From an uncultured Bacteroidales bacterium (GTDB taxonomy: Bacteria > Bacteroidota > Bacteroidia > Bacteroidales > Muribaculaceae), in contig CACWNQ010000012.1 in the NCBI GenBank assembly GCA_902762385.1, positions 35,168 to 99,167 on the forward strand: a DNA stretch of 64,000 bases. Reading direction: 5' to 3'. The stretch's first letter is position 1. Every line of letters starts with the position of its first letter. Shown piece after piece: positions 1 through 64,000 of this stretch. The position numbers were made by a program, and so were the translations under genes. The notes under the pieces are model-generated. The model was given only the letters and a program-made list of their open reading frames with translations, did not search any database and was not told the DNA's origin.

Positions 1-67
1 AATGTTGAATTTCATTGTGTCGATATATTAATTGTTATTATATTACGAGTAGAGTTTTATTAACCTA

Positions 68-75
68 CAAAGTTA
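68..75 (-). promoter_or_regulatory. -7 box of a leftward gene outside the window
   Basis: On the minus strand this reads TAACTTTG, matching the Bacteroidetes -7 consensus TAnnTTTG. No clear -33 TTG lies at the usual spacing. It points off the left edge, so it probably serves a gene that starts before base 1. Confidence 0.35.
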
Positions 76-178
76 GTTATTTATTTTAATATTTACTATT
101 ATTATAGTGAAAAATCGCATAATAAGTTATCAACAACAGCCAAAATCGCAGTGTCTTAGCAAAAAAATGCAGTTTTGC

Positions 179-209
179 TTGCAGGATTTAAAACTTCGTT
201 GTAAATTTG
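179..209 (+). promoter_or_regulatory. promoter of tRNA-Ser
   Basis: TTG at 179-181, a 20-base spacer and TAAATTTG at 202-209 match the Bacteroidetes primary sigma promoter (TTG, N19-20, TAnnTTTG). The predicted start is about 43 bases before the tRNA. Confidence 0.5.
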
Positions 210-258
210 CACCCGTCAAAAATTGAAAACGAGAAGTTTTTGAAGTTAATTGGCGCTC

Positions 259-343
259 GGAAAGATGGTAGAGTGGTCGATTACACCGGTCTTGAAAACC
301 GGCGTGCCGAGAGGCACCGGGGGTTCGAATCCCTCTCTTTCCG
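259..343 (+). tRNA. tRNA-Ser (anticodon UGA)
   Basis: A full cloverleaf can be drawn. The acceptor stem GGAAAGA (259-265) pairs with TCTTTCC (336-342), with discriminator G at 343. The anticodon stem CCGGT/ACCGG encloses the loop CTTGAAA, giving anticodon TGA. A long variable arm follows, as expected for a class II tRNA-Ser, and the T loop reads TTCGAAT. CCA is not encoded. The 3' end is also the core of a 20-bp direct repeat found again at 6276, so the gene is an integration target that remains intact. Confidence 0.95.
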
Positions 344-347
344 CAAA
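328..347 (+). repeat. attL-like direct repeat at the tRNA-Ser 3' end
   Basis: The 20 bases AATCCCTCTCTTTCCGCAAA cover the T-arm and acceptor 3' half of tRNA-Ser plus four bases beyond. The identical 20-mer recurs at 6276-6295 in the same orientation with no tRNA attached. This is the usual footprint of tyrosine-recombinase integration into a tRNA gene. Confidence 0.75.
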
Positions 348-352
348 ATTTA

Positions 353-387
353 GGCAACATGCTTATTATTAGCATATTGCCTTTATT
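353..387 (+). terminator. terminator after tRNA-Ser, on the island side
   Basis: GGCAACATGCT (353-363) pairs with AGCATATTGCC (371-381) with one mismatch, across a 7-base loop and followed by TTTATT. It lies inside the putative island just past the att core, so the element appears to bring its own terminator for the tRNA it integrated into. Confidence 0.6.
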
Positions 388-401
388 ATTTCTGAAATCA
401 C

Positions 402-430
402 GGGACGATACAGGGACGAAAATAGCTAAA
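402..430 (+). repeat. left copy of the GGGACGATAyAGGGACG repeat
   Basis: GGGACGATACAGGGACG followed by an A-rich tail resembles the sequence at 6168-6197 in the same orientation. It lies just inside the left att copy. The two internal GGGACG units suggest arm-type binding sites for a recombinase; that role is inferred from position only. Confidence 0.5.
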
Positions 431-460
431 AAGTCGTTGAGTTAGAACTAAAAATAATTG

Positions 461-2587
461 TTAATCCACACGTCCGTCACTGCTTTTGTTGATTTGCGCA
501 TCGCGGAATGACGTGTTCACGCTGTTGAAAGTGTAACTGAGGGTGAGTTTAACGCCTCGTGTGTCATACCTGTTGCGTTGCCATTGCTTGATATTGGAGA
601 AGTCTATGCTCCAACGTGGTGTTACCGCCTCTCCGATAAGGTCGGTCAGTTCAATGGCTGTGCGCAGTCTGCCGTCAAGAAACGTCTTGCTCATGCCGAT
701 GTTCAATCTTAAAGTTCTGCCAATTCTCATATTGCTGTCATACCATGGACTTTGATAAGAGAACCGACTGAAAGCCTCGGCAGTTTTCCAAAACTTATAA
801 CTCAAATCGCATGAGACGTAGATATTGTGCTGTCCAAATTCTTTGTTAATCATTCCGCTAATGTCGGGCAACTTTGTGAATTGATAGCTATACTCAATCT
901 CAGGGTCAATTCTTAGGCTACCTATATTCGTTGAATAAGACACTTTTAAAGTCACATCGTTGCTATATAAACTATTGATAGGTTGGTCAATGATGGCTCC
1001 TTTTTTACCATAGGGGAATGAACCAGTGACTATCATATTGTTGATTCTTTTGAGGTCAACGCCAAGCGAGACATCCTTGATGTTGGCGAAGAATGCCAGT
1101 TTGTGAGTATAGACGTTTTCAAGATTTTCATTTCCTTTATCGTAATGCAGAGTGTCGCTATATACCACCGCCGGATTGAGTTGTGATATTGTGGGATAAC
1201 CGACAAACATTGTGTAATATGTGCCAATGGAGTAACCATCCGCTATATTGTATTTCAAGCTGATATATGGACGTAAAACCAATGTGTGCTTGTCGCTGGC
1301 TGTTGCTGATTGTGTCAACTTTGTTATGTTGTGCATCAGTCTCGCCCCCAAGTCAAGTCTCAGCTTGTTTATTTTGCGACCCCATGAGCCGTAAAGGATG
1401 TTAGTGTAATCCTTTCTGATGGTTGGTTGCCCGATACCGTCATTGATGAAGTCATAAGAGTTTTTAATGATACTAAGATTATATCCTAATCCCCAGTCAT
1501 TGCCTTTATGCGAGAAGCGCCAGTTTGTTTCCGCGTCTAGCAAGTCATACTTCGAGTTGCTGGCGATATTCTTTGAGGTGAGAATGTTGTCAGTAGTGTT
1601 AAGGATGTCAATCAATTGTGTCTCACCTTTGTTCTGATGGGAATAACTGAGAGTTAGATTGAAGAAATGACCAGATGGAGAGAAGTATGTCATACCTGAG
1701 GTTAAATTGTGCCCTGATGATTTGCGATGCGGGATAACCGTGTTTTCGTCAAGGGTTGCTTCAACGTCATTCATTGATAGTTGATGAATTTTATGCTCCT
1801 TGAAATCCACGTTGGTAGAGTTGCCTGAGTATTGGAGTATAAAATTAAGTGTTGGCTTTGCCAGATAGTTCAGTCCGATATTCCACAATGGGCCAGTCTT
1901 TATTGCGGTGTATTCAGAATCAAAAACATCGCTGTAGGCAGGTTTACCATCTGTGTTGAATATAGTCGTTCCGCCATTGTCATAGATTTTACGGTTTGCA
2001 TATTGGCCTACCAGCGAACCTGAGAACGAGAACTTGCCGTACTTGCCACTGAGATTGACCCAGCCGTCATCTGACACATGACGACGTATTTCAATATTGT
2101 TGGTCACAGATACACCAATGTAGTCTTTTAGTTGCTTTTTGAGCGTTATCTTTATCACTGCTCCCGATTCTGCAGAATACCTCACTCCAAGGTCACGGAT
2201 TACCTCTATTTTGGAGACTTGGCTGGATGGTATGGACAGCAGTATGTTTCGGTCTGCAACTTTCTGCTCGTTGATATAAATTGCACCAACGCTCATCGAT
2301 CCACCAGCTTTGATGTTGTTGATGTCGTAGGTCACTATGCCGGGAGTCCATCCGAGCATGTCATAAAGAGTGCCCGCCTCTCCAATATGAGTGCCCGACA
2401 GATTGCTGATTGAATAGTTTAATCCGTCTCTGTGGATAACCACTTTAGGAGCGATGACTGAGACCTCTTGAAGCAGCACATTTATACTATCGGCGGTTAC
2501 GACATTTGTACTGTCGTCATTCACTTGACTTGCAGCCGAAAGACAAGCTAAAATACTGATTGCAAATAAATAAAGTCTTGTTTTCAT
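461..2587 (-). CDS. outer-membrane beta-barrel protein (TonB-receptor-like)
   Basis: This 708-residue exported protein opens with a signal peptide (residues 1-20, ending AAS). A plug-like segment follows at about 35-150, including a YINEQKV strand and SQVSKIEVIRDLGVRYSAE, typical of TonB-receptor plugs and of the Bacteroidetes outer-membrane beta-barrel family (PF14905-like). The rest (about 160-708) alternates aromatic and polar residues as a barrel does. There is no N-terminal carboxypeptidase-regulatory-like domain. It is the last gene of the sigma/anti-sigma operon, 93 bases after the preceding gene, so its expression is probably under that ECF sigma factor. The substrate cannot be told from sequence. 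Confidence 0.8.
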   Translation of the reverse strand: MKTRLYLFAISILACLSAASQVNDDSTNVVTADSINVLLQEVSVIAPKVVIHRDGLNYSISNLSGTHIGEAGTLYDMLGWTPGIVTYDINNIKAGGSMSVGAIYINEQKVADRNILLSIPSSQVSKIEVIRDLGVRYSAESGAVIKITLKKQLKDYIGVSVTNNIEIRRHVSDDGWVNLSGKYGKFSFSGSLVGQYANRKIYDNGGTTIFNTDGKPAYSDVFDSEYTAIKTGPLWNIGLNYLAKPTLNFILQYSGNSTNVDFKEHKIHQLSMNDVEATLDENTVIPHRKSSGHNLTSGMTYFSPSGHFFNLTLSYSHQNKGETQLIDILNTTDNILTSKNIASNSKYDLLDAETNWRFSHKGNDWGLGYNLSIIKNSYDFINDGIGQPTIRKDYTNILYGSWGRKINKLRLDLGARLMHNITKLTQSATASDKHTLVLRPYISLKYNIADGYSIGTYYTMFVGYPTISQLNPAVVYSDTLHYDKGNENLENVYTHKLAFFANIKDVSLGVDLKRINNMIVTGSFPYGKKGAIIDQPINSLYSNDVTLKVSYSTNIGSLRIDPEIEYSYQFTKLPDISGMINKEFGQHNIYVSCDLSYKFWKTAEAFSRFSYQSPWYDSNMRIGRTLRLNIGMSKTFLDGRLRTAIELTDLIGEAVTPRWSIDFSNIKQWQRNRYDTRGVKLTLSYTFNSVNTSFRDAQINKSSDGRVD

Positions 2588-2680
2588 GTTGGTGAATTTA
2601 TTGATAAATAGACATAGTTATGGCTGTTTACATGATTTCGGTCACATAAACGATGTTATTAAAATGTATGGTAGGGACTT

Positions 2681-3511
2681 TTATTTACTCAGTCTTGCTT
2701 CAAGTATCTCTATGACCTGCTGCAGCAGGAGAATACTCGATGCATCCTTGTGCTTTCGCTCAAATTCTGCTTTTGACAGTTTGATTTGACCGATGGCGAC
2801 CTGTAGGTCGTCATGGTCGAGCATATCACACTCTTTCGCCAATGAGTAAAGCCCGGATAGATACAGAGATTCGCCATCTTTGAGCTTGTCAAGATAAAAG
2901 AACAGTTTTCTCATCCATATTTTGTTATCGTTCTTTGGCTCTGAAGGTGGGGTAACTGTGGGAGATTCTATTTGTGGTTTTATGGGTGCGTATGTGGTGA
3001 TCAGCCTACCTGTGACTCCGCCATCTGACATTTCGCTCCACTCTATGGTGTAAGTAGTTCTGAACTGTGTGTCATCCTCGTTGATCAATCCTACTGTGTA
3101 GCAGTTGTCGGATTCAGTTCCCACAAGTGTGAACTCGCTTTTATTATGATACAAGCGATACCCAGTATAAGAACGGTCTTTATTGCCGGTGATGCTCCAA
3201 AGAGTGTAGATGCCGCGTCTGGGAATCTTGCCATCGTCCATCGCTTGGCTGATGGCCTCATACTGCACTCTCACGCTGTCGGTGTAACTGACGTCAGATT
3301 CAGGCAATACAAATTTATAGATTGTGAGCTCGCCTTCTTTCTCCCCGTTCTCGGGGTTGGAAAAGGTGTTGTGAACCTTCAGCGTGTTCTGCTTCTGGAC
3401 GATAGGCGAATTATCTCCAAAGTAATATCTCAACTTTGCGAAATATTCTTGAGCCATAGCCGCAGGTGCGATGAATATCGCCAGTGCAAGGATAATATAC
3501 TTTGTTTTCAT
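2681..3511 (-). CDS. secreted protein of unknown function in a sigma-factor operon
   Basis: I do not recognise this 276-residue protein. It has a clear signal peptide (MKTKYIILALAIFIAPAAMA, cleavage near 20) and a beta-rich middle with conserved-looking Trp and Tyr (about 90-175). A Pro/Thr linker at about 178-192 is followed by a helical C-terminal domain ending in a predicted coiled segment (about 235-276). Its ATG overlaps the stop of the anti-sigma-like gene (ATGA, 3508-3511), so translation is coupled. The position between an anti-sigma protein and a barrel suggests a periplasmic or surface partner of the barrel; that is inference. Confidence 0.75.
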   Translation of the reverse strand: MKTKYIILALAIFIAPAAMAQEYFAKLRYYFGDNSPIVQKQNTLKVHNTFSNPENGEKEGELTIYKFVLPESDVSYTDSVRVQYEAISQAMDDGKIPRRGIYTLWSITGNKDRSYTGYRLYHNKSEFTLVGTESDNCYTVGLINEDDTQFRTTYTIEWSEMSDGGVTGRLITTYAPIKPQIESPTVTPPSEPKNDNKIWMRKLFFYLDKLKDGESLYLSGLYSLAKECDMLDHDDLQVAIGQIKLSKAEFERKHKDASSILLLQQVIEILEARLSK

Positions 3512-4227
3512 AATCCAGGTATGTTAGTTGATTGGTTGTTGAATTGATTATCTATCTCTTGTTGCATATCCACATAAATTATTGAGCCGTTCTCGTCCTT
3601 CACGGCTTGGTAGCCCATGGCTTCCATGTCGATGATGATGGCTCGCTGGTTCAGTTCTTCAAGTTCTCGTTGCAGCCGCCCGTTCTCTTGCAAAAGCAGT
3701 TCGTTCTGTGCTATCAGATTGGTCTGTGCTTCATGATGTGAGACAGCCAAAGAATGCCTTTGCTTTCTCGACTGCTGCTTGATTGCAACGACGTCTGCTT
3801 TATTAGGTGCAGAAATGTTTTTGTCAGCTGATTCGTTCTCAGCCTCATGAGGATTGCCGGTTTTCTGGTCAATCGTCTCATCTTTTGGTTCTGCCTTTTG
3901 AGCGATTATCGGCGGTGAAATGGGCTGTGTGGTTTCTGGTTTGTATAAAACTTTGAAGCCGAAAACGAGTGCCACGATTGCCGCTGCCGCTGCAGGAATC
4001 CACCAAAGCCATTTGCGATGTGATGGTGAGGAAGTTTCGGGAAGCAAGTCTCCTTCCAGTCCACGGTCGATGTAACCGAACAAAGCCTGAAAATCTTCCC
4101 ATTCGGCAGGCACCTCGTGAGTCGTGTTGAAATATTTGCTCAGCAACGACTCCTCCTCAATGGTGGTCTTGCCCGCCATGAATTTGTCGAGCAAGGTCTC
4201 TATCTGATGTCGTGAATATGGTTTCAT
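3508..4227 (-). CDS. anti-sigma-like single-pass membrane protein
   Basis: This 239-residue protein starts with a short helical cytoplasmic region (1-70; LLDKFMAGKTTIEEESLLSKYF), common in Bacteroidales proteins encoded after ECF sigma factors. One transmembrane segment follows at about 73-94 (WLWWIPAAAAAIVALVFGF). The periplasmic part has a Pro/Glu-rich stretch and a coiled coil at about 165-205. There is no classical zinc anti-sigma HxxxCxxC motif. It overlaps the sigma gene upstream and the secreted-protein gene downstream by four bases each. A role in holding the sigma factor at the membrane is likely from context but not shown by a catalytic motif. Confidence 0.7.
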   Translation of the reverse strand: MKPYSRHQIETLLDKFMAGKTTIEEESLLSKYFNTTHEVPAEWEDFQALFGYIDRGLEGDLLPETSSPSHRKWLWWIPAAAAAIVALVFGFKVLYKPETTQPISPPIIAQKAEPKDETIDQKTGNPHEAENESADKNISAPNKADVVAIKQQSRKQRHSLAVSHHEAQTNLIAQNELLLQENGRLQRELEELNQRAIIIDMEAMGYQAVKDENGSIIYVDMQQEIDNQFNNQSTNIPGL

Positions 4228-4724
4228 TGTCGTTCTCTGCGTAGTTTCTTGATTTGTTCCATAAGTTGTTTTCGTGCTCTTGCGAGCAATGTGCTCACGC
4301 TGTCTTCCTTTATTCCGAGCAGAGTTGCAATCTGCTGGTTGGAGTATCGCTCATCCTGACGCATTTTCAACACTGCGTGCAGGGTGGATGGTAGCTCCTT
4401 GATTTTCTGTTCGAGCCACTGTACGTCCTCTTGCTGTATGATTTCGTCCAACGGCGATGGATTGGTCTGACTTGCGGACTCTCCACTCTCTAACGGAAGC
4501 GGAGGCTTGCGACGCAAGTGGTTCAGCGATAATCGGTGTGCAATCACTGAGGCAAAACCCACAGGATTGTAGAGCCGACTGTCGTCACGCATCTGCCATA
4601 GCCGCAACAGCGTCTCCTGGGCGATGTCTTGCGACTCGTCATAGTCGAGGCCCATTGCTGTTGCTTTGTTTACGGCAGCAGCCCTCAGCTGTGGAGCTAT
4701 CAGTTCAAATGCGTCAATAGTCAT
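4224..4724 (-). CDS. ECF-type RNA polymerase sigma factor
   Basis: This 166-residue protein has sigma-70 region 2 at about 5-75, with YDESQDIAQETLLRLWQ, the core-binding and -10 recognition helix. Region 4 is at about 105-160, with LPSTLHAVLKMRQDERYSNQQIATLLGI and a helix-turn-helix ending SVSTLLARARKQL. The length and absence of regions 1 and 3 fit an extracytoplasmic-function sigma factor. It is the first gene of a coupled operon (overlap ATGA at 4224-4227) with the anti-sigma-like, secreted and barrel genes. Autoregulation is usual for the family but no second promoter motif could be identified. Confidence 0.9.
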   Translation of the reverse strand: MTIDAFELIAPQLRAAAVNKATAMGLDYDESQDIAQETLLRLWQMRDDSRLYNPVGFASVIAHRLSLNHLRRKPPLPLESGESASQTNPSPLDEIIQQEDVQWLEQKIKELPSTLHAVLKMRQDERYSNQQIATLLGIKEDSVSTLLARARKQLMEQIKKLRRERQ

Positions 4725-4747
4725 TTACAAATTTCGTAATTTGCCGA

Positions 4748-4755
4748 CAAAATTA
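4748..4755 (-). promoter_or_regulatory. -7 box upstream of the ECF sigma operon
   Basis: On the minus strand this reads TAATTTTG, fitting TAnnTTTG, 24 bases before the sigma-factor ATG. No convincing -33 TTG is present. A housekeeping promoter here would set basal levels of the operon. Confidence 0.35.
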
Positions 4756-4882
4756 CTAACTTTACATCTATATAACACATCACCCCCCACTTTTCAAACA
4801 AATGAAGAAATTTTTTTGAATAAGTGGAAATAAACTGATGCTTTATTTTTCAGAAAAACTAATTTATTTTGTCTATTGTTTG

Positions 4883-4890
4883 TACCTTTG
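4883..4890 (+). promoter_or_regulatory. -7 box of the DUF1016 gene
   Basis: TACCTTTG fits TAnnTTTG and lies 22 bases before the ATG at 4913. It argues against the upstream in-frame ATG at 4838, which would lie before the predicted transcription start. Confidence 0.4.
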
Positions 4891-4912
4891 TAGCGATAAA
4901 ATCACAAAGATT

Positions 4913-6093
4913 ATGGCAGAAAACATCACTATTGTTCCTAACCAATCTGAACTGGAAACTCAATTCGCGTTTGTTAACTCGTTGATTGAGAGGTATCGCT
5001 CATCAGCAATAGCTATGGTTAATACAACAGCATTGCAGATGTATTGGGAAATAGGTCAATATATTTCATTGCAACTTAAGTCTGCCCGATGGGGGACGAA
5101 AGTTGTCGGTGACTTAGCGGACTATCTAAAAAGGCAAAATCCCAGAAGACGAGGTTTGAGCAAAAGGAATCTTTATAACATGGTAAAATTTTATGATGTT
5201 TATAGCCGACCTATATTCATTGACCGTATTTCACAATTAAATATTAATGAATTTGTGCAATTGCCAACTGCACAAATTCAAGATACCACAATTGTGCAGT
5301 TGCCAACTGCACAAATTCAAGATACCACAATTGTGCAGTTGCAACTGCACAATTAGAAACAGCGAATAATAAACAACTTCCAGCATTATTAACAATTACA
5401 ACGTTTACCAATCATGTGGAAATCATGAACCGCTGTCGCAGTGATGAGGAGCGTATATTCTATATGCTATACGCTCGGCATCAAGGTCTGAAGACTGAGG
5501 AGTTGCGTCGTTGCATTATTAATCAGACCTTCTCGTCATTAATGGACAAGGAAAAAATGTTGTCGCCCAAACTGCTAGCTGATTATCCTGAATCGGAGTT
5601 TATGCTCAAAGACAAAGCGGTTGTTGACTTTCTCAATTTGCCCCCAAAGCATAATGAGCACCATTTACACAAAGGTTTGCTTGAACACATGAAAGCGTTC
5701 ATTTTAGAATTAGGCAAAGATTTTTTGTTCATTGAGAGTGAATTTGGAGTACAAGTTGGTGGTTCCACAAAAAGAATCGACTTGTTGTTTTTCCATCGAG
5801 CTTTGCAATGTTTGGTGGCGATAGAACTGAAGGCAGTTGATTTTCAGCCTGAGTTTGTGGGTAAGATGGATATGTATCTCGAAGCACTGGATCGTGATGT
5901 GAAACGAGATAATGAGAATCCGAGCATTGGCATTATTCTTTGTCCTTCGGCCGACAGGAGCATGGTGGAATATACATTGAGCCGATCATTAAGTCCAACA
6001 ATGATAGCCGAGTATCAGCGCAAACTAATTCCTAAAGAGGTTATGAAAAAATCATTGGAGGAATACTGTGCTTTCTTAAAAGAGAACAAATAA
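4913..6093 (+). pseudogene. DUF1016 / PDDEXK nuclease family gene (YhcG-like), frameshifted
   Basis: Two reading frames together give one DUF1016 protein. The first (4913-5356) carries the N-terminal DUF1016 region, with YWEIGQYIS, followed by LADYLKRQNPRRRGLSKRNLY. The second (to 6093) carries the C-terminal nuclease-like domain, with STKRIDLLFF and LVAIELKA as the D and ExK parts of a PD-(D/E)xK site. The break lies in the third unit of a 39-bp tandem repeat: TTGCAACTG at 5339 lacks one C relative to TTGCCAACTG in units 1 and 2. Restoring it gives one frame of about 393 residues. The second half could restart at ATG 5416. It may be a dead gene, a switchable one, or an assembly error in the repeat. 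DUF1016 proteins often sit in defence or restriction-type islands. Confidence 0.8.
5253..5352 (+). repeat. 39-bp tandem repeats with nested palindromes
   Basis: The 39-bp units 5261-5299 and 5300-5338 are identical, with a third partial unit from 5339. Each junction carries an inverted repeat of TTGTGCAGTTG and CAACTGCACAA: 5253-5275 (one mismatch, one-base centre), 5292-5314 (one-base centre) and 5331-5352 (no centre base, a perfect 22-bp palindrome). The missing centre base in the third palindrome is the frameshift. The unit is 13 codons, so gain or loss of whole units keeps the frame. Confidence 0.9.
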
Positions 6094-6167
6094 TTAAATG
6101 TAACTTTTAAAATAAAAAATCAGGGTTTATTAACAGTCTATCAGCGAGTTAAAAGGTCTTCGTGCTG

Positions 6168-6197
6168 GGACGATATAGGGACGGTAATAAGCGAAAA
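6168..6197 (+). repeat. right copy of the GGGACGATAyAGGGACG repeat
   Basis: GGGACGATATAGGGACGG followed by an A-rich tail matches the copy at 402 in the same orientation with a few differences. It lies about 80 bases inside the right att copy. Confidence 0.5.
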
Positions 6198-6275
6198 ACG
6201 ACCAAAAACGGCAATAATCAAAAATGTAACTATTTGAAAATCAGTTATTGTTGCCTTGAAAAGAGTAATACATTC

Positions 6276-6295
6276 AATCCCTCTCTTTCCGCAAA
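6276..6295 (+). repeat. attR-like copy of the tRNA-Ser 3' end
   Basis: The 20-mer AATCCCTCTCTTTCCGCAAA is identical to 328-347. Upstream similarity continues briefly (TTC before it, one base missing) and then stops, so only the tRNA tail is duplicated. It marks the distal end of the inserted DNA. Confidence 0.75.
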
Positions 6296-6300
6296 GCATT

Positions 6301-6333
6301 AAAGCTGGTTGAGAAAACTCAACCAGCTTTTTG
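6301..6333 (+). terminator. terminator, probably the original tRNA-Ser terminator
   Basis: AAAGCTGGTTGAG pairs perfectly with CTCAACCAGCTTT across an AAAA loop, and a T run follows. It starts six bases past the right att copy, so before integration it would have directly followed tRNA-Ser. Confidence 0.7.
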
Positions 6334-6404
6334 TTTGTGTTCATTATGGAGCTTGCTGGAGTGAAATAGCAAGTCAAAAGAGAATGCCTTGAGCAAAATA
6401 GTTG

Positions 6405-7502
6405 TTATTTCTCTTTTTTCTTACTGGTAAAGGCAGGCTTTAAAATCATCGATAAGCCAAAAGTGATAAGCAAATAGATGAGTAGCATGCCATAGTAATG
6501 GCCGGTGTTGTTCATGCGCTCTAGCATTATTTCCCTCACTGTGGGATGGATGATGAACAGCACTCCCGACATGGCTCCTAACCAACTGAATATCGTATTA
6601 AAGATTTTTCCTTTAGTAAATAACTTAACGAGTGTAACTGCAGTGGCAATTACAAATATTGGCATGATTAACCAACTGTAGAAGTTGAACTTGGAAGCCG
6701 TCAACAAAACAAATGCCAGGAGGAACCATCCCCAACAGGTACTAGTCTTGTTCAGAGAAAAAGAACTGGCATTAAGATGGCGTGCCGCAAGCACTCCCAT
6801 GCAGAAGGGTAATATTGCCAAGAAGCAGTTAATTCTCAGGTAGTAGAGTGTGGGACTCTCGGGTTTAAAGAAAGCCATAACCACAATTGAGAAAACTGTC
6901 AAGGCAATTGCTATCCAGTCTTTCCTGTTATAGATTATAAGTCGATATATCACATACATCTCCATGATCATGCCAAAGAACCAGTATGGACCAGGTAGAC
7001 TTTGCCATGAGGGAATTAGGTTTCCCACAAGAAAAAATTGTAATACTTTTACATTGCTAATTATATCATTTGGGTAAAGCAGGAAATAGGCAGTGAAGAA
7101 TATTGCTAAACCCTTGAGCTGCATTACGAACAGCTTCTGGTAATGGTTGCTGATGAATGCTTTGCTCGATGTTCCACGCCCATTACCCTTCTCGTATTTC
7201 AAGGTTAGACAATAGCCACTCAAGAAGATGAACAACATCACGCCATAAGGGCAATAGAATGAAATGAAATTAAAAGGCAGTGTATTGTCGGGATGCATAA
7301 GGTTGTTTACAAAACCTTGTACTGAATCCCATCGATAAATATACTCACTGTCCATGAACACACCATTGAACAAATGGGTTATGTTGTCAACAATGATGAA
7401 GAGAATGGCAAAGCCACGCATGATGTTGCACTCGGTGCGACTCAGCAAGGTGTTATCGTTTGTGTTAATATCTTCTTTTATGGTATGAATGTTAGTCGAC
7501 AT
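6405..7502 (-). CDS. acyltransferase-3 family membrane protein
   Basis: This 365-residue polytopic protein has about ten hydrophobic segments. The first is MRGFAILFIIVDNITHLF, matching the acyltransferase-3 (PF01757) signature in which an Arg (R29) and a His (H43) flank the first transmembrane helix. FIFLSGYCLTLKY near 95-107 and GPYWFFGMIMEMY near 171-183 also fit the family. Such enzymes transfer acyl groups, usually acetyl, from cytoplasmic donors to envelope glycans. The substrate is unknown and the gene stands alone. It lies just outside the island's right boundary, pointing toward it. Confidence 0.75.
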   Translation of the reverse strand: MSTNIHTIKEDINTNDNTLLSRTECNIMRGFAILFIIVDNITHLFNGVFMDSEYIYRWDSVQGFVNNLMHPDNTLPFNFISFYCPYGVMLFIFLSGYCLTLKYEKGNGRGTSSKAFISNHYQKLFVMQLKGLAIFFTAYFLLYPNDIISNVKVLQFFLVGNLIPSWQSLPGPYWFFGMIMEMYVIYRLIIYNRKDWIAIALTVFSIVVMAFFKPESPTLYYLRINCFLAILPFCMGVLAARHLNASSFSLNKTSTCWGWFLLAFVLLTASKFNFYSWLIMPIFVIATAVTLVKLFTKGKIFNTIFSWLGAMSGVLFIIHPTVREIMLERMNNTGHYYGMLLIYLLITFGLSMILKPAFTSKKKEK

Positions 7503-7599
7503 GAAATAATAGTTATTCTCAAATAGTTAGAATTGTAACTTTTTAAATGATAATGTCGTATATTGGTGATGATGTGCTATCTTCATCTGTTGCGACATG

Positions 7600-7607
7600 C
7601 AAAAGTA
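7600..7607 (-). promoter_or_regulatory. -7 box upstream of the acyltransferase gene
   Basis: The minus strand reads TACTTTTG (TAnnTTTG), about 98 bases before the start codon, implying a leader of roughly 90 bases. No -33 TTG at proper spacing was found. Confidence 0.3.
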
Positions 7608-7718
7608 ATGCTTTTTCTTCACATTGTATAAAAAATCGTTGTGTTGAGATGCATTTTTTCAACTTTAAAGAGAAGAAATAAGTTGTGATGAATCTGTGTG
7701 AATTTCTCTCTTCATGCA

Positions 7719-7756
7719 ACAAAACAGGAAGTCCCAACTGGGCCTCCCTGTTTTGT
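7719..7756 (-). terminator. terminator of the M13 peptidase gene
   Basis: On the minus strand AAAACAGGgAGgCCC and GGGaCTtCCTGTTTT form a stem with two mismatches around a short loop. The 3' arm ends in a T run just after the peptidase stop codon. Confidence 0.65.
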
Positions 7757-7777
7757 TTATTTGGTTGTTGTGTTTGA

Positions 7778-9802
7778 TTACCAGATAGTTACTCGGTCTT
7801 CGGGTGCGCGCCACATCTTCTCTCCGGGTTGAATGTTGAAGGCATTGAAGAACGGCTCGAGGTTGCGTATAGCAACGTTAACGCGGTTAATACCGAGAGA
7901 GTGGGGGTCGGTCTTGGTGCGACGCAGAATCTCTTCCTTGGTGATGTTGGCTGCCCACACGTTGGCATAGCTAAGGAAGAAGCGCTGGTCGGGAGTGAAT
8001 CCGTCGATTTCCTTGTCGCCAGCACCTTGCTCAGTTTTCTTGAAAGCGCTGTAGGCAACGCGCAAACCACCATGATCAGCTATGTTCTCACCCATAGTGA
8101 AGGTGCCGTTGGCATGCACGTCGTCGGCAACAATCTCGGCGCTGTATTGTGCACCCAGTTTGTCGGCGAGTTCCTGGAACTTGGCAGCATCTTCGGCAGT
8201 CCACCAGTCAATCATGTTGCCATGGTGGTCGAAGTTGCGTCCTTGGTCATCAAAGCCATGAGTCATCTCGTGACCGATTACCACGCCAATTGCACCATAA
8301 TTGCTGGCATCATCGGCATCGGGGTCGAAGTATGGCTTTTGCAGGATGCCTGCAGGGAAGCAAATCTCGTTGGTCGATGGGTCGTAGTAGGCGTTTACGG
8401 TTTGTGGTGTCATCTGCCATTTATCCTTGTCGACGGGCTTGTTCAGTTGTGAGAGTTGATATTCAGCCTCAAAACGGCGAGCGTTCTTCACATTTTCCCA
8501 GTAGTAGTTATCACGGTCGATAGTGATGCCACTGTAGTCGCGCCACTGGTCGGGATAGCCCACCTTAACAGTAAAGCTGTTGAGCTTAACAAGAGCGTTC
8601 ACTTTGGTCTTTGGGCTCATCCAAGTTAGATCCTTGATGTGCTCGCCAAGCGCCAATCGCAGATTGTTGATGAGCTTGATCATCTTTTGCTTCGACTCCT
8701 CGGGGAAATGTTTTTTCACATAGAGCTCGCCTACAGCCTCTCCAAGGACGCCATTTGGCACGTTGAGGGCACGTTTCCAGCGTGGTTGCATCACAGTCTT
8801 TCCACTCATGGCACGACTGTACATATCGAAGTTGGCCTGCTCAAAGTCATCGGTAAGGTAGTTTGAAGCAGCGTCGAGATATTTGAATGCCAGGTAATTC
8901 CTGATATCCTCAATTTTGAGAGTACCCATCATCTCGTTGAACTTTGCCATCGAGTTAAGATGCATAACGCATGCTTTTTCAACCTTAATAGAAGCTGGGA
9001 AAAGCAGGTTGAAATAGCTGTTCCAATCAAAGTTTGGGTAGTCGGCCTTGAGTTGGTCAACAGTACGTAGATTGTACTGCTTGCTGTAGTCACGGCTTTC
9101 CTCGCGTGTCATAGCCACTTTGGCAAGCTCGGTTTCAATATCAAGTATGTTCTTGGCTATCTTCTTGGCGTCCTTCGCCTTACGTCCCGAAAGGGTGAAA
9201 AGCTTCTCGATGTAAGACAGATAAGCGTTGCGAACCTTAACTGTGTTCTCGTCATTCTCGAGGTAGTAGTCGCGGTCGCCCATTCCCAGACTTCCAGCAG
9301 TCAGGTAGAGCAAATTCTGGTCGCTGTTCATCAGGTCGGCCATTACGCCACTGTCGAAGAATGGAGCAGCGATGCCTGTGTGCAGGTCGGCCATCATTGC
9401 TTCGAAACTGTTGCGAGGCATTTGATAGATTTGGGCAAGCATCATTTCAACGGGACGTGTGCCTTGCTGGTTGCGCAAGGTGCTATCCATGCCTTGAAGA
9501 TAAAGGTCGCTAACTTTCTGAGCCAAACTGCCTTTTGGATTGTTAGAACCCAAATTTAGGATAAGGTCTTTGAGTTGCTCGCGATTGTTCTCGGCAAGCC
9601 CGTCGAAGGTACCAAACCTTGCATACTGAGGGTCGAGAGGATTGGCTTTCATCCAGCCACCACAAGCATACTGATAGAAGTTTTCGCCAGGCTTAGTACT
9701 TAGGTCAAGGTTGTTGCGATCAACACCCTTGTTGAGATTGCCGGCGCTCATTGTCATTGCTGTCATCACGAGTGATAATAGTAAAAGTTTCTTAGTTTTC
9801 AT
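7778..9802 (-). CDS. M13 family zinc metallopeptidase (PepO/neprilysin-like)
   Basis: This 674-residue exported protein has an N-terminal signal segment (MKTKKLLLLSLVMTAMTMSA) and the M13 N-terminal region beginning NLDLSTKPGENFYQYACGGW. The catalytic domain contains VIGHEMTHGFDDQG (HExxH zinc site near 509-513), ENIADHGG (third zinc ligand Glu and the ExxxD motif near 571) and the CxxW-like end KMWRAPEDRVTIW (the family Cys is absent). Length and domain order are normal for the family. M13 enzymes cleave small peptides in the periplasm or at the surface. It is monocistronic, with its own promoter and terminator. Confidence 0.92.
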   Translation of the reverse strand: MKTKKLLLLSLVMTAMTMSAGNLNKGVDRNNLDLSTKPGENFYQYACGGWMKANPLDPQYARFGTFDGLAENNREQLKDLILNLGSNNPKGSLAQKVSDLYLQGMDSTLRNQQGTRPVEMMLAQIYQMPRNSFEAMMADLHTGIAAPFFDSGVMADLMNSDQNLLYLTAGSLGMGDRDYYLENDENTVKVRNAYLSYIEKLFTLSGRKAKDAKKIAKNILDIETELAKVAMTREESRDYSKQYNLRTVDQLKADYPNFDWNSYFNLLFPASIKVEKACVMHLNSMAKFNEMMGTLKIEDIRNYLAFKYLDAASNYLTDDFEQANFDMYSRAMSGKTVMQPRWKRALNVPNGVLGEAVGELYVKKHFPEESKQKMIKLINNLRLALGEHIKDLTWMSPKTKVNALVKLNSFTVKVGYPDQWRDYSGITIDRDNYYWENVKNARRFEAEYQLSQLNKPVDKDKWQMTPQTVNAYYDPSTNEICFPAGILQKPYFDPDADDASNYGAIGVVIGHEMTHGFDDQGRNFDHHGNMIDWWTAEDAAKFQELADKLGAQYSAEIVADDVHANGTFTMGENIADHGGLRVAYSAFKKTEQGAGDKEIDGFTPDQRFFLSYANVWAANITKEEILRRTKTDPHSLGINRVNVAIRNLEPFFNAFNIQPGEKMWRAPEDRVTIW

Positions 9803-9841
9803 TGTTATTATATTATTTATATAAATGTGTATTTATTGTTG

Positions 9842-9849
9842 CAAAGATA
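9842..9849 (-). promoter_or_regulatory. -7 box of the M13 peptidase gene
   Basis: The minus strand reads TATCTTTG (TAnnTTTG), 39 bases before the ATG at 9802. No clear -33 TTG was seen. Confidence 0.4.
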
Positions 9850-9972
9850 ATACATTGTTTTTAGTTGAGAGTCATTAGTTGAGAGTTTTTTTGCAAGTGA
9901 TTAGGTTGGAATCTGTTTTTAAGTATAGAATGAAAATTTTGTATTTGTTCTTCATTGTTTGAGAAAAACTCG

Positions 9973-9980
9973 TAAATTTG
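9973..9980 (+). promoter_or_regulatory. -7 box of rlmD
   Basis: TAAATTTG fits TAnnTTTG, 31 bases before the GTG start at 10012. TTTG runs upstream do not sit at the ideal spacing. Confidence 0.4.
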
Positions 9981-10011
9981 CAGTAGATATTTATTTAATA
10001 TTATTTAGTCA

Positions 10012-11418
10012 GTGGGAAAGAAGAAGAATTTGCCTCTGCTTGAGGATTTTGAGATAACAGGCGTTGCTGCCGAGGGTAAGAGCCTGGGACGCTGGAACGA
10101 CATGGTGGTATTCATCCCCTATGGTGCTCCTGGTGATGTGGCACGGGTTAGGATTACTCGCAAGAAGCACAGCTTTGCCGAGGGCGTAATAGATGAGCTT
10201 GTAAAGCCTAGTGAACTGCGTGTTGAGCCTATGTGCCAGCACTTTGGCGTTTGCGGTGGTTGCAAATGGCAGCACTTGCCCTATGAGTACCAACTGCAAT
10301 GCAAACAGCAGCAGGTGGTTGATGCTCTTGAGCGAATTGCTAAAGTTCCAATCCCTGCTATCTCTCCAATTCTTGGCTCAAAGAAAACCACCTTTTACCG
10401 CAACAAACTGGAATTTACCTTCAGCAACAAATGCTGGCTAACAACAGAGCAGATGCAGAGTGGTGAGGCATTCCCTAACCGCAACGCTGTGGGTTTCCAC
10501 ATCCCTGGTGGATTTGACAAAGTGCTTAACATTGAGAAATGTTGGCTTCAAGATGATATCAACAATCAGATTCGCGTATTCTTGCGAGACTATACCCAGG
10601 AGCGTGGCTACACATTCTATGACATTCGCAACAATGTGGGCTTTATGCGCATGATGATGGTACGCACTGCCAGCACTGGCGAGATAATGCTCGTGGTGGT
10701 ATTTAGCGAGGACAACAGGGAAGCCATTGATGAGGTTATGGCCGCAGTGAAAGAGCGTTTCCCACAGATTACATCGCTCATGTATGTCGTCAACCTCAAA
10801 GTCAACGACTCGCTAGGTGACCAGGAGTTTGTGCTCTACAGTGGTCGTGACTACATTGAGGAAGAGATGGAGGGGTTGAAATTCAGAGTAGGACCTAAAT
10901 CGTTTTACCAAACCAATAGCGAGCAAGCCTACGAATTATATAAAGTGGCACGCAACTTTGCTGGCTTGACTGGTAATGAACTCGTCTATGACCTATACAC
11001 CGGCACCGGCACAATCGCTAACTTCGTGTCACGCCAGGCCCGCGAAGTCATTGGCATCGAATATGTTCCTGAGGCTATTGAGGACGCAAAACTTAATTCA
11101 CGGGTTAACGGTATAGAGAACACCAAGTTCTTTGCCGGCGACATGAAAGATGTGCTAACTGGCGAGTTTGTGGCTTACCACGGCATCCCCGACGTGATGA
11201 TTGTAGATCCACCACGTGCTGGCATGCACGAGGATGTGGTAAAAGTAATTCTCGAAGCCGAACCCAAGCGCATAGTGTATGTGAGCTGCAACCCAGCAAC
11301 CCAAGCCCGCGATATTGCAATGCTCGATGTTAAATATCGTATAGATGCAATTCAGCCTATTGACATGTTCCCTCACACCCATCATGTGGAGAATGTGGTG
11401 TTGCTAAGTAGGAAGTAA
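10012..11418 (+). CDS. 23S rRNA (uracil-C5)-methyltransferase, TrmA/RlmD family
   Basis: This 468-residue protein uses GTG as start. It has an N-terminal TRAM/OB region (about 8-70), then the iron-sulfur cysteines C75, C81, C84 (CQHFGVCGGC) and C177. The SAM-binding loop is YDLYTGTGTIANF (about 326-338), followed by IVDPPRAGMH and the catalytic-Cys motif YVSCNPATQARD (about 422-433), all family signatures. It methylates a uridine of 23S rRNA at C5 using S-adenosylmethionine. The symbol rlmD rests on the cluster cysteines and general likeness; RlmC or another paralogous specificity cannot be excluded. Confidence 0.9.
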   Translation: MGKKKNLPLLEDFEITGVAAEGKSLGRWNDMVVFIPYGAPGDVARVRITRKKHSFAEGVIDELVKPSELRVEPMCQHFGVCGGCKWQHLPYEYQLQCKQQQVVDALERIAKVPIPAISPILGSKKTTFYRNKLEFTFSNKCWLTTEQMQSGEAFPNRNAVGFHIPGGFDKVLNIEKCWLQDDINNQIRVFLRDYTQERGYTFYDIRNNVGFMRMMMVRTASTGEIMLVVVFSEDNREAIDEVMAAVKERFPQITSLMYVVNLKVNDSLGDQEFVLYSGRDYIEEEMEGLKFRVGPKSFYQTNSEQAYELYKVARNFAGLTGNELVYDLYTGTGTIANFVSRQAREVIGIEYVPEAIEDAKLNSRVNGIENTKFFAGDMKDVLTGEFVAYHGIPDVMIVDPPRAGMHEDVVKVILEAEPKRIVYVSCNPATQARDIAMLDVKYRIDAIQPIDMFPHTHHVENVVLLSRK

Positions 11419-11489
11419 GAAGTAAAAAGTAATAAGTGGCAAGTGTTAAGTAAAAAGTAAGAAGTTTTTTGTTATAAAGTAATAAGTGA
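11406..11489 (+). repeat. degenerate AAGTAAGAAGT simple-sequence tract
   Basis: Between rlmD and the next gene the sequence is a run of AAGTAAGAAGT, AAAAAGT and AATAAGTG-like units without a fixed period. Similar low-complexity runs (AGTTGAGAGT near 9864, AGTTATTAGTTGTCAG near 61650) occur elsewhere in intergenic DNA of this window. No promoter motif stands out in it. Confidence 0.6.
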
Positions 11490-14038
11490 GAGGGATTAAG
11501 GGATATATTTTTCTATTGCTATTGATTGTTACTGCAATGGTTGTTCATGGACAACCACTTGAAGGTTACACCCACATAAAAGGAGTTGTACTAGATTCAG
11601 AAACGGGGGAAGGGATTCCCTATGCCCAGATTTACCTGCTTGGTTCTCAAACTGGCGCACTCACTAATGAGCAAGGTGGTTTCACCATTGTTACAGGAGT
11701 TAAGTTCAGCAAGGTAAAGGTTATGGTTGTAGGCTATCAAACTCAAGAACTTGATGTTCCCATGGGTAAACTGACCGAGCTAGTAATCAAGATGGTGCCT
11801 ACTTCCGTTATGCTCAACGAGATACTTGTACGCAAGACTGAGAAATATGTTAAGAAGGGAAACCCAGCTGTGGCTTTTGTTGAGAAGCTACGCGCTCGAC
11901 GCAATATGTATAATCCCAAGGACCATCAATACTACAACTACCACAAGTATGAGAAAGTATCATTTGGTCTCAACAATTTCAACCCTGCCAGCAACAAGAA
12001 CCTCATTGCTCAAAACTTCAAGTTCTTAAAGGAATATGTCGACACCAGCGACATCACAGGAAAGATGGTGCTTCCCTTGTCGATTCAGGAAAAAGTTAGT
12101 GAAGAGCATTACCGCAAGTCGCCATCTGCACATCGTGAGGTCGTGATGGCAACTAACCATGCTGGCATCGATGATCAGCACGACACCGAGAGCCTCAAGA
12201 AATTTATTGACGACGTGTTTCGTGAGATGGACATTTATAGTAACGACATCACATTCATGCAAAACCGCTTTGTGAGTCCATTGTCGAGCATAGGCACTGA
12301 CTTTTATAAGTACTACCTCGACACTGTGATGGTCGACGGGCTACAGTGTTATGAGCTAACGTTTACACCTTTTACCACCGAGACCTTCGGCTTCCTGGGA
12401 AGGCTATATGTACCAGCCAATGACAGCACCTTGTTTATTTCAAAAGTGAGGATGAACGTGCCGCACAACATCAATCTGAATTATGTGAACCAGGTGTATC
12501 TTGAGCAAGACTACATAAAAGCTTCCGACGGATCACGCCTTAAAGTGCGTGATGACTTGATGGTGGAGTTCAAAATTGCTCCCAAGACGCCCGAGATATA
12601 TGCACGTCGACAGACCTTCTATGACGGCCACAACTTCAAGCAGCCCAAGGACATGTCAATCTTTAACCAAAGCGCTGAGGTGATAATGAGAAAGAATCTT
12701 GAGCAAGACGAGAACTACTGGGCAGCCCACCGACCAGTGGTTGCCGTAAAAAATGAACACACCGTCAAGGACATGCTCACGCGGTTGAGACAATCTAAGC
12801 TCTTCTACTGGTGCGAGAAGGTGGTCACCACATTAGTTAATGGCTACATAGCCACCTCAGGGAATGCTAGAAACAGCAAATTTGACATTGGTCCCATGAA
12901 TACCACCATAAGCGGCAATAGCCTTGAAGGATTGAGACTTAGAGTGGGCGGCATGACCACCGCCAAGCTAAATCCACGCTGGTTTAGCAAATTCTATGTT
13001 GCTTATGGCGCACGTGATGAGCGATTCAAGTATATGGGTCAGCTGGAATACTCATTTGTTGATAAGAAATATCACCCTAACGAATTTCCTGTCAACTCGT
13101 TGCGCCTTATGCATCGCTATGATGTCGATAAGTTGGGTCAGCACTATCTCTACACTAATCCCGACAACGTGTTCCTAGCACTAAAGCGGCAGAAAGACGA
13201 CAAAATGATATATCTGCGCGAGACTGTGCTGGAGTATAAACTCGAGACCCAATCTGGGTTCTCGCTAACGGCATCGGTTCAACATCAGCGCCACGAGGCA
13301 TCGAGGTTTATACCATTTATCGATAGCAAGGGCAACGAGTATGGGCATTACAACACAGCAGGCTTCAACGTCACACTGCGCTATGCACCAGGCGAGAAGT
13401 TTTACCAAACGCGCTCGTTCCGAATTCCCATCAACCAGGACGCACCCGTGTTCACCCTCTCGCACACCTTCATGCCGCGAGGATTCTTAGGAAGTGACTA
13501 TACCATCAACAAAACCGAGGCTGGAATACAAAAACGTTTCTGGTTCTCAGCATTTGGCTACACCGACATCATCCTCAAGGCAGGAAAAATATGGAGCACA
13601 GTGCCTTATCCAGAACTGCTACTGCCAAACACCAACTTATCTTACACTATTCAGCCCGAATCGTTTGCGTTGATGAACGCGATGGAGTTTATCAACGACC
13701 AGTACTTGTCGTGGGATGTGACCTACTGGATTAACGGTGCAATACTAAATCGCATCCCTCTTCTCAAAAAGCTGAAGATGCGCGAGGTGGTGTCGTTCAG
13801 GGGGTTGTGGGGTTCACTCAGTGACAAGAATGACCCGATGCTCCACCCTGAATTATTTCAGTTCCCAGCTATCGCCGACCGTCACAAGATGGACAAGAAA
13901 CCATATATGGAAATTGGTGTGGGACTTGACAACATACTCACATTCTTGCGTGTGGACTACGTGTGGCGATTGAGTTACCGTGACAACCCAGGCATTAATC
14001 GCAGTGGCGTGCGAGTGCAGCTACATTTTACTTTTTAA
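11486..14038 (+). CDS. DUF5686 outer-membrane protein with carboxypeptidase-regulatory-like domain
   Basis: This 850-residue exported protein (GTG start) has a signal peptide at 1-22 ending VVHG. A carboxypeptidase-regulatory-like beta-sandwich follows at about 30-115 (HIKGVVLDSETGEGIPYAQIYLLGS), common at the front of Bacteroidetes outer-membrane proteins. The rest matches the DUF5686 pattern: a middle domain and a C-terminal barrel ending in alternating aromatic strands (YVWRLSYRD, VRVQLHFTF). The final Phe fits Bam-dependent assembly. Function of DUF5686 is not established. The GTG start is needed to keep the signal peptide. Confidence 0.85.
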   Translation: MRGIKGYIFLLLLIVTAMVVHGQPLEGYTHIKGVVLDSETGEGIPYAQIYLLGSQTGALTNEQGGFTIVTGVKFSKVKVMVVGYQTQELDVPMGKLTELVIKMVPTSVMLNEILVRKTEKYVKKGNPAVAFVEKLRARRNMYNPKDHQYYNYHKYEKVSFGLNNFNPASNKNLIAQNFKFLKEYVDTSDITGKMVLPLSIQEKVSEEHYRKSPSAHREVVMATNHAGIDDQHDTESLKKFIDDVFREMDIYSNDITFMQNRFVSPLSSIGTDFYKYYLDTVMVDGLQCYELTFTPFTTETFGFLGRLYVPANDSTLFISKVRMNVPHNINLNYVNQVYLEQDYIKASDGSRLKVRDDLMVEFKIAPKTPEIYARRQTFYDGHNFKQPKDMSIFNQSAEVIMRKNLEQDENYWAAHRPVVAVKNEHTVKDMLTRLRQSKLFYWCEKVVTTLVNGYIATSGNARNSKFDIGPMNTTISGNSLEGLRLRVGGMTTAKLNPRWFSKFYVAYGARDERFKYMGQLEYSFVDKKYHPNEFPVNSLRLMHRYDVDKLGQHYLYTNPDNVFLALKRQKDDKMIYLRETVLEYKLETQSGFSLTASVQHQRHEASRFIPFIDSKGNEYGHYNTAGFNVTLRYAPGEKFYQTRSFRIPINQDAPVFTLSHTFMPRGFLGSDYTINKTEAGIQKRFWFSAFGYTDIILKAGKIWSTVPYPELLLPNTNLSYTIQPESFALMNAMEFINDQYLSWDVTYWINGAILNRIPLLKKLKMREVVSFRGLWGSLSDKNDPMLHPELFQFPAIADRHKMDKKPYMEIGVGLDNILTFLRVDYVWRLSYRDNPGINRSGVRVQLHFTF

Positions 14039-14055
14039 TTATCATGTAAAAGGCT

Positions 14056-14706
14056 ATGACAAAAATAAACAGAAAAAAGTGGATGCGAATTGTGTTATGG
14101 CTAGCTCTAGCCTGTGTGGTAGTGGCAATTGTGTGTGACACATTAGTCAAGCATAACACTCACGGTCGTGCCTATGACAATATCGACAGTCTGCCTCACA
14201 ACAAAGTGGGGTTGCTGCTTGGCACATCACCACTCGACCGACAAGGAAACACAAACTATTACTTCATTTATAGAATAGATGCTGCCGAGGAACTCATTAA
14301 ATCGGGCAAGATAGATTATTTACTTGTGAGTGGAGATAACAGCTCAAAGGGCTATGACGAGCCTACATGGATGCGAGATTCACTAGTCGCTCGTGGAGTA
14401 CCCGAAGAACGTATTGTGCTTGACTTTGCAGGATTGCGTACATTGGACTCGGTGGTTAGGGCAAAAGAAGTTTTTGGTCAAGACAGCATCACAATAATTT
14501 CACAGCTTTTCCACAATGAGCGTGCACTATATCTTGCCGATCACAATGGCATAAACGCTATTGCCTATAACGCAAAGGATGTGACCCTGTGGCACAAATG
14601 GCTCAAAATACACAGCCGAGAGTACTTAGCCAGAGTAAAAATGATGATTGACCTTGCCATCAACAAGCAACCTCATTTCTTAGGAGAGAAGGTTGAAATA
14701 AAGTAA
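14056..14706 (+). CDS. SanA/YdcF-type DUF218 envelope protein
   Basis: This 216-residue protein has one N-terminal transmembrane segment (about 11-27) and a periplasmic DUF218 domain. That domain begins VGLLLGTSP and continues with YRIDAAEELIKSGKIDYLLVSGDN, DEPTWMRDSLVARGVPEERIVLDFAG, RTLDSVVRAKEVFG and ITIISQLFHNERALYLA, in the order seen in SanA. Members contribute to the envelope barrier in other bacteria; the reaction is unknown. It begins 17 bases after the DUF5686 gene and probably shares its transcript. Confidence 0.85.
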   Translation: MTKINRKKWMRIVLWLALACVVVAIVCDTLVKHNTHGRAYDNIDSLPHNKVGLLLGTSPLDRQGNTNYYFIYRIDAAEELIKSGKIDYLLVSGDNSSKGYDEPTWMRDSLVARGVPEERIVLDFAGLRTLDSVVRAKEVFGQDSITIISQLFHNERALYLADHNGINAIAYNAKDVTLWHKWLKIHSREYLARVKMMIDLAINKQPHFLGEKVEIK

Positions 14707-14771
14707 TAATGCGTTAGAGGCTCCAGCTCAGGCCTCACAAAAAGGATTGTTGAAAAAAAAGTGAATTATTA

Positions 14772-14803
14772 TTTGCGTAATTTAGCGAATAGTAGTAAAT
14801 TTG
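14772..14803 (+). promoter_or_regulatory. promoter of the glycogen operon
   Basis: TTTG at 14772-14775, 20 bases, then TAAATTTG at 14796-14803: a full match to the Bacteroidetes promoter. The leader to the ATG at 14882 is about 70 bases. Confidence 0.6.
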
Positions 14804-14881
14804 TTACGATTACTAGAAAGCGTGTTATGCCTGTTGAGAAAAGCAGACTTTGAAACTTATTAACCATTACATATTTACTTA

Positions 14882-16837
14882 ATGAGCTATTTAAAATTTG
14901 ATAAAAACTTGATGATAAATCTTGAGCAATCCCTCACGAAGGAGATACTCAGGACCAATCAGTCGGGGGCTTATCATTGCACCACTATTGTGGGCTGCAA
15001 CACCCGCAAACAGCATGGTTTGCTGGTGATTCCAATTCCAGAAATTGACGACAACTTCCATGTGATGCTCTCATCTATCGATGAGACTGTAATCCAGCAT
15101 GGCGCCCCGTTCAATCTGGGCCTTCACAAGTATAAGGGCAATGTGTACAGTCCCAATGGGCACAAGTACATTCGCGAGTATGACTGCGAGCGTGTGCCTA
15201 GTCACTTGTTCCGTGTGGGCGGTGTGATATTGAAACGTGAAAAAATATTCATCACCAACGAGAACCGCATTCTCATCAGATACACTCTTGTGGACGCTCA
15301 TTCGAAGACTACATTGCAGTTCCGCCCATTCTTGGCGTTCCGTAATGCCAACGACTTGTGTGTCGAGAACTCGGTTGCCAGTAGGGAGTATCAAGAGGTT
15401 CATAATGGTATAGCAACTTGTATGTATGATGGATACCCCACACTTTACATGCAGTTTAACCACAAACCCAAGTTTGTGTTTGACCCTCACTGGTATAAGG
15501 GCATAGAATATATTAAGGACATGGAACGCGGAATACCTTACACCGAAGACCTGTATGTGCCCGGCTATTTCGAGATAGAGATTAAGAAAGGCGAGCCACT
15601 CATCTTCTCGGCAGGTATTGATGAAGTGAATACCCGCAACCTAAGTCGAATGCACGAGGATGAGATAAACTCACGCACACCTCGCACCAGTTTCTACAAC
15701 TGCTTGAAGAATAGTGCAAAGCAATTTTACCTGACAAATGATGATGGCAACTACATGCTTGCAGGTTATCCATGGTTCAAGATTCGTGCGCGTGATGAGT
15801 TCTTGGCATTGCCAGGCTGCACTATCTCCAACCATCATCGTCCCGACTTCGAGAAGATAATGGACACCGCTAAGGTGGCATTGCTGCGCTTCATCGATGA
15901 TGGCACTCTCGACAAGCATCTTAAAGGCATTGACTTGCCCGATGTGCCCTTGTGGGCTATGTGGTCATTACAGGAATATGCCAAGGATGCCGGTATGACC
16001 GAGGCGCGTGAACGATATGGTGACCTTGTGAAGGCTATGCTTGCCCATATCATTGATGATAAGCATCCTAACCTTACACTTGAGACTAATGGTCTTGTGA
16101 CAACCGATGGTACACGCAAGCCAATGTCGTGGATGGATTCGACCCACCCCGATGGTTCACCGATGATTCCACGCACAGGTTACCTGGTGGAATTTAATGC
16201 ATTGTGGTATAACTCGCTGATGTTTGCCCAGGAAATGTTTGGTGAGATAGAGTCAGAGAAAAAATTGGTTGCTACCTGGAAAAAGATTGCCGACAAGGCG
16301 AAACCTGCCTTTGTTGAGATGTTCTTGAACGACTATGGTTACCTGTATGACTATGTTGATGGCCAATATGCCGATCCGAGTGTTCGTCCCAACATGATAA
16401 TAGCCGCCGGTATTGACTACTCACCGCTTGACCGCCGCCAGCGCAAGCGTGTGATTGATGTGGTGACACGAGAATTGCTGACACCAAAGGGACTTCGTAC
16501 TTTAAGTCCTAAGAGTTGGGGCTACAAGCCTTGGTACTTGGGAAATCCCGAGGAGCGAGAAGTTGCCTATTATGCTGGTTCGGCACGTCCATGGCTCATG
16601 GGCTTTTACACCGATGCCTACATTAAGGTGTTTGGGCTTAATGGTGCGTCGTTCATTGAGCGCATGATGATAGGTTTTGAGGATGAGATGTCGCAAGGTG
16701 GCATCGGCACTCTATCAGAACTCTATGATGGTAATCCTCCATTCATTGGTCGTGGCGCTGTGAGCTATGCTCCCAATGTGGGTGGTGTGCTTCGTGTTTT
16801 GCGCTTGTTCAAGAATATAGGATTTATAAAATCATAA
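14882..16837 (+). CDS. glycogen debranching enzyme (GH133 amylo-alpha-1,6-glucosidase type)
   Basis: This 651-residue protein has the bacterial N-terminal debranching domain (about 1-220; SGAYHCTTIVGCNTRKQHGLLV). The GH133 (alpha/alpha)6 catalytic domain follows (about 270-650), with AGYPWFKIRARDEFLALPG and TTDGTRKPMSWMD, then VEFNALWYNSLMFA. It hydrolyses alpha-1,6 branch stubs of glycogen. No signal peptide, so cytoplasmic. It is the first gene of an operon with a GT4 synthase and a GH57 amylase, the usual glycogen set of Bacteroidales. Length is normal. Confidence 0.93.
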   Translation: MSYLKFDKNLMINLEQSLTKEILRTNQSGAYHCTTIVGCNTRKQHGLLVIPIPEIDDNFHVMLSSIDETVIQHGAPFNLGLHKYKGNVYSPNGHKYIREYDCERVPSHLFRVGGVILKREKIFITNENRILIRYTLVDAHSKTTLQFRPFLAFRNANDLCVENSVASREYQEVHNGIATCMYDGYPTLYMQFNHKPKFVFDPHWYKGIEYIKDMERGIPYTEDLYVPGYFEIEIKKGEPLIFSAGIDEVNTRNLSRMHEDEINSRTPRTSFYNCLKNSAKQFYLTNDDGNYMLAGYPWFKIRARDEFLALPGCTISNHHRPDFEKIMDTAKVALLRFIDDGTLDKHLKGIDLPDVPLWAMWSLQEYAKDAGMTEARERYGDLVKAMLAHIIDDKHPNLTLETNGLVTTDGTRKPMSWMDSTHPDGSPMIPRTGYLVEFNALWYNSLMFAQEMFGEIESEKKLVATWKKIADKAKPAFVEMFLNDYGYLYDYVDGQYADPSVRPNMIIAAGIDYSPLDRRQRKRVIDVVTRELLTPKGLRTLSPKSWGYKPWYLGNPEEREVAYYAGSARPWLMGFYTDAYIKVFGLNGASFIERMMIGFEDEMSQGGIGTLSELYDGNPPFIGRGAVSYAPNVGGVLRVLRLFKNIGFIKS

Positions 16838-16887
16838 TGCGCGAGAACTGGTTTACTAGAATATCCCTTTAGAAACTAAGACAATAT

Positions 16888-18147
16888 ATGAAAGCTTTAA
16901 TGTTTGGCTGGGAATTTCCTCCCCACATTTTGGGAGGCTTGGGAACAGCAAGTTATGGTCTTACGAAGGGCATGGCAGAATGTGGTGATATGGATATCAC
17001 GTTCGTCATTCCCAAGCCTTGGGGCGATGAACCTAAGGATTTTGCCCGTATAATAGGCGCTAACAGCACTCCGGTGTCGTGGCGTGATGTAAATTGGGAC
17101 TATGTGGAGGGGCGTATAGGCAAGGTGATGGATCCTAAGACTTACTTCGACCTTCGCGACCACATATATAGTGACTTCAACTATATGAATACCAACGACC
17201 TGGGATGCATTGAGTTCTCGGGCCGTTATCCCGACAATCTACTCGAGGAAATTAACAATTACTCGATTGTAGCTGGTGTTATAGCACGCACAGTGGATTG
17301 CGACGTGATTCACTCACACGATTGGCTTACTTATCCTGCAGGCATTCATGCCAAGCAGGTCACAGGCAAGCCACTGGTAATTCATGTTCATGCCACCGAC
17401 TTTGACCGCAGTCGTGGAAAGGTTAATCCCACAGTGTTCAGCATTGAGAAAGATGGCATGAATAATGCTGACCATATTATCACGGTGAGCAACCTTACTC
17501 GCAAAACGGTAATTGAGAAATATGGCATAAGCCCCGATAAAGTTACCACGGTTCACAATGCAGTGGAGCCATTGAGTCAGGAGCTTCTTGACATCGAAGT
17601 GCCACCCAAGCACGAGAAGGTGATTACCTTTCTGGGCCGCATCACGATGCAGAAGGGCCCAGAGTACTTTGTCGATGCTGCTTGGCAGGTGTTGCAGAAG
17701 GTGCATAACGTACAGTTTGTGATGGCAGGTAGTGGCGATATGATGGAAAAAATGATTAGGCTTGCTGCTCGCCGTCACATTGCAGGACGATTCCACTTCA
17801 CAGGCTTCTTGAAAGGAAAGCAGGTGTATGAGATGCTCAAGGCAAGCGACGTTTACATTATGCCATCGGTGAGCGAGCCATTCGGTATCTCTCCATTAGA
17901 GGCGATGCAGATGGGCGTTCCGTCGATTATCTCGAAGCAGAGTGGCTGTGCCGAGATTCTGAACAATGTCATCAAGGTAGACTATTGGGACACCAATGCC
18001 ATTGCCGACGCGATTTATTCTATAATCAAGTATCCTGGCATGTACAAGCAATTGCGCGAGCAAGGACTTGAAGAGGTGAACCAAATCACGTGGGACAAGG
18101 CCGGTGCCAAGGTGATTGACATCTACAAGCGACTAATAAATCGATAA
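16888..18147 (+). CDS. GT4-family glycogen/starch synthase-like glycosyltransferase
   Basis: This 419-residue protein has the GT-B fold of GT4 enzymes. The N-terminal donor/acceptor loop is FGWEFPPHILGGLGTASYGL, with IHSHDWLTYPAG in the first half. The second half has VITFLGRITMQKGPEYFVDA, VQFVMAGSG and the E-x7-E motif at MPSVSEPFGISPLEAMQMG. It transfers glucose, probably from ADP- or UDP-glucose, to an alpha-glucan; the donor is not decided by sequence. It lies between debranching enzyme and amylase with short gaps (50 and 28 bases), which supports a role in glycogen metabolism. Confidence 0.88.
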   Translation: MKALMFGWEFPPHILGGLGTASYGLTKGMAECGDMDITFVIPKPWGDEPKDFARIIGANSTPVSWRDVNWDYVEGRIGKVMDPKTYFDLRDHIYSDFNYMNTNDLGCIEFSGRYPDNLLEEINNYSIVAGVIARTVDCDVIHSHDWLTYPAGIHAKQVTGKPLVIHVHATDFDRSRGKVNPTVFSIEKDGMNNADHIITVSNLTRKTVIEKYGISPDKVTTVHNAVEPLSQELLDIEVPPKHEKVITFLGRITMQKGPEYFVDAAWQVLQKVHNVQFVMAGSGDMMEKMIRLAARRHIAGRFHFTGFLKGKQVYEMLKASDVYIMPSVSEPFGISPLEAMQMGVPSIISKQSGCAEILNNVIKVDYWDTNAIADAIYSIIKYPGMYKQLREQGLEEVNQITWDKAGAKVIDIYKRLINR

Positions 18148-18175
18148 TTATCAACCCTAATAATACTCAATCAAA

Positions 18176-19714
18176 ATGAAATCAATCTGTTTTTATTTCC
18201 AGATACATCAGCCGTTCCGCTTGAAGACCTATCGCTTCTTTGATATCGGAAACGACCATTATTACTATGATGATTTTGCTAACGACGAGATTATAACACG
18301 AATCGCACAACGCTCATATATGCCTGCCAACCAGATGCTTCTTGACATGATTAAAGAGAATGGAAAGAAGTTTAAGGTGGCATTTTCGATTAGTGGTACT
18401 GCTCTGGAACAATTAGAGCAATATGTTCCAGAGTTTATCGACTCGATGAAGGACCTTGCCGACACAGGCTGCGTTGAATTCCTCAGTGAGACTTATGCAC
18501 ACTCGCTCTCGTCGCTTGTCGACCCCGAGGAATTTATGGCTCAGGTAAAGGCTCACGATGAGAAAATTTACCAGTTGTTTGGCCAGCGACCAAAGGTGTT
18601 CCGTAATACTGAGCTTATCTATGACGATGATATCGCTTCGATGGTGGCCTCAATGGGATTCAAGGGTGCTATTACCGATGGCGCTAAACATATTCTTGGC
18701 TGGAAATCACCGAACTACTTGTATAAGAGTGCATCGGCGCCTAAACTTAGGTTGCTGTTGAAGAACTCAAAACTGAGCGATGATATCTCATTCCGTTTCA
18801 GTAATCCAGAATGGGCGGCCTATCCGTTAACTGCTGACAAATATATAGACTGGATTGCATCGCTTCCCGATGAGGAGATGCTAGTGAACTTGTTCATGAA
18901 CTATGAGACTTTTGGTGAGCTTCAACCACGCGAGAGTGGCATATTTGAATTTATGAAAGCCTTGCCACGCTTTGCCGGTCAGCACAACATAGAGTTCATG
19001 ACACCAAGTGAGGTCGTATCGAAGATGAAGCCAGTGGGTGAGTTGTCGGTAATGCATCCCATTTCTTGGGCCGACGAGGCCCGCGACACCAGCGCATGGA
19101 TGGGAAACATATTGCAGGATGAGGCTGTAAATAAGCTTTACTGTCTCAGTGAGCGCATTCGCTTGATAGAAGATAAGCGCATTCGTCAAGATTGGAACTA
19201 CCTGCAGGCCAGTGACCATTTCTACTACATGAGCACCAAGCACAGTAGTGATGGTTCGGTTCACTCGCATTATAGCCCTTATGACTCTCCTTATTCGGCA
19301 TTTACTAACTATATGAATGTGCTGAGTGACTTCTTGATTCGCGTGCGTGAACAATTCCCTGAGGAGATTGAGAACGAGGAACTTAATGCCTTGCTGCTGA
19401 CAATCCGTAATCAAGAGAAGGAAATAGAGGAGCTTAACCGTGAAGTGGAACTGATGCGCAACAACATTGTTAAGGACACAACTGGCGACTTTGTTCCAAG
19501 AGTTGAGAAAGTCCCCGAGGAACCTAAGACTGAGGCCCCTAAAGCTAAAAAGCCTGCTACTAAGAAAGTAGTCGAGAAGAAGGCCCCAGCCAAGAAGGTT
19601 GCCGACAAAAAGTCTGAAACCAAGAAAGTCCCAGCCAAGAAAACAGCTGAGAAGAAGCCATCAACCAAGAAAGTTGCTGAAAAGAAAGCACCTGCAAAGA
19701 AAGCTAAGAAATGA
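18176..19714 (+). CDS. GH57 alpha-amylase-like enzyme with Lys/Ala/Pro-rich tail
   Basis: Residues 1-380 form a GH57 glycoside hydrolase: CFYFQIHQPFRLKTYRFF at the start, FLSETYAHSL in the middle, VFRNTELIYDD carrying the likely nucleophile Glu, and NYETFGELQ. A coiled coil follows (about 400-430; NQEKEIEELNREVELMRN). The last 65 or so residues are built from imperfect KKxxAKK, EKKAPAKK and PATKK units, like a histone H1 or polynucleotide-binding tail. The enzyme is expected to act on glycogen in the cytoplasm. The tail is unusual for GH57 and may bind polyanions or arise from repeat expansion. The stop overlaps the next gene (ATGA). Confidence 0.88.
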   Translation: MKSICFYFQIHQPFRLKTYRFFDIGNDHYYYDDFANDEIITRIAQRSYMPANQMLLDMIKENGKKFKVAFSISGTALEQLEQYVPEFIDSMKDLADTGCVEFLSETYAHSLSSLVDPEEFMAQVKAHDEKIYQLFGQRPKVFRNTELIYDDDIASMVASMGFKGAITDGAKHILGWKSPNYLYKSASAPKLRLLLKNSKLSDDISFRFSNPEWAAYPLTADKYIDWIASLPDEEMLVNLFMNYETFGELQPRESGIFEFMKALPRFAGQHNIEFMTPSEVVSKMKPVGELSVMHPISWADEARDTSAWMGNILQDEAVNKLYCLSERIRLIEDKRIRQDWNYLQASDHFYYMSTKHSSDGSVHSHYSPYDSPYSAFTNYMNVLSDFLIRVREQFPEEIENEELNALLLTIRNQEKEIEELNREVELMRNNIVKDTTGDFVPRVEKVPEEPKTEAPKAKKPATKKVVEKKAPAKKVADKKSETKKVPAKKTAEKKPSTKKVAEKKAPAKKAKK

Positions 19715-20298
19715 TGGCCGCTAAGAAGAAATTACTATACATTCATGGTTTCAGAAGCTCAGCTAAGAGTAGTACAATATTGAGTCTGAAGGCCAACTAT
19801 AGTGACATTGAGGTTCATGCCTTTGATGTGACACATCATCCTGTTGAATCAATCAAAAAGATAGAGGATTATGTGGCAGAGCATGATATCGATATACTTG
19901 CAGGCTCTTCGCTCGGTGGTTATTACACGCTGTGTGCTCGTGTGGATATTCCAAAGATTGCTGTGAATCCAGCACTTAACCCTGAGGATAGTCTGTCCTT
20001 CCTTCCCGAGATAGGTGAAGAAGTAGACTATTACAACGAGCGAGAAGATGGCGTACAGACCTTCAAGTGCACTCTTAGCGACCTTGATGAATTCAGAGGC
20101 ATCGAGAAGTATATTACCGACGTGACTCACATCATTGGTAGCAATCAAGATGAACTGCTCGGTGACCAGCGAGACAAGTATCGTGAGGTGGTGGGTAATT
20201 GTTTCCATGAGTCGACACAGTTAGGCCATCGAATAACACCAGAATTCCTTGAGATACCAAATGGGGATTTCTATAAGGTGTTGTCGATGTTTCTGTGA
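19711..20298 (+). CDS. YqiA/UPF0227-type alpha/beta hydrolase
   Basis: This 195-residue small hydrolase has LLYIHGFRSSAKSST (oxyanion region) and the nucleophile elbow GSSLGG with S67. A late acidic residue in SNQDELL and a His in QLGHRI complete a plausible triad. Size and motif order fit the YqiA/YcfP esterase family. The ATG overlaps the amylase stop (19711-19714), so it is translationally coupled to the glycogen operon. Whether it acts on a glucan ester or only shares the transcript is unknown. Confidence 0.8.
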   Translation: MMAAKKKLLYIHGFRSSAKSSTILSLKANYSDIEVHAFDVTHHPVESIKKIEDYVAEHDIDILAGSSLGGYYTLCARVDIPKIAVNPALNPEDSLSFLPEIGEEVDYYNEREDGVQTFKCTLSDLDEFRGIEKYITDVTHIIGSNQDELLGDQRDKYREVVGNCFHESTQLGHRITPEFLEIPNGDFYKVLSMFL

Positions 20299-20320
20299 GT
20301 CTGGCTGATTTATTAAAATA

Positions 20321-20361
20321 ATTTCCCTTGATTGACAGTAAATGTCTTTATCAAGGGAAAT
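20321..20361. terminator. shared terminator between convergent genes
   Basis: ATTTCCCTTGAT (20321-20332) pairs with ATCAAGGGAAAT (20350-20361). It lies between the hydrolase stop and the stop of the opposing DHHW gene, so it can serve both strands. Confidence 0.6.
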
Positions 20362-20377
20362 TGCTGTTTGTATATGC

Positions 20378-21823
20378 TTAACCGTTTTTGCTTTTATCGC
20401 TTAAACTGCTTGATGTTGCTGCCGATTCTGGTTCGCTGGCAGCAGGTTTAGGCTTTTCGGGAGCTTTATTTTTTTCAGCATTCTTTCCTGTGAGTCCGTT
20501 GTAGGTGCCATCGGGCTGATTGATAAACTTGATGAGGTCGCCTCCGCCTCCATAGGCGCGTGCTATCACAGCAAAGAGCACAATGTCGGTAATCTTGTTG
20601 TCAGTAACATATTTCTTCAGGTTTTTAGAGAAATACCTGAAATCGATAACATGTATGTCCTCGAATGAATAGAAAAGATATCCTGGTAGGGCATTGCCAA
20701 AGCTGTCCTTGATAATGAGCATGCGTCGGCCATTCTTGGTGGAAGTGTGGATGTGTGTTATTTTAGAATCACCTCCCATGAATGTGCAGTAAGCTCCACC
20801 ACTGCCGTCGGGGTACTTAAGGAAGTATTCACCCTTGTGAGGTGGATTTTCACCTACAACTTTAAAGTCTTTGTCGATGTTATATTTGATATAGGTAGTA
20901 GTGTAGTCCACATCACGAGGCACGTAGTATACGAAATCCTCGGGTGAATTCTTAACCGATATGTCATGGCTATAGCCGTACATTGAACCCACATAACCGT
21001 GCACAACTTTCTTGTCGTAGCTATTAAGGTCACGGAACGGAACATGAGCAACTCTTGCCAATTCTTGTGCTACATAATATGCGCCTAGCGGTGCCCAGTG
21101 ATGATCGGTCCTCAAGTAAATGTCTTCCTTGACGTGATTGGCAAGTGGGGTATAGGCATTAACAGCAATAACCGAGTCATTAAGACGCTTGTGCAGAGCC
21201 TTTATTGTGGGTAGTTGAGGTTTTGTTGCACCCTTGGCGGCATCGGGACAATAGAATTCAACTGCAGTTGGCACAACTAGGCAATAAATCTTAGCTTGCT
21301 TGCCAAAAACCTTTTGATATTTGTTGCAAGCATTGGCATAGGCAGCGCCACCTTCTGGACCACCTCCAAACGACATTAGTGCTCTCACCTTGTTGCCTTC
21401 GCCCACGATAATGATACCTTTGTTGGCAATTTTGGCATTCTCATTAGCAGTGATGTTGTTAGAATACCCTTCGATTTCGTTGTTTGCCATTTCCATTTCG
21501 GCATCAATAGGGGCATCGTCATTAGTCGCATGAAACTTGATGGTGCTTTGCTCGTCGTTGAAGAGCCTGAGCTTCAAGTTGTCGCCAAATATCATGCTCA
21601 GTGACATGAACTTGTCGCGATAGGGCTCACTATCGCTGAACCATCTAGACACGTTTTTAGTGAACTCTCCACTTTTCACATTATTAAAAGTGGCTAAAGG
21701 AAAGGTCTCGAGTTCACGTTTCTCGAGTTCGGAGAATGTGCTACGTGGGAATGTGGTAAACACGACTACAAAGGCTGCATACACAGCAAGCACAATGAGG
21801 AGATATATGTTGCTTCTTTTCAT
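20378..21823 (-). CDS. DHHW family protein (AlgX/AlgJ-like), first of two
   Basis: This 481-residue protein has an N-terminal signal anchor (about 5-25), a long middle region and the family motif DHHW at 240-243 within YLRTDHHWAPLGAYYVA. It also has GGDSKI and MLIIKDSFGNALPGYL. These Asp/His/Ser blocks match the SGNH-like esterase fold of AlgJ/AlgX, which act in O-acetylation of exopolysaccharide in the periplasm. The last 30 residues are a Pro/Ala/Ser-rich tail. It is third in an operon after the MBOAT and a second DHHW gene (33-base gap). Confidence 0.85.
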   Translation of the reverse strand: MKRSNIYLLIVLAVYAAFVVVFTTFPRSTFSELEKRELETFPLATFNNVKSGEFTKNVSRWFSDSEPYRDKFMSLSMIFGDNLKLRLFNDEQSTIKFHATNDDAPIDAEMEMANNEIEGYSNNITANENAKIANKGIIIVGEGNKVRALMSFGGGPEGGAAYANACNKYQKVFGKQAKIYCLVVPTAVEFYCPDAAKGATKPQLPTIKALHKRLNDSVIAVNAYTPLANHVKEDIYLRTDHHWAPLGAYYVAQELARVAHVPFRDLNSYDKKVVHGYVGSMYGYSHDISVKNSPEDFVYYVPRDVDYTTTYIKYNIDKDFKVVGENPPHKGEYFLKYPDGSGGAYCTFMGGDSKITHIHTSTKNGRRMLIIKDSFGNALPGYLFYSFEDIHVIDFRYFSKNLKKYVTDNKITDIVLFAVIARAYGGGGDLIKFINQPDGTYNGLTGKNAEKNKAPEKPKPAASEPESAATSSSLSDKSKNG

Positions 21824-21856
21824 TGTTGACCAGGTGTGATTGTAGCTTGATAGTTG

Positions 21857-22930
21857 TTATTGAGTGAGATATCTTCTTATGTTGTTATAGATAGTTGGCA
21901 TTGCCATGTGTGTGACATTGTTGTCGAGCACAATGTCGGTGATGTTGTTGTCCTTGACATATTGCTTGAGATTCTTGTTGAAATAGCGGCTGTCGATGAC
22001 ATGAATCTCTTCGAAAGAATAGAACAGATAACCAGGAATGGCGTTGCCGAAGCTGTCTTTAATGAAAAGGATGTGTCGACCGTTGCGAGTGGAAGTCTCG
22101 ACCTTTACTATCTTAGAGTCACCACCCATAAATGTGCAATAGGAACTTGCTCCCTTGAAGCGGATGAAGAAGTTGCCTTCGGTAGGTTCACTCTCTTTAA
22201 CAATGGTCTTGTGGTTGCGAAGAGTGTAGTTGATATAGGTGGTTTTGTACTCAACATCGCGTGGCTTGTAATAGATGAAGAGCTCAGGAGCGTTTTTGAG
22301 TGTAGCATCGCCAGAGTACATGGGCATAGTGCCAACATAGGGTGCGATAGTGTCGGTATCATAGTTGCTCAAGTCCTTGAAGGGTACTCCTGCAACTTTT
22401 GCCAGCTTTTGTGCAGCATAATAACCTGCCAGTGGTGCCCAGTGATGATCGGTTCGAGAGTAGATTGGTTCGTTGGCATGCTCGGCAAGTGTAGTATAGA
22501 TGTCGACGGCATAGACCGAGTCACTCAAGTGCTCAAAAGTGCCGTTTATGGTTGTCTTCTGGTCGCGTGTCCATACTTTGGCAGCATCAGGAGTGTAGAA
22601 GGCAGAAGCAGTGGGAATGGGCATGCAGTAAATGTTGATATTGTCGCCGAAAATGCGTTTGAAATCATTGGCAAGTTCAGCATATGGATGTCCGCTCTTT
22701 GCTGTTCCACTAAAAGGACTTACGGCGCGAAGTTCTTTGCCACGACCAACCATGATAATACCCTTGGAGCTCTTTCGTGCTGGCGCGTCGGCATTAACGG
22801 TGTTGACATAATCTATAGTTATGCGTCGGTCTTCAGGCTTCTGGTCAACTCCTTTGGCTTGTGCAATGGTAGTTGAAGAAGCTGCAAAGCCTAGAATCGT
22901 TATTAAATTGATGAAGTTTCTTGATCTCAT
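21857..22930 (-). CDS. DHHW family protein (AlgX/AlgJ-like), second of two
   Basis: This 357-residue exported protein has a signal peptide (1-25, ending AQA). It is a paralog of the adjacent 20378-21823 gene: DHHW at 161-164 in SRTDHHWAPLAGYYAAQ, PRDVEYKTTYINY, YCTFMGGDSKI and LFIKDSFGNAIPGYLFYSF line up block by block. It lacks the neighbour's long N-terminal extension and C-terminal tail. The pair probably arose by duplication and may act at successive steps of acetyl transfer, as AlgJ and AlgX do; that division of labour is inference. Confidence 0.85.
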   Translation of the reverse strand: MRSRNFINLITILGFAASSTTIAQAKGVDQKPEDRRITIDYVNTVNADAPARKSSKGIIMVGRGKELRAVSPFSGTAKSGHPYAELANDFKRIFGDNINIYCMPIPTASAFYTPDAAKVWTRDQKTTINGTFEHLSDSVYAVDIYTTLAEHANEPIYSRTDHHWAPLAGYYAAQKLAKVAGVPFKDLSNYDTDTIAPYVGTMPMYSGDATLKNAPELFIYYKPRDVEYKTTYINYTLRNHKTIVKESEPTEGNFFIRFKGASSYCTFMGGDSKIVKVETSTRNGRHILFIKDSFGNAIPGYLFYSFEEIHVIDSRYFNKNLKQYVKDNNITDIVLDNNVTHMAMPTIYNNIRRYLTQ

Positions 22931-22957
22931 AATTAAAAAGAAATATTGTTGTTATGA

Positions 22958-24403
22958 TTAAAAACGAGTGTAAAGGAATGGGTTGTTAGTTGCTCCCACA
23001 AGCAGCGTTACGCTGAATATTAATATTGCTACCGATGTAATGATGCGGGCAGCGAGGAGAATATTCTGCTCAAGGGTTTTGTTGTTGCATAGTCTTGCTG
23101 TGAGTTTTGCTGCATAGTTGCGTGCTGGCATGCTGAAAATTATAGCTGCAATCCACATCCAGAAGTGGTCGAAAATTGCTGCTCTTGAAATGAAGTCAAC
23201 TTTTACTTGTGCGCCACCAAATAGAGCAGTAAAGACTGTCTTAATCTGGGTGAAATCGGTTAAGTAGAAAATAGCCCAGCTAAAGAATACTATAAGCAGG
23301 CAATAGATGTGCATCAGAACTTTAGGGCATTTGGGAGTGATATAGGGCAGAATTACATATTTCTCCAAAACAAGGATTATGCCAAAATACATGCCCCACA
23401 ATACAAAGTTCCAGCAAGCACCATGCCAGAGTCCGGTAAGTGCCCATACAATAAGAATGTTGAGCATTTGATGTCTTCGATTTCCACCTAGAGGTATATA
23501 TACATAATCGCGGAAGAAACTACCAAGCGACATGTGCCATCGACGCCAGAACTCTGTTGCCGATGAACTGCAGTAAGGATGATCGAAGTTCTCGAGGAAA
23601 TGGAATCCCATGCATCGTCCCATGCCAATCGCCATATCGCTGTAACCTGAGAAGTCAAAATAAATTTGGAACATGAAAGCTGCAACACCTACCCAAGCTC
23701 CACTTGTAGAAATATTATCTCCTGCATGTTGCAAGAACTGTGATGTCACAAGTGATAACTGATTGGCAATGATTACTTTCTTTCCTAAACCAATAAGGAA
23801 TCGAAAAACTCCTTCGGCAAAGTCTTGAGAGGTAACATGGCGGTTATTGATTTCGTCGGCAATAGTCTGATACCTAACGATTGGTCCTGCAATAAGTTGA
23901 GGAAACATGGATATATATAGCAGCAGGTCGCGGAACCTCTTCTGGGCTGGTGATACTTTGCGATAGACATCAACAAGATAAGATATCGACTGGAAAGTAT
24001 AGAAACTAATACCTATGGGAAGGGCAATATTGGGTTTCGCAAGTGGTATGCCCATGTCGATGAGAATTTGTGATAGGAATCCTAGATATTTGAATATTGC
24101 GATAATGCCAACATTGCAAATTAAGCCAATTACGAGAGCGGTTTTCCTGTATTTTTCCTGGCTGTCGATGATTCTTCCCAAAAAGAAGTTTACAAGTACG
24201 CTGAAAAGCATCAAGAAAACATAGACTGGCTCGCCCCACGCATAGAATATGAGTGAGAAAGCTACTAGTATCCAGTTCTTGCATGTGTTAACCTGCATAA
24301 GTCCATTGCTAAGTAACCTTTTATCGAAGTATGTAGCAAGCAAATAGCAAAGCGCAAATGCTGGTATGAATACAAAAAGGAAGAATAGGTCGGAAAAAAC
24401 CAT
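22958..24403 (-). CDS. MBOAT family O-acyltransferase (AlgI-like)
   Basis: This 481-residue polytopic protein has the MBOAT signature: LPIGISFYTFQSISYLVDVYR, FQIYFDFSGYSDMAIGMG, NFDHPYCSSSATEFWRRWHMSL and GLWHGACWNFVLWG, where the His near 327 is the invariant catalytic residue. It moves an acetyl group across the inner membrane for transfer to a glycan by the downstream DHHW proteins (27- and 33-base gaps). No glycan-synthesis genes are adjacent, so the acceptor is unknown. Confidence 0.92.
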   Translation of the reverse strand: MVFSDLFFLFVFIPAFALCYLLATYFDKRLLSNGLMQVNTCKNWILVAFSLIFYAWGEPVYVFLMLFSVLVNFFLGRIIDSQEKYRKTALVIGLICNVGIIAIFKYLGFLSQILIDMGIPLAKPNIALPIGISFYTFQSISYLVDVYRKVSPAQKRFRDLLLYISMFPQLIAGPIVRYQTIADEINNRHVTSQDFAEGVFRFLIGLGKKVIIANQLSLVTSQFLQHAGDNISTSGAWVGVAAFMFQIYFDFSGYSDMAIGMGRCMGFHFLENFDHPYCSSSATEFWRRWHMSLGSFFRDYVYIPLGGNRRHQMLNILIVWALTGLWHGACWNFVLWGMYFGIILVLEKYVILPYITPKCPKVLMHIYCLLIVFFSWAIFYLTDFTQIKTVFTALFGGAQVKVDFISRAAIFDHFWMWIAAIIFSMPARNYAAKLTARLCNNKTLEQNILLAARIITSVAILIFSVTLLVGATNNPFLYTRF

Positions 24404-24452
24404 GTTAATAAATGAGTCTTGCCTTTATAGTATAATTGTGTAAAAAATCGTG

Positions 24453-24460
24453 CAAAGTTA
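24453..24460 (-). promoter_or_regulatory. -7 box of the MBOAT/DHHW operon
   Basis: The minus strand reads TAACTTTG (TAnnTTTG), 50 bases before the MBOAT ATG. No -33 TTG at the usual spacing. Confidence 0.4.
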
Positions 24461-24499
24461 CGTGTTTTATTTCACTGAGTTAAAAACTGTGGTGTTAAT

Positions 24500-24517
24500 A
24501 ATGCATAATGCACAATT
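24500..24517 (+). repeat. AATGCATAATGCACAATT repeat unit
   Basis: This 18-mer shares its ATGCATAATGCACAAT core with a longer array at 62172-62206. It lies in non-coding DNA upstream of the MBOAT operon. Confidence 0.55.
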
Positions 24518-24579
24518 ACAAAGCACTTTTAATAATACATTATCTGTCCGTCAAAAAGTATGATTATGCTATAATGAAT

Positions 24580-24613
24580 CTATCCCCTTATCGCTTAAAC
24601 GATAAGGGGATAG
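24580..24613 (-). terminator. hairpin after the MalY-type gene
   Basis: CTATCCCCTTATCG and CGATAAGGGGATAG form a perfect 14-bp stem with a short loop, 17 bases past the stop of the minus-strand aminotransferase. The T run on that strand is weak, so termination is probable, not certain. Confidence 0.5.
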
Positions 24614-24629
24614 ATTGTGTGTTTGAATA

Positions 24630-25802
24630 TTATTGTTTCATCGAGTTAATGATGCGTTGTGTTGCTTCTTTCACTAAAGAGCGTGGGGTGGCGAGGTTGA
24701 TTCGGATGAATCCATCACCTGCTTTGCCATACATAGCTCCATCGTTGACTAGAACTTTGCCATCGTCAAGTATTTTTTGTGTTACCTGAGCGCTGGTCAT
24801 CCCCGTTGGTGTAACATCAATCCAAGCGAGGTAGGTCCCCTCAATGGGAGTAATGTGGAATTGTGGTAACTCTTTGTTCATCATGTCACACATGAGGTTA
24901 AAGTTTCCAGCAAGATACTCGTTGAATTGCAGAATCCAGCTCTCACCGTGATTATAGGCAGCCATGAATGCTTCGAGACCGAAGGGATTGATTGAGTATA
25001 CCTGATTGTCGATAAGAGCTTGATTGATAGATGCTTTTTGGGTGGGATTGCTGCATGTGATGAAAGCAGCTTGCAGTCCTGCTATGTTAAACGACTTGCT
25101 AGGCGAACCACAAGTGATGCAATTGTTTTGTGCCTCGGCAGATATTGACGCAAATGGTGTGTAATGGTACCCTGGCATCATCATTTCGCAGTGAATCTCG
25201 TCACTGATTACTGTGACTCCGTGTTTGATGCATAATTTGTTTACCTCGAGCAACTCGTTTTTTGTCCATACTCTTCCTGCTGGGTTGTGAGGGTTACAGA
25301 ATAGAAGTGTGTGAGTGTTATCGTCGCTGAGGGCCTGTTCTAGAGCTTTGAAGTTGATGGTATAGGAATAATTATCATTGTAAGTAAGTGGTACTTCTAC
25401 TGTATTGCACTTGTTGCTCTCGATGCAAGTGAAGAAGCAGTTGTAGACCGGTGTAAGAACAACCACATTCTCGCCTGGTTTAGTGACAGCTTTTAAAATT
25501 GCGTCGAATGCTGGCACCACTCCTGTTGTATATTCGATCCAATCACGGTTGATTGTCCAATTGTGGCGTCGTTGAAACCAGTTGATGATTGAATTGTAGA
25601 ACTCTTCAGGGACATTGGCGTAGCCGAAAATGCCGTGTTCAAGCCTTTCTTCCAGAGCATCGATGATGCAAGGTGCAGCCTTGAAATCCATATCGGCAAC
25701 CCACATGGGGATGATGTCGTGGCTTTCACATTTATCCCATTTTACAGAGTGCGTTCCATGTCGATCGACTATTTCGTCGAAGTTAAATTTGTCGTTAGTC
25801 AT
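24630..25802 (-). CDS. MalY/PatB-type PLP aminotransferase (cystathionine beta-lyase family)
   Basis: This 390-residue fold-type I PLP enzyme starts FNFDEIVDRHGTHSVKWD, the usual opening of MalY/PatB proteins. It has IPMWVADMDFKAAP, YTTGVVPAFDAILKA, LLFCNPHNPAGRVW, VISDEIHCEMM and the PLP-lysine motif SPSKSFNIAGLQ (near 235), ending RINLATPRSLV. It likely performs C-S lyase or aminotransferase chemistry in the cytoplasm. I placed the start at ATG 25802. An upstream TTG at 25835 overlaps the -7 promoter box and cannot be in the transcript. Confidence 0.9.
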   Translation of the reverse strand: MTNDKFNFDEIVDRHGTHSVKWDKCESHDIIPMWVADMDFKAAPCIIDALEERLEHGIFGYANVPEEFYNSIINWFQRRHNWTINRDWIEYTTGVVPAFDAILKAVTKPGENVVVLTPVYNCFFTCIESNKCNTVEVPLTYNDNYSYTINFKALEQALSDDNTHTLLFCNPHNPAGRVWTKNELLEVNKLCIKHGVTVISDEIHCEMMMPGYHYTPFASISAEAQNNCITCGSPSKSFNIAGLQAAFITCSNPTQKASINQALIDNQVYSINPFGLEAFMAAYNHGESWILQFNEYLAGNFNLMCDMMNKELPQFHITPIEGTYLAWIDVTPTGMTSAQVTQKILDDGKVLVNDGAMYGKAGDGFIRINLATPRSLVKEATQRIINSMKQ

Positions 25803-25832
25803 TGCTGTTGATTGGTTTATGGTATCTTGTTG

Positions 25833-25864
25833 CAAAGTTAGTGAATTTACGATTTATTATCAAA
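25833..25864 (-). promoter_or_regulatory. promoter of the MalY-type gene
   Basis: On the minus strand TTTG (25861-25864), 20 bases, TAACTTTG (25833-25840). Both elements match the Bacteroidetes consensus. The promoter sits in the 75 bases after the MATE stop and sets the aminotransferase start at 25802. Confidence 0.65.
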
Positions 25865-25877
25865 GTATTAGAGCATT

Positions 25878-27308
25878 TTAAGTGTTGATAATAGAAGTTT
25901 TCTTTATCCATTTGCCTGATGCGAGTCTTATAAGGAACAATGTGCCCCTTACACAAAGTTCGATGCACATTGCTATCCACACACCTATCAGCCCCATTGA
26001 GGCAGCAAGTATGATTGCAAGAGTGATTCGCACTATCCACATGCTTCCTAAATTGATTATGCATGGCATTACAGTGTCGCCTGCTCCCACCATTACGCCA
26101 TAACTCACAATTGCAGTTGCGTAGAGTGGTTCGGCCCATGCTTCGATGCGCAGACATTTTGTCCCGAGGTCGACAATTTCTTGCACTGGCGACATGAAAC
26201 CCATCATGAGGTGTGCACAAGCATACATGAGGATACCAAAAATGGTCATCATAGCCACTCCCATAAGTACAGTGATTGTGGCAAAACGCTTCATGAGGTC
26301 TTTTCGTTCAGCACCAGCGCTTTGCCCCACAAGAGTAGTTGCTGCTTCACCAATACCATGCCCTGGCATGTAACATAGACTCTCGGCGGTGATGGCAAAT
26401 ATGTTGGCAGCAAGAGCAACACTACCCAGTGGTGCAACAATGGCTGTTGTGGCGATATATGCACCACACATCATGACATGCTGTAGAGCTATAGGTAAGC
26501 TGATTTTGTAAGCACGTCGGAGGCATGGAGTAGTTGGTTTAAATGAACCTTTAGCTCCAAAGAGATGTAGGTCACGAGATCGTGCAAGCAGGAAGTATAG
26601 CATGAGTAAGCCCGTGATAACTTCGGCCATTACAGTTCCAAGTGCAGCACCTGTTACACCTAAACCAAATCCTGGAATGTGAATGATATGTCCGGCAATG
26701 ACTACATCGCGTGTTGGGAAGATTAAGAAGAAATTGAAAACCACATCGAGCACACACATTAATATATTAAGCATGCCTGGCACTTTCATATTGCCACTGC
26801 TGCGTAGCATGCCTCCAGCAAGGAACTCTATCTCGAGAAAAGGTAGGAAAATTGATAAGATGAGAAAATAGGTTGATGCTTTGTCATTCACTTCCTGGCT
26901 CCCTCCAAGCCAGTGGGGGAGTGGCGTGCTAATAGCTGCGCCAATTGCCGCTAAGGTGATACTGAATATCAAGCATGTGACAAGTGATTGGCGCAACACA
27001 CTTCGTGCATTGCTTGCTCCGTTGGCTCCAATGTGATGGGCCACTTGAACTGTGAACCCCATTGCTGCCGCACTTAATAGTCCTCCAAAAAGCCAAGCCG
27101 AAGAAGAGACTAGTCCTATTGCTGCACTATCGTGAGCGCCTAGACTTCCCACCATCGATGCGTCGATATATTGCATTATGATGGAAGATAACTGAGCTAG
27201 AATGGCCGGTGTGCTCAGCGCTACAGTGAGCGAGAGTTGCTGTTTTAGCGTCATGTGTTCGCCGGTTTTTATTCGGTCGATCAGACGTTGATGTTGCTTG
27301 GTTGCCAT
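25878..27308 (-). CDS. MATE family efflux transporter
   Basis: This 476-residue protein has about twelve transmembrane helices. MATE features include the opening LKQQLSLTVALSTPAILAQLSSIIMQYIDASMVG, then GGLLSAAAMGFTVQVAHHIGA, and ITAESLCYMPGHGIGEAATTLVGQSAGA in the second half. It exports cationic or other small compounds using H+ or Na+; the substrate is unknown. I use ATG 27308. A longer reading from TTG 27410 begins inside the terminator hairpin of the upstream gene and before the -7 box at 27353, so it is not credible. Confidence 0.9.
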   Translation of the reverse strand: MATKQHQRLIDRIKTGEHMTLKQQLSLTVALSTPAILAQLSSIIMQYIDASMVGSLGAHDSAAIGLVSSSAWLFGGLLSAAAMGFTVQVAHHIGANGASNARSVLRQSLVTCLIFSITLAAIGAAISTPLPHWLGGSQEVNDKASTYFLILSIFLPFLEIEFLAGGMLRSSGNMKVPGMLNILMCVLDVVFNFFLIFPTRDVVIAGHIIHIPGFGLGVTGAALGTVMAEVITGLLMLYFLLARSRDLHLFGAKGSFKPTTPCLRRAYKISLPIALQHVMMCGAYIATTAIVAPLGSVALAANIFAITAESLCYMPGHGIGEAATTLVGQSAGAERKDLMKRFATITVLMGVAMMTIFGILMYACAHLMMGFMSPVQEIVDLGTKCLRIEAWAEPLYATAIVSYGVMVGAGDTVMPCIINLGSMWIVRITLAIILAASMGLIGVWIAMCIELCVRGTLFLIRLASGKWIKKTSIINT

Positions 27309-27352
27309 AGATGCTAGTCTCTTATATATAATAATGTGGAAATAGTGGTATG

Positions 27353-27360
27353 CAAAATTA
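27353..27360 (-). promoter_or_regulatory. -7 box of the MATE gene
   Basis: The minus strand reads TAATTTTG (TAnnTTTG), 45 bases before ATG 27308. It supports that start over the upstream TTG. Confidence 0.45.
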
Positions 27361-27400
27361 GTGAAAAATACTGAGTCGTAACTATAGTGGATAATAAAAA

Positions 27401-27424
27401 AGTCCCGCAAATTTGCGGGACTTT
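27401..27424 (-). terminator. terminator of the 27-kb OmpA gene
   Basis: AGTCCCGCAA and TTGCGGGACT form a stem flanked by A and T runs on both sides, so it can work in both directions. It follows the OmpA stop codon on the minus strand. Confidence 0.7.
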
Positions 27425-27458
27425 TTAGTTCATTAAGCGTTGTAATTCTTTGTCAGAA

Positions 27459-28739
27459 TTATTTGTTACGCTCGATGGTAACGCAACGACCGAGAGGTGC
27501 AGATGCCAAGCTAGTGGCATGTGGGTGGTTCTCGTTGTTGGTCTCAGTGTCGAGACGGCCGCCGTCAACACCCTTGTCCTCAAGAGCCTTCTTAACGCCA
27601 TTTACACGGTCGTGACGAAGCTTGATGTTGATAGCATCGTTACCAGTGTAGTTGTCGGCCCAACCAGTGAGCTTGTAAGTGTCGCTCTCGTTGTTCATTA
27701 CGTCAGATACAGCGTTTACAACCTCCATCTGGAGAGGAGTGATGTAAGACTTGCCTCTTGGGAAGTAAACAGTTGCGAGAGGAGCGTCGCCAATGATGTT
27801 GTTGTTTACAACAGTCTCGGGGCACTTGTGGTTGCGCTTCCAGTTCAAGCAGTCGTTGAGCTGGTTCTCGAGGTCGCGGATCTTAGCATTAGCTTGAGCA
27901 AGCTTGTTGCGGAGAGCGTCGAGCTCGGGAGTGAGGTCCTGATACTGAGGGCAGATAGGAACAACAGGTGCATTCCACTCTGTCTTGCCAAACTTGTAAG
28001 CGAAACCGAGTTGTACGCTTGGGTACTCGTTCCAAGTCTTGTGTCCCCAGTAATCGATGTGCTCCTGAATCATGTCGAAACGGAGGTCGAGGAGGAGGTC
28101 AACATGCTTGCCAAGGGCGAAGGTGTTGAGCAAACCAGCCTGAAGAGCGAAGTTACGATCGTGAGTGCCTTCCTTACCATTGTTGGCGCCTTTATACTTC
28201 CAGCTACCACTGCCGTCGGCCTTGTCGTTGTAGAAGTTCCAGCTAGTAGAAGCACCGGCATAAACTACAGCGTTGTAGAAGCGACCGGGCTTGTAGCCAC
28301 AGAGCCAATTGGTAACATTGAACAAAACGTCGCCGGTAACACCGATACGATTGAACTTCTGTCCAGCATAGTCGGGACCATCTTTCATTTGGTCACCCAT
28401 GTCTGTACGATAACCAATGGCGCGAACGTTGTTAATGTCGGTAGCGCCCTTCATCTGCTCGAAGTGACCGCCGATGCGAACACCCAACAGTGGAGAGAAC
28501 CACTTACCAATGAACAAGTTGGCCTTAGGAGCCATGAAACGCTTACCGAGTTTCATTTTTGCATCTCTGTAAGACATCATAACACCTACACCACCTGTGG
28601 CCTGGATGAACCAGTTGTCTTGCATACGATTGAAGATGTAGCCCTGAGCGGGATCCTCTACGTACTGTACCTCCTGAGCGTTAACTACAGGGGCCAAGAA
28701 AAGAGCACATGCACATGCTAGTAATGTAATCTTTTTCAT
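27459..28739 (-). CDS. OmpA family outer-membrane protein
   Basis: This 426-residue protein has a signal peptide (1-21, ending VNA) and a beta-barrel N-terminal domain (about 22-255) with repeated aromatic strands. A short coiled coil (about 270-295; LDALRNKLAQANAKIRDLENQL) is followed by a C-terminal OmpA peptidoglycan-binding domain (about 320-426; VYFPRGKSYITPLQ, and NIKLRHDRVNGVKKAL with the conserved Asp and Arg). It anchors the outer membrane to peptidoglycan. A paralog of similar design is at 42692-43927. A long leader and strong codon regularity suggest high expression. Confidence 0.88.
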   Translation of the reverse strand: MKKITLLACACALFLAPVVNAQEVQYVEDPAQGYIFNRMQDNWFIQATGGVGVMMSYRDAKMKLGKRFMAPKANLFIGKWFSPLLGVRIGGHFEQMKGATDINNVRAIGYRTDMGDQMKDGPDYAGQKFNRIGVTGDVLFNVTNWLCGYKPGRFYNAVVYAGASTSWNFYNDKADGSGSWKYKGANNGKEGTHDRNFALQAGLLNTFALGKHVDLLLDLRFDMIQEHIDYWGHKTWNEYPSVQLGFAYKFGKTEWNAPVVPICPQYQDLTPELDALRNKLAQANAKIRDLENQLNDCLNWKRNHKCPETVVNNNIIGDAPLATVYFPRGKSYITPLQMEVVNAVSDVMNNESDTYKLTGWADNYTGNDAINIKLRHDRVNGVKKALEDKGVDGGRLDTETNNENHPHATSLASAPLGRCVTIERNK

Positions 28740-28817
28740 AGACTTACGTTTTTGTTAAATAAAAATTTTTATTTGTTAAACACTAAAATAAATTGTATAC
28801 CTTATCAAAACATTGTG

Positions 28818-28825
28818 CAAATATA
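28818..28825 (-). promoter_or_regulatory. -7 box of the 27-kb OmpA gene
   Basis: The minus strand reads TATATTTG (TAnnTTTG), about 79 bases before the ATG, giving a leader of roughly 70 bases. Confidence 0.4.
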
Positions 28826-28878
28826 TAGCTTTTTTTTTGATTGTTAATCATTTTCCTCAAAAAATCTTCAAAAAAAGG

Positions 28879-30933
28879 TCATTTTTTGCGATTTTTGAGG
28901 TTTTTTTGGACTTCTAGTGCAATATTTTGGGGTGAAAAACCAAATTTTTCGTCCAAAACCTTATAGGGTGCAGATGCGCCGAAGTGGTCAAGTCCAAAAA
29001 CTGTGCCTCCATTGACAACACTTTGCAGGGTTGAGGGTAATCCTGCAGTGAGCCCGAATGTTGGCAAATGAGGTGGAATTACCTCATTTTGGTATTCAGC
29101 TGGCTGGTTTTTGAATAGTCCGATAGATGGAATAGAAACTATTTGCACTCTGAATTCTTGTTCTGCCTTTAAGATTTTGGTGGCCTCAACAAGCGTGGAT
29201 ACTTCAGAGCCATTACCTACCAATACTATTTCGGGGTTATTGTCCTTATATAATATGTATGCCCCTTTCTCGGCCTGAAGCGCATCGTTGTAACGTGCTG
29301 CATAGTCATCACCATTTTGAGATGGCAGGTCGGGGATATTCTGGCGTGAAAGTATTAGTGCAGTGGGAGTGAGAGTGTTTTCCATAGCCATCTTCCAAGC
29401 TACAGTACATTCAGCACTATCGGCTGGCCTGAGAACAAGCATACTGTTGCGGCCACTATGGTTTTTGAGTTCTTCCATGAGTCGGATTTGAGCCTCTTGT
29501 TCTACTGGTTCGTGAGTTGGGCCATCCTCACCTACACGGAAGGCATCGTGAGTCCATATGAATTTAACAGGGAGTTCCATAAGTGCCGAAAGTCGAACGG
29601 CAGGTTTCATATAGTCGCTGAATACAAAGAACGTTCCACAAGCAGCTATCATGGCACCGTGCAAAGCGATACCGTTGATGATGGCGGTCATGGCTAGTTC
29701 ACTCACGCCAGCCTGAAGGAATGCGCCCTCAAAATCGCCACGGCTGAAAGCCTTTGTCTTCTTAAGGAATCCGTCGGTTTTGTCACTGTTGGCAAGGTCG
29801 GCACTCGAAACAATCATGTTGTCTACACCTTGAGCCAAAGCAGATAGCACATTGGCGCTCGATGCTCTTGTGGCGAGACTTGGTTTGTGCTCAATTGCTG
29901 CATAGTCGATAGCATCAACTTTGCCATCAATGTATTGGTCGAGCTTGGCTGCTTTCTCTGGATTTGAGTCTCGCCATTGTTGCTCCTTGGTTTTGCGCTC
30001 GGCTACGATGGCGCGTAGTTGTTTGGCTCGATTGCTATATAGTTCAGCAACTTCGGGGAACACTTGCCAAGGATTTGCTGCATCGCCACCAAGATTCTCA
30101 ATGGTTTTCTCAAAACTTGCACCTGACTTGCTGAGAGGGTTGCCATGAGTGCTGCATTGGCCTTCGAAATTGGATCCGTCGTCGGTAACGCAACCGCGTC
30201 CCATAATGGTTTTTCCTATGATGAGAGTGGGACGCTCGGTCTCTTGTTGTGCATTCTCGATGGCATCAGCCATAGCTATGGGGTCGGTGCCGTCAACCTC
30301 GATTACATTCCAGTTCCATGCTCGATATTTCATGGCAGTGTCCTCGGTGCTTACTGCATTGCACATGGTGGAGAGCTGAACCGAGTTGCTGTCGTAGAAC
30401 ATGATTAGGTTGCTGAGCCCCAAATGACCGGCCAGGCGACCAGCTTCTTGTGAGATGCCTTCCTGAATGCCTCCATCGCTGATGAATGCATAGGTCTTGT
30501 GGGCAAAAACTTCACTGAAATGAGTGGAAATGAAACGTTCGGCAATTGCACAACCAACAGCCATTACATGGCCTTGCCCGAGAGGACCGCTAGTATTCTC
30601 CACACCATGCTCCACATCGAGTTCTGGATGTCCAGGGGTGATACTGCCCCAGGAGCGAAATGCCTTTATGTCGTCGATGGTATACTTGCCTGCCATCAGC
30701 AAAGTTGCATAGAGCATTGGTGACATGTGGCCAGGGTCAAGGAAGAATCGGTCGCGGGCTATCCAGCGTGGGTCGTCAGGGTCGTGGACAAGGAAAGAGC
30801 TATAAAGAACATTGGCGAAGTCGGCTCCTCCCATTGCTCCTCCTGGATGTCCCGATTTGGCGTTTTCAACCATGGCTGCAGCAAGTATGCGGATATTATT
30901 TGCCGCACGTGTCATTAAATTTTCACTTATCAT
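28879..30933 (-). CDS. tkt: transketolase
   Basis: This 684-residue thiamine-diphosphate enzyme has the N-terminal TPP domain (SGHPGGAMGGADF, FFLDPGHMSPMLYATL, TPGHPELDVEHGVENTSGPLGQG and SDGGIQEGISQEAGRLAG), a pyrimidine-binding domain (about 355-525; FWTHD-like IWTHDAFRVGEDGPTHEPVEQ) and a C-terminal domain ending FGFSPQNIALEVQ. It exchanges two-carbon units in the pentose-phosphate pathway. SDGGIQEG replaces the more common GDGxxxEG loop. It is transcribed alone from a consensus promoter. Confidence 0.95.
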   Translation of the reverse strand: MISENLMTRAANNIRILAAAMVENAKSGHPGGAMGGADFANVLYSSFLVHDPDDPRWIARDRFFLDPGHMSPMLYATLLMAGKYTIDDIKAFRSWGSITPGHPELDVEHGVENTSGPLGQGHVMAVGCAIAERFISTHFSEVFAHKTYAFISDGGIQEGISQEAGRLAGHLGLSNLIMFYDSNSVQLSTMCNAVSTEDTAMKYRAWNWNVIEVDGTDPIAMADAIENAQQETERPTLIIGKTIMGRGCVTDDGSNFEGQCSTHGNPLSKSGASFEKTIENLGGDAANPWQVFPEVAELYSNRAKQLRAIVAERKTKEQQWRDSNPEKAAKLDQYIDGKVDAIDYAAIEHKPSLATRASSANVLSALAQGVDNMIVSSADLANSDKTDGFLKKTKAFSRGDFEGAFLQAGVSELAMTAIINGIALHGAMIAACGTFFVFSDYMKPAVRLSALMELPVKFIWTHDAFRVGEDGPTHEPVEQEAQIRLMEELKNHSGRNSMLVLRPADSAECTVAWKMAMENTLTPTALILSRQNIPDLPSQNGDDYAARYNDALQAEKGAYILYKDNNPEIVLVGNGSEVSTLVEATKILKAEQEFRVQIVSIPSIGLFKNQPAEYQNEVIPPHLPTFGLTAGLPSTLQSVVNGGTVFGLDHFGASAPYKVLDEKFGFSPQNIALEVQKNLKNRKK

Positions 30934-30967
30934 AGTTTTTATAATTATAATTTAATTTAATACGTCA

Positions 30968-30998
30968 CGAAGATAATATTATTTTATATAATGTGCAA
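30968..30998 (-). promoter_or_regulatory. promoter of tkt
   Basis: On the minus strand TTG (30996-30998), 20 bases, TATCTTCG (30968-30975), one base off TAnnTTTG, 35 bases before the ATG. Confidence 0.45.
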
Positions 30999-31033
30999 GA
31001 AAAAAGATGTTTTTTTGAAAAAATAGGACAAAA

Positions 31034-31067
31034 ACAAAGACGACACCAGAATTGGCACCGTCCTTGT
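31034..31067 (-). terminator. probable terminator of the MFS transporter gene
   Basis: On the minus strand GACGGTGCCA and TGGTGTCGTC pair through three G-T wobbles around a short loop, followed by TTTGTTTTTG. It lies between the transporter stop and the tkt promoter. Confidence 0.4.
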
Positions 31068-31093
31068 TGTAGTAAAAATTAATGAGTTGTGTT

Positions 31094-32410
31094 TTACTCC
31101 ACTGGGATGTCGGTGTTGACATTCTTGCTACCTGCAATAGCATAGAAGCATAGGTAGGCAAGTCCAACCAAAGGAACAATATAGGAGAATAAGTATCCTA
31201 GAGAACTGTCGGCAATGGCGTTTTGGATGAGTGGCAGAACACCTCCGCCAACAACCATCATCATGAAAATGCCACTAGCAGCAGCTGTGTATTTGCCTAG
31301 ACCCTCAGTTGCGAGGTTGAATACGCACGACCACATAACCGAAGTGCAAAGTCCACATAAAACAAGTAGTAATGCGCTTAGAGGCACTGTCTCCATGGCA
31401 AAACCACTACCAGTGAATACTGGCATAGAAGTTTGGATGTCCTTGCCTGCAAACATGGCGCAAAGGATAAGTGCCATTCCAATGATTGTTGCTACAATCA
31501 TCATGGCCTTGCTTGATACTTTGCTGGCAATGGCGCCACCAATGATTCGGCCCACAAGCATGAGCAACCAATAGGTTCCGGCTACCATGCCTCCAATTGC
31601 TGCGGCATTTGCAAGTAGGCCAGCGCCTTTGGCAGAGGTGTCGCTGAGATAGAAATTGAGAGTTCCTGGAATACCAACTTCAACACCAACATAAATAAAG
31701 ATGCCAATGGCGCCAAGTACGAAGTGGCGGAATTTCCAAGGTGAGTGTTCAAACTTGGTGTCCTTTGTGACCTTGCCAATCTCAGGATCTTTTATAGGAA
31801 CAAATACCAGCACAAGGAATGCTGCGGCAAATACTGCCATGGCTATGTAAAGCACGAGGTTCACGTCGGCAAAGTCGCTTTCCTTAGTGAGTTCGCCAAT
31901 AAGGGCGCCGACCAGCATTGGAGTGAATGTAGCTGCCAGTGAGTTGAAGGTGCCACCAATCATGTTGAGCTGGTTGCCTCGCTTGCCACCACCACCAATG
32001 AGGTTGAGCATTGGGTTGACAACAGTGTTGAGCAGACACACCGATACTCCCGATATAAATGCACCGAGCAGATAAATCGTGTTGTCGGAGTAGCCTTCGA
32101 GTGCTTCAAATCCCGATAGGAACTGAACTAGGACTCCGATAAAACCACACAAAATGCCAAATAATGCAGTCTTTTTATAGCCAATTCTTGTTAACATCTT
32201 GCCTGCGGGGATTCCCATGAAGAAGTAGGCGAGGAAGTTCATGAAATTGCCCATCATGGCTAAGAAGTTGGAGCCTCCAACCTCGGGATCGTTCTTCATC
32301 ACCACACCGATGGGGGCTGCCAGGTTAGTGACAAATGCGATCATCGCATAGAGGAACATCATCGTTACTATAGCGATGATAGAACCATTTTTTTTTTGTT
32401 GCTGAGTCAT
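31094..32410 (-). CDS. MFS sugar transporter, FucP/GluP-like
   Basis: This 438-residue protein has about twelve transmembrane helices in two halves. FMGIPAGKMLTRIGYKKTALFG is the MFS loop 2-3 motif. The line LNTVVNPMLNLIGGGGKRGNQLNMIGG resembles the NPxxxxLG region of the FHS (fucose/glucose-galactose/H+) symporters used by Bacteroidales. The second half repeats with LLMLVGRIIGGAIASKVSSK. Likely a proton-linked monosaccharide importer; the sugar is not identifiable. It is upstream of tkt in the same direction, but tkt has its own promoter. Confidence 0.82.
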   Translation of the reverse strand: MTQQQKKNGSIIAIVTMMFLYAMIAFVTNLAAPIGVVMKNDPEVGGSNFLAMMGNFMNFLAYFFMGIPAGKMLTRIGYKKTALFGILCGFIGVLVQFLSGFEALEGYSDNTIYLLGAFISGVSVCLLNTVVNPMLNLIGGGGKRGNQLNMIGGTFNSLAATFTPMLVGALIGELTKESDFADVNLVLYIAMAVFAAAFLVLVFVPIKDPEIGKVTKDTKFEHSPWKFRHFVLGAIGIFIYVGVEVGIPGTLNFYLSDTSAKGAGLLANAAAIGGMVAGTYWLLMLVGRIIGGAIASKVSSKAMMIVATIIGMALILCAMFAGKDIQTSMPVFTGSGFAMETVPLSALLLVLCGLCTSVMWSCVFNLATEGLGKYTAAASGIFMMMVVGGGVLPLIQNAIADSSLGYLFSYIVPLVGLAYLCFYAIAGSKNVNTDIPVE

Positions 32411-32557
32411 TGTTCTTGATAGTATTTTAATGTTAATAATTTTGTTTCAATAGAAACATAGGTCTAAATACAAACAAACCACATTTATCAAAAAACGTGT
32501 AAAGTTACGCATATTTTTTCAATAAATGTGGCAATAATATAATTATTTTTGAAAAAA

Positions 32558-33226
32558 TCAATATTCTCGTTGACCGAAGATGTTGGTGCCTATGCGAACA
32601 AGGGTGGCTCCATGCTCAACGGCAATGCGCCAATCGTCGCTCATGCCCATGCTTATTTCCTTGAAAGCATCGTTGTGTGAAAAATACTTGTCGCGAAGGG
32701 TGAGGAATGTGTTGCGCACTACTTCAAACTCGCTTGCCACTTGCTCCATATCATCGGTAAAAGTCGCCATTGCCATAACACCACAGATGGTAACGTTACT
32801 TAAGTCGCGAAATGCCCCATCTTCGGCCGCCTCAAAAATTTCATCTATAGTGAATCCGCTTTTTGTCTGTTCTTTAGCGACGTGAAGTTGAAGTAGTACA
32901 TTAATATGGCGATTAATTCTTGCAGCTTCCTTGTTAACTAGTTGAAGCAGTTGTGTAGAGTCGATGCTTTGAATAATTGATGCCCAAGGCATTATCATGC
33001 GAACTTTGTTTTTCTGCAAGTGACCTATAAAGTGCCATTCAATGTCGCTAGGCAATTGTGGTGCTTTGGAAGCCAGCTCTTGTGCTCGATTCTCTCCAAA
33101 GATACGTTGACCGGCATCATAGGCCTCCTGAAGCCTCTCGATGGGATGGAACTTCGATACTGCCACGAGTTTTACCCCTTGAGGCAGTTGCGCTGTTAAG
33201 CGTTGTATATTTTGAGTGATAGACAT
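32558..33226 (-). CDS. YggS/PLPBP family PLP-binding protein
   Basis: This 222-residue protein has a single alanine-racemase-like TIM barrel. KLVAVSKFHP carries the PLP lysine (K25), followed by FGENRAQE, WHFIGHLQKNKV, LLQLHVAKEQTKSGF and the C-terminal SMGMSDDWRIAVEHGATLVRIGTNIFGQR. These are diagnostic of the family, which controls PLP homeostasis. The start is ATG 33226; the longer reading adds a Lys/Ser-rich leader that overlaps the upstream gene. It follows the DUF4494 gene by 13 bases, probably in one operon. Confidence 0.93.
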   Translation of the reverse strand: MSITQNIQRLTAQLPQGVKLVAVSKFHPIERLQEAYDAGQRIFGENRAQELASKAPQLPSDIEWHFIGHLQKNKVRMIMPWASIIQSIDSTQLLQLVNKEAARINRHINVLLQLHVAKEQTKSGFTIDEIFEAAEDGAFRDLSNVTICGVMAMATFTDDMEQVASEFEVVRNTFLTLRDKYFSHNDAFKEISMGMSDDWRIAVEHGATLVRIGTNIFGQREY

Positions 33227-33239
33227 TTGTTGTGATTTT

Positions 33240-33710
33240 TTACTCTTCTTCTTGCTTAGCTTTCTTGTCGGCGAGAGTCTCGGTAAGGTTGGCTGCAAAA
33301 ACATCCATGAGCTGGGTCTCATCGATAGCAGCTATCTCATAGTCAAAAGCTGTGCCTCGCATGTTCTCAAGGAAAGTATCGAGAGCCTCTTTAAATTCGC
33401 TGGCCTGAACAAGTGTGTTGCTTGCAGTTCGTTTCTCGGCGGCAGTCTTCTCGTCGATAGTTATCATGTTGATTTTCACTTTATACCAGCGATCTCCACC
33501 TGGATTGAAGAAAATATCGTCGAATTTCACCTTCTTGACTGCGGTAACAGCAAATTCACCTGTGGTGAATGGTTGCACTTCCTCGGTGATGCGTGCCTCG
33601 GCCTCGGTAAATGAGAGGGCATCAACGAGATAGGGTTCGGTAACAGTCTTCTGCACACCAGTATCAAGGGTGCGATCATATTTTACTTTACATTCAAAAT
33701 AGGTTGCCAT
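33240..33710 (-). CDS. DUF4494 family protein
   Basis: This 156-residue protein begins ATYFECKVKYDRTLDTGVQK and continues VTEPYLVDALSFTEAEARITEE, the recognisable pattern of DUF4494, a family found nearly only in Bacteroidetes. It has no signal peptide or membrane segment and a charged C-terminal end. Function is unknown. It shares a transcript with the YggS-family gene 13 bases downstream and is divergent from the YigZ gene. Confidence 0.85.
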   Translation of the reverse strand: MATYFECKVKYDRTLDTGVQKTVTEPYLVDALSFTEAEARITEEVQPFTTGEFAVTAVKKVKFDDIFFNPGGDRWYKVKINMITIDEKTAAEKRTASNTLVQASEFKEALDTFLENMRGTAFDYEIAAIDETQLMDVFAANLTETLADKKAKQEEE

Positions 33711-33775
33711 AATTGTGTTATTATTATTTATTGAGTATTATTGGTTTGTATTGTTCATAATGCAAAAAGCAGGCA

Positions 33776-33783
33776 CAAAGGTA
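33776..33783 (-). promoter_or_regulatory. -7 box of the DUF4494/YggS operon
   Basis: The minus strand reads TACCTTTG (TAnnTTTG), 66 bases before the ATG. It lies back to back with the YigZ promoter. Confidence 0.35.
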
Positions 33784-33804
33784 CAAAATAAAGCCGAGAA
33801 ATCG

Positions 33805-33833
33805 TTGAAAGTGTGAATAATTTATTATTTTTG
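33805..33833 (+). promoter_or_regulatory. promoter of the YigZ gene
   Basis: TTG (33805-33807), 18 bases, TATTTTTG (33826-33833), 27 bases before ATG 33861. It excludes the upstream GTG at 33813 as the start. Confidence 0.55.
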
Positions 33834-33860
33834 CACAAAGTTACATCGATAGGAAATACT

Positions 33861-34457
33861 ATGAGCGATTTCTACAAGACGTTGAAGGGTGTGTCGCAAG
33901 GCATCTATAAGGAGAAGATGAGCAAGTTCATTGCTTTTGCTCAGCCAGCTCAGAGTGCCGATGAGGCGAAAGCGCTCATCAAGCAGATTGCCAATAAATA
34001 TCACGACGCTCGTCATTGTTGCTGGGCCTATATGATAGGAACTCAGCGCGATGAGTACCTGTCTAGTGATAACGGAGAGCCCAGTGGCACTGCTGGCAAG
34101 CCAATTCTAGGGCAGATCAATTCATTTGGGCTTACTAATGTGGTGATTGCTGTGGTTCGCTATTTTGGTGGTATAAAGCTGGGAACTTCGGGGCTTATTG
34201 TCGCTTATCGTGAGGCAGCGCGTATTGCTATTGAGGCTGGTGAAATTCTTGAGTGCCACGAACAGGCAACCCTCTCGTTCACATTTCCTTACCTTGCCAT
34301 GAACGACGTGATGAAACTGGTGAAAAGTGGCGACTTGAAGATCCTCGACCAGCAATTCGACAACGTGTGTACCATGACTATCCAGACCGATGCTGATAAA
34401 CTGCCAGCCCTTCGTGAGCGACTGATTGGGCTGGATGGGGTGACCGAAAAAGAATAA
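33861..34457 (+). CDS. YigZ/IMPACT family protein
   Basis: This 198-residue protein has the UPF0029 N-terminal domain (residues 1-115): KFIAFAQPAQSADEAKALIKQI, then DARHCCWAYMIG, LSSDNGEPSGTAGKPILGQI and VVIAVVRYFGGIKLGTSGL. These are near-invariant in the IMPACT/YigZ family. A small C-terminal domain (about 125-198) follows. The family has been linked to translation or nucleic-acid binding but its bacterial role is not settled. The start at ATG 33861 is set by the promoter. Confidence 0.92.
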   Translation: MSDFYKTLKGVSQGIYKEKMSKFIAFAQPAQSADEAKALIKQIANKYHDARHCCWAYMIGTQRDEYLSSDNGEPSGTAGKPILGQINSFGLTNVVIAVVRYFGGIKLGTSGLIVAYREAARIAIEAGEILECHEQATLSFTFPYLAMNDVMKLVKSGDLKILDQQFDNVCTMTIQTDADKLPALRERLIGLDGVTEKE

Positions 34458-34642
34458 AATACACTGAACTAAAAACGGAACTGTTACTAAATCGTTCAGA
34501 AAGAACTAAAAGCTAACAAGTAAGTGCTCTTTTAAAGTGCACCATAATATGTGTTATCTGTTCTGTATTTCTAGGCATAGTCCCACAAGTGAGTTTTGAA
34601 CATGGAGCGAGATGCACACCCCACACCCAGGTCCTTATTGGT

Positions 34643-36550
34643 TCATTTTATATAGAATTGGCCGATAGGAGAGTAGCCGAGTTCTTTCATCAATGATTCC
34701 CAGTTGTGTGGCAATTCGATCTTTATGGTTGAATAGCCTCCACCGGGCATGGTCTGCAGCTTGTTGCGGGAGTTATCGCCAGTAATGAGAAACTTAGTCA
34801 TGCCTTGTTGCATGGTGGGAATGGTTTCAATGTAATCTTCGGCTGTGTCATACCACTCGGGTGTGGGTGTGGTTTCTGCTCCCTCGGTGCGTCGCAGGTA
34901 GCCTGTGTATTGGCGTATGTTGTGCTCTCCACCGTCTTTTGCCCCACCAGGATTAGCGTAGTAGTTGGCAAAAACCCTTTCGCGGAGAGGGCGGCGTGAT
35001 GCCTTGATAAGTGTTTGTTCCAAGTCGTAGGTTGAGGAATATACTGTTGCAAGAGTACGGGCTACTGGCTCGGTCATCAATATGGTGCGGTAGGTGAACT
35101 GCTTACCACTGCCTAGGGCAAACTGGCATCGCTCACTAATGTCCCACGCCAGCAGCTGCATGATTTTCTGGGGATTGGTGGTGGATGGTGCCATATTGTT
35201 GCCCCAAAGTAGTGTTGATGCCGCAGTGATGGTGTTGTCGTTAATGTTATATCCTTCACGTACATGATAAGGTTGCCATCCCACACGCATGCATGCTTCC
35301 TCGTCCTCGGCCATGCACCACGACATTGGGTAGCCAAAGGTGCCCATGCGATCTTGTTTCACATAGTAGCCGCACAAGTTCATCAGCGCCAAGTTCATAA
35401 AGCGGCCTATCGCCACGTTGGCAGCTTCGTTTATCTCGCCCTGTCCACTGTCGATACCTAACTGTCGTGTTACTGGGCCGTTCATCCAGCAATAGGGCAC
35501 CCAAGCGTGTGTGCTTGCGAGAGTGCGGCGAAATTCTGGCCCTCCCAGAGCTTTAGTCAAGGCAATGAGGATGGGCATATATTCGGGCTTGCATCCAGCC
35601 ATCACACCGTTTACTGCCACGTGCCATGCAGTGGTGTTGCGGTGAGCTATTGGCAATGTTGCCACTGTCTCATCCCAGCGGTAGTGGGTGAAGCGCAGCA
35701 TTTCGTTCACTTTCTCGAATGTGGGTGGGACTATTGGCAAGCCGTCGCTCCACCTCATCTCATTGAAATAGGCATTCACCTCATCTAGTGTGCCAAAAAA
35801 CACGTCGTCGCGCAGGTCGCCATGGTTGGCAGCTAGGCCTTTGTTTAGCTCTTCGGTTGTAATTGGCCTGGTGAGCGCGTCCACAATCTGTGGCCATAGT
35901 ATTTGCTGGGTGTTCTTAATGAGAGTTGCCTCATCGTCTAAGGCAAAAGCATTGGGATATTCGGCCACTCGAAGCACTGGCACGCCATTGTTAAGGGCCG
36001 TGTAGTGGGCTTGGGCTGTGAAACTTGGAGCTGTGATGATAACTGATGGAATACCGATGTATTCGGCTGCTATGCACGATCCGGTCTCTTTGGGAGTGCA
36101 GAGTCCGCAACCGCCGTTTCCAGAAATGACGGCATCCACGTGGAGGTCACGCAGGCGTTGCTGAAACTCGTCTTTCGCTCGGCGTGTGATGCCTGGCGCA
36201 GGGTAAGGGCCAGCTGTCCCCACCTCATCGAGTAGTAGCACATGGACATCGGGATAGTTTTTCTCGATGAGACGCTTTATTTCGGGATGAGTCACTCGGC
36301 TCATGAAACTCACTCCCACCACAGCGATAGTCTTTCCCGACAGTGTGTTGAGTCGTTGCGCCTGATTAATTGGCTCTACTGTGCCGCGCCCCACTGGTGA
36401 GACCACTGCATAGCCCGCATTGCCTTTAGTCGCTGCCGATTTAGTCTCGGCACCTATCTCGCAAGTCTCGTCACACACCACACGACCTTGTCCATATACT
36501 TGTCCAATAAAAAAGTAAAGCGCGAACAATACTAGAGTTAAACGTCTCAT
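34643..36550 (-). CDS. secreted fusion of a UGSC-like domain and a DGLPIVPPT-type domain
   Basis: This 635-residue protein has a signal peptide (1-20). Residues about 72-225 resemble the UGSC-like (seleno)protein domain: KTIAVVGVSF, a conserved loop with GNGGCGLC (C148, C151) and TGSC (C159), then GIPSVIITAPSF and NGVPVLRVAEYP. Cys stands where selenocysteine is found in some members. Residues about 250-635 form a second domain opening WSDGLPIVPPTFEKVNEML (about 267-285) with NGVMAGCKPEYMPILIALTKA (C320). In other bacteria I recall this second type as a separate gene beside UGSC proteins; that recollection is unverified. Possibly a periplasmic redox or hydrolytic enzyme. It is the last gene of the 38.3-34.6 kb operon. 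Confidence 0.65.
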   Translation of the reverse strand: MRRLTLVLFALYFFIGQVYGQGRVVCDETCEIGAETKSAATKGNAGYAVVSPVGRGTVEPINQAQRLNTLSGKTIAVVGVSFMSRVTHPEIKRLIEKNYPDVHVLLLDEVGTAGPYPAPGITRRAKDEFQQRLRDLHVDAVISGNGGCGLCTPKETGSCIAAEYIGIPSVIITAPSFTAQAHYTALNNGVPVLRVAEYPNAFALDDEATLIKNTQQILWPQIVDALTRPITTEELNKGLAANHGDLRDDVFFGTLDEVNAYFNEMRWSDGLPIVPPTFEKVNEMLRFTHYRWDETVATLPIAHRNTTAWHVAVNGVMAGCKPEYMPILIALTKALGGPEFRRTLASTHAWVPYCWMNGPVTRQLGIDSGQGEINEAANVAIGRFMNLALMNLCGYYVKQDRMGTFGYPMSWCMAEDEEACMRVGWQPYHVREGYNINDNTITAASTLLWGNNMAPSTTNPQKIMQLLAWDISERCQFALGSGKQFTYRTILMTEPVARTLATVYSSTYDLEQTLIKASRRPLRERVFANYYANPGGAKDGGEHNIRQYTGYLRRTEGAETTPTPEWYDTAEDYIETIPTMQQGMTKFLITGDNSRNKLQTMPGGGYSTIKIELPHNWESLMKELGYSPIGQFYIK

Positions 36551-36618
36551 ATTAAAGTTAATAAATGGAAAGATTGGCTTGTTTTATAATGTGCTGTTAA
36601 GGTATGTTGCCCATGATT

Positions 36619-37368
36619 CTATCGCTGCTTGAAGATGAATCGTGAGCGCACGCGTGAAACGCCGTCGGCACTGATGTCGAGGCGCACGTTCATTGGGTCA
36701 TTGTCATCGATAGTGACAATGGCTTCGCTGTCGTAGTAGGCTTCTTTGACAAAGGCAATTTCCATGCGCTCGATGAAGTTATGGGCGTGCCACTGCATGG
36801 GGAAAGTGTTGACTAGGTGCTCGAGATAGCGCACGGTGTTAACATGACCGTTGAAGTCGATGTCGGTGTAGCGAAAGCGAAAGTCCTCGGTGCGTGTGGG
36901 CTCGAAAGGTCTGAGGCGGCTCTGTGGCTCAATTGGGCATGGGTGCCCGGTGACGTTGGCTGAAATATAGCTTAGTTTTGAAATATCCACACTCTCTCGT
37001 GTGTTGAGGTTGATTACAACCCAAATGGTGCGTGCGTAACCTATCACGTTTCCGTCACCGTCGGCAATTTCCATGTTACGTTGCGAGAAGTGGCGGTTGT
37101 AGTCTTCAATCCATGTGGTGAGGGAGTACCACTCATCGACGCGCGGATAGCGTTTCATCTCGATGGTGACGCGAGAGAGCACCCATCCTTGACAGTCTTC
37201 TATTAAGCGAGCATAGCCCACTCCCCATGTGTTGGCATGATTGGTGGCCACTTCAATTATTCGGTTCATTAGCAGCGTTAATGGCATCTCGGCCTGTGGA
37301 TTACATTCTCCTGCTGAGAGGTAAAACGACTGCTTATATTCTTTCAAGTTTGGATTGCTTTCTATCAT
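36619..37368 (-). CDS. acyl-ACP thioesterase (FatA/FatB family)
   Basis: This 249-residue protein has two hot-dog domains. The first (1-130) includes FYLSAGECNPQAEMPLTLLMNRI, then GWVLSRVTIEMKRYPRVDEW and TWIEDYNRHFSQRNMEI. The second (about 150-249) includes FRFRYTDIDFNGHVNTVRYLEH, with the Asn-His pair of the FatA/FatB active site. It releases fatty acids from acyl carrier protein in the cytoplasm. Its ATG overlaps the stop of the preceding secreted-protein gene (37365-37368), so the two are coupled. Confidence 0.9.
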   Translation of the reverse strand: MIESNPNLKEYKQSFYLSAGECNPQAEMPLTLLMNRIIEVATNHANTWGVGYARLIEDCQGWVLSRVTIEMKRYPRVDEWYSLTTWIEDYNRHFSQRNMEIADGDGNVIGYARTIWVVINLNTRESVDISKLSYISANVTGHPCPIEPQSRLRPFEPTRTEDFRFRYTDIDFNGHVNTVRYLEHLVNTFPMQWHAHNFIERMEIAFVKEAYYDSEAIVTIDDNDPMNVRLDISADGVSRVRSRFIFKQR

Positions 37369-38345
37369 TTTATTCCACAGTGTTTTTTGAGTTCTTTGGT
37401 TGTGCTATGTTTTTTCCCGTTTAGGTCGTAGATGTATTGATTAGTGTGCTTGGGTGGCATTTTCTTTACATTATCAAATTTCTCAGGATTGGTGATGCGA
37501 GTAAATACCACACGTTGAATCTTGGTCTTGTCGCAACGTCCCATGCCATATCCCATCTCGGCGGGATTGTCGCCAGGACCATTGCTGCTCCAATAAGTCA
37601 CAAATCCTTCATCGTCAATTCCCATGAAGATGACGCTGTGCCCATGCTCTTGTAAGTCTCCTTTCACGCCATTGTCGCCAATGATGGCTCCACTGTCATC
37701 GTCACGGTTCCAGAATATTTTCATGAAATCACCTGGAACAGCCAGTTTCCACACAGGGTTGTTACGCCATTCTTCGTCAGAGAGGTATCTTTCATCGGGA
37801 GTTTCCTTGCAGGCGGTAGTTTTTGCACCACGATAGGCGGTGAAGTTGAATCCTGCCTTTAGTTCATGAATTGTTACTGCCACAGCAGCTCCGTTGCCAT
37901 TCATGCGCCCCCAGAAACCCTCTCCATCACTCTGGTAAAACCCGTTAGGATTCATATTGTCGACAATGCCCACAAAAGGTTTCATTGCTAGCCAAGCCTC
38001 ACGCGATATTTTGTGATCTTTGTCCCATAGCAGCAGAGCCTTGATAAGGGTGCAATAAGTTGCGCTCGAGCAGAACGATGGTTGAGCCAGTTGCAGTTCA
38101 AGCTCAGGACGCTGATCGGCAAGCGTCATCTTATAGGCTTGATGCAGCCCTTTCCATGCAGTTTTCTTGAAGGTGTCGTTGGGACGTGCGCCAGTATAAT
38201 ATCCTCCGTTTTGTGGAAAAGCATTGACAGCCTCCAGCACACATTGTTGCCATTGTTCATTGACTTTATTGTCATCGCCAGCTAATGTCGCTGTTGGTGC
38301 CAATAGCATCACAGAGGTTACGATTATATTGCAAATAAATCTCAT
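37365..38345 (-). CDS. secreted protein with papain-like C/H/N signature, unknown function
   Basis: I do not know this 326-residue family. It has a signal peptide (1-22, ending LAG). QPSFCSSATYCTLIKALL (about 88-105), GHSVIFMGIDDEG (about 236-248) and TYWSSNG (about 251-257) are placed like the Cys, His and Asn/polar residues of papain-fold enzymes such as NlpC/P60 or CHAP. The helix after FCSSAT and the strand after GHSVIF fit that fold. A cell-wall hydrolase or protease role is possible but inferred. It is the first gene of an operon with a thioesterase and the UGSC fusion. Confidence 0.6.
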   Translation of the reverse strand: MRFICNIIVTSVMLLAPTATLAGDDNKVNEQWQQCVLEAVNAFPQNGGYYTGARPNDTFKKTAWKGLHQAYKMTLADQRPELELQLAQPSFCSSATYCTLIKALLLWDKDHKISREAWLAMKPFVGIVDNMNPNGFYQSDGEGFWGRMNGNGAAVAVTIHELKAGFNFTAYRGAKTTACKETPDERYLSDEEWRNNPVWKLAVPGDFMKIFWNRDDDSGAIIGDNGVKGDLQEHGHSVIFMGIDDEGFVTYWSSNGPGDNPAEMGYGMGRCDKTKIQRVVFTRITNPEKFDNVKKMPPKHTNQYIYDLNGKKHSTTKELKKHCGIK

Positions 38346-38370
38346 ATAAGTCGTTTTTTTAAAATCGCCA

Positions 38371-38400
38371 CAAAGTTAGCGAAAAAAATGGTTCGCCCAA
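38371..38400 (-). promoter_or_regulatory. promoter of the papain-like/thioesterase/UGSC operon
   Basis: On the minus strand TTG (38398-38400), 19 bases, TAACTTTG (38371-38378), 26 bases before the ATG. Both elements match consensus. Confidence 0.6.
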
Positions 38401-38484
38401 CTATCCCGCTTGTGGATATTCTTAATATAAGTTTATTTTTATAAATAATATATTTCCCATTAAAACGTTGTAAAGAAAAAACAC

Positions 38485-38492
38485 TACCTTTG
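38485..38492 (+). promoter_or_regulatory. -7 box of the PHP phosphatase/LptG/ribBA operon
   Basis: TACCTTTG (TAnnTTTG), 44 bases before the ATG at 38536. The upstream TTG at 38468 is too close for the usual spacing. Confidence 0.4.
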
Positions 38493-38535
38493 TGGTCGTT
38501 TTAATAAAAATGCTATTAAATTCATAGAAAAGACT

Positions 38536-39288
38536 ATGTTTAACATATTCAAGAAGAAACCGAAAGAGAGTGCTAAATTATTTTATCACACTGATGTGCA
38601 TAGCCACATTCTGCCCGGTGTGGACCATGGCTCTCAGAATGTGGGAGAGTCGCTCGAGATGCTTCGTGCCGAGCTTGATATGGGCATTACTCATGTGATG
38701 TGCACATCACACGTGACCGCCGAGACCTTTGAGAATACCCCCGAAACCCTCACGGCAGCCTATGATGAACTAAAACAGGCAGTTGAGGCCGAGGGACTTC
38801 CGATTAATATTTATGCTTCGGCCGAGTATCGCATCGACGAGTACTGGACCCGTGAATATGAAGCGGGACACCTACTCCCGATGCCAGGTAAGCGAATTCT
38901 TCTTGAGAACTCCTTCGTTCAGGAACTTATAGGTATTGACAACATGTTGTTTGAACTTCAGGTAAAGGGTTATCGTCCTATCTTAGCTCATCCCGAACGC
39001 TACCGTTATTACTACGACCATAAGGAGCGCTATAAATCGTTGCATAGTGCAAGTGTGAAATTCCAAGTAAACTTACTGTCGTTGACTGGTTATTTTGGCC
39101 GCGGTGCTCGTGAGACAGCTTTGTGGCTGATACAGAACAACCTTTGCGACATGTTCGGCAGCGATATGCACGGCATGGACCATGCACGCGAAATTCAGGA
39201 CTACATTGGTAGCCGCGAGTGGCGCAAGTTGTGCGACAAGTATGACCTTCCAAAGCGTATCGTAAACGACCGCGAGTTTGAGTTGTAA
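38536..39288 (+). CDS. CpsB/YwqE-type PHP-domain phosphatase
   Basis: This 250-residue protein has the PHP metal motifs of the CpsB/YwqE tyrosine-phosphatase family: DVHSHILPGVDHGSQN at the start, MCTSHVTAE, YASAEYRID, ILAHPERYRYY and DMFGSDMHGMDHAR near the end. The metal-binding His and Asp are all present. Relatives remove phosphate from tyrosine kinases that control polysaccharide export; no such kinase is in this window. It leads an operon with an LptF/G permease and ribBA (42-base and 1-base gaps). Confidence 0.88.
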   Translation: MFNIFKKKPKESAKLFYHTDVHSHILPGVDHGSQNVGESLEMLRAELDMGITHVMCTSHVTAETFENTPETLTAAYDELKQAVEAEGLPINIYASAEYRIDEYWTREYEAGHLLPMPGKRILLENSFVQELIGIDNMLFELQVKGYRPILAHPERYRYYYDHKERYKSLHSASVKFQVNLLSLTGYFGRGARETALWLIQNNLCDMFGSDMHGMDHAREIQDYIGSREWRKLCDKYDLPKRIVNDREFEL

Positions 39289-39330
39289 TATCTCATTCTC
39301 AATCTTTTCTTAATCAATTTCATTACTGCG

Positions 39331-41292
39331 ATGCCAAAGATAAAGCGACTATACATGTTCATGTTAAAGACGTATCTGCCTTTATTCATGATGACGTTCT
39401 GTATATGTTTGTTTATCTTGATGATGCAGTTCTTGTGGAAGTATGTCGACGAGCTGGTGGGTAAAGGCTTGGGTGTTGATCTGATAGCCGAGTTGTTCTT
39501 CTACGCGGCATTAACTTTGGTTCCACTGGCCTTGCCATTGTCGATATTGCTGGCGTCGCTTATGACTTTTGGTAACCTGGGTGAGCATTTCGAGCTAACA
39601 GCGATGAAGTCGAGCGGCATCTCGCTGCTTAAGGTAATGAAACCACTAACGGTTTTTATTGCTCTTGTGAGTGTGGGAGCTTTCTTCTTTCAGAATTATG
39701 TTCAGCCTCAATCGCAGGTAAAGTTGTGGACTTTGCTGTTCTCAATGCGTCAGAAGTCGCCAACACTCGATATTCCAGAAGGAGCGATATACAGCCAGAT
39801 TCCAGGCTACAACTTATATGTCAAGCAGAAGAATCCTGACAACGACAAGCTTTATGGCATCCTCATCTATGATGTGTCGACCACGTCGACCTATCCTCGC
39901 ATTGTGGTTGCTGATTCAGGAACTCTGAGCATGAATAAGGCAAAGACTCACTTGATTCTTTCGCTTGAACATGGCAATTGGTATGAGGAAGTAACGAGTG
40001 GAGCTACTATGAGCAACGAGTTAGGTAGCGACATGTATAGGCGTGAGTCGTTTAAGAGCAAAGATGTCATAATCCCCTATAATGATAATTTTACACGCAT
40101 GGACGATGAAACCATGCGGCAACAGTATATAGGCAAGAACATGACCGAGCTGCGTCAAGCTATCGATTCAATTGATTGTCGTCTTGACTCGACAGGCAAC
40201 GCAGTTAGTCGTGAGATGCGCGCAAATACGAGTGTTGGTGTTCCAACTAGCCGTTTTGATATCAAAGGCAAGAAAGAGGTTGTTGTGCTTGAGAAACCCG
40301 TTGCGATAAAGCATCCAGTCGACTTCGACTCGTTATTCTCAAGCATGCCTGATGTTTCAAAGCAGATGCTTATTTCAGGTGCTATATCCCACCTGAAAAT
40401 GAAAAAGCAGGATTTTGAGTTCCGTAGCTACACAATGGAGGATGACGCACTCATAAAGCGCCGACATGAGATTGAGTTGCAAAAGAAGTTTACTCTGTCG
40501 TTGGCATGTCTTATATTCTTTTTCATTGGTGCGCCTTTAGGTGCTATTATCCGAAAGGGTGGATTGGGAACACCCATTGTAATTTCGGTGCTACTTTTTA
40601 TTGTGTACTATATAATTGACAATATAGGATACAAGCTAGCGCGCGATGATCGCTGGCCCGTGTGGCAAGGCATTTGGCTGAGTTCGGTCGTGCTACTACC
40701 GCTTGGAATTTTCCTTACCAAGAAGGCTATCGACGACTCGGCAGTATTTAATGCCGACGCTTATCGCAACTTCTTCTTCCGCTTGCTGGGATTGCACCAA
40801 ACCCGTCATCTCGAACTTAAGGAGGTTATTATCGAGGAGGTGAATCCACAGGTTGCCCTCGAGAAGATTGCATCGCTCAAGCAGCATTGCGCTGACTTCC
40901 TTGCCCGATATCCAGGGCGTCAAGGATATATGGAGTACTTGCAGAAGGGATATGACAAGAACGCTCTGCGTGAACTCTCGACAGAACTTGAGTCGGTGGT
41001 CGACTATTTGTCAAACTCACATAACCAGTTGCTTCTTAATAAGGCAATGGACTTCCCAATTGTGCGTCAGTTGCTCACTTATCATGTTACCAACTATAAG
41101 CAGGTGGGCATAGCGCTGGCAGTAATCTTCCCAGTGGGCTTGACACTCTATCTGGTGGGTACGCGACATCAATCAAACCTGAAGAGAGAGCTTAACACTG
41201 CAATGCGCGTGTGTGATGAGATTGACGGTATAATCACAAAAGACATGAACGACACACAAGAAAACAAACAACAAGAGACTACCACTGATTGA
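39331..41292 (+). CDS. LptF/LptG family permease
   Basis: This 653-residue inner-membrane protein begins with two to three helices and [21 protein letters not shown], then [38 protein letters not shown], the classic LptF/G coupling region. A periplasmic beta-jellyroll (about 120-350) and further helices (about 388-470) follow. It forms the channel part of the LPS transporter with LptB. A C-terminal cytoplasmic extension of about 170 residues with one late helix (about 590-615) exceeds the usual length (about 360-400) and is common in Bacteroidetes homologs. It is one base from ribBA. Confidence 0.88.
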
Positions 41293-41293
41293 A

Positions 41294-42517
41294 ATGACAC
41301 AGAACGAAGAATTCAAGTTAAATACTATAGACGAGGCAATTGAGCAGTTTCGTAAAGGTGAGTTTGTTATCGTTGTAGATGACGAAGATCGCGAAAATGA
41401 GGGTGATTTCATCATTGCCGCCGAATGCATCACTGAGGATAAAGTCAACTTCATGATGAGCGAGGGAAGGGGAGTGCTGTGCACCCCTGTCACTGCTGAG
41501 CGTTGCAAGCAATTGGGACTCACTATGCAGGTTGATGACAACACATCGATGCTTGGGACCCCATTTACTGTTACAATCGACAAACTTGATGGATGCACCA
41601 CTGGCGTATCGATGCACGACCGTGCCGAGACAATTCGTCACTTGGCCAATCCTGACGCCAAGCCTCAAGATTTCGGGCGTCCGGGACACATCAACCCGTT
41701 GCGTGCCCAAGATAAGGGGGTGCTCAAGCGTGCCGGACACACCGAGGCAGCCATCGATTTGACACGCCTTGCAGGGATGCAGCCAGCAGCTGCACTTATC
41801 GAGATTATTAACCCCGACGGCACAATGGCGCGATTGCCACAGTTGATGAAGGTTGCTGAAAAATTCAACATGCCCATAATCTCTATTAAGGACCTGATTG
41901 CTTATCGCCTGCGCACCGAGAAAATTGTGGAGGTGGGTGAGACGGTCGACATGCCCACTCAATATGGACACTTCAAGCTGACCCCTTTCAAGCAACTAAA
42001 CAATGGACTTGAGCACATCGCACTCATCAAGGGCGAGTGGAGCGAGGATGAACCACTGCTGGTGCGAGTGCACTCATCGTGTGCCACTGGCGATATCTTT
42101 GGGTCGATGCGCTGCGAGTGTGGCGAACAGCTGCACAAAGCAATGCAGATGATTGAAGCTGAAGGGAAAGGGCTCATCGTGTATATGAATCAGGAAGGCC
42201 GTGGCATAGGTTTGATGAACAAGATTAAAGCCTACAAGCTGCAGCAAGAAGAAGGCCTCGACACAGTTGATGCTAACACGCACCTGGGGTTCAAACCCGA
42301 TGAGCGCGACTATGGCGTGGGCGCCAACATACTGCGAATTCTTGGTGTTAAGAAGATGCGACTGATAACCAATAACCCTGTTAAGCGTGTGGGACTAGAG
42401 AGTTATGGTCTAAAAGTGGTTGAGAACGTGCCCATCGAAATTATGCCCAACAAATATAACCGCTTCTACATGCACACCAAGAAAGAGCGCATGGGCCACA
42501 ACCTGCACAATGTTTAA
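41294..42517 (+). CDS. ribBA: bifunctional DHBP synthase / GTP cyclohydrolase II
   Basis: This 407-residue protein fuses both enzymes of early riboflavin synthesis. RibB (1-205) shows [12 protein letters not shown] (29-40), the acidic loop, STPFTV-like [27 protein letters not shown] and [14 protein letters not shown]. RibA (about 210-407) shows the zinc ligands C263, C274 and C276 ([15 protein letters not shown]) and [11 protein letters not shown], then [14 protein letters not shown]. It makes dihydroxybutanone phosphate from ribulose phosphate and opens GTP. Full length. It begins one base after the LptG stop, a close coupling with an unrelated pathway. Confidence 0.96.
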
Positions 42518-42627
42518 TCAATGTGTAATTTAAGGAAGATTACCTTATAAATGTTGGGAAAAGCTGAAAAAATGAGGCAAATTGCATAAAAAAACAGTAA
42601 ATATTTTAGAATGTGGCAATTAATGCG

Positions 42628-42635
42628 TATTTTTG
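42628..42635 (+). promoter_or_regulatory. -7 box of the second OmpA gene
   Basis: TATTTTTG (TAnnTTTG), 57 bases before ATG 42692. The -33 region holds TTTT, not TTTG. Confidence 0.4.
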
Positions 42636-42691
42636 CAGTTTGTTATTGAAAATAATTTTTTAAAGAGTATATGTTTATAAAATCATTTGGT

Positions 42692-43927
42692 ATGAAAAAG
42701 ATTATTTTATTGACGATCGTTGCAATGACATTGAGCGCAGCATCGGCACAAGTTACCGTTAAGGGTAGCAAGTTTTATGACAACATCTCGGTTACCGTTA
42801 AGGGTGGTATTGTATCTCCTTATCAGCACTATGCATTCTGGAAGAACGCACGTGGTGTAGCTGGTATTGAGCTTCGCAAGCAAATTACTCCAGTGCTTGG
42901 TCTGGGTGTAGAAGGCGAGTGGTCATTTAATACCTCATCTTGGACAAAGTCTTATGGCGATCATCCATCGGTTTGGGGACCTCACAGCAAGACTATCGTT
43001 GACCATCAGTTGGTTGGCGCATTTGGAACTGTAAGTCTTACAAACTTGTTGCTTGGTTACCTTGGCGTTCCACGCACTCTCGACGTTGAGGCAGTAGCTG
43101 GAGCCGGATGGTGGCATGCCTACAAGACAGGCGAGTATGTAAATCCAGGTGAGGAGACAGTAGATTTTGCCGACAAGAACTCTTGGTACACCAAGGCTGG
43201 TGTTAATCTGAACTGGAACGTTGGTGAGTCGAAGGCTCTTACCGTATCACTGAAGCCTGCTGTAGTATGGTACATGGGTCGTGGTGCAAATCAGCACACT
43301 ACAGTGTTTAATGCCAACTGTGCTGCCGTTGAGATTGAGGCTGGTCTTACCTATCACTTCAAGAACAGCAATGGCGAGCACTACATGACATTGTGCCCAA
43401 TGCGTTACACTCAGGACGACCTCGACGCTATCAATGCTCAGGTTAACGACCTGCGTAACCAGTTGAGCAATGCTCGTGCTGATGTTGACGCTGAGCGTGC
43501 CCGTGCAGCACGTCTGCAGAAAGAGCTCGACGAGTGCAACAAGCGCAAGAACAAGGTTGAGTATATCACCGAGACCAATGTTGTTGATAACAGTGTAGAA
43601 AATCTTGAGACTAACGTTTACTTCGAGATTGGTAAGAGCGTTGTTAGCGCTGCTCAAATGCCAAACGTTGAGCGCGTGGCAATCTTCTTAAAGAACCATC
43701 CCGAGGCAACTTGCACTATCAAGGGTTATGCATCGAAGGACGGTCCTGAGGACCTCAACATCCGTCTTGCTAACAATCGTGCTAAGGCTGTTTATGACCT
43801 GCTCACTGGCAAGTACAAGATTAAGGCTAGCCGCATCCAGAGCGAGGGCAACGGTATCAGCGAAATGTTCAGCGAGCCCGAGTGGAACCGCGTTTCGATT
43901 TGCACAATTCAAAACAAGGTAAAATAA
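42692..43927 (+). CDS. OmpA family outer-membrane protein, second copy
   Basis: This 411-residue protein starts MKKIILLTIVAMTLSAASA, a clean signal peptide; an in-frame ATG at 42671 would add seven residues before it. A barrel domain (about 20-240) is followed by a coiled coil (about 250-290; VNDLRNQLSNARADVDAERARAARLQKEL) and an OmpA peptidoglycan-binding domain (about 310-411; VYFEIGKSVVSAAQMPNVER, IKGYASKDGPEDLNIRLANNRAKAVYDLL). It is a diverged paralog of 27459-28739, with the same layout but a longer coiled coil and a more canonical OmpA domain. Confidence 0.9.
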   Translation: MKKIILLTIVAMTLSAASAQVTVKGSKFYDNISVTVKGGIVSPYQHYAFWKNARGVAGIELRKQITPVLGLGVEGEWSFNTSSWTKSYGDHPSVWGPHSKTIVDHQLVGAFGTVSLTNLLLGYLGVPRTLDVEAVAGAGWWHAYKTGEYVNPGEETVDFADKNSWYTKAGVNLNWNVGESKALTVSLKPAVVWYMGRGANQHTTVFNANCAAVEIEAGLTYHFKNSNGEHYMTLCPMRYTQDDLDAINAQVNDLRNQLSNARADVDAERARAARLQKELDECNKRKNKVEYITETNVVDNSVENLETNVYFEIGKSVVSAAQMPNVERVAIFLKNHPEATCTIKGYASKDGPEDLNIRLANNRAKAVYDLLTGKYKIKASRIQSEGNGISEMFSEPEWNRVSICTIQNKVK

Positions 43928-43954
43928 GGTTTAGATACTTCTTAGATTGATTAA

Positions 43955-43989
43955 GGAGCCTTGCACCAGCGGTGCAAGGCTCCTTTTTT
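43955..43989 (+). terminator. terminator of the second OmpA gene
   Basis: GGAGCCTTGCACC and GGTGCAAGGCTCC form a perfect 13-bp stem with loop AGC, followed by six T. Confidence 0.9.
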
Positions 43990-44035
43990 GTGAGTATTCA
44001 GTGGACAAGGCGCGCCTTGCCTTTTTATAAGTTTA

Positions 44036-45271
44036 TTATTCTAGGTCATCATACTTTTGGAACAGGAAGTCGTTGTAAGGGAATCGCTGGGTGTGTATGA
44101 GTTTAGCTTTCTCATAGAGTAGCTGCTTGAGCGCTTCGATGTTGATGCGCTTCTTAGCGCTGATGAAGACGCAGTTGTTGCCCATTCGCGACATCCATGT
44201 TTCTTGTAGCTCCTCGAGAGGGATGTTCTCGCGCAGGCGAGGTGTGAGGTCATCCTCGTCTTTTTCTACATAGGAGAACTGGTCAATCTTGTTGAAAACC
44301 ATAATCATCTCCTTGTTGCCAGCGTCGCACACGTCTTGAAGGGTCTTGTTGACGACTTCAATTTGTTCTTCAAACTGTGGATGAGATATGTCGACCACAT
44401 GGATGAGAAGGTCGCTGTCGCGCACCTCGTCGAGGGTGGTCTTGAACGACTCCACCAGATGATGAGGCAGCTTGCGAATAAATCCTACAGTGTCGGTTAA
44501 AAGGAATGGTAGATTGTCAATCACAACCTTTCGCACAGTGGTGTCGAGTGTGGCGAAGAGCTTGTTCTCGGCAAACACATCGCTTTTGCTAAGCAGATTC
44601 ATAATAGTTGACTTGCCCACATTGGTGTAGCCCACGAGCGCAACGCGCGTTAGCTTGCCACGATTCTTGCGCTGGATGGTCTTTTGTTTATCCCATCCTT
44701 CTAACTTTTGCTTGAGAAGAGAGATTTTCTGCTTGACGATGCGACGGTCGGTCTCGATTTGCTCCTCACCAGGTCCACGCATACCGATACCACCGCGTTG
44801 GCGCTCGAGGTGGGTCCACATACCGGCAAGTCGGGGCAGCAGATATTGGTACTGCGCCAGTTCCACTTGCATCTTGGCGTTGGCAGTTTGGGCACGCTTA
44901 GCAAAGATGTCGAGGATTAGGCTAGTACGGTCAAGAACTTTTACCTTGAGCTCTTTCTCGATGTTAGAGACTTGCTTAGGGCTTAGGTCGTCGTCGAAGA
45001 TGGCGAGATTGATGTCGTTGCTCTCGATGTATTGTGCTATTTCCTCGAGCTTGCCCTTGCCCACAAAGGTTGTGCGGTTAGGAGCGTCGCACTTTTGTGT
45101 GAACTTCTTCACGGTGACTGCGCCTGCTGTCTCGGCAAGAAAGTCGAGCTCGTCGAGGTATTCTCGTGCCTTAGCTTCGTTTTGCTGTGGAGTTATAAGT
45201 CCCACTAGCACTGCTCTCTCTTCGGTAACAGTGCTAACGCTATGCCGTTTCTGATCGTCAAGTAATCCCAT
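44036..45271 (-). CDS. hflX: GTPase HflX
   Basis: This 411-residue protein has the HflX N-terminal domain (about 1-190), with FVGKGKLEEIAQ, IFDDDLSPKQVSNIEKEL and MWTHLERQRGGIGMRGPGE. The Obg-like G domain follows (about 205-375): GYTNVGKST (Walker A), DTVGFIRKLPHHLVESFKTTL (switch region) and MVFNKIDQ (NKxD). It binds the large ribosomal subunit and splits stalled ribosomes. Complete. Confidence 0.95.
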   Translation of the reverse strand: MGLLDDQKRHSVSTVTEERAVLVGLITPQQNEAKAREYLDELDFLAETAGAVTVKKFTQKCDAPNRTTFVGKGKLEEIAQYIESNDINLAIFDDDLSPKQVSNIEKELKVKVLDRTSLILDIFAKRAQTANAKMQVELAQYQYLLPRLAGMWTHLERQRGGIGMRGPGEEQIETDRRIVKQKISLLKQKLEGWDKQKTIQRKNRGKLTRVALVGYTNVGKSTIMNLLSKSDVFAENKLFATLDTTVRKVVIDNLPFLLTDTVGFIRKLPHHLVESFKTTLDEVRDSDLLIHVVDISHPQFEEQIEVVNKTLQDVCDAGNKEMIMVFNKIDQFSYVEKDEDDLTPRLRENIPLEELQETWMSRMGNNCVFISAKKRINIEALKQLLYEKAKLIHTQRFPYNDFLFQKYDDLE

Positions 45272-45300
45272 AGATATTATAATATGTGTGGTTGTGAGTG

Positions 45301-45308
45301 CAAAGATA
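45301..45308 (-). promoter_or_regulatory. -7 box of hflX
   Basis: The minus strand reads TATCTTTG (TAnnTTTG), 29 bases before the hflX ATG. Confidence 0.4.
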
Positions 45309-45325
45309 GTGAAAAAAAGCGTGGC

Positions 45326-45371
45326 GACAAAAAGAAATCACCACAGCCTCAATGGTGGGGCAGTGGTGATT
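45326..45371 (-). terminator. terminator of the OmpH-like gene
   Basis: On the minus strand AATCACCAC pairs with GTGGTGATT, with part of the loop also pairable, followed by TCTTTTTG. It lies just past the OmpH-like stop and before the hflX promoter. Confidence 0.55.
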
Positions 45372-45397
45372 GTGGATATACTGACTGTTTCAGGCAG

Positions 45398-46012
45398 TTA
45401 TTTCTTTGCAACCTTAGTGTAGCGCTTGTTAAGACCTTCAATCACTTCGTCGGTAACCTCAAGGCTTGGGTTGATGTAACCAGTAGCCGACTTGAATAGA
45501 ATCATGTCGTAGTTATTCTTCTTAGCGTAGTCGTTGAGGAAGTTGTGAATGGAGTCGTTAAGTTGCTTCTGGCTTTGCTGCATTTGGTTGGCACTGTTCT
45601 GCTGCAATTTAGCCATTTCGTTTTGTGCGTTTTGCTCCATTTGCTGATACTTCTGCACATCGGCCTTATAAGCGTTCTCGCTTGCGTACTGATTGTTCTG
45701 CATCTTTTGGTTGACACTGTTCTGGAAGTTTCCGAGCTGATCGGCATATTTCTTTTGAGCTTGGTCAAACTCGTTCTGCAGTCTGGTGGTCATTTCTTCG
45801 AAGTCCTTGGCGAGATTGTAGTTCTTGAGCACTGAGTCCTCATCAATATAACGAATCTCTAGGTGCTGACCAGCTTTAGCTGGTTCTACCTTTGCACTAT
45901 TTTTGTTATCCTTAGCGTTGTTAGAATTCTCTTGTTGATTGCAAGCCGCCATTGATAAAGTGATAACAGTAGCGACCAGAGCAAATTTAGTAAAGTTCTT
46001 AAAGTAGTTCAT
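45398..46012 (-). CDS. OmpH/Skp-like lipoprotein
   Basis: This 204-residue protein has a lipoprotein signal (LSMAAC; C24 as lipidation site), then a Gln/Asn/Lys-rich linker. A long helical coiled coil (about 65-150), rich in Gln and Asn (LGNFQNSVNQKMQNNQYASEN), gives way to the OmpH C-terminal end FLNDYAKKNNYDMILFKSA. OmpH/Skp proteins chaperone outer-membrane proteins in the periplasm; lipid anchoring is a variation. The start is ATG 46012, as an upstream start would precede the signal by eleven polar residues. A small membrane-protein gene ends 29 bases upstream. Confidence 0.85.
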   Translation of the reverse strand: MNYFKNFTKFALVATVITLSMAACNQQENSNNAKDNKNSAKVEPAKAGQHLEIRYIDEDSVLKNYNLAKDFEEMTTRLQNEFDQAQKKYADQLGNFQNSVNQKMQNNQYASENAYKADVQKYQQMEQNAQNEMAKLQQNSANQMQQSQKQLNDSIHNFLNDYAKKNNYDMILFKSATGYINPSLEVTDEVIEGLNKRYTKVAKK

Positions 46013-46041
46013 TTCTTGTGAATATAATTTATTTAAATAAG

Positions 46042-46212
46042 TCATTTATAGTACTCGTCGTGCTGAACGCACTTGATGCCACGTTTTTTCATCTCGGGAT
46101 TAGAACCAATGTGAGTGTTTGGAAATCGGCCTCCCTTGACGAAGAAAACTTTTACACCCAGTAGCAAAATTGCTAATCCCACTAGAATTATGGTCAAAAT
46201 TAGTATCTCCAC
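46042..46212 (-). CDS. small single-pass membrane protein (56 residues)
   Basis: This frame opens with GTG at 46212 and ends with TGA at 46042-46044. It encodes one N-terminal transmembrane helix (about 3-22; ILTIILVGLAILLLGVKVFF), then a short charged tail with FVKGGRFPNTHIGSNPEM, KKRGIKC and QHDEYYK. I recall similar proteins, with a helix followed by VFFVKGGxFPNxHxG, in other Bacteroidales; that is unverified. It sits 29 bases before the OmpH-like lipoprotein start in the same direction and is likely cotranscribed. Function unknown. Confidence 0.75.
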   Translation of the reverse strand: MEILILTIILVGLAILLLGVKVFFVKGGRFPNTHIGSNPEMKKRGIKCVQHDEYYK

Positions 46213-46381
46213 GACGTTATTCTTAAAAAAGCATGCAAATTTAAAAAAGGTTTCTGATAAATTGCTGATTATTTAAAAAAAAATTGTAATTTAGCGCTGG
46301 CAAAAAGCCTGATTTAACAATTATTTTGGAACATCTATTTTAACTAATAATTTTTATTAAAAAATTAACTTACTATTTACT

Positions 46382-47860
46382 ATGACTATTAAAGATTTGA
46401 ATCCACAAGCAGTGTGGTCCATCTTTGACGAGATCACCAAGGTTCCCCGTCCATCGGGCAACGAAGAAGGCAAGTTAGACAAAATCCGCGCATGGCTCGT
46501 GGACTTTGCCAAAAAGCACAATCTGGAATACAAGATTGACAAGACTGGTAACGTGGCAATCTTCAGGCCAGCAGCCCCCGGTTATGAGAATTGCAAGGGC
46601 ATCGTGCTGCAAGGTCACATGGACATGGTAGCCGAGAAAGGTCCCGGTTCTAACCATAACTTCGACACCGACCCCATCGAGACCATTATTGACGGCGAAT
46701 GGGTTCGCGCCAACAACACCACTCTTGGAGCCGACGACGGCATGGGTCTCGCCATTGCACTTGCTGCAGTAATTGAGCCATCGCTCAAGTGTGGCCCACT
46801 CGAGGCACTTGCTACCGTTGACGAGGAGACTGGACTTACTGGTGCCAGCAATATTGAGGCCGACATGCTCGTGGGTGACTATCTTCTTAACCTCGACGAG
46901 GAGGAAGACGGCGTGATCACAATGGGTTGTGCTGGTGGTCTGGTGAGCATCTTCAAGTTCAACTACAAGCCTGAGGCAGCTCCTAAGGATCGTATCTACT
47001 TCGAAATCAAATTCGAGCATCTGCACGGCGGCCACAGTGGTGCCGACATCCACTTGGGTTATGCTACTACCACCAAGCTAAGCAGCCGCTTGCTGTGGAA
47101 CATTGGTGCCGAAATGGACTATGTGCTTGCATGCATCGATGCAGGTAACCTGCACAATGCTATCGCCCATGCTGCTACCGTTGTTGTAGGTATCAAACCT
47201 GAGGATAAGGAGAAACTGAGCGTTGTTCTCAACACTTTCATTGCCGATGTGAAGAATGAGTATAAGCGCACCGAGCCCAAGATGGAAATCACTTGCAAGA
47301 GCATCGATGTTCCCGAGACTATTATCGACACCGACACTGCACGTCGAGTTGTTGATGCTGTATATGCTGCTCCTCACGGCATCGCTGCCATGAGCATGGA
47401 GATTCCCGGACTTGTTGAGACATCAACCAATCTTGCCAGCGTTAAGATGCGCGAAGGCAATCAGATTGTTGTAGAGATGTTCCACCGCTCGTCGATCGAG
47501 AGTGGCAAATATGACCTTACTCACAAGTGCGAGACCATCTTCCGCCTGGCTGGTGCAAACGAGATCATCAGCGAGGGAGGATACCAGGGATGGGAACCTA
47601 TTGCTGACAGTCATCTCCTCACCGTTGCTCAAGAGCAATGGGAGAAGCTATTTGGTATTAAGCCCGAGGTTAGAGCCATTCACGCAGGTCTCGAGTGCGG
47701 TTTGTTCCTAAAGGCACGTCCCGACATGGAGATGATTTCTTTCGGCCCAACACTGCGTGATGTGCATTCGCCAGCTGAGCGCTGCCACATCCCCGCTGTG
47801 GAGAAAGCTTGGAAGCAAGTTCAGGCAATCCTCAAGGCCATTGCCGAGGAGAGCAAGTAA
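46382..47860 (+). CDS. pepD: aminoacyl-histidine dipeptidase (M20 family, PepD)
   Basis: This 492-residue cytosolic metallopeptidase shows FDEITKVPRPSGNEEGKLDKI at the start. The metal-site residues are H79 (VLQGHMDMVAEK), D118/D119 (LGADDGMGLAIAL) and E148/E149 (TVDEETGLTGA), then LNLDEEEDGVITMGCAGG. A dimerisation insert follows (about 205-385), and the last metal His is near the end (FGPTLRDVHSPAE). It cleaves Xaa-His dipeptides such as carnosine. Complete and typical of Bacteroidales PepD. Confidence 0.94.
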   Translation: MTIKDLNPQAVWSIFDEITKVPRPSGNEEGKLDKIRAWLVDFAKKHNLEYKIDKTGNVAIFRPAAPGYENCKGIVLQGHMDMVAEKGPGSNHNFDTDPIETIIDGEWVRANNTTLGADDGMGLAIALAAVIEPSLKCGPLEALATVDEETGLTGASNIEADMLVGDYLLNLDEEEDGVITMGCAGGLVSIFKFNYKPEAAPKDRIYFEIKFEHLHGGHSGADIHLGYATTTKLSSRLLWNIGAEMDYVLACIDAGNLHNAIAHAATVVVGIKPEDKEKLSVVLNTFIADVKNEYKRTEPKMEITCKSIDVPETIIDTDTARRVVDAVYAAPHGIAAMSMEIPGLVETSTNLASVKMREGNQIVVEMFHRSSIESGKYDLTHKCETIFRLAGANEIISEGGYQGWEPIADSHLLTVAQEQWEKLFGIKPEVRAIHAGLECGLFLKARPDMEMISFGPTLRDVHSPAERCHIPAVEKAWKQVQAILKAIAEESK

Positions 47861-47887
47861 ATCTTCTCAGAGGATTTGATAATAAAA

Positions 47888-47925
47888 AAGAGGCTGCACT
47901 CCGTTATGGAATGCAGCTTCTTTAA
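47888..47925. terminator. terminator between pepD and the double-psi barrel gene
   Basis: A stem around CTGCAcTCC / GGAaTGCAG extends into AAGAGG and CTTCTT and ends in a T run on the plus strand. It lies between convergent stops. Confidence 0.6.
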
Positions 47926-47944
47926 TTTTCGTGTGAGAGAGTCG

Positions 47945-48328
47945 TTATGACTTCTTTCTAATTTGTACCTTCATTGGTGCATTGAAGTTCATCTTGTCGC
48001 CTTTTGGAAGAAGGATGTCGATGCGATTGCGCAGACGTGGCCCCATCTTGTCCATAACTTTCCAAACTCCGTTAAGAAGAGAGTTGGCACACTCAATAAT
48101 AACTTCGTCGCCCATTTTTACTCCGAGTTTCTGGAACATGTCGTGCGAAACGGCAATCCATTTAATCTCATAGTTCTTGAGCTTGTTGTTGTCTATTCTC
48201 GAGCCGCTGGCTGTAACCCAACCTGCGCCTCCCATGCCGGGGTGATACTTTGTAGCTGTCACAGTTACTTGACCACTTGCAGAGATCGAACAGATTAACA
48301 ACAGAAACAAAAATAAAGCTTTACGCAT
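47945..48328 (-). CDS. secreted double-psi beta-barrel protein (RlpA/3D-domain-like)
   Basis: This 127-residue protein has a signal peptide (1-19, ending ASG) and a compact domain. TATKYHPGMGGAGWVTASGSRID is followed by WIAVSHDMFQKLG, GDEVIIEC and GVWKVMDKMGPRLRNRIDILLP, which matches the strand and motif order of RlpA and 3D double-psi barrels, including the late Asp in RNRIDI. Such domains bind or cleave glycan strands of peptidoglycan. It lacks the Cys residues of 3D peptidase-type proteins. Enzymatic activity is not assured. Confidence 0.75.
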   Translation of the reverse strand: MRKALFLFLLLICSISASGQVTVTATKYHPGMGGAGWVTASGSRIDNNKLKNYEIKWIAVSHDMFQKLGVKMGDEVIIECANSLLNGVWKVMDKMGPRLRNRIDILLPKGDKMNFNAPMKVQIRKKS

Positions 48329-48487
48329 ATAAATAGTTTTGGTTAATAACTGTGCTAATCAAACTGGTTGCCTAGATTTAGGCGACGTAATATCGCTTGA
48401 AAAGCGCTGCAAAGTTATGCATAATTTTTGAATTGACCAAATGGTGAGAATGGGTTGACAACGTGAACGTTATGAAAAGGATTGCAT

Positions 48488-48540
48488 AAAAAGTGTGTGG
48501 AGTTCTGAAAAAATATCAATCTTTTTCAGAACTCCACACT
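48488..48540 (-). terminator. terminator of ftsH
   Basis: An 18-bp perfect stem (48495-48512 with 48522-48539) is followed on the minus strand by CTTTTTATG. It lies 55 bases beyond the ftsH stop. Confidence 0.75.
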
Positions 48541-48594
48541 ATAAATAAACGGTTGATTCAACCCGTTGGTTCTTTTAAAAAATAGTGGCAAATG

Positions 48595-50685
48595 TTATTC
48601 TTCTTCGCTCCCTTCGGGGTTGAATACTGGTGGTTGAATGTCTTGGTTGTCGTCGTCGCTGCTATCGTTTTGTTGCTCGTCATTGCTTGATTGAGAGCCA
48701 GCAGGAAGAGCGACAGAGGTGTTCTCGTTGCTGTTGTTTTGGTTGTTTTGCTCGTCGAGGATGTCAAGACGCGAAGTCCACTTGCGCTTGCCAAAGATTT
48801 TCTCAGCGTCTTCGGTGTAGATGACCTCTCGCTCTAGCAGTAGCTTTGCAAGAGCATGGTGCCCCTCAATATAAGTTTCAAGAATCTCACGTGCACGCTT
48901 GTATTCCTGATCGATAATGGCTTGAACTTCTTTGTCAATTCTCTCGGCACGCTCCTCGCTATAGGGCTTGGTGAAGCCGTAATTCTCGCTGCTGTCGTAG
49001 TAGGAGACGTTAGGGAGTTCTTCGCTCATGCCGTAGTAGGTTACCATGGCGTAGGCAATCTTGGTGGCTCGCTCTAGGTCGTTGAGTGCGCCAGTGTCGA
49101 TGATGCCCAGGAACATCTCTTCGGCAACACGTCCTGCCATGAGTGAGCAAATCTTGTCGAGCAGAGCCTGACGTGGAGTGATTTGTCGCTCTTCGGGCAT
49201 ATACCATGCAGCACCAAGAGCTTTGCCACGTGGTACGATGGTGACCTTGACTAATGGATCGCCATACTTGAGGTGCCAGCTCACTGTTGCGTGGCCTGCT
49301 TCGTGCACTGCTATTGAGTTGCGCTCTTCGTCGGTCATCACCTTGGAACGCTTTTCAAGGCCGCCAATGATGCGGTCAATAGCGTTGTTGAAGTCTTGCT
49401 TCTGCACAGCGACCTTATTGTTGCGCGCCGCTATGAGTGCAGCCTCGTTGCACACGTTGGCGATATCGGCACCCGAGAAGCCTGGTGTCTGGCGAGAGAG
49501 CATATCGAGGTCGACACTTCCGTCGGTTTTCACGCCACGCAGGTGCACTTGGAAAATCTCTTTACGGTCGTTGAGCTCAGGAAGGTCAACGTAGATTTGA
49601 CGGTCAAATCGTCCTGCGCGCAGCAGTGCCTTGTCGAGGATGTCAACACGGTTGGTTGCAGCAAGGATGATGATACCACTGTTGGTGCCAAAACCGTCCA
49701 TTTCGGTAAGCAACTGGTTGAGGGTGCTCTCGCGTTCATCGTTTCCGCCCATGTTAGGGTTCTTGCCACGGGCGCGTCCCACTGCATCAATCTCGTCGAT
49801 GAAGATGATACAAGGAGCTTTGTCCTTGGCCTGCTTGAAGAGGTCGCGAACTCGTGACGCTCCCACACCGACAAACATCTCGACGAAATCGCTACCCGAA
49901 AGCGAGAAGAAGGGCACGTCGGCCTCGCCGGCAACAGCTTTGGCAAGCAAGGTTTTACCTGTTCCCGGAGGTCCCACGAGCAGAGCACCTTTAGGAATTT
50001 TACCTCCCAGATTAGTATAGCGCTGTGGATTCTTGAGGAAGTCGACAATTTCGGCTACTTCGGTCTTCGCCTCGGCAAGTCCAGCCACATCGGTGAAAGT
50101 GACTTTGGTCTTATCATTCTTGTCGAACAGCTTGGCCTTCGACTTGCCTACACTGAAGATGCCTCCACCACCTGTGCCGCCTGCCATGCGCCTAGTCATC
50201 CAGAACCAGAAGAGGATGAGCAGCAAAATGGGTCCGAATCCCCATATCCAATTGCTGATGTCGCTTGCAGTAGCATAACGCACTGGACCGTTATAGGCTC
50301 CTGTTGTGTTGAGGGTATCGATAAACTCGTCGAATTTCTCGTTCGATGGTATTTGTGTTGAGATGTAGGGGGCAGAGTGTTGCTGAGAGCGCTTGTTGTC
50401 CTTGAACATGATATTGGCAAGCGAGTCTTTGAGAAACGCGTTAGCCTCTTGCTTGTTGCTATATACAACGACGCTATCGACGCCACCAGTGGCAACGTAC
50501 TCCTTAAATTTTGTCCATGATACGTCGCGGCTTGTAGAAACGTCGTTACTCCAGTAAATGCCCAGAATTACTGCCATGATAATGGCATACATCCACAAGA
50601 TGTTGAATTTTGGCTTCTTGCCCCGAGAGTTATTATTGCTGCTGTTGCTGTTGTTGCTACTGCCGCCCAAAAAGTTGTTCTTCAT
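48595..50685 (-). CDS. ftsH: ATP-dependent zinc metalloprotease FtsH
   Basis: This 696-residue protein opens with an Asn/Ser-rich segment (7-22), two transmembrane helices (about 30-50 and 155-175), then the AAA domain with GPPGTGKT (about 237-244), [12 protein letters not shown] and the SRH segment ([22 protein letters not shown]). The protease domain carries HEAGH (near 460-464). The C-terminal end is a Gln/Asn/Asp-rich acidic tail (about 650-696). FtsH degrades unfolded and regulatory membrane proteins. It is 59 bases downstream of rsfS. Confidence 0.97.
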
Positions 50686-50744
50686 TTATCGTTCGCTTTG
50701 TTGTGACGACCTTGCTGCGCGATGTGCATGGTCCTGTAATGATT

Positions 50745-51104
50745 TTAGTCCAAATTAGGGATGTGCTTGATGTTGGCATCGGCCCAAAGTTCCTCGAGGT
50801 TGTATCGCTCGCGCTCCTCGGGAAGGAATATATGAGCAAAAACCGTGCCATAATCAATTACAATCCACTGTGAGTTCTGGTATCCGTCGTAGTTAAACGG
50901 TTTTTGTCCGGTTTTTTCTTGCACATATTCTCTTACGCTGTCGGCGATAGCTTCAACCTGGATTTTGGTGTTGCCCGTACCGATGACAAATCCTGTTGTT
51001 GTTGCATACTCTAGACTGGTGAGGTCGATGTGCACGATGTCACGTCCTTTCTTTTCTTGAATCCCTTCGATAATTCTTTGAATGAGTTGGTTGTTTTCAG
51101 TCAT
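50745..51104 (-). CDS. rsfS: ribosome silencing factor
   Basis: This 119-residue protein matches the RsfS/Iojap family: LIQRIIEGIQEKKGRDIVHIDL, TTGFVIGTGNTKIQVEAIADSV, and the C-terminal WIVIDYGTVFAHIFLPEERERYNLEELW. It binds uL14 and blocks subunit joining when nutrients are low. Its promoter (51133-51163) probably drives ftsH too, an arrangement I associate with other Bacteroidetes. Confidence 0.95.
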   Translation of the reverse strand: MTENNQLIQRIIEGIQEKKGRDIVHIDLTSLEYATTTGFVIGTGNTKIQVEAIADSVREYVQEKTGQKPFNYDGYQNSQWIVIDYGTVFAHIFLPEERERYNLEELWADANIKHIPNLD

Positions 51105-51132
51105 GTATTAAATGTTATAACTATTATCCTAC

Positions 51133-51163
51133 AAAGGTAAAACATTTCTTATTTATTACAAAG
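51133..51163 (-). promoter_or_regulatory. promoter of rsfS-ftsH
   Basis: On the minus strand TTTG (51160-51163), 19 bases, TACCTTTG (51133-51140), 29 bases before the ATG. A full consensus match. Confidence 0.6.
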
Positions 51164-51224
51164 AAATCGCGGGCATTTTTTTATGCCAGCGATTAATGTG
51201 ATTTCTGTGATGATGTCATTCTTG

Positions 51225-51611
51225 TTAGAATGGCAGGTCATCGGCAGGACTTTGCTCAAAAGTGGTGTCGGTAAGGGGCACTGGAGCTGGTGCAGGTGCA
51301 CCTTGAGGTGCTGGAGCTGCTTGTGGTGCAGCTGCAGTGGCCTCGTCGATCTTCTCGGCTTTCCATCCGCGAATGCTGGTATACCATCTTCCTTGATACT
51401 CACGGCTCTCGATATCGAAGCTTAGGTTTACCATGTCGCCCACGTTAAGGGGATACTGGTCGGCCCTATCGCCAAAGAAGTCGAAATGAATCTTGCGTGG
51501 GAAACTGTCGAGAGTCTCGAGAAGGTATTCTTGCTTTTTCCAAGCATTACCGGCCTTGGATGTGCCACTCATGAGGTCAAACTTCTGTATAATCTTACCT
51601 TTTACTTCCAT
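51225..51611 (-). CDS. DUF3127 OB-fold-like protein with SSB-type tip
   Basis: This 128-residue protein has the DUF3127 domain at 1-80: VKGKIIQKFDLMSGTSKAGNAWKKQEYLLET, FPRKIHFDFFGD, then VNLSFDIESREYQGRWYTSIRGWKAEKI. The pattern fits an OB fold. A Pro/Ala-rich linker (about 90-115) leads to the end ADDLPF, like the acidic DDDIPF tip that lets SSB recruit replication and repair proteins. DUF3127 proteins are Bacteroidetes-typical and thought to bind nucleic acid, but the role is unproven. Monocistronic. Confidence 0.85.
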   Translation of the reverse strand: MEVKGKIIQKFDLMSGTSKAGNAWKKQEYLLETLDSFPRKIHFDFFGDRADQYPLNVGDMVNLSFDIESREYQGRWYTSIRGWKAEKIDEATAAAPQAAPAPQGAPAPAPVPLTDTTFEQSPADDLPF

Positions 51612-51663
51612 TTTGATATTGTGTGATTAATGTGTTATTGAATTTCTGTCTTAAAAAGTAGTG

Positions 51664-51671
51664 CAAAGTTA
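51664..51671 (-). promoter_or_regulatory. -7 box of the DUF3127 gene
   Basis: The minus strand reads TAACTTTG (TAnnTTTG), 52 bases before the ATG. Confidence 0.4.
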
Positions 51672-51742
51672 GTCAATCATTTTGTTTAATAAAAATAAAA
51701 GAGTGATTAAGTTATCAACAAGTTCACTTTTTTTGATTTGCT

Positions 51743-51778
51743 AAAAAAGTACCAGCCTTGCAGTCAAGCAAGGCTGGT
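51743..51778 (-). terminator. terminator of the amidase gene
   Basis: ACCAGCCTTGC and GCAAGGCTGGT form an 11-bp stem, followed on the minus strand by ACTTTTTTAG. Confidence 0.75.
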
Positions 51779-51807
51779 AAAAACGTTGTTGGATGAAGTT
51801 GATGTGA

Positions 51808-54354
51808 TTAGTTTCCAAGCAGGATGTTGTAGATAACTGTTATATCTACGCTTGAGATGTGTCCGTCACCGTCAACATCGCTTGTTGTGATGTAGGTTTC
51901 ATCTCCGTTGAGCAAGTAGTTGTAGATGGCTGTGATGTCGACACTTGTAACGTGTCCATCGCCATTAACATCGCCATAAATGGCCTCGCCTGCTGCAATG
52001 TCATCGACTTTAGCGGTTTGTACAGCCGTGCGGTCGTAGTGCACATACTTGATGTTGTCGAACAAGATGTCGCCGTCCCAAGCCTGAACTGGCAGTAATT
52101 CGCCGTCATCGTCATATTCCTCATCGGTGTTGTAGTGACGCAGGTAGAACGAGTCGTAGCACCACCTCTGGGCTGAGCCCACAGTTTCTCCCTCGCCAGT
52201 GAAGTGAACAAATGGGGCATTATAGATGTCGAACGCCATAGTCTTCCAACCACGGAAGTCGAGCACTACATGCTCATTCTGGATAAGGCCAGAGGCACCA
52301 CTGCCGTTGAGTCGCACCATGTGGCACACTTGGTTGTTAGAACCGTCAGCAAACACCTCGCACTGGAGTACAGCGTCGTATCCATCGGTGAAATAGTTGT
52401 TCTGGCTATAGCTGCGGTACTCACGAATCTGCCATGGACCATCACAGTCTTGATTGAACTCATAGTGGAGCAGATAAGAACTTGTGAGATCGGTACGGCT
52501 GGTAGTGTTGCTGAGGGCAATGTAGTTGGAGTTGGGATCGGCCACACCGTCCTTTGAAGTGGTGTGTGTGGTAGAACCTGAGCCATCAGGTCCCCACCAG
52601 TGGTTCAGAACCGAGCCATCTTCGATCATTGTGTAGTCGAGCACTGGACGATACTCGGTCATGAAGCGAACATATTGTGTGATTTTGCTAATATTGCCCG
52701 ATAGGTCGGTGAAAGTGCCATTAACCTTAAAGCGGTAGGTCTTGTCGAGCTTGAGGTCGGTGTTGGGGTAGAAGTGAACTACCGAAGCGTCGCGCACTAC
52801 CATGTGAGTTAGGCGACCTTCTACAGTTTCACCGTCGGCGCATTCAAGCACAATCATCTCGGTGGCGTCATCATCGTTCCATGCAAGTTCCTCGTTGAAC
52901 TCAACGCGAATAGCGGGGCGCAGGGTGAAGAGCATAGTTTCGCCTTCGGCTGGCGTAGTGCTTGCTATGTAGGGCGCCTCAAGGTCGGCAGGTACTGTCA
53001 TGAAGTTGAACACATAATTGCCTCCTTCCTCGCCATCTCCGTCACCGTCAAGAAGCTGGTTGGTCTGTGAGTTGCGAGCTATGCTTCCGTCGATTGTCAC
53101 TGTATAGCTCATGTCGTCGAGCAGTTGGTTGAGAACTACACGCAGTGTGTAGTCGTTGTCCCAGGATAGTGTTACGTTTCCATTATGGTTGATTGAGAAC
53201 GCTTGTTCCACGCTCTCGCGGTTCATGTTGCGTGAGAAGGTGAGCACCATGTCGTTGATGATTTTCACGGCATCGGGATTGCTGATACTGTTGGACGAAA
53301 CAACGGCGGGAGCGTTGGATGTGAGTTCAATGTTGCCCCAGGTCACGTTGTCGCCAGCTAAGCCTTGAGTGTCATAATTCAGGGTCACAGTCTTGGTAGC
53401 GCTAGTGTATCCTGGGCAAGAATAGGTGATCTCGTAGGTCTCGCCAGGTGTCAATCCCTCAAAGAGGAAGAAGCCGTTGTGAACAAGATCCTTGCTGTTC
53501 ACATAGTTGTGGAAGAGTGACTCATAGCTGTCGGTGACGATAGTCTGGCCGTTGCATGTCACTGTCACGTTGTCGATAGGTTGCCCGTTCTCGCTGTTTT
53601 TCACAACACCGGCAAGCATTACCTTCTCGGGACGGTCGAGACCACGATACTCCATGATTGAACGGAAGGTGCCGAAAGCCTCCAGACGCTTGTAACTCTC
53701 GTTGATGTTAAGAGCCTGCTGCATGGGCAAAGTGTGGAAACCACCCTCGCTCAAGAGCGATGCCATGTTAGTGCGTCGGTTTACCGATAGGTAGGGATAC
53801 TGGTTAGTGTGGGTGGTGGGAGTGGGATCATACCAGCAGCGATCGTACCAATTGCCACGGGTTGAGGTTTCATACATCACACTGGTAAGGTTGGGGGTTA
53901 AGATATCGCCGTAGGCCTTGCCTCCATGAGGCGTTTTCTCTATCTCCACACCGTTTTTGCGCCATCCTCCAAAGAGCATCAGCGTGCTGTTAGTGTTGCC
54001 TCCTGCATCACTGTGAATGGAGTAGAAGAAGTCGGCTCCCCATGCGTTAGCCATGTCGGAGCGTTCCTCAAGACTGACCTCGGTGATGTCGTCCTCGCGG
54101 GTCATGTGAATGTTGTCGGTAGTGGCAGTAGTATATTGCGTGAGGTATTCGCGCGTGGCAAGACCCACACGCAGCACTTTTTGTGCCTCGGTGTAGCCAT
54201 ACATGCCTTGGTTCTCTTTCTTGCTGTGACCTGGGTCAATCCACAGCTTGAAATCGCCCCAATCGGCTTTTTCCTGTTCTTGTGCGTTAACAACTTGTGT
54301 TGTTGCGAAGTAGCCAATAGCAGCCACAATCGCGAGTTTAATATAGATTTTCAT
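51808..54354 (-). CDS. secreted N-acetylmuramoyl-L-alanine amidase-like protein with dockerin-like repeats
   Basis: This 848-residue exported protein has a signal peptide (1-24, ending VNA). An amidase-3-like domain follows at about 33-240: KLWIDPGHSKKEN, a Glu in SLEERSDMANAW and YSIHSDAGG give the zinc-site His, Glu and His order. After it come a carboxypeptidase-regulatory-like region (about 245-340), Ig-like modules (about 350-585) and a jelly-roll-like domain (about 590-780). The end holds two dockerin-type repeats, GDVNGDGHVTSVDITAIYNY and SDVDGDGHISSVDITVIYNI, each with a calcium-loop DxNxDGxxxxxD pattern. It is probably a cell-surface wall or glycan hydrolase. It begins 8 bases after the TolB-like gene. 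Confidence 0.8.
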   Translation of the reverse strand: MKIYIKLAIVAAIGYFATTQVVNAQEQEKADWGDFKLWIDPGHSKKENQGMYGYTEAQKVLRVGLATREYLTQYTTATTDNIHMTREDDITEVSLEERSDMANAWGADFFYSIHSDAGGNTNSTLMLFGGWRKNGVEIEKTPHGGKAYGDILTPNLTSVMYETSTRGNWYDRCWYDPTPTTHTNQYPYLSVNRRTNMASLLSEGGFHTLPMQQALNINESYKRLEAFGTFRSIMEYRGLDRPEKVMLAGVVKNSENGQPIDNVTVTCNGQTIVTDSYESLFHNYVNSKDLVHNGFFLFEGLTPGETYEITYSCPGYTSATKTVTLNYDTQGLAGDNVTWGNIELTSNAPAVVSSNSISNPDAVKIINDMVLTFSRNMNRESVEQAFSINHNGNVTLSWDNDYTLRVVLNQLLDDMSYTVTIDGSIARNSQTNQLLDGDGDGEEGGNYVFNFMTVPADLEAPYIASTTPAEGETMLFTLRPAIRVEFNEELAWNDDDATEMIVLECADGETVEGRLTHMVVRDASVVHFYPNTDLKLDKTYRFKVNGTFTDLSGNISKITQYVRFMTEYRPVLDYTMIEDGSVLNHWWGPDGSGSTTHTTSKDGVADPNSNYIALSNTTSRTDLTSSYLLHYEFNQDCDGPWQIREYRSYSQNNYFTDGYDAVLQCEVFADGSNNQVCHMVRLNGSGASGLIQNEHVVLDFRGWKTMAFDIYNAPFVHFTGEGETVGSAQRWCYDSFYLRHYNTDEEYDDDGELLPVQAWDGDILFDNIKYVHYDRTAVQTAKVDDIAAGEAIYGDVNGDGHVTSVDITAIYNYLLNGDETYITTSDVDGDGHISSVDITVIYNILLGN

Positions 54355-54362
54355 AGCTGCTA

Positions 54363-55211
54363 TTAATAATTGAGGTTAATAATGTAGATAGCACCATCGG
54401 TATCGTTGTCGAAGGCTAGTTTAGTGCCGTCGGGTGACACGGCTATGGTAACTGGAATAGTCTCGCTGTGTGAGGTGATGTTGACAGCGTTGCCCGTGTC
54501 AACATTCACACAATAGATGTCGCTGCTGGTGAAACGGTGGCCGTCGTCAACGATTTGTGTCATCATCAAGTTGTGGCTATCGGGGAGCCATGCAGGGTGT
54601 GACCCCTTGCCCAGGCTCACGAGACCTGTGCCGTCGGCATTGCACACAAAGAGCCCTTTTGTCACTATTTGGAATGCAATCTTGGTGCCGTCGGGCGAGA
54701 GGGCGGGGTTGATAATCCAGTTGCCTGCATATTCGTTCAGGCCGGCGATTTTGCTGGAGGCTTCCTTGGGCTCGTCAAGCATCGTTTGGTGTACATCTGT
54801 TGCCCCTGTCACTGTCGAACGCTTAAAATTGCGTGTGGCAGGTGACACAGCTTGAATCTTGCCTGTGGTGGCATCAACACGCTCGATGCGAGTCATGCGT
54901 TTCTTGTTCTCGATAGTATAAGGCGTACTCAGGATTTCCTGGGTGCTAGCCCAGTACATTTGGTAACCTGCTCCTGGTGCCTCCGAGACTTGCTTGAGCT
55001 CAGTGCCATCGGCATTAGCAACCCATATTCCAATAAAGTTGTCGCCAGTGATAGCAATTCGGGAGCCGTCGGGCGACCACGTGGGTGCCATCAGTCCTTT
55101 CTCGGCCTTGATGAGTAGCTGTGGCTCACTCCACGACTTGGGCTGCGCCATCATGCTACCACACGACAGCGCTATGGCCGCCGCAATGATTAGTTTTCTT
55201 TTCATCAGCAT
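54363..55211 (-). CDS. secreted TolB-like beta-propeller protein
   Basis: This 282-residue protein has a signal peptide (1-22, ending MAQ) and PD40-type propeller blades: PTWSPDGSRIAITG, PALSPDGTKIAFQ, HPAWLPDSHNL and VSPDGTKLAFDND, the WSPDG signature of TolB-like repeats. Five to six blades fit in the length. A second ATG at 55205 starts MKRKL directly at the signal peptide and is equally likely. It is coupled to the amidase gene (8-base gap), so it probably acts with it in the periplasm or at the surface; the ligand is unknown. Confidence 0.82.
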   Translation of the reverse strand: MLMKRKLIIAAAIALSCGSMMAQPKSWSEPQLLIKAEKGLMAPTWSPDGSRIAITGDNFIGIWVANADGTELKQVSEAPGAGYQMYWASTQEILSTPYTIENKKRMTRIERVDATTGKIQAVSPATRNFKRSTVTGATDVHQTMLDEPKEASSKIAGLNEYAGNWIINPALSPDGTKIAFQIVTKGLFVCNADGTGLVSLGKGSHPAWLPDSHNLMMTQIVDDGHRFTSSDIYCVNVDTGNAVNITSHSETIPVTIAVSPDGTKLAFDNDTDGAIYIINLNY

Positions 55212-55290
55212 TTCTTGTGTTAAATGGTTATTTAAATGTCGATATTGTTGTGTGAGATGATTGTTTTTTCTATGGTTTTTATTTCACTTG

Positions 55291-55320
55291 CTAAGTTAGT
55301 GCTATTTTTTAGATTGGCAA
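55291..55320 (-). promoter_or_regulatory. promoter of the propeller/amidase operon
   Basis: On the minus strand TTG (55318-55320), 19 bases, TAACTTAG (55291-55298), one base off TAnnTTTG. Confidence 0.5.
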
Positions 55321-55432
55321 AATCTTTTTAATTTTTTTCAGGAAATGGGTTTTGATAAATATTTTATGGTCGCTTTTTGCCAATAAAGTGTTCCGTTTTT
55401 TCTCAAAATGATGTTTTTTAGTCGTTTTTTTG

Positions 55433-55462
55433 TTGTTGTGTTAAACTAAATTATTATTTTTG
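55433..55462 (+). promoter_or_regulatory. promoter of the first small barrel gene
   Basis: TTG (55433-55435), 19 bases, TATTTTTG (55455-55462), about 91 bases before the ATG. Confidence 0.5.
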
Positions 55463-55552
55463 CGTCAAATTTGCGGTGTGACCCTTTTGGCATCACTACT
55501 CGCAACAGATAAAAAACGAGTTTATATAAATGTTTAATTAATTTTTTTGATT

Positions 55553-56152
55553 ATGAAGAAAATTGCTATTGCACTTATGTGCACAATTCTTGCTACTGGC
55601 GCTGCCATGGCTCAGAAACAATTCACTTGGGGTCCTAAGATTGGTGTAGACTACACTCACTATTGGGGCGAGGACGTAGGCCATGGAGGTCAGCTCAACT
55701 ATCAGGCCGGTTTGTTCATGGAGTATCGTTTTACTAATAAGTTCTCAGTTGCTCCTGAGGTTGTGTTTGCTGCTCAGGGTGGTAAGTATGATTGGAGTGA
55801 AGATGGAGTTAAATTTAACGCTACCGATCATGTAAACTACATCAACATTCCTGTAATGCTGAAATTCTATGTAATTCCAGAGTTGAGCATCGACTTTGGC
55901 CCACAATTGGGAGTTAACGTTTATAGCAAAATGACTCAAGAGTGGGAAGTTCTTGATGTTAAGTATAAAGATACTGATGATTTGAAAGATGAAACTAAAA
56001 CAGTTGACTTCGGTCTTGGACTTGGTTTGACTTACAACATTGCTAAAGACGTATTTGTTCAAGGACGTTACACTCTGGGCTTGACCAAAGTGTTTGAGTA
56101 TGGCAACGACAAGAACGGCAACGCTCAAATCGCTATTGGCTACCGCTTCTAA
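55553..56152 (+). CDS. small outer-membrane beta-barrel protein, paralog 1
   Basis: This 199-residue protein has a signal peptide (1-20, ending AMA) and an eight-strand-type barrel of the OMP_b-brl_2/PorT kind: FTWGPKIGVDYTHYWG, LNYQAGLFMEYRFTNKFSVAPEVVFAAQGG, then NYINIPVMLKFYVI and FGLGLGLTYNIAKDVFVQGRYTLGL, ending in GYRF with C-terminal Phe. The function is unknown. The start is ATG 55553; an upstream TTG adds two residues only. It is followed by its own terminator and a paralog at 56308. Confidence 0.88.
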   Translation: MKKIAIALMCTILATGAAMAQKQFTWGPKIGVDYTHYWGEDVGHGGQLNYQAGLFMEYRFTNKFSVAPEVVFAAQGGKYDWSEDGVKFNATDHVNYINIPVMLKFYVIPELSIDFGPQLGVNVYSKMTQEWEVLDVKYKDTDDLKDETKTVDFGLGLGLTYNIAKDVFVQGRYTLGLTKVFEYGNDKNGNAQIAIGYRF

Positions 56153-56184
56153 TAAAGCGAATTCCGCAAGGATTTAAAAGAACT

Positions 56185-56224
56185 AAAGTGACCTGCGCAC
56201 CATTTTGCGCAGGTCACTTTTTTA
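56185..56224 (+). terminator. terminator of small barrel paralog 1
   Basis: AAAGTGACCTGCGCA and TGCGCAGGTCACTTT form a perfect stem followed by a T run. The outer part matches the terminator after paralog 2. Confidence 0.88.
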
Positions 56225-56265
56225 GTTATTTCTTTGATAATAAAGAATATTTTATTATTTTTGCG

Positions 56266-56273
56266 ATTAGAAT
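56266..56273 (+). promoter_or_regulatory. -7 box of small barrel paralog 2
   Basis: TATTTTTG (TAnnTTTG), 34 bases before the ATG at 56308. No -33 element at standard spacing. Confidence 0.4.
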
Positions 56274-56307
56274 CAAATTATGTTTAACTTTTTAATACGA
56301 GTAAGTT

Positions 56308-56922
56308 ATGAAGAAGATTACTATCGCACTTATGTGCATCCTGTTGACTGCTGGAGCAGCCATGGCTCAACCCGAGAAGACTTTCACTTTTGGTCCCAAG
56401 ATTGGTGTAGACTTCACTCACTTCTGGGGAAAGAACTGTAAACATGGCGGTCAGTTAAATTATCAGGGTGGCGTGTTCTTTGAGTATGTTGTAACCAACC
56501 ACTTTGCTATCGCCCCTGAGGTTGTGTTTGCTGCACAAGGCGGAAAGTTTGACTTTGAGATGTTTGGTAATAAGCATACTTATACAGAGCATGTTAATTA
56601 CATAAATGTGCCTGTGATGCTTAAGTACTATGTTACTCCTTCGTTCAGTATTGAATTTGGTCCACAAGTCGGTTTCAATATTTATAGTAAATTTACCGAT
56701 GAACTTGATGATGGCACTCATAAACAGAAAACTGTTGTCGACCAGAAAAAAGAAACAAAGAGCGTGGACTTCGGTGTTGGTCTTGGCATGACTTATAACA
56801 TTGCCAAGGATGTGTTTGTACAAGGTCGTTACACAATGGGCATGACCAGTGTGTTTAAGAGTGGCGATAATAAGGACGCCAAGAACGGCAACGCTCAAAT
56901 CGCTATCGGCTACCGTTTTTAA
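56308..56922 (+). CDS. small outer-membrane beta-barrel protein, paralog 2
   Basis: This 204-residue protein has a signal peptide (1-20, ending AMA). It is a close paralog of the previous gene: FGPKIGVDFTHFWG, APEVVFAAQGGKF, HVNYINVPVMLKYYV and MTYNIAKDVFVQGRYTMGM align along the full length. It differs mainly in loops (about 85-95 and 130-150), the likely surface-exposed parts. The last twelve residues (NGNAQIAIGYRF) are identical and their DNA nearly so. It has its own -7 box and terminator, so each copy is an independent unit. Confidence 0.88.
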   Translation: MKKITIALMCILLTAGAAMAQPEKTFTFGPKIGVDFTHFWGKNCKHGGQLNYQGGVFFEYVVTNHFAIAPEVVFAAQGGKFDFEMFGNKHTYTEHVNYINVPVMLKYYVTPSFSIEFGPQVGFNIYSKFTDELDDGTHKQKTVVDQKKETKSVDFGVGLGMTYNIAKDVFVQGRYTMGMTSVFKSGDNKDAKNGNAQIAIGYRF

Positions 56923-56952
56923 ATAAGATTAGAAGAACTTAAGAAAAGTACT

Positions 56953-56994
56953 CAAGTGACCTGCATTGCAAACCTTTGCAGGTCACTTTTTTTG
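56953..56994 (+). terminator. terminator of small barrel paralog 2
   Basis: AAGTGACCTGCA pairs with TGCAGGTCACTT, followed by seven T. Confidence 0.85.
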
Positions 56995-57035
56995 TGTATT
57001 CTTATTGAAATATAGCGAATTTAAAAAATAATTTC

Positions 57036-57043
57036 TATTTTTG
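57036..57043 (+). promoter_or_regulatory. -7 box of the 57-kb dockerin gene
   Basis: TATTTTTG (TAnnTTTG), 43 bases before the ATG at 57087. Confidence 0.4.
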
Positions 57044-57086
57044 CACAGGAAATATGTTTTGTTAACTAATTAATTACAATTGACTT

Positions 57087-58298
57087 ATGAAGAAAACAAT
57101 TACTCTTACTTTTGTTGCATTGCTCGCAATGATTGGGCTGAAGGCTCAAGCTGCAATGTATCTCGTTGGCGAAGGCTTTAATGGCTGGACTACCACTGGG
57201 AACGTTGAGATGACCGATGACGGTGATGGTATGTACTCGTGGTCAGGCAATTTGGTTGCCGGCTCTTCGTTTGCATTTTTCCGTGACACCGAGGATTGGG
57301 GGTCACAACGTGGTCCTGCCAATGGTGACGGCTCGGCTCCTACCGGCGATTGGGAAGATACCCAAGCGATGGGCGCTTGGACATTGACTGCCTCGGGAGG
57401 TTATGTCATTCAGTACAATTACAATACCGACCAGGCTAAAATCACTCTAACTGATGAGCCCGTTTTCAATCCAGCTCAGCGTCGCTTTGCTGTGACTGGT
57501 GCTGCTTTTGGAGGCTGGAATATGCCCCCAAGTGGAGCGCAAGTTTTTGCAAACAACGGCGACGGCACCTACACTTTGGAGTTTGAAGGTGCTACAGCTG
57601 CCGATTTCAAGCTTTCAAGCATCGACATTAACGATGCCGGTTTCAACAGCTGGACAGTGTTTGATGCTGGTGTGATGGGCGCAAGCAATCTTGCCACTGG
57701 CGACAACCAGCTCTCGACATCCTATGGCACTGCTAACATGCATTTCCCTGTTAGTGGCAACGTGACTCTTACCATCAGCAACGTGACCGAGACCAGCTGC
57801 ACTCTCAACATTACATTGACCGAGGAGATTATCCCTGATAAGGCTTACTACCTGATTGGTGCGTTCAACGAGTGGAGCGAGGAGACAATGGTTGCATTTG
57901 AGGAGAACGAAGGCGTATTCACTCTGACTCAGACCTTTGGCGGCGAGTTCAAGGTGAAAGACGAGAACGGCAACTGGTGGGGTGGTGGTGTTACCCTTAC
58001 CGAGGAGAATCCCAGTGTTACCTTGGTTGACGGCGGCAACTTGGTTCTCGCCGAGGAGAAAGAGTACACTCTCACCATCGTGGATGGCGTTCTTACAGTT
58101 ACCTTCCCAACAGTAAATCCTGGAACACCAGGTGATGTGGATGGCGACGGAGTAGTTACCAGTGGCGATATTACAGCACTTTATAATTACCTGCTCAACA
58201 ATGATTCGACAGGCATTGTAAATGGCGATGTTGATAATGATGGCGCCATTACCAGTGGTGATATTACTAATGTCTATAACATCTTGCTAGGCAATTAA
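57087..58298 (+). CDS. secreted SusE/F-like multi-domain protein with dockerin-like repeats
   Basis: This 403-residue protein has a signal peptide (1-22, ending AQA) and three beta-sandwich modules. Each begins with a pattern like MYLVGEGFNGW (24-34), RRFAVTGAAFGGWNMP (about 132-147) and KAYYLIGAFNEWSEE (about 252-266), resembling the outer domains of SusE/SusF starch-binding proteins. Two dockerin-type repeats close it (GDVDGDGVVTSGDITALYNY and GDVDNDGAITSGDITNVYNI). No lipobox is seen. Glycan binding at the cell surface is plausible; no susC/D pair is nearby. The dockerin end matches that of the 51.8-kb amidase. Confidence 0.78.
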   Translation: MKKTITLTFVALLAMIGLKAQAAMYLVGEGFNGWTTTGNVEMTDDGDGMYSWSGNLVAGSSFAFFRDTEDWGSQRGPANGDGSAPTGDWEDTQAMGAWTLTASGGYVIQYNYNTDQAKITLTDEPVFNPAQRRFAVTGAAFGGWNMPPSGAQVFANNGDGTYTLEFEGATAADFKLSSIDINDAGFNSWTVFDAGVMGASNLATGDNQLSTSYGTANMHFPVSGNVTLTISNVTETSCTLNITLTEEIIPDKAYYLIGAFNEWSEETMVAFEENEGVFTLTQTFGGEFKVKDENGNWWGGGVTLTEENPSVTLVDGGNLVLAEEKEYTLTIVDGVLTVTFPTVNPGTPGDVDGDGVVTSGDITALYNYLLNNDSTGIVNGDVDNDGAITSGDITNVYNILLGN

Positions 58299-58342
58299 TA
58301 GATATAGCCACAAGTCAGTTTTGACTGTAATATAATAACATA

Positions 58343-58374
58343 ATCGCCCGAGTATTAGTGCTCGGGCGATTTTG
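58343..58374 (+). terminator. terminator of the 57-kb dockerin gene
   Basis: ATCGCCCGAG and CTCGGGCGAT form a 10-bp stem, followed by TTTT. It also lies just past the clpB stop on the other strand. Confidence 0.8.
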
Positions 58375-58393
58375 CGTTAATAGAGTTATGTAA

Positions 58394-60982
58394 TTAGTTG
58401 TGGAAGACAATGCTGCTGGCCTCTGCATCGACAGTGATTGGTCGGTCACGGTCCACGTTGTGTGCGATGATGTCGCGCGAGAGCTGGTTGAGGACGAGGT
58501 TTTGGATAGCACGCTTAACGGGTCGTGCGCCAAACTCTGGGTCGTAGCCAGCCTGTGCAAGCAGGTCAACGGCAGCAGGGGTGTATTCCATCTCTAGGCC
58601 ACCAGCGTGGAGCATCTTCTTGACGCTCTGGAGTTGCAGTTCAACGATTTGAGCGATCTGCTTCTCGTCGAGTGGCGTGAACATGATAGTCTCGTCGATA
58701 CGGTTCAAGAACTCAGGACGGATGGTCTGCTTGAGCATCGTGAGCACGTCATTTCGGGTTTTTTCTATCACGCTGTTGCGGTTCTCAGCATTTAGGCTCT
58801 CAAAGCGCTCACGGATGAGGCTCGAACCCAAGTTGCTCGTCATGATGATGATGGTGTTCTTGAAGTTGACGGTGCGTCCCTTATTGTCGGTGAGTCGTCC
58901 GTCGTCGAGCACTTGCAGCAGCACGTTAAACACGTCGGGGTGAGCTTTCTCAATCTCGTCGAAGAGGACTACGCTGTAAGGCTTGCGTCGCACTGCCTCG
59001 GTGAGTTGTCCACCTTCGTCGTAGCCCACATAGCCTGGAGGCGAACCAATGAGCCTAGTGACCGAGAACTTCTCCTGATACTCGCTCATGTCGATACGTG
59101 TCATCATGTTCTCGTCATTGAACAGGTAGTCGGCGAGTGCCTTTGCAAGCTCGGTCTTGCCCACACCAGTGGTGCCAAGGAATATGAATGAGCCAATGGG
59201 TCGACGTGGATCATTAAGGCCGGCACGGCTGCGGCGCACTGCATCGCTGATTGCGGTTATGGCCTCATCCTGACCGATGACGCGCTTGTGCAGCTCATCC
59301 TCGAGGTGGAGCAGCTTCTCACCCTCGCTCTGAAGCATCTTGGTAACGGGGATGCCAGTCCAGCGCGAAACCACTTCGGCGATGTCATCGCTGTCGACTT
59401 CCTCTTTAATAAGCGACTGTTCGCCTTGCATGGAGCGCAATCGTTCTTGTAACTCCACGTTCTCGTCTTGCTTTTGCTTGATGAGCGAGTAGCGTATCTC
59501 AGCCACGCGGGCGTAGTCACCATTGCGCTCGGCACGCTCGGCGTCGAAGTTGAGCTGCTCAATGTCGATTTTGTTCTGCTGAATCTTATTTATAAGCTCC
59601 TTCTCGTTTTGCCACTTGGCCTTGTAATCGTGCTCACGGTCGCGCAGGTTGGCCAGTTGCTGATCAACTTGTGCTATGCGTTGCTCATCGCCGTCGCGCT
59701 TGATTGCGGCGCGCTCAATCTCGAGCTGCGAGATTTTACGGGTCACTTCATCAAGCTCCTCTGGTACGCTGTCCATCTCGATACGGAGTTTTGCGGCAGC
59801 CTCATCAACGAGGTCAATTGCCTTGTCGGGCAGGAAACGGTCGCTGATATAACGCTGACTCAACTGTACAGCGGCAATAATGGCGTCATCCTTGATTCGC
59901 ACCTTGTGGTGGTTTTCGTAGCGTTCCTTCAAGCCACGCAGGATGGCGATGGCGCTCTCCTCGTCGGGCTCGTCGACCATAACGATTTGGAAGCGTCGCT
60001 CAAGCGCCTTGTCCTTCTCGAAGTACTTTTGGTACTCGTCGAGGGTGGTGGCACCTATGCTTCGCAGGTCGCCACGCGCCAGGGCTGGTTTTAGGATATT
60101 GGCGGCATCCATGGCGCCACTGCTCTTGCCAGCGCCCACGAGGGTGTGAATCTCATCGATAAAGAGGATAATCTCGCCCTGAGCCTGAGTGATTTCATTA
60201 ATTACTGCTTTAAGTCTTTCCTCAAATTCACCTTGATACTTAGCGCCAGCAATCAGTGCGCCCATGTCAAGCGAGAACACCTGTTTCTGCTTCAGGTTCT
60301 CGGGCACGTCGCCGCGCACGATACGCTGAGCCAAACCCTCGACAATGGCGGTCTTTCCGGTTCCGGGCTCGCCAATGAGAATAGGGTTGTTCTTGGTGCG
60401 TCGACTCAATATTTGCAGCACACGACGAATTTCATCGTCACGGCCTATGACAGGATCTAACTTGCCTTGGCGTGCACGCTCGTTGAGGTTTACGGCATAT
60501 TTGCTTAGAGCGTTGTACTGCTCCTCCGACTCCTGGCTTGTGGCTTTCTTTCCCTTGCGCAGTTCATCGATGGTAGCTTGCAGCTCCTTTTTGGTCACTC
60601 CAGCGTCTTTCAGAATAGTTGATGCTGGTGAAGATACCTCGTGCAGAGCCATGAAGATAGTCTCGATGGTGACGTATTGGTCGCCGTTCTTCTGCGCTAT
60701 TTCGCTGGCTTTGTCAAGAACTTTGCCACTATCGTTGCTCAGGTAGGGGTCGCCGCCGTTTACTTTGGGAAGGCGTGCGAGTTCGTTTTCCAATGGTCGC
60801 TCAATCATCGACGGCGCAATGTCGAGCTTCTGCAAGATGAACTTGACCACACTCTCGCCCTCGCTCATCAATGCCTTGAGGATGTGTACGGGCTCGAGAG
60901 CCTGGTTGCCGTTGCTGCGTGCTATTGTAATAGCCTGTTGCAGCGTCTCTTGCGATTTGATGGTAAAATTGTTTAAATTCAT
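58394..60982 (-). CDS. clpB: chaperone ClpB
   Basis: This 862-residue disaggregase has the Clp N-domain (1-145), the first AAA domain with GEPGTGKT (near 203), the ClpB-specific coiled-coil middle domain (about 400-525), and the second AAA domain with GTTGVGKT (near 601) and [15 protein letters not shown]. The middle domain separates it from ClpA and ClpC. With DnaK it rescues aggregated proteins. The leader has a strong Shine-Dalgarno sequence (60992-60997), rare in this window. Confidence 0.97.
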
Positions 60983-60991
60983 ATCATTTTT

Positions 60992-60997
60992 CTCCTT
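60992..60997 (-). promoter_or_regulatory. strong ribosome binding site of clpB
   Basis: The minus strand reads AGAAAGGAGA nine bases before the ATG, a good Shine-Dalgarno match. Other genes in this window mostly lack one, as is usual in Bacteroidetes. Confidence 0.6.
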
Positions 60998-61152
60998 TCT
61001 AACAATTGTATTGCAAAGACAGTGCCAATGGGTTGTAAGGAAGATAAATGACAGAATTTCAGGTGTTTAATAAAATAGTGCTGACAATTTGTCAACACTA
61101 TTTATGTTAATGTGACCAATTTACTTGATTGGTCAAATTAGAGGAATAATGA

Positions 61153-61593
61153 TCACTTGAAAATGGCGTCGCGAATCTCGCTGAAACCTATCTCAGTTTT
61201 CCACACGTCGTCTTCCTTGGTGACGCGGAATTTTTTCTCAACGGTTGAGCCATCGGGCAGAGTGATGTCGCAAGTGACGTTTTTGTAGTCGCCATGAGTG
61301 CGTTCTTTTTTGGCTTTTACCTTAAAGTTTTTCTTCTTTAGCTGATTGAAGAACTCGTCCTTCTGGTAGTCGCTGAGTTTGTCGTTCTCTTTGAACTTCA
61401 CAGCCTCTTTCAGGCGAAGGATGTTGCCCTGGCTAGGCAGGGTGTTGAACAGCTCCTCTACAGCCTGCTTGGGGGTGTTATGGTACTTGTCGGTGTCGCC
61501 CAGGAGCAACTTCTTGGCATCGTTGCCAGTGCATGCAGTGAGTGCAATGACGCACATGAGCACTAAGATTGATAGTAAAGATTTCTTGTTCAT
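61153..61593 (-). CDS. small lipoprotein, DUF4878-like
   Basis: This 146-residue protein has a lipoprotein signal (VIALTAC; C21). The mature part begins with a helical segment containing TPKQAVEELFNTLPSQGN, then Lys/Glu-rich helices (about 62-100) and strands (VTCDITLPDGSTVEKKFRV, VWKTEIGFSEI). The pattern resembles NTF2-like DUF4878 lipoproteins of Bacteroidales, but the match is not certain. It is monocistronic. Function unknown. Confidence 0.65.
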   Translation of the reverse strand: MNKKSLLSILVLMCVIALTACTGNDAKKLLLGDTDKYHNTPKQAVEELFNTLPSQGNILRLKEAVKFKENDKLSDYQKDEFFNQLKKKNFKVKAKKERTHGDYKNVTCDITLPDGSTVEKKFRVTKEDDVWKTEIGFSEIRDAIFK

Positions 61594-61623
61594 AATATTA
61601 TAAATGTGTGTTTTTTGTGGTTA

Positions 61624-61631
61624 CAAAGATA
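61624..61631 (-). promoter_or_regulatory. -7 box of the small lipoprotein gene
   Basis: The minus strand reads TATCTTTG (TAnnTTTG), 31 bases before the ATG. Confidence 0.4.
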
Positions 61632-61769
61632 GTAAATAGTTGTTAGTTTTTAGTTATTAGTTGTCAGTAATTTGTCAAACAATTAAAAACAATTAATATT
61701 TTTGCATTAGATGGCGGTTTCTACGGCTTTTTACACAAATTATCGTGAATTGTCCGTGAATTATCAAAC

Positions 61770-61848
61770 AACGGCGAATTGAGCGAATTGGCGAAATATG
61801 GAATCACTGGACTCAGTGGACTCACTTGAGTCACTATTGTCAAACAAC
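61770..61848 (+). repeat. repeat block copy 1 (AACGGCGAATT... TCAAACAAC)
   Basis: The block starts with AACGGCGAATTGAGCGAATT, continues with a GGACTCACTTGA-type middle and ends TCAAACAAC. Copy 2 at 62353 has the same head and tail with a diverged middle. Confidence 0.6.
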
Positions 61849-62108
61849 TGGCACAACCTAGAAACAACTTTTACAACTGGTTTTAGTTGTCTTGCACATT
61901 AGTGCGTGGGACAGTTTTTAATTTTTTTTCTGGAAAATGGACCAGGAATTAGTGGTTTTCTGGTCAAAAACGGAAGTTTTGGGACAGTTTCGCGTTTTTT
62001 TCTTAAACGACAATTAATGACAAATAAATAATCTCTCATTAGATTCTAGTTTTGTAGCCATTCGGCTTTTGGTTATTAAAGACAATTGATCTGCGCGGGA
62101 TTGTTTTG

Positions 62109-62146
62109 CCACTCCTGGCGGAGTGGAAATCAGAGCGCTGCGCGCT
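62109..62146 (+). repeat. pair of short GC-rich hairpins
   Basis: CCACTCC and GGAGTGG (62109-62126) and AGCGC and GCGCT (62134-62146) form two compact stems 7 bases apart, with no T run after them, so they do not look like terminators. Confidence 0.5.
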
Positions 62147-62171
62147 AAAATTATTATGGTGCTACGCTTTC

Positions 62172-62206
62172 AATGCATAATGCATAATGCACAATGCACA
62201 ATTTTT
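62172..62206 (+). repeat. AATGCATAATGCACAAT array
   Basis: Two units of AATGCAT and two of AATGCACA stand in tandem, ending in a T run. The core matches the unit at 24500-24517. Confidence 0.6.
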
Positions 62207-62222
62207 GGCGTTAGAGTTTTCC

Positions 62223-62328
62223 TCTCACAAAGTTGCGAGCAGAGCTCGTCATAAAGCCGGCTTACGCCGGAATTTAAAAACTCCTCGCTTGCGAGGCTTT
62301 GCGACACCATAGGTGCAACTTTGCGAGA
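62223..62328 (+). repeat. 106-bp structured element with terminal inverted repeats
   Basis: TCTCACAAAGTTGC (62223-62236) is inverted with one mismatch as GCAACTTTGCGAGA (62315-62328). Inside lie the stems GAGC/GCTC, CCGGC/GCCGG (loop TTAC) and CTCGC/GCGAG, in order. A related element is at 63807-63880. It contains no ORF. Confidence 0.6.
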
Positions 62329-62352
62329 GAACATGGAATCGGTGGAATCACT

Positions 62353-62426
62353 AACGGCGAATTGAGCGAATTATTGAGCGAAAGATGGACTCACCTGACT
62401 CACTTGACTCAGTTTTTTCAAACAAC
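62353..62426 (+). repeat. repeat block copy 2
   Basis: It shares the 20-mer head AACGGCGAATTGAGCGAATT with copy 1 at 61770, a GACTCACTTGACTCA-type middle and the tail TCAAACAAC, in the same orientation. Confidence 0.6.
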
Positions 62427-62550
62427 AAGAACAACATAATAACAAACAAAACAACTGTTGTAGTTTTCATGGTAATACCTTTTTTATACTATTAGTGTAA
62501 GTGTGTGCGCAAAGGTAATGGATGGTGGGGTGGCGAAACAACATTAAAAA

Positions 62551-62570
62551 AACGGCGAATTGATCGAATT
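62551..62570 (+). repeat. repeat block head, third copy
   Basis: AACGGCGAATTGATCGAATT differs from the head of the other two copies at one base. The rest of the block is absent. Confidence 0.5.
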
Positions 62571-62602
62571 AATCGAATTGTTTTGGACAACACATAGCGC
62601 AC

Positions 62603-62642
62603 AAAAAAACCGCAGCTTTGGTCGAAGTAACCAATGCTGCGG
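62603..62642 (-). terminator. terminator of the 62.7-kb secreted-protein gene
   Basis: On the minus strand CCGCAGC and GCTGCGG form a stem with an inner GGT/ACC pairing, followed by seven T. It lies about 95 bases beyond the stop. Confidence 0.75.
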
Positions 62643-62737
62643 CGTGTTTCGGACAACGCACGCGTTGTCCCTACTTAATGGGGAATTCTGAATTTTTACA
62701 CACCCGCCAGTGCTGTTATGGAAAAAGCTGGGGGGCT

Positions 62738-63616
62738 CTACTTGATTACCTTCTCGGTGGTGCGTGTGCCGTCGGTGTAGGTTGTGACCTTGATGTTCAC
62801 GCCTGGCTGAGGCTTGGCACTCTCCACGCCAGCAAGGTTGTAGTAGCGCACACTAACTGCCTGTTTTTCACCAGAGATAGTTGTGATGGCATTTAGCTGC
62901 TTCAATTCTTGGGCTTCGTCATACTTACAACCCATGTAAACCAATTCTCCGTTCTCATAAACTGCCGATAGTCCCGACATTGAGTTTATTCCTGTAATAT
63001 AAGTTCTGTAGGGTACAAGTAAGTCACCAAATCCACAGTCAACACCAATGCCTTCGATTGTCTTAAAACTATACTCAGGATTATCAGGCGCGCCATAAGC
63101 TATTATTTGATAGCCCTTTCTAATGGTTTGTCCTATTTCCACCTCAAATTCTTGGTATGTATCGGCGATACTAGACTCAGATATAGGATAATTGATCTCG
63201 GCATATTCTGCATCATCAGGCAAGAACATTGGCTTGTTGAAGTCGTATAATGTTCCGGGGATATACCACCAAAAATAATCATTAATGCTCTCGCCATGAA
63301 CATTATTCTCAATGGCTGTAACCACTTTACCCTCCTCTCTGACATAGGCTGCAAGATAAGGCTCTTTGGCATTTCCCTGCTCGTCATAGTAAGTGCGATA
63401 GATGTTATGATATAACAATCCATCAATAATTGTCGTGCCATTGAATTCAAGAGTGTAAAGTTGCACTTTCTGATATCCAGGCTCGGGCCAGGCATGGTAA
63501 TAACCCACATATTCCCAAACGACTCCCTCGCGCACGAGGGGCACATAGCTGTTTTCAACTGCTCTGGCGCTGGTTATCATAAGCAGTCCCAGCAGTAATA
63601 ATGTAATCTTTTTCAT
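62738..63616 (-). CDS. secreted protein with C-terminal sorting-like domain, unknown function
   Basis: I do not recognise the main domain of this 292-residue protein. It has a signal peptide (1-19, ending ARA) and a beta-rich body with many Tyr and Trp residues (EGVVWEYVGYYHAW, YNDYFWWYIPG-like stretch near 110-117). The last 45 residues (AVSVRYYNLAGVESAKPQPG, then VNIKVTTYTDGTRTTEKVIK) match the short C-terminal domain shared by many exported Bacteroidales proteins, like a type A type-IX-secretion signal. Surface or extracellular location is likely. The start follows a -7 box at 63662-63669. Confidence 0.72.
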   Translation of the reverse strand: MKKITLLLLGLLMITSARAVENSYVPLVREGVVWEYVGYYHAWPEPGYQKVQLYTLEFNGTTIIDGLLYHNIYRTYYDEQGNAKEPYLAAYVREEGKVVTAIENNVHGESINDYFWWYIPGTLYDFNKPMFLPDDAEYAEINYPISESSIADTYQEFEVEIGQTIRKGYQIIAYGAPDNPEYSFKTIEGIGVDCGFGDLLVPYRTYITGINSMSGLSAVYENGELVYMGCKYDEAQELKQLNAITTISGEKQAVSVRYYNLAGVESAKPQPGVNIKVTTYTDGTRTTEKVIK

Positions 63617-63661
63617 AGCTGTTTATTTTTGTGTGTTAAACTTAATCTTGTTGCGATGTCG

Positions 63662-63697
63662 CAAAGTTATAAACATTTTTTCAATTTACCCCCCCCC
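63662..63697 (-). promoter_or_regulatory. promoter with a homopolymer at the -33 position
   Basis: On the minus strand TAACTTTG (63662-63669) is the -7 box of the secreted-protein gene. The G9 run (63689-63697) occupies the place where the -33 TTTG would be, 19 bases upstream. A TTG at 63682-63684 is too close. Confidence 0.4.
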
Positions 63698-63806
63698 ATT
63701 TGTTAAACTGCGTTAAAACGAATGGTTTTGTCGGTATTTTGGGGCTCAAAATTCAGTTCATTTGACTCAATTTGAACCGATTTGAACAAATCGCTGCGGT
63801 GTATAA

Positions 63807-63880
63807 TCTCACAAAGCTGCATCTATCGATGTCAAAAAGCTGGCTTACGCCAGATTATTTATTTTTTGCTGCGTAAGCAG
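63807..63880 (+). repeat. second copy of the structured element
   Basis: It begins TCTCACAAAGCTGC and contains CATC/GATG, CTGGC/GCCAG (loop TTAC) and CTGC/GCAG stems at the same relative positions as the 62223 element, ending in GGCTTT. The right terminal inverted repeat is not evident. Confidence 0.55.
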
Positions 63881-63921
63881 GCTTTAAGACTAACTCAGTT
63901 AGAAACTTTTTGAACAAAATA

Positions 63922-64000
63922 TTAGAAACGGTAGCCGATGGCAAGCTGTATATTGCCATTATAAACATCACCAGCTTCAAACACTTTTGTCAAGCCCATT
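63922..64000 (-). CDS. small outer-membrane beta-barrel protein, paralog 3 (partial)
   Basis: The window cuts this minus-strand gene. The visible C-terminal 25 residues read MGLTKVFEAGD, then NGNIQLAIGYRF and stop. They align with the ends of the paralogs at 55553 and 56308, including GLTKVFE and the final GYRF with C-terminal Phe. The start lies beyond base 64000. Confidence 0.8.
   Translation of the reverse strand, partial: MGLTKVFEAGDVYNGNIQLAIGYRF

Follow-up and report, generated by a model that had tools for sequence, protein, structure and literature searches.

A predicted exported, cysteine-based UGSC fusion protein from Bacteroidales and its probable kinship with PrdB/GrdB

The gene described here probably encodes an exported protein that works with cysteine and is made as a single chain. 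The protein belongs to a large family in which a UGSC domain is fused to a conserved C-terminal partner, here called the C-domain. The gene lies in a stretch of 64,000 nucleotides from an uncultured Bacteroidales bacterium, a stretch that we call the window. The cytosolic relatives appear to be mostly selenoproteins, and the novelty looks to lie in a clade of exported Cys forms predicted in anaerobes of six phyla. The UGSC domain itself is probably related, at a distance, to PrdB and GrdB, the selenoprotein subunits that carry out catalysis in D-proline reductase and glycine/betaine reductase. Neither the exported Cys clade nor the PrdB link was found in print in the literature searched. We propose, at roughly even chances, that the protein is an extracytoplasmic thiol-dependent reductase that cleaves a C-X bond of a small molecule.

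The minus-strand ORF begins with ATG, and a search of its own genome gave one match. Its parts are the following.

34643..36550, minus strand: fused UGSC/C-domain gene, 635 aa (ORF, Pfam)
36488..36550, minus strand: predicted signal peptide, residues about 1-21 (sequence pattern)
36461..36475, minus strand: CDETC (C26, C30) directly after the signal peptide (position checked)
35870..36406, minus strand: UGSC domain PF24696, residues 49-227 (Pfam), Rossmann/flavodoxin-like in the model
36098..36109, minus strand: CGLC, residues 148-151, with C148 at the Sec position of relatives (alignments)
34646..35803, minus strand: C-terminal partner domain, residues 250-635, with no named family (Pfam/NCBIfam scans)
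35591..35593, minus strand: C320 of GVMAGC, nearly invariant (alignments)

The UGSC domain named in the original prediction was recovered by PF24696 at residues 49-227 (E 7.5e-14, 52.7 bits, above the Pfam gathering cut-off of 25). The NCBIfam equivalog NF041046 (UGSC_fam) scored 41.2 bits, below its cut-off of 125, and a weak PrdB row in the NCBIfam scan (E 0.024) lay over the motif. Separate profile searches of the two halves had been recommended; the scans made here identified the N-terminal half as UGSC, but gave the C-terminal half no Pfam or NCBIfam family: no model exceeded its cut-off (E <= 1) with the C-domain, whether in the window protein or in any relative scanned. This domain of about 370 aa (residues 250-635) does bear SDGLPIVPPT and GVMAGC in the same ORF, as expected of the claimed fusion. 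The export signal also held up, as a predicted one: the N-terminus starts with MRR and has a hydrophobic core, together with a cleavage pattern of small residues.

A scan of genome contigs with the C-domain alignment gave at least 582 related stretches. The best 80 were kept (loci, given below by L numbers), which are the nearest to the window C-domain and therefore favour the window architecture. At least one fused ORF, with TGA read through, is present in 79 of these best 80 loci, amounting to 87 fused ORFs besides the window; in L041 only the C-domain was found. On plasmids, 24 records matched and 12 were opened. In six of them the two domains are encoded by neighbouring genes of their own (Haloterrigena, Halorientalis, Halalkalicoccus, Arthrobacter, Roseovarius and Variovorax SRS16), so that a proposed survey for adjacent pairs was rewarded. 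Four have fusions (Variovorax boronicumulans, Sporomusa, Vibrio and Acidovorax T1 (in-frame TGA)), Neorhizobium has a broken fusion, and one more, without annotation, was left out. The original view that the two domains are normally separate neighbours found support as to the existence of unfused pairs but not as to what is normal, as 79 of the 80 loci nearest to the window C-domain hold the fusion. Fusion as such is neither special nor new: one involving UGSC was published in 2008, as UGSC/Unknown_1 of the Global Ocean Sampling survey (PMC2398784).

Several variations on this architecture were seen. The Arthrobacter UGSC protein (L018:6994-7809) has a C-terminal NifU-like domain (27.2 bits, cut-off 27). 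A second C-domain gene adjoins the UGSC gene or fusion in L013, L021, L049-L051, L081, L084, L092, L094, L097 and L098, as if two C-domains served a single UGSC in the enzyme; the second gene bears a dockerin in L049 and L051. Contigs L054, L057, L061, L066, L069 and L078, titled as one Chloroflexi MAG, carry many Sec fusions. Several of these have receptors of the SBP_bac_5 type next to them, which looks like duplication to serve different substrates.

Conservation was read from a 100-row alignment of 33 exported-clade rows (31 loci, the window and one same-genus copy) and 67 others (56 fused ORFs, four plasmid fusions and seven paired rows). The rows are not independent: a haloarchaeal UGSC occurs in two of them, and a single Chloroflexi genome supplies several. 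The column of C148 has Cys in 33/33 exported-clade rows; among the other 67 it has TGA in 55, Cys in 10 (with the haloarchaeal UGSC twice) and Met in 2. C151 is matched by Cys in all 33 exported-clade rows and 65 of the others, and C320 in 28 and 66, respectively. The corresponding counts for C159 are 21/33 and 1/67. A 59-row alignment (A3), with Sec treated as Cys, shows no variation at C148, G149 or C151 and keeps C320 in at least 90%. In these alignments, conservation of the motif is far from chance. The numbering of C26, C30, C148, C151, C159 and C320 was verified. Cysteine had been predicted to replace selenocysteine in both a CxxC and a GSC motif. The former part stands, C148 of CGLC being the Sec column. 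C159 of GSC (residues 157-159) was rejected as the Sec equivalent, as the Sec column of the 100-row alignment is that of C148; given the column counts, GSC is a coincidence and CGLC is the UGSC motif. A single site formed by C148, C151, C159 and C320 is unlikely, because C159 is poorly conserved and C320 is replaced by V or L in 5/33 exported-clade rows. The loss of C320 in these five also weighs against the main reading.

An in-frame TGA is found in 54 of the 56 non-exported fused ORFs of the best 80 loci. The selA gene scored above cut-off in all seven genomes with the TGA form and in none of 12 exported-clade genomes. Neither of two Actinomycetes with a cytosolic Cys form had it above cut-off, one giving a weak match, and none was found in the window genome, which is 96.6% complete. 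Several of the genomes tested are drafts, where single absences may be gaps. It is this pattern across the genomes tested that supports reading the TGA as selenocysteine.

The 33 exported rows make up one side of a branch with SH-aLRT 100 and a stem length of 1.14, in a tree of 94 rows made by a quick method with SH-aLRT as its only support. A rule-based pattern, written after the N-termini had been inspected, assigns a signal peptide to 31 of 32 exported-clade ORFs and to none of the 56 other fusions. The sole miss is L048, whose start is near a contig end. In the 56 non-exported ORFs, the median distance from the nearest ATG to the domain that it precedes is 3 residues. Directly after the signal peptide, 29 of the 32 proteins of the exported clade (from 31 loci plus the window, scored by eye) have a CX3-5C pair; L049, L050 and L051 lack it. 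The titles of the clade, by NCBI ranks, span Bacteroidota, Verrucomicrobiota, Kiritimatiellota, Lentisphaerota, Bacillota and Spirochaetota, with the reservation that MAG titles can be wrong. A Verrucomicrobia MAG (L028) falls among Bacteroidales rows in the tree, suggesting transfer of the exported fusion between phyla. Rumen, abomasum, cecum, colon or rectum is named in several titles. RUG in titles we take to stand for rumen uncultured genome, and DTU084 and AS09 are presumably from digesters. We call the host gut-type because the title of L035 names roe deer abomasum and its N-terminus is the same as that of the same-genus copy L005. Treponema zioleckii kT3 (L044) is a named strain with the Sec-free exported form.

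Two further features were noticed within the clade. In L029-L035 the fusion has a conserved tail of about 80 residues (YYNLxG...PFDGxNIEVTT), which is absent from the window protein and for which the L034 copy gave no family match. In L029, L030, L032, L033, L034 and L035, at about 9370-10390, a related gene begins a few bases after the fusion, and its L030 copy has dockerin and formylglycine-generating-enzyme-like domains.

The window gene was found in 6 of 24 same-genus genomes and in none of 16 other genomes of the order (40 relatives, E <= 0.001). A UGSC profile found none in 148 other genomes drawn from the order, nor did a protein search in 394 other genomes drawn from the phylum (E <= 1e-4). 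On these counts the gene is patchy and rare in the sampled order and phylum. A Sec fusion is present in a MAG titled Chitinophaga (L053).

The kinship with PrdB and GrdB comes from profile comparison. A search with PF07355 matched in 9 of 18 relatives' genomes. Of 15 loci taken from this search, 13 have a U-P-x-C motif by pattern and make up the PrdB-like profile, L111 and L113 being left out; one member was confirmed as PrdB-like at 105.9 bits, below the model cut-off of 300. By hhalign, a profile of 98 UGSC rows matched the PrdB-like profile at 95.1% (E 2.9e-8 for a database of one) with the motif columns superposed. The value was 91.1% with the motif masked and 0.1% in the reversed control. 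Seven of eight control families gave 0.1-3.8%, but TrxB, the Rossmann control, reached 31.9%, which speaks against the main reading. A direct PrdB match gave 14.1 of the required 300 bits and PF07355 gave no row at E <= 1 for the window protein, placing it outside PrdB and GrdB as defined by these models, which likewise speaks against the main reading. A pyruvoyl partner of the PrdA/GrdE type was not matched in the C-domains scanned (Pfam, NCBIfam). In the AlphaFold model of the whole protein (pLDDT 89.0, pTM 0.87), CGLC follows a strand (140-146) and stands at the start of a helix (151-164). The best structural matches of the UGSC-domain model are Rossmann/CheY-like. The C-domain model is confident (92.9, 0.92), and a structure search with it found nothing clearly similar.

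Genes for thiol electron transfer were sought with TrxB, TrxA, CcdA and TlpA as BLAST queries, every ORF of the 80 loci being searched. TrxB-like proteins occur in 12 of 48 non-exported loci, including L091, whose fragment 7.6 kb away was left uncounted. The TrxB-like gene is within 0.7 kb of the UGSC or C-domain gene in eight of the 48 (L060, L070, L081, L087, L094, L097, L098 and L099), at 1.6 kb in L092, and at 3.3-3.8 kb on the other strand in L058 and L059. In L081, L087, L094, L097 and L098 it directly follows a second C-domain gene. All 11 counted proteins, and those of five plasmid loci, have CxxC. With NCBIfam TRX_reduct, the three genome copies tested scored 221-232 bits, below the cut-off of 343, and the Variovorax SRS16 copy passed (380). 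In Sporomusa, where the motif has Met/Ser, the neighbouring flavoprotein is without CxxC (one case). Of 86 same-strand neighbours of 35 non-exported loci, 54 were hand-picked for Pfam and yielded 12 TctC receptors, 6 SBP_bac_5 and 4 Pyr_redox_2, a set that fits uptake and use of small molecules.

In the exported clade the thiol-transfer genes are of another kind. Downstream of the fusion are a DsbD_TM/CcdA protein in L036, a ResA/TlpA-type thioredoxin and then DsbD_TM (CcdA) in L037, and a TlpA-type protein followed by a NapH/MauN-type 4Fe-4S membrane protein in L048; L055 has a TlpA-like fragment. Against the main reading, such adjacent genes are present in only 3 of 32 exported-clade loci, two of which are related Bacillota, and no substrate-related gene was found to recur across the clade. 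The window locus has no adjacent thiol-transfer gene; two DsbD-type proteins are encoded elsewhere in its genome. The other neighbours, from 20 exported-clade proteins scanned, are mixed: VTT, FMN reductase, metallo-hydrolase, metal ATPase, DNA glycosylase, sigma factors, dockerin proteins and unknowns. In the window, the fusion is closely preceded, on its own strand, by a gene for an acyl-ACP thioesterase (36619-37368). Neither this gene, the 326-aa ORF beyond it nor the downstream UPF0029 gene is seen again next to the fusion in any of the 80 related loci.

The redox role that had been foreseen for the fusion is supported, at the level of prediction, and the scheme that we favour makes it specific. 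C148 (Sec in relatives) would attack an electrophilic carbon of a small organic substrate, which the C-domain would hold. The C-X bond would be cleaved, X being N, S, O or a halogen, and C151 would free the product by forming a C148-C151 disulfide that would then be re-reduced. For D-proline reductase it has been proposed that Sec attacks the alpha carbon and that a cysteine brings about release, and glycine reduction draws on thioredoxin reductase and thioredoxin (PMC3091704). Electrons would come from a thioredoxin-reductase-like flavoprotein and thioredoxin in cytosolic members. Exported members would obtain them from a membrane carrier of the CcdA/DsbD type and an external thioredoxin of the TlpA/ResA type, the extra N-terminal Cys pair possibly relaying them. 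We infer the actual location of the fusion, its reductase activity, the bond cleaved, the role of the C-domain and the relay from kinship and neighbouring genes.

TlpA/CcdA neighbours also feed repair enzymes, and the protein could be such an enzyme of the envelope, in which CGLC reduces protein disulfides, sulfenic acids or peroxides under ECF sigma or two-component stress control, a reading that deserves notice although we think it improbable. Genes of a single ECF sigma group adjoin the exported fusion in 8 of the 32 loci (L024:8110-8586, L025:4445-4927 and L055:5506-6039, with upstream copies in L029, L031, L033, L034 and L035; Pfam was run on those of L024 and L055), and response-regulator and kinase pairs are near it in four (L036, L044, L046 and L049, by eye). 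Five of the eight ECF loci, however, form one tight Bacteroidales cluster in the tree. A peroxidase activity of GrdB, named in the title of a reference cited by PMC3091704, is in keeping with repair, whereas the Rossmann/CheY-like matches of the UGSC domain tell against it, if not exclusively. So do the solute receptors (12 TctC and 6 SBP_bac_5 among the 54 neighbours scanned) near non-exported relatives, and a conserved partner domain of about 370 aa with near-invariant residues of its own, which suggests a specific small substrate.

That partner could instead be the real enzyme, a lyase, hydrolase or isomerase, with UGSC as a redox switch or structural partner. The Sporomusa and Vibrio fusions (L014:5656-7380 and L015:5872-7557) have Met and Ser at the motif and aconitase X genes near, and keep both domains; stand-alone second C-domains recur as well. 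We nevertheless doubt this, for in 98 of 100 rows the motif opens with Cys or TGA, and making selenocysteine comes at a high cost. It is most improbable that the protein is no thiol redox enzyme and that its cysteines bind a metal or Fe-S cluster, for although CxxC motifs are found in metal proteins and an extra N-terminal Cys pair is present, 55 of 67 other rows have TGA at the first motif position, as catalytic redox sites typically do, and CxxC is present in the TrxB-like neighbours.

Thiol-dependent cleavage of a small molecule can be extended to a history of the clade, which we offer only tentatively. The clade may be the first extracytoplasmic branch of PrdB/GrdB-type reductive cleavage, having moved out once, taken Cys for Sec, replaced thioredoxin reductase by a CcdA/TlpA-type relay and spread among gut anaerobes of six phyla, with the C-domain as the substrate half. 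In aquatic metagenomes, UGSC proteins rank with the most abundant of all selenoproteins (PMC2398784). The Sec-free exported form, the PrdB/GrdB kinship and thiol-electron neighbours on both sides of the membrane would bring the family within reach of tests in Escherichia coli that need no selenium machinery. If true, exported reductive cleavage would be a new route by which gut communities act upon plant or dietary compounds outside the cell.

Among known systems, the UGSC family of PF24696 and NF041046 has a like N-terminal domain, with a UxxC motif that becomes CGLC in the window protein. The latter differs from the family in scoring below the NCBIfam equivalog cut-off and in its predicted export signal, its fusion and its additional N-terminal pair of cysteines. 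In recent reviews the family is listed with no function (PMC13188914, PMC9312934). The UGSC/Unknown_1 proteins (PMC2398784) likewise join UGSC to a conserved unknown domain in one chain, but they are aquatic selenoproteins, and their partner may or may not be this C-domain. PrdB and GrdB/GrdH (TIGR04483, PF07355) have an aligned U/C-x-x-C with the following helix and strand as in UGSC, and resemble it in a thiol-type electron supply (PMC3091704). Unlike them, the window protein has a predicted export signal and Cys for Sec, and gives no match above cut-off. A GrdB-type system has been proposed to cleave C-F in a rumen bacterium. This putative fluoroacetate reductase, farB/farE of Cloacibacillus porcorum, is the like case of a GrdB-type system in a rumen anaerobe that would act on a C-X bond, although it has a GrdB homologue predicted to contain Sec and not a UGSC protein (PMC10838667).
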